From assembly GCA_016188575.1 (NCBI GenBank), contig JACPHN010000136.1, forward strand, positions 1-18,037: a stretch of DNA of 18,037 nt, given 5' to 3'. The DNA comes from Candidatus Schekmanbacteria bacterium. Its GTDB lineage: Bacteria > CSSED10-310 > JACPHN01. Position numbers and translations under genes: made by a program. The notes beneath the pieces are model-generated. The model saw nothing but the letters and a program-made list of their open reading frames with translations. It made no database searches and was not told the DNA's origin. Below, piece after piece: positions 1-18,037 of this stretch (positions are counted from its first letter, which is position 1; each line of letters begins with the position of its first letter).

Positions 1-96
1 GCCGCCGACGGGAACCTGCGCCTCGACCCGGCCTGCCCGCCGGCGCAACCACTTTACCAGCAGCTCGCGCTGGTGCTCGTCCCACTCGAATGCCAT
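1..96 (-). CDS. Rpn-like nuclease-family gene, 5' part only (array copy 0)
   Basis: Only the first 32 codons are in the window; the gene continues past the left edge. The encoded start (MAFEWDEHQRELLVKWLRRR...) is identical to the start of the full copy at 207-1025, and the DNA from position 1 to about 139 repeats positions 930 to about 1069. The start is the ATG at 96-94, with the same GGAGAGG ribosome binding site four bases upstream as in the full copy. What the protein does is only inferable from that copy. Whether this copy is complete or broken cannot be seen here. Confidence 0.75.
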   Translation of the reverse strand, partial: MAFEWDEHQRELLVKWLRRRAGRVEAQVPVGG

Positions 97-206
97 TTTC
101 CTCTCCGTTGGTGATGGGGGACGTATTCGAGACGACAAGCAGGGCTGTTCGTCCAGGGTTCTGGCGAAGCTCCCAAAGAGAGCGACCGGCCAGCTCTAGC
201 TTGACA

Positions 207-1025
207 TTATTCGGTGCGAGCCGCGCCATTGCCGCGGCGTCGCATGATCTCCGCCGCCTGCTCGAGGATCCACTCCGGCCCGAGCGCCTGGCACAGCCGA
301 TCGCGCCCGATCTCGGCGATCACGCGATCGAGGCCGACTTCCTCGATCACGCGATCCAGGCCGACTTCCTCGATCACGCGGGCCAGCCCGAGATCCTCGA
401 TGGCGCTCTTGATATCGATTGCTTTCCGTACCATTTCGATCTCCTTCTCGCTGGCGACCTCGCGAAGCGCTTCCCTGCGGTACATGTAGAGCGGCATGAG
501 GTACCGGGTCAATTGCTGATTCAGCACGACGCGGACCAGCTCCTTGACGCGGTTGTGACTGGCGTAATGCAGGATGATCGGCAGATTCGGCTCCCGCAGC
601 GGGAGCTCGTCCGCAAGCACGAGGAAGATCGCCGGACGGCAGCCGAGGCGGAGGATCCCGGCGCGGACCAGCGTGGGCTTCTGCGGCCAGTCGCGGACCT
701 CACGCGTGACTTTCGCGGCGATGACGACGCCCGCTGCCTTGCTCTCGAAGCACCTCCCACCCCACCGGCTCTCCAGGCCCAGGCACAGCTTGCCCAGGAA
801 GCGCAGCAGGTCGCGGATGCCGAATGAATCCGCGGGCGCCTTGTTCTCGATCGCGCTCCAGTCGGGCAGGAAGTCGAAGAAGCCCGACCGCAGCGGATGC
901 TCGACCAGAGCGTCGAGAAACATCGTCGCGCCGCCGACGGGAACCTGCGCCTCGACCCGGCCTGCCCGCCGGCGCAACCACTTTACCAGCAGCTCGCGCT
1001 GGTGCTCGTCCCACTCGAATGCCAT
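207..1025 (-). CDS. Rpn-like / PD-(D/E)XK-like protein, full array copy
   Basis: A 272-aa protein of no certain function. Residues 51-62 read DFLPDWSAIENK, which fits the D...ExK core of PD-(D/E)XK nucleases (D55, E60, K62). The family look resembles Rpn/YhgA-type recombination-promoting nucleases: an N-terminal nuclease-like half, then a charged helical half with short repeats. Residues 214-241 repeat a nine-residue unit (VIEEVGLDR), encoded by 27-bp direct repeats. The start is set at the ATG at 1025, because GGAGAGG lies four bases upstream and copy 0 shares the same start; an in-frame ATG 14 codons earlier has no such support. Neighbours are a partial copy on each side, so this is the middle of a tandem array. 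Nuclease activity is inference; the family call is moderate, the gene itself is clear. Confidence 0.8.
   Translation of the reverse strand: MAFEWDEHQRELLVKWLRRRAGRVEAQVPVGGATMFLDALVEHPLRSGFFDFLPDWSAIENKAPADSFGIRDLLRFLGKLCLGLESRWGGRCFESKAAGVVIAAKVTREVRDWPQKPTLVRAGILRLGCRPAIFLVLADELPLREPNLPIILHYASHNRVKELVRVVLNQQLTRYLMPLYMYRREALREVASEKEIEMVRKAIDIKSAIEDLGLARVIEEVGLDRVIEEVGLDRVIAEIGRDRLCQALGPEWILEQAAEIMRRRGNGAARTE
317..370 (-). repeat. Two 27-bp direct repeats inside the Rpn-like gene
   Basis: Positions 317-343 and 344-370 are near-identical 27-mers (one base differs), and a third partial unit follows from 371. Each encodes nine residues of the type RVIEEVGLD. The corresponding part of the truncated copy (about 1247-1273) has one fewer unit, so the array differs by exactly one repeat between paralogues. 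Confidence 0.85.
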
Positions 1026-1028
1026 TTT

Positions 1029-1035
1029 CCTCTCC
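1029..1035 (-). promoter_or_regulatory. Ribosome binding site fixing the start of the array genes
   Basis: On the minus strand GGAGAGG is followed by three A and then the ATG at 1025. The same site sits in front of the partial copy at 100-106. It decides the start between ATG 1025 and the upstream in-frame ATG at 1067. Confidence 0.7.
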
Positions 1036-1136
1036 GTTGGTGATGGGGGACGTATTCGAGACGACAAGCATCGCGCGCCTTGCCGATGGCAAGCCGCCCC
1101 TGCGAATAGCGCGGCACGGCAAGCTCTAGCTTGACA

Positions 1137-1451
1137 TTATTCGGCGCGAGCCGCGCCCTTGCCGCGGCGTCGCATGATCTCCGCCGCCTGCTCGAGGATC
1201 CACTCCGGCCCGAGCGCCTGGCACAGCCGATCGCGCCCGATCTCGGCGATCACGCGATCGAGGCCGACTTCCTGGATCACGCGGGCCAGGCCGAGATCCT
1301 CGATGGCGCCCTTGATATCGATCGTTTTCCGTACCATTTCGATCTCCTTCTCGCTGGCGACCTCGCGAAGCGCTTCCCTGCGGTACATGTAGAGCGGCAT
1401 GAGGTAGCGGGTCAATTGCTGATTCAGCACGACGCGGACCCCGCTCCTCAC
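1137..1451 (-). pseudogene. Truncated Rpn-like copy (C-terminal ~100 aa), coupled to helicase stop
   Basis: Residues 6-104 of this frame match the C-terminal third of the full copy from VRVVLNQQ onward, with one VIEEVGLDR repeat missing and a few substitutions. Homology to the full copy stops at position 1440; the first half, including the nuclease-like D...ExK part, is absent. The remaining open frame can start at GTG 1451, which overlaps the TGA stop of the helicase as GTGA, so translation by coupling is possible and would add MRSG before the conserved part. It is most simply the remnant of a third array member, cut where it joins the helicase locus. Whether the tail peptide is made or has a function cannot be told from sequence. 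Confidence 0.7.
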
Positions 1452-4309
1452 GCACCCACGAACACAGCGCCGACGCGCAGGTAGGGCGCGCTGGCGACCT
1501 GCAGCGTGTCGGCGAGCCAGCGCTCGCGCTGCGCGCGGCGGTGCGCGATATCACGGCGTTTGTGGTCGCCGCGTTCGGCGACGTCGCGCGGCAGCTTGCC
1601 ATTGGGAAGGCGCCGGCGCTCCTCCTCTTCCGCGACGCGCCGCAGCGAGCGTTCCTCCCAGGTGCGAAAGCGGACGTTGTCCTCTTCCAGTCGCGCGGCC
1701 ATCGATGCAATGCGCTGCGCGCCGAGCGCCGCCAGATAGCGCCCGGCGGCGGCGAGCGCAGTCGAGAGGTGGCGCTTGAGCTCGGAGGTCGCGTGGCGCG
1801 AGGCGCCGACATTGGGGATACCGGCGGCAAAGCGGGTCAGCGCCAGGAGATCGGGGAGAGAGATTGCCTCGATACCACCCGAAGGCTCGCACAGGATCGC
1901 GAACCATTCCGCGATCACGGGCTGGCTGCGGCGGTTGGAGAGCAGCGCCTGAAACAGATAGGCCATAGCGCCGGGAATGAGCTCCGGAGCGACGATTACC
2001 GGCGCCTGGTGACGGGCGAACCGGCACATCACCTTGTCGAGCAACCACTGCGCCACGGGATGGGGCTCCCAGAAGAGGTGCTCGGCCGGCCACGTCTTTT
2101 CGTCCCCCTTGGCGAGCCGGCGCGCATCGGCGATCGCGCTCTGCAACCGCTCGCGGTCCGCGGTCAACAGAAACTGCCAGTCCTTGGGGATCGCCTCGCG
2201 CGGCAGCGATCGGCACCGGAGCTGCAGGTCCTCGGGAGCGAGAAAGGCAAGGGACGTCCGGTGCGGGTGAAAGTCGGGGTAGGCGATCGCTGCGTCCGCG
2301 CTCGTAATCTCGTCAAAGGCCGCGCGCGCAAAAGAGATGTCGTCGTCATAAAGCGACAAGGTTTCCCGCAGCCGGTCCGCTCGCGGCTCCGGCACCGCGC
2401 CGCCGGCCATCAGCAGGTCCAGGAAATCCTGCTCCCTCGGCGCGTCCGGAATGATGCGCTCGGGGTCGATGCCGGCCGAGAGCGCTCCCTGAATGTATTC
2501 GCTTTCGGCGGCGGCGTCATACAGGCCGAGCAGCGCGCCTTCGTCGCCGATGTTGGTGTGCGCCACCTTCTCCTTTTCCACCAGGATCTCCAGAATGCGG
2601 AGGTCGGCCTTGATCTGCGGATCCGCCGAGGTCGTCAGGAGGTAGTAGATGCACGGTGGATTAAGCTGGCCGAAGCGGTCGATGCGGCCGTTGCGCTGGG
2701 CGATCGTGATGATCGAATGCGGGATGTCGAAGTGGATGACGTGGTGGCAGTAGTAGTGGAGGTTGACGCCTTCGGACGCCACGTCGGTCGCCAGCAGCAC
2801 GCGCACAGGCGCGTCCGCCTTGCCGAAATCGTCGACGACCTTCATCTGCTCAGCGTCCGACATTCGCGCCGTAAACACCTGGACAGCGCTGTCATCGAGC
2901 CCAAAGGTGCGCTTGAGAAACGCCTCGAGCAGGGCGATGGTGCGGATGCGCTCGGAAAACACAATGACACGGATCGAATCGGGGTGGCGGGAAAAGCCGA
3001 TGGACCGCAGGAGCACCTCGAAGCTCGCGAGCTTGGCAAAAGACTCCTGCGCGGGCAGAAGGCTGTCGCGCAGCATGTCCAACACGGTGTGGTCGTGCTC
3101 CAGGGCGATGCGGTTCGGCGGACTGCCGTCCAGGGTATCGGAAATCCGCTTCATGCGCGCCTCGACGGTCTCGAGGCAGGCGTGCGGGCTCGACAGAAAC
3201 GCCTTGCGCAGGGTCGTCGCGAAGAGGATGTCGTGCTGGCGCGGACCGCGCCGCCGCTGATCGAGCGTGTGAAAGGTGAGCTTCTGAAGGTGGCGGAGCA
3301 CCTTTTCCTCGGCGGCCGAGGCGGAGGCGTGATGGACCTGAATTTGGCGCTGCCGGAAGTGCTCGCCGACCTCGGCTTCCACGTCCTTCTTGAAGCGGCG
3401 GACGAAGAGGCCCTTGATCTCGTCGCGGGTGTAGCTGGACGGATCGGCGACCGCGGTGGGGTCAAGCATGTTGACGAGATTCGCGAAGCTCTCGGCGCGG
3501 CCGTTGTGGGGGGTCGCTGAGGTCAGGATGAGACTGTCGCAGGTGCTCGCCAGCAGCTCGGCGAGACGGTTGCGCTGGGTATCGGCGTTGGCGACGTGAT
3601 GGCACTCGTCGATGACGATGACGTCCCAGTGGCACTGCTCGAGGTAGGTGCGATAGCGGCCGTCATTTTTGAGCGTATCGATGGAAATAATGGCGCGGCC
3701 GAAGTAGTAGAACGGGTTCTTGTTGCTGGGGATCTTGCCGCGGACGCGCTGCAGGCCCTCGGTGTCAAGGCGCACGAGGGGAATCGTGAACCTCGTCCAC
3801 AATTCCTGCTGAAGCTGTGCGAGCAACGAGCTGAGGGCGACCACGAGAATGCGGTCGCCGCGACCGCGCTTGATCAGCTCGGTAAGCAGGATACCTACCG
3901 AGAGGGTCTTGCCGAGGCCGACAGTGTCGGCGATGAGAATTCTTGGGCGCAGCGCGGACAGCGCCTCGTAGGCGGGCACGGTCTGAAAGGGCGCGAGACT
4001 CATGGCGGCGCGGTGGCCGAGGTAGATGCCGTCGTCGGTCGGCGGGGTGCGGCGCAGCAGGCTTTCCAGGAAAAGGCGGGAACGGCGGTACTGAGGAGAG
4101 TCGTCGAGAACGAGCTCGGTGTCCTCGGGGCGAAGCTCGGCGATCTCGTCCAGGTCGCTGAGGAAAATGGCCTCATGGTCACGGACAAGCTCCGACAGGC
4201 CGATCACCCGCACCGCACAGGCGCCGTGGCGGGTGGGCAGGCAGGCGCGGACGAGCCATTCCTCGTCGCGGGCGAGGACGCGGCAGCCGGGAGCCAGAGC
4301 AGCGGTCAT
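1448..4309 (-). CDS. SNF2-family DEAD/DEAH-type helicase (HepA/DrmD-like)
   Basis: A 953-aa ATP-dependent DNA or RNA translocase. Superfamily 2 motifs are all visible: Walker A GLGKT (131-135), DECH box (234-237), SAT (264-266), motif V ATDVASEGVNL (507-517) and motif VI QRNGRIDRFGQ (538-548), so both RecA-like lobes are intact. The arrangement is that of bacterial SNF2/RapA-like proteins, including DrmD-type helicases of DISARM defence systems, but no DISARM methylase or drmABC gene is in the window. The region after about residue 600 is a long helical C-terminal part I do not recognise; it ends in a charged helix and then PYLRVGAVFVGA. The start is the ATG at 4309, with GGAG ten bases upstream. 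A 24-codon reading frame ends in an ATGA overlap with this start. A defence role is suggested by family and by the adjoining nuclease-like array, but is not shown. Confidence 0.85.
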   Translation of the reverse strand: MTAALAPGCRVLARDEEWLVRACLPTRHGACAVRVIGLSELVRDHEAIFLSDLDEIAELRPEDTELVLDDSPQYRRSRLFLESLLRRTPPTDDGIYLGHRAAMSLAPFQTVPAYEALSALRPRILIADTVGLGKTLSVGILLTELIKRGRGDRILVVALSSLLAQLQQELWTRFTIPLVRLDTEGLQRVRGKIPSNKNPFYYFGRAIISIDTLKNDGRYRTYLEQCHWDVIVIDECHHVANADTQRNRLAELLASTCDSLILTSATPHNGRAESFANLVNMLDPTAVADPSSYTRDEIKGLFVRRFKKDVEAEVGEHFRQRQIQVHHASASAAEEKVLRHLQKLTFHTLDQRRRGPRQHDILFATTLRKAFLSSPHACLETVEARMKRISDTLDGSPPNRIALEHDHTVLDMLRDSLLPAQESFAKLASFEVLLRSIGFSRHPDSIRVIVFSERIRTIALLEAFLKRTFGLDDSAVQVFTARMSDAEQMKVVDDFGKADAPVRVLLATDVASEGVNLHYYCHHVIHFDIPHSIITIAQRNGRIDRFGQLNPPCIYYLLTTSADPQIKADLRILEILVEKEKVAHTNIGDEGALLGLYDAAAESEYIQGALSAGIDPERIIPDAPREQDFLDLLMAGGAVPEPRADRLRETLSLYDDDISFARAAFDEITSADAAIAYPDFHPHRTSLAFLAPEDLQLRCRSLPREAIPKDWQFLLTADRERLQSAIADARRLAKGDEKTWPAEHLFWEPHPVAQWLLDKVMCRFARHQAPVIVAPELIPGAMAYLFQALLSNRRSQPVIAEWFAILCEPSGGIEAISLPDLLALTRFAAGIPNVGASRHATSELKRHLSTALAAAGRYLAALGAQRIASMAARLEEDNVRFRTWEERSLRRVAEEEERRRLPNGKLPRDVAERGDHKRRDIAHRRAQRERWLADTLQVASAPYLRVGAVFVGA

Positions 4310-4380
4310 GGACGTGACTCCGGCGCGGCGGGGGAGCGGCGGGCGAGCTGGCGGGACGACAGAATCGACATTTGTTTCAT
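4306..4380 (-). CDS. Possible 24-aa leader peptide overlapping helicase start
   Basis: A short reading frame begins MKQMSILSSRQLARRS and ends with a TGA that overlaps the helicase ATG as ATGA. Such an overlap would allow translational coupling. There is no convincing ribosome binding site before it, and a frame of this size can arise by chance in GC-rich DNA, so it is offered only as a candidate. Confidence 0.25.
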   Translation of the reverse strand: MKQMSILSSRQLARRSPAAPESRP

Positions 4381-4527
4381 GGGTGGTGGCCTTCAGAAAG
4401 CGCGACGCGCCGGTGGCGGCAGCGGGCGAGCGATGCGCCCTGATGGTTGCGCAGCGTAGCGCGGAGGCAGTGGCGGCGTCGACGGCGGCGGCTTGTGAGT
4501 TGGCGGGCGTGGTGGTAGGAAATCGTC

Positions 4528-4533
4528 AGGAGG
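4528..4533 (+). promoter_or_regulatory. Consensus ribosome binding site of the coiled-coil gene
   Basis: AGGAGG lies seven bases before the ATG at 4541. The rest of the 231-bp divergent gap (4310-4540) shows no clear promoter for either gene. Confidence 0.8.
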
Positions 4534-4540
4534 TCTTGCC

Positions 4541-4969
4541 ATGGCGGGTCGTGGAGTCGCCGCGCTGGAACATACGCTGAAGCTGCCGCATGAGGCGGCC
4601 AGGCAGCTCGCCGAGGAGCTCTACGCTGATTTTGCGGAGCGCTTCCGCGAGGAGGGAATCATTCGCGCGGCGATCGGTGCCGCGACGGCGGCCGCCGAAA
4701 AGGCGATCGAGCTGTCCCCGACAGTCCAGAGAATCGAGAGGCGGCTCGATGGCATCGACACCCGGCTCGATGGCATCGACACCCGGCTCGACGGCATCGA
4801 TACCCGGCTCGACGGCATCGATACCCGGCTCGATGGCATCGACACCCGCTTGGGGACGGTGGAGACCGACGTCCACTACCTCGTCCAGGCACGCCACGTG
4901 GACCGCACGAATATCGAGACGCTGCTCACGCACTTCGGGCTCCCTGTCAAGCGTGATGACCGCGAATAG
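4541..4969 (+). CDS. Small coiled-coil protein with RLDGIDT heptad repeats
   Basis: A 142-aa soluble protein of unknown function. Residues 1-65 are helical and charged (AEELYADFAERFREEG). Residues 68-102 are five exact RLDGIDT heptads followed by a sixth, altered one (RLGTVET). L and I recur every seven residues, as expected of a parallel coiled coil. The tail (VDRTNIETLLTHFGLPVKR) is helical. There is no signal peptide or membrane segment. It is transcribed divergently from the helicase and stands alone. Similar heptad rods occur in small hypothetical proteins and in DUF1640-like coiled coils, but I cannot assign it to a family. The start is supported by AGGAGG at 4528-4533. Confidence 0.8.
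   Translation: MAGRGVAALEHTLKLPHEAARQLAEELYADFAERFREEGIIRAAIGAATAAAEKAIELSPTVQRIERRLDGIDTRLDGIDTRLDGIDTRLDGIDTRLDGIDTRLGTVETDVHYLVQARHVDRTNIETLLTHFGLPVKRDDRE
4742..4846 (+). repeat. Five tandem 21-bp repeats encoding RLDGIDT
   Basis: Units run 4742-4762, 4763-4783, 4784-4804, 4805-4825 and 4826-4846. All encode the same heptad. Units 1, 2 and 5 use GAT GGC ATC GAC, whereas units 3 and 4 use GAC GGC ATC GAT, so two sequence types alternate in blocks. That is typical of expansion by slippage or unequal exchange. Confidence 0.95.
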
Positions 4970-5041
4970 GCGTCCTCGCCGCGAATGTGGCCCGGCAGCA
5001 CGCCGGCAGCAGGAGGGCGGCGAACGGTGACGCCGGGCGCC

Positions 5042-5231
5042 GCATCGGGCGATCCCAATCTCTCTGGCGAACGCCTGTGCCGCCCGCTGCGCGAGCTCGT
5101 CCCGGGCGTCTTGGAGTCGGCGGCGGTTGGTGGTCGTGGAAGCGAAGGCGGTGACCCGAATCGAACCCGTGCACGAGGTCCAGCTGCTGTCCTATCTCAA
5201 GCTGTCGAGCGCGAAAATCGGCCTCATCATC
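5042..5231 (+). pseudogene. GxxExxY-family gene relic
   Basis: From 5130 to 5231 the plus strand reads VVVEAKAVTRIEPVHEVQLLSYLKLSSAKIGLII, the well-known C-terminal core of GxxExxY proteins (ExK of the PD-(D/E)XK fold, then HEVQLLSYLKL and GLLI). About 30 bp earlier, in another frame (5090-5122), RELVPGVLESA resembles the LGPGLLESAY motif that should lie some 60-70 residues before. The middle of the gene is therefore deleted, a frameshift separates the two pieces, and no start codon fits. After GLII the sequence runs directly into the inverted repeat at 5226. The C-terminal piece is a confident match from memory of the family; the N-terminal piece is weaker. Confidence 0.7.
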
Positions 5232-5264
5232 CCTTCGTCAGCCGGTCCGAAACCCCGCCCTTCA
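5226..5264 (+). repeat. Left arm of 39-bp inverted repeat
   Basis: Matches the reverse complement of 5593-5631 at 36 of 39 positions; the core GCCGGTCCGAAACCCCGCCC is identical in both. Confidence 0.85.
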
Positions 5265-5367
5265 GGGCGGAATCGCCGCGGAACCCCGGCCTGAAGGCCG
5301 GGGTTTCAGCGGTGGTTTGGGCGGGGTCCAAACCCCGCCCAAACATGTCGCCGGCCTAAAGGCCGGC
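5255..5367. repeat. Cluster of four GC-rich hairpins with 4-nt loops (REP-like)
   Basis: Four perfect stems follow one another: 5255-5260 with 5265-5270 (loop TTCA), 5282-5291 with 5296-5305 (loop TGAA), 5316-5327 with 5332-5343 (12-bp stem, loop CCAA), and 5350-5356 with 5361-5367 (loop TAAA). All have the same style, a CCCC/GGCC stem and a four-base loop. This is what repetitive extragenic palindromes look like. None is followed by a T run, so they are poor intrinsic terminators. Confidence 0.75.
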
Positions 5368-5592
5368 CCTCGGGCTGGACGAATCGACGGAGGTATCTCC
5401 GCGGCCTCGGCGAGCTCCGCGGTGTTCTCGACTGCCCAACCCTGAGGTGTTCAGGTTGTTGTGAACAGCGTCCTTACGTCAGGCTGCATGGTGACGCTAT
5501 CGATTTTCTCCCCTATGCCCCGGAGAGATCGCTCATGGACAGGGGAAATCGCGGCAGGATCTCGTTCGCGGCCAACAATGTCACTCATGCGT

Positions 5593-5631
5593 TGAGGGGC
5601 GGGGTTTCGGACCGGCAGACGAATGGATGAT
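5593..5631 (-). repeat. Right arm of 39-bp inverted repeat
   Basis: Inverted partner of 5226-5264. It lies just upstream of the predicted promoter of the signalling operon. Confidence 0.85.
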
Positions 5632-5639
5632 CGCTCCCC

Positions 5640-5668
5640 TTGCCGCACGGCCGGCCCGCGCGTAGACT
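5640..5668 (+). promoter_or_regulatory. Predicted sigma70 promoter of the GGDEF-EAL gene
   Basis: TTGCCG (5640-5645) and TAGACT (5663-5668) are separated by 17 bp. Each matches the consensus at four of six positions. Transcription would begin near 5675, leaving a leader of about 50 bases before the ATG at 5724. Confidence 0.5.
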
Positions 5669-5710
5669 GTTTTTCATCCCGTCCCATCAACTCTGCGCCG
5701 CCACTGCCCT

Positions 5711-5715
5711 GGAGG
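5711..5715 (+). promoter_or_regulatory. Ribosome binding site fixing the GGDEF-EAL start
   Basis: GGAGG with eight bases to the ATG at 5724. It favours this start over the in-frame ATG at 5640. Confidence 0.75.
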
Positions 5716-5723
5716 CTCGCCCC

Positions 5724-8240
5724 ATGGAGCAGACCGCCGAAATGCTTGCCGCCGCGCCCGAGTCGCTGCGGGTGCTCATCGTGGAAGATTCCGAAGCCGA
5801 TGCGATGCTGCTGCAGCGCGATCTGCGCAAGAGCGGCTTTGCGATCACCTCACGGCGCGTCGAAACGGCGGCGGCAATGCGCGAGGCCCTGGCGACGGAG
5901 CATTGGAACCTGATCATCTCGGACTACTCCATGCCGACCTTCAGCGGCCTCGCGGCGCTGAAGCTTCTGCAAGACACCGACCTCGACCTCCCTTTCATCA
6001 TCGTTTCCGGCGCCATCGGCGAAGACATCGCCGTCGAAGCGATGAAGGCCGGCGCGCATGACTACATCATGAAGGGAAACCGCGCCCGGTTGTTCCCGGC
6101 GATCCGCCGCGAGCTCCGCGAAGCCGAGGAGCGGCGCCAACGCCGCGCCGGCGAAACCGCGCTGCTGGAGAGCGCCTCCCGCATTCGCTCCATCATGGAC
6201 AATGTCGCGGACGCCATCTTCAACATCAGCCCTCGCGGCTGCATCGAGACCTGCAACGCCGTGGCGCTGCGCATGTTCGGATACGAGGCCCGTGAGCTGC
6301 TCGACCAGCCGCTCGCGCTGCTTTTTCCGCCGCCCGATTGGGAGGAGCTCGCCGCGTGCCTCGCCGGCTTCGCGACGACCGCCGCCCCGCGGCGCTTCGG
6401 CGAACGCCGCGAAATCCAGGGACTGCGCAAGGGCGGCGAACAGTTCCCGATGGAGCTCGTGGTGAGCCGCATGCTTCTGGAGCGGGACAGCTCGCTGATC
6501 ATCGCCGCCCACGACATCTCCGATCGCAAGCAGGCCGAGCAACAGCTTCGCAAGCTGTCCATGGCGGTCGAGCAGAGCCCCAACATGGTCGTCATCACCG
6601 ATCCGCTCACGCGCATCGAGTACAGCAACCGCCGCTTCACCGAATTGACGCAGTTCACCTCGGCCGAGGCGCTCGGCAAGCGCGCCGACGAGCTCGATCT
6701 GCGCGGACTCGCGCCCGAGGAGTACGAACGCGTCTGGACCTGCGTGCGCCAGCAAGGGGAATGGAAAGGCGACATCGAGGGGCGAAAGAAGTCTGGAGAG
6801 AGCTTCTGGGAGCACGTCAGCGTCTCGCCAATTCGCGATGCAGCCGGCGGCATCACGCACTATCTCTTTGTCAAGGAAGACATCACCGAACGAAAGCAGG
6901 CGGCGGCGAAGATTGCCTACATGACCCATTACGACCAGCTCACCGACCTGCCGAACAAGACGCTCTTCGTGGAAAAGCTGTACCAGGCGATGGAAACCGC
7001 GAAGGCCAGCCGGAAGATGGTCGGCGTCCTGTTTCTGGACCTGGACAACTTCAAGGTCCTCAACGACAGCTTCGGGCACGGCATCGGCGATCAGGTGTTG
7101 CAGCAGGTCACCGCGCGGCTGCTGACGTGCGTGACGGACCGTCACATTGCGGCACGGGAGAGCGGCGACGAATTCATGATTCTCATGCCCGACGTGGAAA
7201 ACGTTGGCGAAATCGACCGGTTGGCAGAATGCGTGCTGGCCGTCCTGGACGCGCCCTTCGCGATTCAGGGCCACGACCTGCACTTCGGCGTCAGTATCGG
7301 CATCAGCGTCTACCCGCTCGACGGCGACGTGCCGGCGGTGCTGCTGCGCAACGCCGACACGGCCATGTATCGCGCCAAGGGGGAAGGTGGGAATCGCTTC
7401 GAGCACTACGCGCGGGAGATGAACGCCCGTTATCTGGAGCGCCTGTCCATCGAAAGCGCATTGCGCAAGGCGATTTCGCGCGGCGAGATCGTGCCGTATT
7501 ACCAGCCGCAGGTGGATCTGGAGACCGGGCGGCTGCTGGGTTTCGAGTCGCTCGCGCGCTGGATCCACAAGGAGCGCGGGGTCATGCCACCCGACGCGTT
7601 CATTTCGGTAGCGGACGAGAGCGGCCTCATCGTGCCGATTTCCGAGCTTGTGCTGCTGCGCTCGGCCGCCGACACTGCGACCTGGAATGGAGGACAGGCG
7701 GCGCCGTTGGTCGTGGCGGTGAATCTCTCCGCCCGCCAGTTCAAACCCAGCCTCATCAGGCTGCTCCACCGCGTCATTGCGGAGACGGGAATCCATCCTG
7801 GCTATCTGGAGCTGGAGCTCACCGAGGGCATCTTGATGGAGGACACCAATGAGGCGATCTCGCTGATGCGGGCGCTCAAGGATCTGGGCGTGCTGCTCGC
7901 GGTCGATGACTTTGGCACGGGGTACTCGTCGCTGCGCTATTTGCAGCGGCTGCCAATCGACAAGCTCAAGATCGACCGGAGCTTCGTCATGGACCTGCCG
8001 CACAACAAGGACGACGCCGCGATCGTCGGCGCGGTCATCGCCCTCGCTCACAAGCTCGATCTGCAGGTGATCGCGGAGGGCGTGGAGACGGAGAGCCAGT
8101 TGGCGTTTCTGCGCTCACAAGAGTGCGACCAGGCGCAGGGGTACTTGTTCGGGCGGCCACTGCCGGGGCAGGATATCCCGGAGCTCATCCGCACGTGGCG
8201 ACACGGTCGCCCCGCGGCGGACGGGTCGCGCGACCGCTAG
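5724..8240 (+). CDS. REC-PAS-PAS-GGDEF-EAL protein, probable c-di-GMP phosphodiesterase
   Basis: An 838-aa cytosolic signalling protein. Residues 15-130 are a receiver domain with phospho-acceptor D67 (SDYSMP) and K117. Two PAS domains follow (about 150-270 and 275-395). The GGDEF domain (about 396-565) has SGDEF at 480-484 in place of GG(D/E)EF and lacks the RxxD inhibitory site, so cyclase activity is doubtful. The EAL domain (about 575-825) keeps its catalytic set: E608 in ESLARW, N667 in NLSARQF, ELTEG, D728-D729 in DDFGTGYSSL, K747 and E785 in AEGVET. It should hydrolyse c-di-GMP, with the GGDEF part perhaps only binding GTP. The start is the ATG at 5724, because GGAGG ends eight bases before it; an upstream ATG at 5640 overlaps the promoter. 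A membrane histidine kinase follows after 8 bp, a likely partner that could phosphorylate the receiver. Confidence 0.93.
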   Translation: MEQTAEMLAAAPESLRVLIVEDSEADAMLLQRDLRKSGFAITSRRVETAAAMREALATEHWNLIISDYSMPTFSGLAALKLLQDTDLDLPFIIVSGAIGEDIAVEAMKAGAHDYIMKGNRARLFPAIRRELREAEERRQRRAGETALLESASRIRSIMDNVADAIFNISPRGCIETCNAVALRMFGYEARELLDQPLALLFPPPDWEELAACLAGFATTAAPRRFGERREIQGLRKGGEQFPMELVVSRMLLERDSSLIIAAHDISDRKQAEQQLRKLSMAVEQSPNMVVITDPLTRIEYSNRRFTELTQFTSAEALGKRADELDLRGLAPEEYERVWTCVRQQGEWKGDIEGRKKSGESFWEHVSVSPIRDAAGGITHYLFVKEDITERKQAAAKIAYMTHYDQLTDLPNKTLFVEKLYQAMETAKASRKMVGVLFLDLDNFKVLNDSFGHGIGDQVLQQVTARLLTCVTDRHIAARESGDEFMILMPDVENVGEIDRLAECVLAVLDAPFAIQGHDLHFGVSIGISVYPLDGDVPAVLLRNADTAMYRAKGEGGNRFEHYAREMNARYLERLSIESALRKAISRGEIVPYYQPQVDLETGRLLGFESLARWIHKERGVMPPDAFISVADESGLIVPISELVLLRSAADTATWNGGQAAPLVVAVNLSARQFKPSLIRLLHRVIAETGIHPGYLELELTEGILMEDTNEAISLMRALKDLGVLLAVDDFGTGYSSLRYLQRLPIDKLKIDRSFVMDLPHNKDDAAIVGAVIALAHKLDLQVIAEGVETESQLAFLRSQECDQAQGYLFGRPLPGQDIPELIRTWRHGRPAADGSRDR

Positions 8241-8244
8241 GAGG
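8239..8244 (+). promoter_or_regulatory. Ribosome binding site fixing the histidine kinase start
   Basis: AGGAGG overlaps the stop codon of the preceding gene and lies four bases before the ATG at 8249. It rules out the longer frame that begins inside the EAL gene. Confidence 0.85.
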
Positions 8245-8248
8245 AGCC

Positions 8249-10759
8249 ATGCGAGGCGTCGCCGCCATGAGCCTTCGCGCCAAGCTCGTGACCATGACGA
8301 TTCTCATCGTGGCGCTGGCGCTGGTCACAGCGTTCGCAGTGCTGACTTTTCTGGAGTGGTCGCGGTCGCGAGCGCGCCTGGCCCAGACCGTGACAGCCGT
8401 AACCCATGGGGTGGTGCGCCACCTCGAACGCGACATCGGTGACCTCGAACCCAAGCACGCCGCGGACATCCTCGCGACGATGCAGTACCTCCCGGGCTTC
8501 ACGTATGCGGCGCTGTATGATGCGGTGGGGAAGCGGTTTGCGGCGCAGAGCGCGAGCGGCGGCGGTGGCGGCAGTGGCGGCGGCGAGATTCCCGAGCAGT
8601 TGCCGTCACCGGAGCCGGACGGGGTCACCGTATCGCCGCTCGCGGCGCGCGCGCGTTTGCCGGTGATGATCGTCGGCCAGCGCGCCGGAACGTTGGTGGT
8701 GGTGTTGTCAACGGCGCCGCTGCACGCGGCGATTCGCGACGACGCGGCCTGGATGGCCGTGATCATGGCGACGGCTCTCCTGGTCGTCGCCATCCCCGCA
8801 TATCGCGCGCAGCGCCGGCTGACCGCGCCGATCCTCCGCCTCGCGGACGCGGTGCGACAGGTAACGGAAACAGGTAACTACCGGATGCGCGTGGTGCGGT
8901 CGGCCGGGCACGAGCTCGCGGTGCTCTCCGAGGGGATCAATGCGATGCTCCAGCAGCTCGAGGATCGCGCGCGCGACGTCTACGAGGCGGCGGCGAACCT
9001 GGAGGGGTCACGGGCGAGCTTGAAGGAAACGGAGGCGCGGCTGGTGCGCGAGCAAACGGCGTTGGCGCGGCTCGCGGGCCTGAGCATGACGCCGGGAAAG
9101 TTCCTCTGTGGCTTCGCCGACGAGGTCGGCAAGACCCTGGAGGTGTCGGCGGTGAGCATCTGGCGGTTCGACGGTGAGCGCACTTCCTTGCGCTGCCTGC
9201 ACAACCACGGCCTCGGGCCGCATCACGAATCCGAGCTGCAGGTTCCGGTCGAGGCGCTGCCCGATTACGTCGCTGGCATCAAGCGCGGCCGGCGCCTCGT
9301 GGTCGCCGACGCCCACGGTGAACCCGCCAGCCGGGGCCTGGCTTCCTACTACGCGGAGGCGTTCGGCATTCGCCTGGGCGCGGCACTCCACGTGCCGCTG
9401 CGGATCAGCGGCCAGGTCGCCGGGGTGCTCGCTCTGGACATGCTGCAAACGCCGCGCACCTGGTTCGCCGACGAGGAGAATCTCGCCGTCGCCGTCGCGG
9501 AGATGCTCTCCCTGAATTTCGAAGAGGACCAGCGCCGCAAAGCCGAGAGGGCGCTGCGCGAAAGCGAAAATCGCTTTCGGAGTCTGAGCGACGCATCACC
9601 CATCGGGATATTCCTCACGGATACCACCGGTGACGTCATCTACCTCAATGCCAGGTTGCGCGAGCTCTCGGGAATCGCGCCGCGGACGTCGATCGGCAAC
9701 AGATGGCACGCCGCTATCCACCCGGACGACGTTGCCGCGCACATCGGGGCATGGGATGAAGCCATGCGGTCGGCCGCGGAGTATTTCTGCGAATACCGCC
9801 TGACCGGCCCGGCAGGGCGCGTCCGTCAGGTGCGCTCGCGGGCAAGCCGGCTCACGGATGATCGGGGCAAGATGATCGGCTATGTCGGCACGGTCGAAGA
9901 CATCACCGACTTGCGGGAACAGGAGGCGCGCATCACGCGGCTCAACGAAGAGCTTGAGCATCGCGTGGAGGAACGCACTCGTGATCTCGCCGCGGCGCTC
10001 AAGGAGCTCGAGTCGTTCAGCTACTCCGTGTCGCACGATTTGCGGGCGCCGCTGCGCCACGTCGACGGGTTCAGTCAGGCGCTGCTCGAGGATTACGACG
10101 CCGCGCTCGATGACACGGGCCGCGACTTTCTGCGCCGGATTCGGGCCAGCGCCGAGCGCATGGGACAGCTCATCGACGACATTCTCCGCCTTTCGCGCGT
10201 GACCAGCGCAGAAATGAATCGCAGCGAGCTCGATCTCAGCCAGTTGGCCAGAGAAATCGCTCAGTCGCTTTCCGAATCCGCGCCCTCCCGCGTCGTGTCC
10301 TGGGAGATCGCGCCAGATATCGCCGGCAACGGTGACGCGAGTCTCGTTCGTGTGCTCCTGTCCAACCTGTTTGAAAACGCCTTCAAGTATACCAGCAAGA
10401 AACCGGAGGCTGAAATCTCGTTCAGCTCCAGCCGCGATAGTAACGGCATACGCACCTACTGCGTCCGTGACAACGGCGCCGGCTTCGACATGGCCTACGC
10501 ACACAAGCTGTTCCATGCCTTTCAGCGCCTGCATGCGGACAGCGAGTTCGCGGGCACGGGCATCGGCCTGGCGACGGTGCAGCGCGTCGTGCGCCGGCAT
10601 GGGGGGCACGTTTGGGCGGATGGCAAGGTCGGGCAGCACGCGCGTTTCTACTTTACGCTCGGGGCCGATCGCGACACGGACAGGATGCTGTCGGCGCCGC
10701 AGCATGCGGAGCCGGCGCCGAGCGAGGGCCGAGGTCTTGCTTTCACGGGGTCAACTTGA
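8249..10759 (+). CDS. Membrane sensor histidine kinase (HAMP-GAF-PAS-HisKA-HATPase)
   Basis: An 836-aa inner-membrane sensor kinase. Transmembrane segments lie at about 14-35 and 167-184 and bracket a periplasmic domain of about 130 residues, which contains a Gly-rich stretch (103-112). A HAMP linker follows (about 185-240), then a GAF domain (about 270-425), a PAS domain (about 440-556), a coiled coil, and HisKA with H596 in SHDLRAPLRHVDGF. The ATPase has its N box (N706, N710), DNGAGFD (741-747) and GTGIGLA (769-775), so the kinase should be active. The HisKA/ATPase pair is of the phytochrome-kinase type. There is no receiver of its own. It sits 8 bp after the REC-GGDEF-EAL gene, which suggests co-transcription and a phosphotransfer pair; the split receiver downstream is a second candidate partner. 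The signal it senses is unknown. Confidence 0.93.
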   Translation: MRGVAAMSLRAKLVTMTILIVALALVTAFAVLTFLEWSRSRARLAQTVTAVTHGVVRHLERDIGDLEPKHAADILATMQYLPGFTYAALYDAVGKRFAAQSASGGGGGSGGGEIPEQLPSPEPDGVTVSPLAARARLPVMIVGQRAGTLVVVLSTAPLHAAIRDDAAWMAVIMATALLVVAIPAYRAQRRLTAPILRLADAVRQVTETGNYRMRVVRSAGHELAVLSEGINAMLQQLEDRARDVYEAAANLEGSRASLKETEARLVREQTALARLAGLSMTPGKFLCGFADEVGKTLEVSAVSIWRFDGERTSLRCLHNHGLGPHHESELQVPVEALPDYVAGIKRGRRLVVADAHGEPASRGLASYYAEAFGIRLGAALHVPLRISGQVAGVLALDMLQTPRTWFADEENLAVAVAEMLSLNFEEDQRRKAERALRESENRFRSLSDASPIGIFLTDTTGDVIYLNARLRELSGIAPRTSIGNRWHAAIHPDDVAAHIGAWDEAMRSAAEYFCEYRLTGPAGRVRQVRSRASRLTDDRGKMIGYVGTVEDITDLREQEARITRLNEELEHRVEERTRDLAAALKELESFSYSVSHDLRAPLRHVDGFSQALLEDYDAALDDTGRDFLRRIRASAERMGQLIDDILRLSRVTSAEMNRSELDLSQLAREIAQSLSESAPSRVVSWEIAPDIAGNGDASLVRVLLSNLFENAFKYTSKKPEAEISFSSSRDSNGIRTYCVRDNGAGFDMAYAHKLFHAFQRLHADSEFAGTGIGLATVQRVVRRHGGHVWADGKVGQHARFYFTLGADRDTDRMLSAPQHAEPAPSEGRGLAFTGST
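8557..8583 (+). repeat. GGC/GGT-rich microsatellite encoding a poly-Gly linker
   Basis: A run of glycine codons broken by one serine codon gives SGGGGGSGGG in the periplasmic sensor domain of the kinase. It is a low-complexity tract liable to change length by slippage, in steps of three bases that keep the frame. Confidence 0.8.
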
Positions 10760-10784
10760 TAGATTCAGGTGCCGCGCCGATAAT
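10756..10784 (+). promoter_or_regulatory. Predicted strong sigma70 promoter of argF
   Basis: TTGATA (10756-10761) and GATAAT (10779-10784) are separated by 17 bp; each matches the consensus at five of six positions. The -35 box overlaps the kinase stop codon. Transcription would start near 10791, about 20 bases before the argF ATG. This is the best promoter match in the window. I see no ARG box (ArgR operator) around it. Confidence 0.7.
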
Positions 10785-10810
10785 AGCATCACAGGAAATG
10801 GAGGCAGCAC

Positions 10811-11782
10811 ATGTCCCACAGCTTGCGCGGCCAGAGCCTGCTGAGCCTGGCCGACGTCAACTCCGAGACGCTCTTCAAGCTTCTCAAGACGGCGATGAAT
10901 TTGAAAGGCCGTCTGGCTGGCGGGGAACATGAGTCACTGACCAAGATCCTGCCCGGGCGCGTGATCGTTCTCGTTTTTCAAAAGCCCTCGCTGCGCACGC
11001 GCGCGAGCTTCGAGATCGCCATTCGCCGTCTCGGCGGGAGCTCCATCTACCTGGCTCCGGGTGATGTCGGGCTGGACACTCGCGAGCGCACCGAGGACGT
11101 CGCCAAGGTCCTGGGTCGCTATGCGGACGCCATTGTCGCGCGCGTTTTCGGCCATGACATCGTCGAGCGCCTGGCCCAGCACGCCGGGATTCCCGTCATC
11201 AACGCGCTCAGCGACATGTACCACCCATGTCAGGCGCTGGCGGATCTCCTGACGATCACGGAGACCTTCGGATCGCCGACCGGCGTCAAGCTCACGTACG
11301 TCGGCGATGGCAACAACGTCGCCCATTCGCTGCTTCTGGCCAGCGCGCTCGCCGGCATGCAGATCACCGTTGCCTGCCCCCGCGGCTACAAGCCCAATCC
11401 GCGCGTGCTCGAGATCGCCGGTCGTCTCGCCATCGCGGGCGCCAGCTTCTCCGTCGTGCACGACCCCCGCGAGGGCGTCCGCGACGCCGACGTGATCTAC
11501 ACGGATGTCTGGGCATCCATGGGCGAAGAGCACGAGGCCGCGGAACGGCGCGTCGCCTTTGCCGGATACCAGGTCAATAGGGAGCTGCTCGAAGCCGCCA
11601 GAAATGGGCACGAGCGGGTCGTCTCCGGGCGCCGCCTGCCAATTGTGCTGCATTGTCTCCCCGCCCACTACGGCGAGGAAATTACCGAGGATGTCGTGGC
11701 CGAGCATCCTGAAATCTTTGAGCAGGCCGAGAATCGGCTTCACGCGCAGATGGCGCTTCTCGCACAGATTCTCCGACGGTAG
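10811..11782 (+). CDS. argF: Ornithine carbamoyltransferase
   Basis: A 323-aa enzyme that joins carbamoyl phosphate and ornithine to give citrulline in arginine synthesis. Residues 60-64 are SLRTR, the carbamoyl-phosphate loop (STRTR in most members), with HPCQ at 138-141, DGNNVAHS at 166-173, DVWASMG at 232-238 in the ornithine region and HCLP at 281-284. SMG and HCLP separate it from aspartate carbamoyltransferase. Length is normal for the family and nothing is missing. GGAGG at 10800-10804 is six bases before the ATG. It lies between a sensor kinase and a receiver gene and not with other arg genes; a strong promoter of its own precedes it. The anabolic form is likely, as no arcA or arcC lies beside it. 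Confidence 0.95.
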   Translation: MSHSLRGQSLLSLADVNSETLFKLLKTAMNLKGRLAGGEHESLTKILPGRVIVLVFQKPSLRTRASFEIAIRRLGGSSIYLAPGDVGLDTRERTEDVAKVLGRYADAIVARVFGHDIVERLAQHAGIPVINALSDMYHPCQALADLLTITETFGSPTGVKLTYVGDGNNVAHSLLLASALAGMQITVACPRGYKPNPRVLEIAGRLAIAGASFSVVHDPREGVRDADVIYTDVWASMGEEHEAAERRVAFAGYQVNRELLEAARNGHERVVSGRRLPIVLHCLPAHYGEEITEDVVAEHPEIFEQAENRLHAQMALLAQILRR

Positions 11783-11789
11783 CCATGAA

Positions 11790-12506
11790 ATGGAGCGAGC
11801 GGATAAACCGACGATCTTGGCAGTAGACGACTGCGAAGAGCTGTTGGACTGGCTCGAAATCGACCTGACGAGCCGGGGATTCAGAGTCCTGACTGCGCTG
11901 AACGGCGAGAGCGCGCTCACCGTTGTCCGCGAAAACCCCATTGACATCATGATCTTGGACGTGATGATGCCGGGTTCGCAGCGCCTTGTGGAGTTTCTCG
12001 AGCGCAACCCCGTGTACCTGGAGGGCAGCGCGCTCCGGTTGGACGTCGGTCTCATTGTGCGCGAGGGCGGACGATTTCGGAGCCTGTGGGAGGTCATCGC
12101 CGACGATACCGTGGTCCCGCCGTTGGCAGGCGAGCTCGGTTCGTCGCGACCCAGCCCCGTGCAGGGGGCCAAGGCCGTGTTCACGCTTGCGGGCAGCGAG
12201 CAATTCTGCGCCGAGCACGGGGTGATCCGCCTTTCCTTCGACGGGTTTACGGTCTGCCAGCTCATTTCCTCCAATACCCGCCTGCCGCGGTCGCCCGTCA
12301 TCTACCTGTTCACCGCTGGCGGGATCGGCTCGGAAGGCGAGCGGGAACGGCGCGCGGCGGAGGTCGGGGCGGAACAATACGTGCTCAAGAACGAGTACTA
12401 CGATCGGCTGATTCCGCTGCTCGAGCAGCACCTGCCCACCGAGGTGGTGCGAGTGCCACGGGCGAGCACCACCACCGCGAGCTCGGCACCAGGCACCGGG
12501 AAATAG
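11790..12506 (+). CDS. Receiver-domain protein split by an 87-residue insertion
   Basis: A 238-aa protein. Residues 7-62 are the first half of a receiver domain: acidic pair D13-D14, phospho-acceptor D57 in ILDVMMPG. Residues 150-215 are the second half: FDGFTVCQLI, then T175 in PVIYLFTA, K200 in YVLKNE and a final helix. Joined together they make one normal receiver (MPG-FDGF is the usual loop). Between them sit residues 63-149, which match no family I know and contain predicted strands (ALRLDVGLIV, GAKAVFTLAG). A Ser/Thr tail follows. The ATG at 11790 is seven bases after the argF stop and has no clear ribosome binding site, so translation may be coupled to argF. It has no output domain and may serve as a phospho-relay partner of the upstream kinase. 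Confidence 0.85.
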   Translation: MERADKPTILAVDDCEELLDWLEIDLTSRGFRVLTALNGESALTVVRENPIDIMILDVMMPGSQRLVEFLERNPVYLEGSALRLDVGLIVREGGRFRSLWEVIADDTVVPPLAGELGSSRPSPVQGAKAVFTLAGSEQFCAEHGVIRLSFDGFTVCQLISSNTRLPRSPVIYLFTAGGIGSEGERERRAAEVGAEQYVLKNEYYDRLIPLLEQHLPTEVVRVPRASTTTASSAPGTGK

Positions 12507-12568
12507 CGCGCGCCGTCAACGGGCGCCAGGCCAGCCCTACCGCAGTCACGTTTTCGGTGTTCGCCTCC

Positions 12569-12584
12569 CCCCCGCAAGCGGGGG
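12569..12584. terminator. Possible bidirectional terminator between convergent genes
   Basis: A perfect 7-bp GC inverted repeat (CCCCCGC / GCGGGGG) with a two-base centre lies in the 107-bp gap between the receiver gene and the membrane-protein gene, which converge here. The loop would open to four to six bases in practice. No T run follows on either strand, so the call is tentative. Confidence 0.35.
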
Positions 12585-12613
12585 CAGGGGGCAAACAGAT
12601 ACGTCTGCGGTGC

Positions 12614-13729
12614 TCACACCAGACCCGCCCAGACGGCCACCGCCGCGGCGATGGCCGCCAGGCCGGCCGCAACGCTGAAGGCGCGCCGCCAGCGCTCCGG
12701 CTGGGCGCTACGAGCGACCTTCGTAGCCAGCGCCGCCATCGCCGCCGCCGCCACGACCGCGCCAACGGCGCCTCCCGACGCGATCCCCATGACGGGGCTC
12801 AAAACAACCCCAGAGCCAGTGCTCGCCGTCGAATCGAGGGGGATGACGCGCCGAGCCGCGTCCATGCCCGCGGCAACTCCGGCCACGGCCGCCATCGCGT
12901 AGCGCCCCGACGGCGCGCCGGTCGCCACATTCTCGCCGGCCAGATAGAGCAGCACGAGCACGAGCGCCGCCTGGAGGCCGGGCGCCGGAGGTGATGCCAA
13001 TGCAGATGAGAAGGCTGCGCTTCCGGCGGCGTACGCCGCCACGAAGGCCGCGGTGGTGAGCGCTGTGCCGCGCGGCCGTGTGGCGCCAAGGCAGGCCAGC
13101 AGCACACCCGCCACCGCGGTCGGCGGTAGAAAGACGGCGAGCAGCGAGCGCCAAAAGGTCACTACAAAGGTCCGGCTCGCGAGCACCTCCGTATCGACGA
13201 CCAGCGTGAGCTCGTGCGCGGCCGACGTCAGGATGTGCTCCTTGCGATCGCGATCCGTGACTACGGCAAGCACGTTACGGTGCGCCGGGGCGCGAGCGAA
13301 AAAAGCAGTATAGCTGAATACCCAGACGGGCTCCGCCAGTGAGCACTGGCCGGTGAGCACCACGTCTACCGTGGCAGCGGCGGCGATCTCGTAGGGACCG
13401 GGCCGTAATGCGCACGTTGCCCCCGTCGCGTCGCGAAGCGCAGTGTTGCTCGCGAGGTAGGCCGCCGTTGCCGCCGCCATCTCGCTCAGCGATCGCTCCA
13501 TGCCTACTGCGGCTCCGGGCCCGTCCCCCTCCACCCCTTGCGTGAGGTCCACGAGCGTAAAGGTTTGCCGGTAGGTCACCGTCGGAGGCGATATGGTCAG
13601 GCGCGCGGTCGTATCGCCGCGCGGGTGCGCGCGGACCTCGATCCCCAGAAGCAGCACCATGGTCACGGCTGAGACGACGAGCGCGAGCGGTCGCGACCCG
13701 CACGGAAACCGCAGCCAACCGTGAATCAC
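12614..13729 (-). CDS. Multi-spanning membrane protein, distantly HupE/UreJ-like
   Basis: A 371-aa membrane protein. A signal-like hydrophobic segment (about 14-33, ending before VRAHPRGD) leads into a periplasmic domain of about 155 residues with paired cysteines (C106, C129), then five or six membrane segments (about 193-214, 223-242, 250-267, 276-290, 305-335, 348-369). The layout and the LYLAGENV stretch recall HupE/UreJ_2 proteins, which have a periplasmic N-terminal part and an xALEN motif. The metal-binding His/Asp signature of that family (HxxxGxDH) is not present, so nickel or cobalt transport is not supported. The start is GTG 13729, which overlaps the stop of the DUF4388 gene as GTGA; upstream frame extending to 14017 is antisense-like, Arg-rich and lacks a signal sequence at its start. 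It is co-translated with the DUF4388 gene. Confidence 0.7.
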   Translation of the reverse strand: MIHGWLRFPCGSRPLALVVSAVTMVLLLGIEVRAHPRGDTTARLTISPPTVTYRQTFTLVDLTQGVEGDGPGAAVGMERSLSEMAAATAAYLASNTALRDATGATCALRPGPYEIAAAATVDVVLTGQCSLAEPVWVFSYTAFFARAPAHRNVLAVVTDRDRKEHILTSAAHELTLVVDTEVLASRTFVVTFWRSLLAVFLPPTAVAGVLLACLGATRPRGTALTTAAFVAAYAAGSAAFSSALASPPAPGLQAALVLVLLYLAGENVATGAPSGRYAMAAVAGVAAGMDAARRVIPLDSTASTGSGVVLSPVMGIASGGAVGAVVAAAAMAALATKVARSAQPERWRRAFSVAAGLAAIAAAVAVWAGLV

Positions 13730-15777
13730 GGCCGCTTGAGCCGGGCGAGCGCCTTCCGGGCGTCGGCGTGGGCGGGGTTGTAGGTCAAGGCGCAGCGCAG
13801 ATCCTCCTGCGCGCGCGCGTTGTCGCCCGCCTTCATGTGGATGACACCGAGGATGTAGTGAAAATCGGCGTTCAGCGGTTCCATCTCGATCGACTTGCGG
13901 GCGCAGCGCTTGGCCTGATCGATGCTTGCGCCGCTCTCCGCGAGAATGGCCGCAGCGGCGGCGTAAAATTTGGCCACGGTCGGGTCGGCGGCGATCGCTC
14001 GGTTGACCAGATCCCACGCGTCTTGCAGGTTCCCAGTCTGATGCGCTTTCTCCGCGAGCGCGAAGAGCTTTCGGCCTGCCTTGGTCGCCACATGCTGCTT
14101 CAAGCTGCGATAGTACTGCAGATAGCTCGCGTTCCCAGGGTCGAGGCTCGTAGCCTTCTCCATCATGGTCAGGGCGTCTTCCAGGTGATCGAGCTCGACG
14201 GTGCGCTGCACGTCCTTGTAGATAGCCGCCGCTTTGGCAACGCGGTCGGCGTGCTCGGCGGCGGCAGTCGGCACGACCGGGGGTCGCGCCGCGGGCACAT
14301 CTGCCTGCACGAGCACGGGAGATGCTGGGGCGCGGGAAGACACCTCCGCCTGCTCGTAGGAGACAATGCGCCGCGGCGCCGCGCCATCACCATCGCCGCC
14401 GCCGCGATCCCGTGCAGCGCGCCCCTCGTCTGCGGCCTTCGCTGCCGGCGGCCGCGCCACCGGGGAGGCCCCACCACCATCGCCCTGTGCGCCGGCGAGT
14501 GGAGCGACCGCCGGGAGGGCGAGCGCCGGGTGGGCGGGCGCCGGCGCCTCGACCGGCTTGCGGTCGGGGCTGGCCGCAGGCTGGTGGGAACGACGCGGCG
14601 CGAGATCGATGGCGCCAATCTTCGCGAGCTCCTCCAGAACTTCATAGGTGCGTAACCGGGACAGGCCGCTGATGGTACAGAGATCGCCGTTCGAGGTTTG
14701 CCCGTCAATCTGGCTGAGCACGAACCCCGCCTCGATGGTCATGGTTGGTGAGGTACCGATGCCAAACTCGTGCCGCCTGCGAGGGATCTTCCGCTCAGTC
14801 CCGACAGTGCGCACCAGAGCGCGCATATACGCGGCCTCGGACACCTTGAGCTCATGCTCCAGGCTTTCGAGGTCCGCGCGGGCACGGTCGGACTCCAGGC
14901 GCCCGCGCAACTCGTGCAGCAGCTCCAACGCCTTCTCGAAAGACCCTTCCGCGACAAGCTTCCGGCAGCGATCGCGAATTGCCTTGAAGGACGTTTGTCC
15001 AGATGGTTTCTCTGCGCTCGCGCCGGCTGGCGGCCGGTCCAGGAAAGTCGTGGCGTGTGTCGACGGCTCCGGCGGCGCCTCGACGCGGCGCACCAGTTCC
15101 CACCGGATGAGGCGCGCGAGCGCCGAACAGGCGTCGAATGCCAGGACGTGGCTTTCGGTGGCAATCATGCGCGCCGTGCGGTGTCCGTCGACAAGGGAAA
15201 GGACCTCCTGTTCCGCCGGAGTCAGGAAAGCATGTCGCGGGTGCTTTTCGGCTCCCGTGACGACCTGCAATACCGTATCCTGGCTACCGAGGTAGCGCTG
15301 AGTCTCCTCCCATTCTCCGAAACGCCGGATGCCCTCCATCAGCGTGCCCGCTGAGGCCAGGCGAAGAGATTGTGTCACCTTATTGGGAAGCGGCTCCTCG
15401 AAACGGAACTCGCCGCTCCGCCAGCGCGACAGGCCGAAAATGATCTTCTCCGTCAGCTCCTTGAGCACGAGCGTGAGATCATGAGCCGTAATCAAGCGCG
15501 CCGAGACGAGGTAATCGGTGAGGTTGGTGTGCGACCTCTCGCTTTCGAGGAGGCCAACTTCAAGCTGTTCGGGGCCCAACATGCCGCGCTCGACCAGAAA
15601 CGCCCCCACGCGTTCGCTCGGTTGGTTCGAGCTCGCGTAAATGAGGTCACCGCGCAGGAAATACAGCAACTTTTCATCACCGGCGGAGGCGAACCGGATG
15701 CAGCCCGACTTCCTGCAAAAGTGCAGATGGTGCAGGACCTGCGAAAGCTCAATATCGGCGAGGTTTCCTTGGAGCAT
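13726..15777 (-). CDS. DUF4388 (PATAN) protein with C-terminal TPR repeats
   Basis: A 683-aa cytosolic scaffold protein. Residues 1-130 are a DUF4388/PATAN domain (MLQGNLADIELSQVLHHLHF, LLYFLRGDLIYA), found in gliding, type IV pilus and two-component settings of myxobacteria and relatives. Two copies of a winged-helix-like motif follow, about 186-232 (LSLVDGHRTARMI...) and 342-392 (LSQIDGQTSNGDL...). Next is an Ala/Pro-rich linker (about 395-510). From about 512 to the end there are three to four TPR repeats (ALTMMEKATSLDPGNA, AWDLVNRAIAADPT, ARKSIEMEPLNADFHYILG, AQEDLRCALTYNPAH). It should act through protein contacts. The ATG at 15777 has no obvious ribosome binding site, but a promoter lies about 60 bp upstream. 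The stop overlaps the next gene as GTGA, so the two form an operon. Confidence 0.88.
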   Translation of the reverse strand: MLQGNLADIELSQVLHHLHFCRKSGCIRFASAGDEKLLYFLRGDLIYASSNQPSERVGAFLVERGMLGPEQLEVGLLESERSHTNLTDYLVSARLITAHDLTLVLKELTEKIIFGLSRWRSGEFRFEEPLPNKVTQSLRLASAGTLMEGIRRFGEWEETQRYLGSQDTVLQVVTGAEKHPRHAFLTPAEQEVLSLVDGHRTARMIATESHVLAFDACSALARLIRWELVRRVEAPPEPSTHATTFLDRPPAGASAEKPSGQTSFKAIRDRCRKLVAEGSFEKALELLHELRGRLESDRARADLESLEHELKVSEAAYMRALVRTVGTERKIPRRRHEFGIGTSPTMTIEAGFVLSQIDGQTSNGDLCTISGLSRLRTYEVLEELAKIGAIDLAPRRSHQPAASPDRKPVEAPAPAHPALALPAVAPLAGAQGDGGGASPVARPPAAKAADEGRAARDRGGGDGDGAAPRRIVSYEQAEVSSRAPASPVLVQADVPAARPPVVPTAAAEHADRVAKAAAIYKDVQRTVELDHLEDALTMMEKATSLDPGNASYLQYYRSLKQHVATKAGRKLFALAEKAHQTGNLQDAWDLVNRAIAADPTVAKFYAAAAAILAESGASIDQAKRCARKSIEMEPLNADFHYILGVIHMKAGDNARAQEDLRCALTYNPAHADARKALARLKRP

Positions 15778-15834
15778 CTGCGCCGTCGACAGTAGGGGTG
15801 GTTGGGGCCGTGGACGAACCGGCCCCGCCGGGCC

Positions 15835-15863
15835 ATTCTATTCCCGGACGGAGCCGAGGGCAA
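15835..15863 (-). promoter_or_regulatory. Predicted sigma70 promoter of the DUF4388 operon
   Basis: On the minus strand TTGCCC (15863-15858) and TAGAAT (15840-15835) are 17 bp apart, matching the consensus at four and five of six positions. Transcription would start near 15828, giving a leader of about 50 bases. Confidence 0.6.
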
Positions 15864-15891
15864 GATACCTCAGGCGCCCTGAATCCACCGC

Positions 15892-17151
15892 CTATGCGCC
15901 TGCTAGCGACATTGTCCCATCGGCCCCGCGCATTCCCAGGACATGGCTCAACCCCGCGCGGACATGTGGAACCCAGGCCTCGTATTCGTGGCTGGCGACG
16001 GTATCGTGGAAGACGGGATTCGCGCCGGCCTGCCGCAGTCGCGCGACGAGCTCCCGAGCGTGCGGACGCTCTTCCTTGTTGCCTACGCAGGCGACGTACC
16101 AGCGCGCGTCGCCCGACAGCCGCCTGGGCAGCACCTGATGCCGATGATGATGGTGGGACCACAACACCACCGGCGATAGTGCGACGCCATTGCGGAAGAG
16201 CTCCGGCAGCGTCGCCAGGATGCTGACCACGGCAGTTCCGCCGAAAGACTGCCCGACAATCACGCGGCGATCCCGGTGTGGCCTGGTGCGGAGGTGATGG
16301 TCGACCCAGGGCACGAGCTCGTCGCTGAGCAGCTTCAGGAATCCGCCGTGCCTGCCGCGCTCGAAGAAGGGGGTGAACTCGTCCCCGCGGCGGCGCCGCA
16401 AATGCTCGACGAAAACTGCGATGAAGGGCGGCAGCACCTGCGCGGCGATATCGGCATCGAACACGGACGGCAGATTGGCGCGTCCGAGGTTTTCATGGGC
16501 GTCCAGGATGTAGACGCACGGGTAGCGCGTCGCCGCCGAATCGGTGAAGTACGAAGGGGGCAGGTAGAGGTAGATCGACCTGCGGTTACGTAGAGCCCGC
16601 GAGTGAAAGCGCGGATGCGCCAGCACCCTGCCGCGTAGCACCGGGTCAATGACGCTGTTGTACCCGCCAAAACCGTCGGGCTGCAGCAGCCCATTTGCCT
16701 CGTCGAATCGCCAGCTATGGTTGACGATGAGCTTGTATTGCCCTCGATCGATCGCGGGCATGGCGAGGGCGAACATGGGGCAAGAGCGCAGCGGCCACAG
16801 GTTGAGTCCCCCTTGTAGCCAGTGCGTGAAGTCGCCGGCGAGATGGACAGAGTCGGCGCCAGGAGCGTAGCAGAGAAACACGGTCACCGCACCGAGCTGG
16901 AGTGGATGACCAAGCGCGGCGGCACCACGCCAAAGGGTGAGCGCCGCCGCGCGGCGGGCCGACTCTTTGCGGTCGGAGCCCGAGAGCAACGCTCGCCGGC
17001 AACGCCGGGCCGCGGCCGCCGCCCGTCCCACGAGCAGCGCCGCAAGGGCGTCGAGCAGCGCCGCTTCCCAGGCGAGCGGAGGCGGTTCATTGGCGCTCAC
17101 CGGGAATAGCGGCGACAGCAAGGAAGTTGACGGCGCAGCGTGCGAAGGCAT
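15892..17151 (-). CDS. Esterase, Fes/EsteraseD-like, with N-terminal E-set/CBM48-like domain
   Basis: A 419-aa alpha/beta hydrolase. Residues 1-80 are an Ala-rich helical leader without a classical signal peptide. Residues 85-170 are an E-set/CBM48-like beta-sandwich (VTVFLCYAPGADSVHLAGDFTHW, QYKLIVNHSWRFDEAN). The hydrolase follows: IYLYLPPSYF (193-202), ILDAHENL (215-222), nucleophile elbow GQSFGG with S302, a probable acid in GNKEERPH (E360 or E361) and H388 in SHEYEAW. This domain order is that of enterochelin-esterase-like proteins, but many homologues act on other esters; the substrate is unknown. The start is taken as ATG 17151. The frame stays open to 17364, but a sigma70-like promoter inside that stretch (17231-17259) argues that it is untranslated. 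No clear ribosome binding site precedes 17151, so the start is less sure than the gene. Confidence 0.82.
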   Translation of the reverse strand: MPSHAAPSTSLLSPLFPVSANEPPPLAWEAALLDALAALLVGRAAAAARRCRRALLSGSDRKESARRAAALTLWRGAAALGHPLQLGAVTVFLCYAPGADSVHLAGDFTHWLQGGLNLWPLRSCPMFALAMPAIDRGQYKLIVNHSWRFDEANGLLQPDGFGGYNSVIDPVLRGRVLAHPRFHSRALRNRRSIYLYLPPSYFTDSAATRYPCVYILDAHENLGRANLPSVFDADIAAQVLPPFIAVFVEHLRRRRGDEFTPFFERGRHGGFLKLLSDELVPWVDHHLRTRPHRDRRVIVGQSFGGTAVVSILATLPELFRNGVALSPVVLWSHHHHRHQVLPRRLSGDARWYVACVGNKEERPHARELVARLRQAGANPVFHDTVASHEYEAWVPHVRAGLSHVLGMRGADGTMSLAGA

Positions 17152-17230
17152 TGGCGAGATGTTGGCCCACGATTGTCCAATTCGCGCCCCGGTGCGGTGG
17201 TCCCGACCGAGCGCGCGGAAGCTGTTGCCC

Positions 17231-17259
17231 ACTATGGTCCGATCGATGATGTCCGTCAA
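17231..17259 (-). promoter_or_regulatory. Predicted sigma70 promoter of the esterase gene
   Basis: TTGACG (17259-17254) and CATAGT (17236-17231) on the minus strand with a 17-bp spacer, matching five and four of six consensus positions. A start near 17224 leaves about 73 bases before the chosen ATG. Confidence 0.5.
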
Positions 17260-17395
17260 CCGTTGCCTGCCGTTGCGTGCGGTGCGGAAAGCGCAGCTTG
17301 CAGTCGAGTGGCCGGTGGGCTCAGGCCCGTGAAGCCCATGGCGCCGCGCGCCGCATCGCCGCACAATCGTAGTAGGCGATCGTTCCCGATGTCCT

Positions 17396-17401
17396 GGGAG
17401 G
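17396..17401 (+). promoter_or_regulatory. Ribosome binding site of the secreted protein gene
   Basis: GGGAGG is five bases before the ATG at 17407. I see no clear promoter for this gene in the 255-bp divergent gap (17152-17406). Confidence 0.7.
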
Positions 17402-17406
17402 TTCGG

Positions 17407-18037
17407 ATGCCGCGGCGCGTCATGTCTCTCTCTTTTGCTCTGGGGTCTTGCTTTGCGGTGGCGGCGAGCGTTTGCGCCCTCGCCGTAACCGCCGCTCCGA
17501 CCGTCGCTCTCGCTGTGGTCGAGTCGTTCGAGAGCGGTGACTTCTCAGCGCTGCCGTGGCGGATGAGCCCCGAGGGAGGATGGCAGGTGGCCGCCGGTGA
17601 CGCGGCCGACGGCACCTACGCGGCGCGTTCGGCGCCGCTCGCGGACGGGGGCGCGGCGGTGTTGGAAGTCGAGCTCGAGCTGCTCGCATCCGGAAGCGTC
17701 CGCTTCTGGCTGAAGACCTCGACCGAGGCCGGGAGCGACGCGCTGGTGTTCTCGGTGCGGGGCGCTTCGGGAACGCTCTACGAGAAGGACCGCTGGTCCG
17801 GGGAAACGCCGTGGACGGAGGCGTCCTATCCGCTGACCGCCGGGATCTGGACCTTCGTCTGGAGCTATGAGAAGGACGCCGCGGGCAACGCCGGCGGCGA
17901 CGCGGTGTGGATGGACGCGCTCGACCTGCCGGCCTGGGCGCTGCCGCGAGCTCCCACCATGACCGGGACACCGACCTCCACGCGCACGCCCACCGCCACC
18001 CGCACCGCGACGGTGACGCGAACCGCAACGGCGACCC
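17407..18037 (+). CDS. Secreted beta-sandwich protein with Thr/Pro/Arg linker, 3' end missing
   Basis: The first 210 codons of a gene that runs off the window. Residues 1-36 are a signal peptide (basic start MPRRVMSL, hydrophobic core, likely cleavage after VALA). Residues 37-175 form a jelly-roll-like domain (ESFESGDFSALPW, GGWQVAAGD, LELLASGSVRFWLKTSTEAGSD, TAGIWTFVWSYEKDAAGNAGGDAVWMDAL). This domain is common in extracellular proteins of deltaproteobacteria and their relatives, where it precedes cell-surface or protease modules. A low-complexity tail starts at about residue 183 (TPTSTRTPTATRTATV), a linker type frequent in secreted proteins of the Binatota-like group. The protein is exported; its binding target and the domain after the linker are unknown. 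Confidence 0.82.
   Translation, partial: MPRRVMSLSFALGSCFAVAASVCALAVTAAPTVALAVVESFESGDFSALPWRMSPEGGWQVAAGDAADGTYAARSAPLADGGAAVLEVELELLASGSVRFWLKTSTEAGSDALVFSVRGASGTLYEKDRWSGETPWTEASYPLTAGIWTFVWSYEKDAAGNAGGDAVWMDALDLPAWALPRAPTMTGTPTSTRTPTATRTATVTRTATAT

Follow-up and report, generated by a model that had tools for sequence, protein, structure and literature searches.

Few bacterial domains are as numerous as receivers, whose partners are normally joined at the receiver ends. A gene in the window (the whole stretch of DNA analysed, 18,037 nucleotides from Candidatus Schekmanbacteria bacterium) raises the question of whether a receiver can also hold a module of domain size inside its own phospho-acceptor loop, and of what such a module would do there. 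The gene and its parts are the following:

11790..12506, + strand: split-receiver gene, 238 amino acids; start ATG at 11790, stop TAG at 12504-12506, frame open throughout
11808..11975, + strand: receiver N half, residues 7-62; beta1-alpha1-beta2-alpha2-beta3 followed by MMPG, with the acid pair D13/D14 and the phospho-acceptor D57
11976..12236, + strand: insert, residues 63-149 (87 amino acids), in the beta3-alpha3 loop, between MPG and DGF
12237..12434, + strand: receiver C half, residues 150-215; alpha3-beta4-alpha4-beta5-alpha5, with T175 and K200
12435..12503, + strand: C-terminal tail, residues 216-238, probably disordered and missing from the homologue P0002 described below

The three main parts are alike in GC3, with 0.80 for the N half, 0.84 for the insert and 0.85 for the C half.

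Two halves of one receiver

The protein contains one CheY-like receiver in two halves, residues 7-62 and residues 150-215. The Pfam profile PF00072 (Response_reg) covers residues 9-62 and nothing further, because the second half sits 87 residues further on; the contiguous domain of about 110-120 residues, which is usual for receivers and not strictly defining, is not found here. With a receiver HMM built for this analysis from 40 ordinary receivers, the two halves joined scored 96.8 bits against 79.7 bits for the full protein; the N half alone reached 65.0 bits and the C half alone 18.5 bits (none of 141 scored shuffled C halves exceeded 5.0), and the insert, at -2.3 bits, was unmatched.

Regarding the catalytic residues, all the key receiver positions are kept (D13, D14, D57, T175 and K200); these five and the backbone at 59, which together make the active site, all fall outside the insert, so that the phosphotransfer chemistry can be kept. 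Judging from sequence and model, the split receiver is probably phosphorylatable. The original prediction of an interrupted receiver with its key residues in place, and of an in-frame insert of 87 residues beside the active site, is thereby borne out by the open frame, the HMM scores, the structural model and the homologue.

As for the known single-domain regulators of the CheY/DivK/Spo0F type (PF00072), the split receiver resembles them in its full fold, in its catalytic residues and in having no C-terminal output domain (none was recognised after the receiver in Pfam and NCBIfam profile searches). It differs from them by the 87-residue module in the beta3-alpha3 loop, by a longer, Gly-rich beta4-alpha4 loop (FTAGGxGSxxER), and by KxEYY, in which the K has xEYY after it in place of P; both of these C-half traits are common to the homologue. 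The closest NCBIfam match of the N half was PleD (E 9.7e-14), and in the PDB alignment the N-terminal receiver of PleD has, after MPG, the motif DGFTVC that the split receiver also carries; PleD, however, is devoid of the insert, and the split receiver of the GGDEF domain. Membership of the PleD family (REC-REC-GGDEF) was rejected, with a score of 51 bits against a curated cut-off of 474 and no GGDEF in the protein.

Predicted structure

The AlphaFold2 model predicts a complete (beta-alpha)5 receiver fold for the split receiver. Its elements run in the order beta1-alpha1-beta2-alpha2-beta3, insert, alpha3-beta4-alpha4-beta5-alpha5: beta1 8-12, alpha1 16-28, beta2 32-36, alpha2 39-48 and beta3 53-57 in the N half, which has a pLDDT >90, and alpha3 152-161, beta4 170-174, alpha4 182-191, beta5 196-199 and alpha5 200-214 in the C half. 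When superposed on DivK, residues 6-219 of the model cover its full 123 residues, with Z 19.8, rmsd 2.1 and 24% identity; many other receivers also match it at Z 18-20, and the significant named matches in a viral fold search were receivers and histidine kinases. The input alignment, in which 40 ordinary receivers accompanied the window protein, already treats both halves as one receiver, which favours a complete-receiver outcome; the modelled fold is supporting evidence, not independent proof, and the profile scores and the homologue support one receiver independently of it.

The original prediction had proposed to check whether the two parts fold as one CheY-like domain with the insert as a separate lobe: the single domain was recovered, and the insert was modelled with low confidence, its pLDDT being about 43-62 within the full model and 39, too low for a fold search, when it was folded alone. 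Both predictions agree, at this low confidence, on the first helix of the insert and on a beta hairpin at 89-98.

A homologue with the same insert

A single homologue was found, P0002 (L009/L117, genome G002), which comes from a different family of the same small phylum and matches the window protein with E 4e-40 and 38% identity over residues 6-215. It keeps the acid pair, the phospho-acceptor Asp, the Thr and the Lys, and it carries a homologous insert in the identical position, of 86 residues against the 87 of the window protein. The insert diverges faster than the receiver halves (23% identity, against 52% for the N half and 45% for the C half); nonetheless, the two inserts align with a score of 70, whereas shuffled sequences averaged 23.6 (sd 4.1), and 20 of their positions are identical, including S63, R72-N73, F139 and H143-G144-V145. 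The C halves of the two proteins share LFTAGGxGSxxER and LKxEYY. The cores of these motifs (FTAGG and K[SN]EYY) are confined to the two genes among all ORFs of the 123 fetched loci; among the 182 receiver ORFs of these loci, the split architecture is limited to just these two genes.

Since a protein of another family has a homologous insert at the same position, comparison of the two sequences indicates that the insert is real, old and conserved, neither a recent insertion nor an artefact; it dates back at least to the divergence of the two families in the phylum, or else it was transferred between them. An origin by assembly error, by recent insertion at a microhomology or by a fusion, now decaying, of two half receivers is therefore extremely improbable, although the assembly is a draft of 275 contigs and the word TTCG stands at both junctions, where the original prediction took it for the mark of an insertion or microhomology event. 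The same architecture in the independent genome G002 already refutes this origin and excludes the artefact, and both the open frame and the intact catalytic residues speak against it. The junction repeat is due to chance, because the window contains TTCG 85 times and the gene itself four times, and because P0002 differs at the 3' junction, where it reads CTTG; the claim of a recent event fails with it, the insert being common to proteins only 38% identical. The fusion of two half receivers was rejected on the insert itself, which has no similarity to receivers (-2.3 bits).

Regarding further members, searches of about 1,340 genomes with a two-member profile yielded none, the scoring in the larger searches being limited to the top 7-35 candidates of each genome; the lack of a third member reflects search sensitivity as well as rarity. 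The insert alone, searched against the phylum, retrieved just the two known genes, all others having E 0.29 or worse, and residues 63-149 had no match in Pfam, NCBIfam, PHROGs or PDB sequences; no full-length relative occurred in the viral contigs, plasmids or phages searched. A motif scan of the genome contigs gave ordinary receivers among the matches listed, driven by YxLKxEYY and the generic motif LDVMM, and its two top matches (L037 and L038) were ordinary receivers when checked by hand. Two profile-search matches, L122 (1276-1686, - strand) and L123 (1267-1686, - strand), were likewise rejected as ordinary single receivers. These belong to another phylum, are single-domain proteins without the insert, and have an unusual, longer segment past the Thr, LLTARxVxxxxREExFVxTWSRAD.

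Receivers are known to vary in the loops near the active site, as in ETR1-RD and CckA-Rec (PMC4972365, PMC9981736); these differ by loop conformation or irregular short segments, whereas the split receiver differs by a domain-sized module. No description of a receiver split by an inserted module of such size was found in the open-licence literature. The split receiver is a genuine, if rare, variant of a very common signalling switch.

Possible role of the insert

From the observed architecture and its conservation, we infer a function for the insert: the protein is most likely a single-domain response regulator in which the insert is an output or partner-binding module coupled to the phosphorylation loop, a reading that has about an even chance of being correct. 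The complete receiver, with its intact active site, would accept the phosphoryl group at D57; the beta3-alpha3 loop would close upon phosphorylation, and the insert would thereby be moved or released and act as the output or partner-binding module, a role proposed for it because no output domain follows alpha5. The Gly-rich beta4-alpha4 loop and KxEYY, common to both members, may form its docking surface. This reading is consistent with the two halves making one fold, with the catalytic residues present in both members, with the conservation of the insert across families, with the special motifs of the C half, with the missing output domain and with a same-strand histidine kinase nearby; counted against it are the low-confidence model of the insert, the number of known members (two), their differing neighbourhoods, and the faster evolution of the insert, which a loosely constrained decoration would also show.

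The insert could instead be an input or gate that covers the active site and times the phosphorylation and dephosphorylation of D57, perhaps via a ligand, with output through the alpha4-beta5-alpha5 face. The insert directly follows the MPG of the phospho-acceptor loop, and the protein retains the usual output face, which bears motifs common to both members, as a gate would have it, but no ligand-binding family was recognised in the insert, and we consider this role unlikely, if worth keeping in mind. Rather improbable, too, is a passive role, in which the insert would be a structural decoration that the fold tolerates (or a lobe that stabilises or dimerises the protein) and would do nothing specific in switching: the rarity of the insert and its lower identity (23%, where the receiver halves have 45-52%) agree with it, while the near-equal lengths (87 and 86), the twenty identical positions kept over the divergence of two families and the special motifs of the C half argue against it.

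More broadly, the two genes could represent a previously undescribed response-regulator family with the output module inside the phospho-acceptor loop rather than at the receiver end, in which phosphorylation is read directly by a domain atop the active site; this wider proposal is tentative, and we find it somewhat doubtful at present. If true, it would be a new way of coupling phosphorylation to output. A conserved, domain-sized insertion in the beta3-alpha3 loop means that a module atop the active site can be accommodated by the receiver fold, and may be used by it, and the loop would offer a permissive site for protein engineering.

Gene neighbourhood

Upstream of the split-receiver gene, the window encodes the following:

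5706-8240, + strand: REC-PAS-GGDEF-EAL protein gene, upstream of the histidine kinase gene
8246..10759, + strand: histidine kinase (HAMP-GAF-PAS-HisKA-HATPase), two genes upstream of the split receiver
10811..11782, + strand: ornithine carbamoyltransferase-type gene (argF-like; Pfam OTCace and OTCace_N), directly upstream of the split receiver

The start codon of the split receiver lies 7 nt downstream of the stop of the argF-like gene, and the two are likely co-transcribed. The histidine kinase is a possible cognate kinase; a promoter-like site at 10756-10784 may start an argF and receiver unit, separating the kinase gene from both. In G002, a cluster of the MoxR-DUF58-BatA type lies downstream of the receiver gene, with a gap of ~24 nt that depends on the MoxR start being the GTG at L117:1700 (after GGAG). 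No neighbour gene is shared between the window locus (argF) and the G002 locus (MoxR-DUF58-BatA), and the differing neighbourhoods therefore indicate no common pathway.

Elsewhere in the window, a probable membrane protein with hydrophobic stretches and no Pfam match (12614-13732, - strand) is adjoined by the gene of a DUF4388-TPR protein (13726-15777, - strand). A small protein at 4541-4969 (+ strand), probably a coiled coil, has five 7-residue repeats GIDTRLD (4742-4848; 21-bp unit, 95% matches), its sole match being a sub-threshold one to DUF7310. Finally, the ORFs at 207-1067 and 1137-1451 (both - strand) are partial tandem duplicates: the C-terminal 109 residues of the former recur in the latter, of 104 amino acids, with 87% identity (a 9-residue gap counted), and the duplicates differ in the number of 9-residue units (27-bp repeats).
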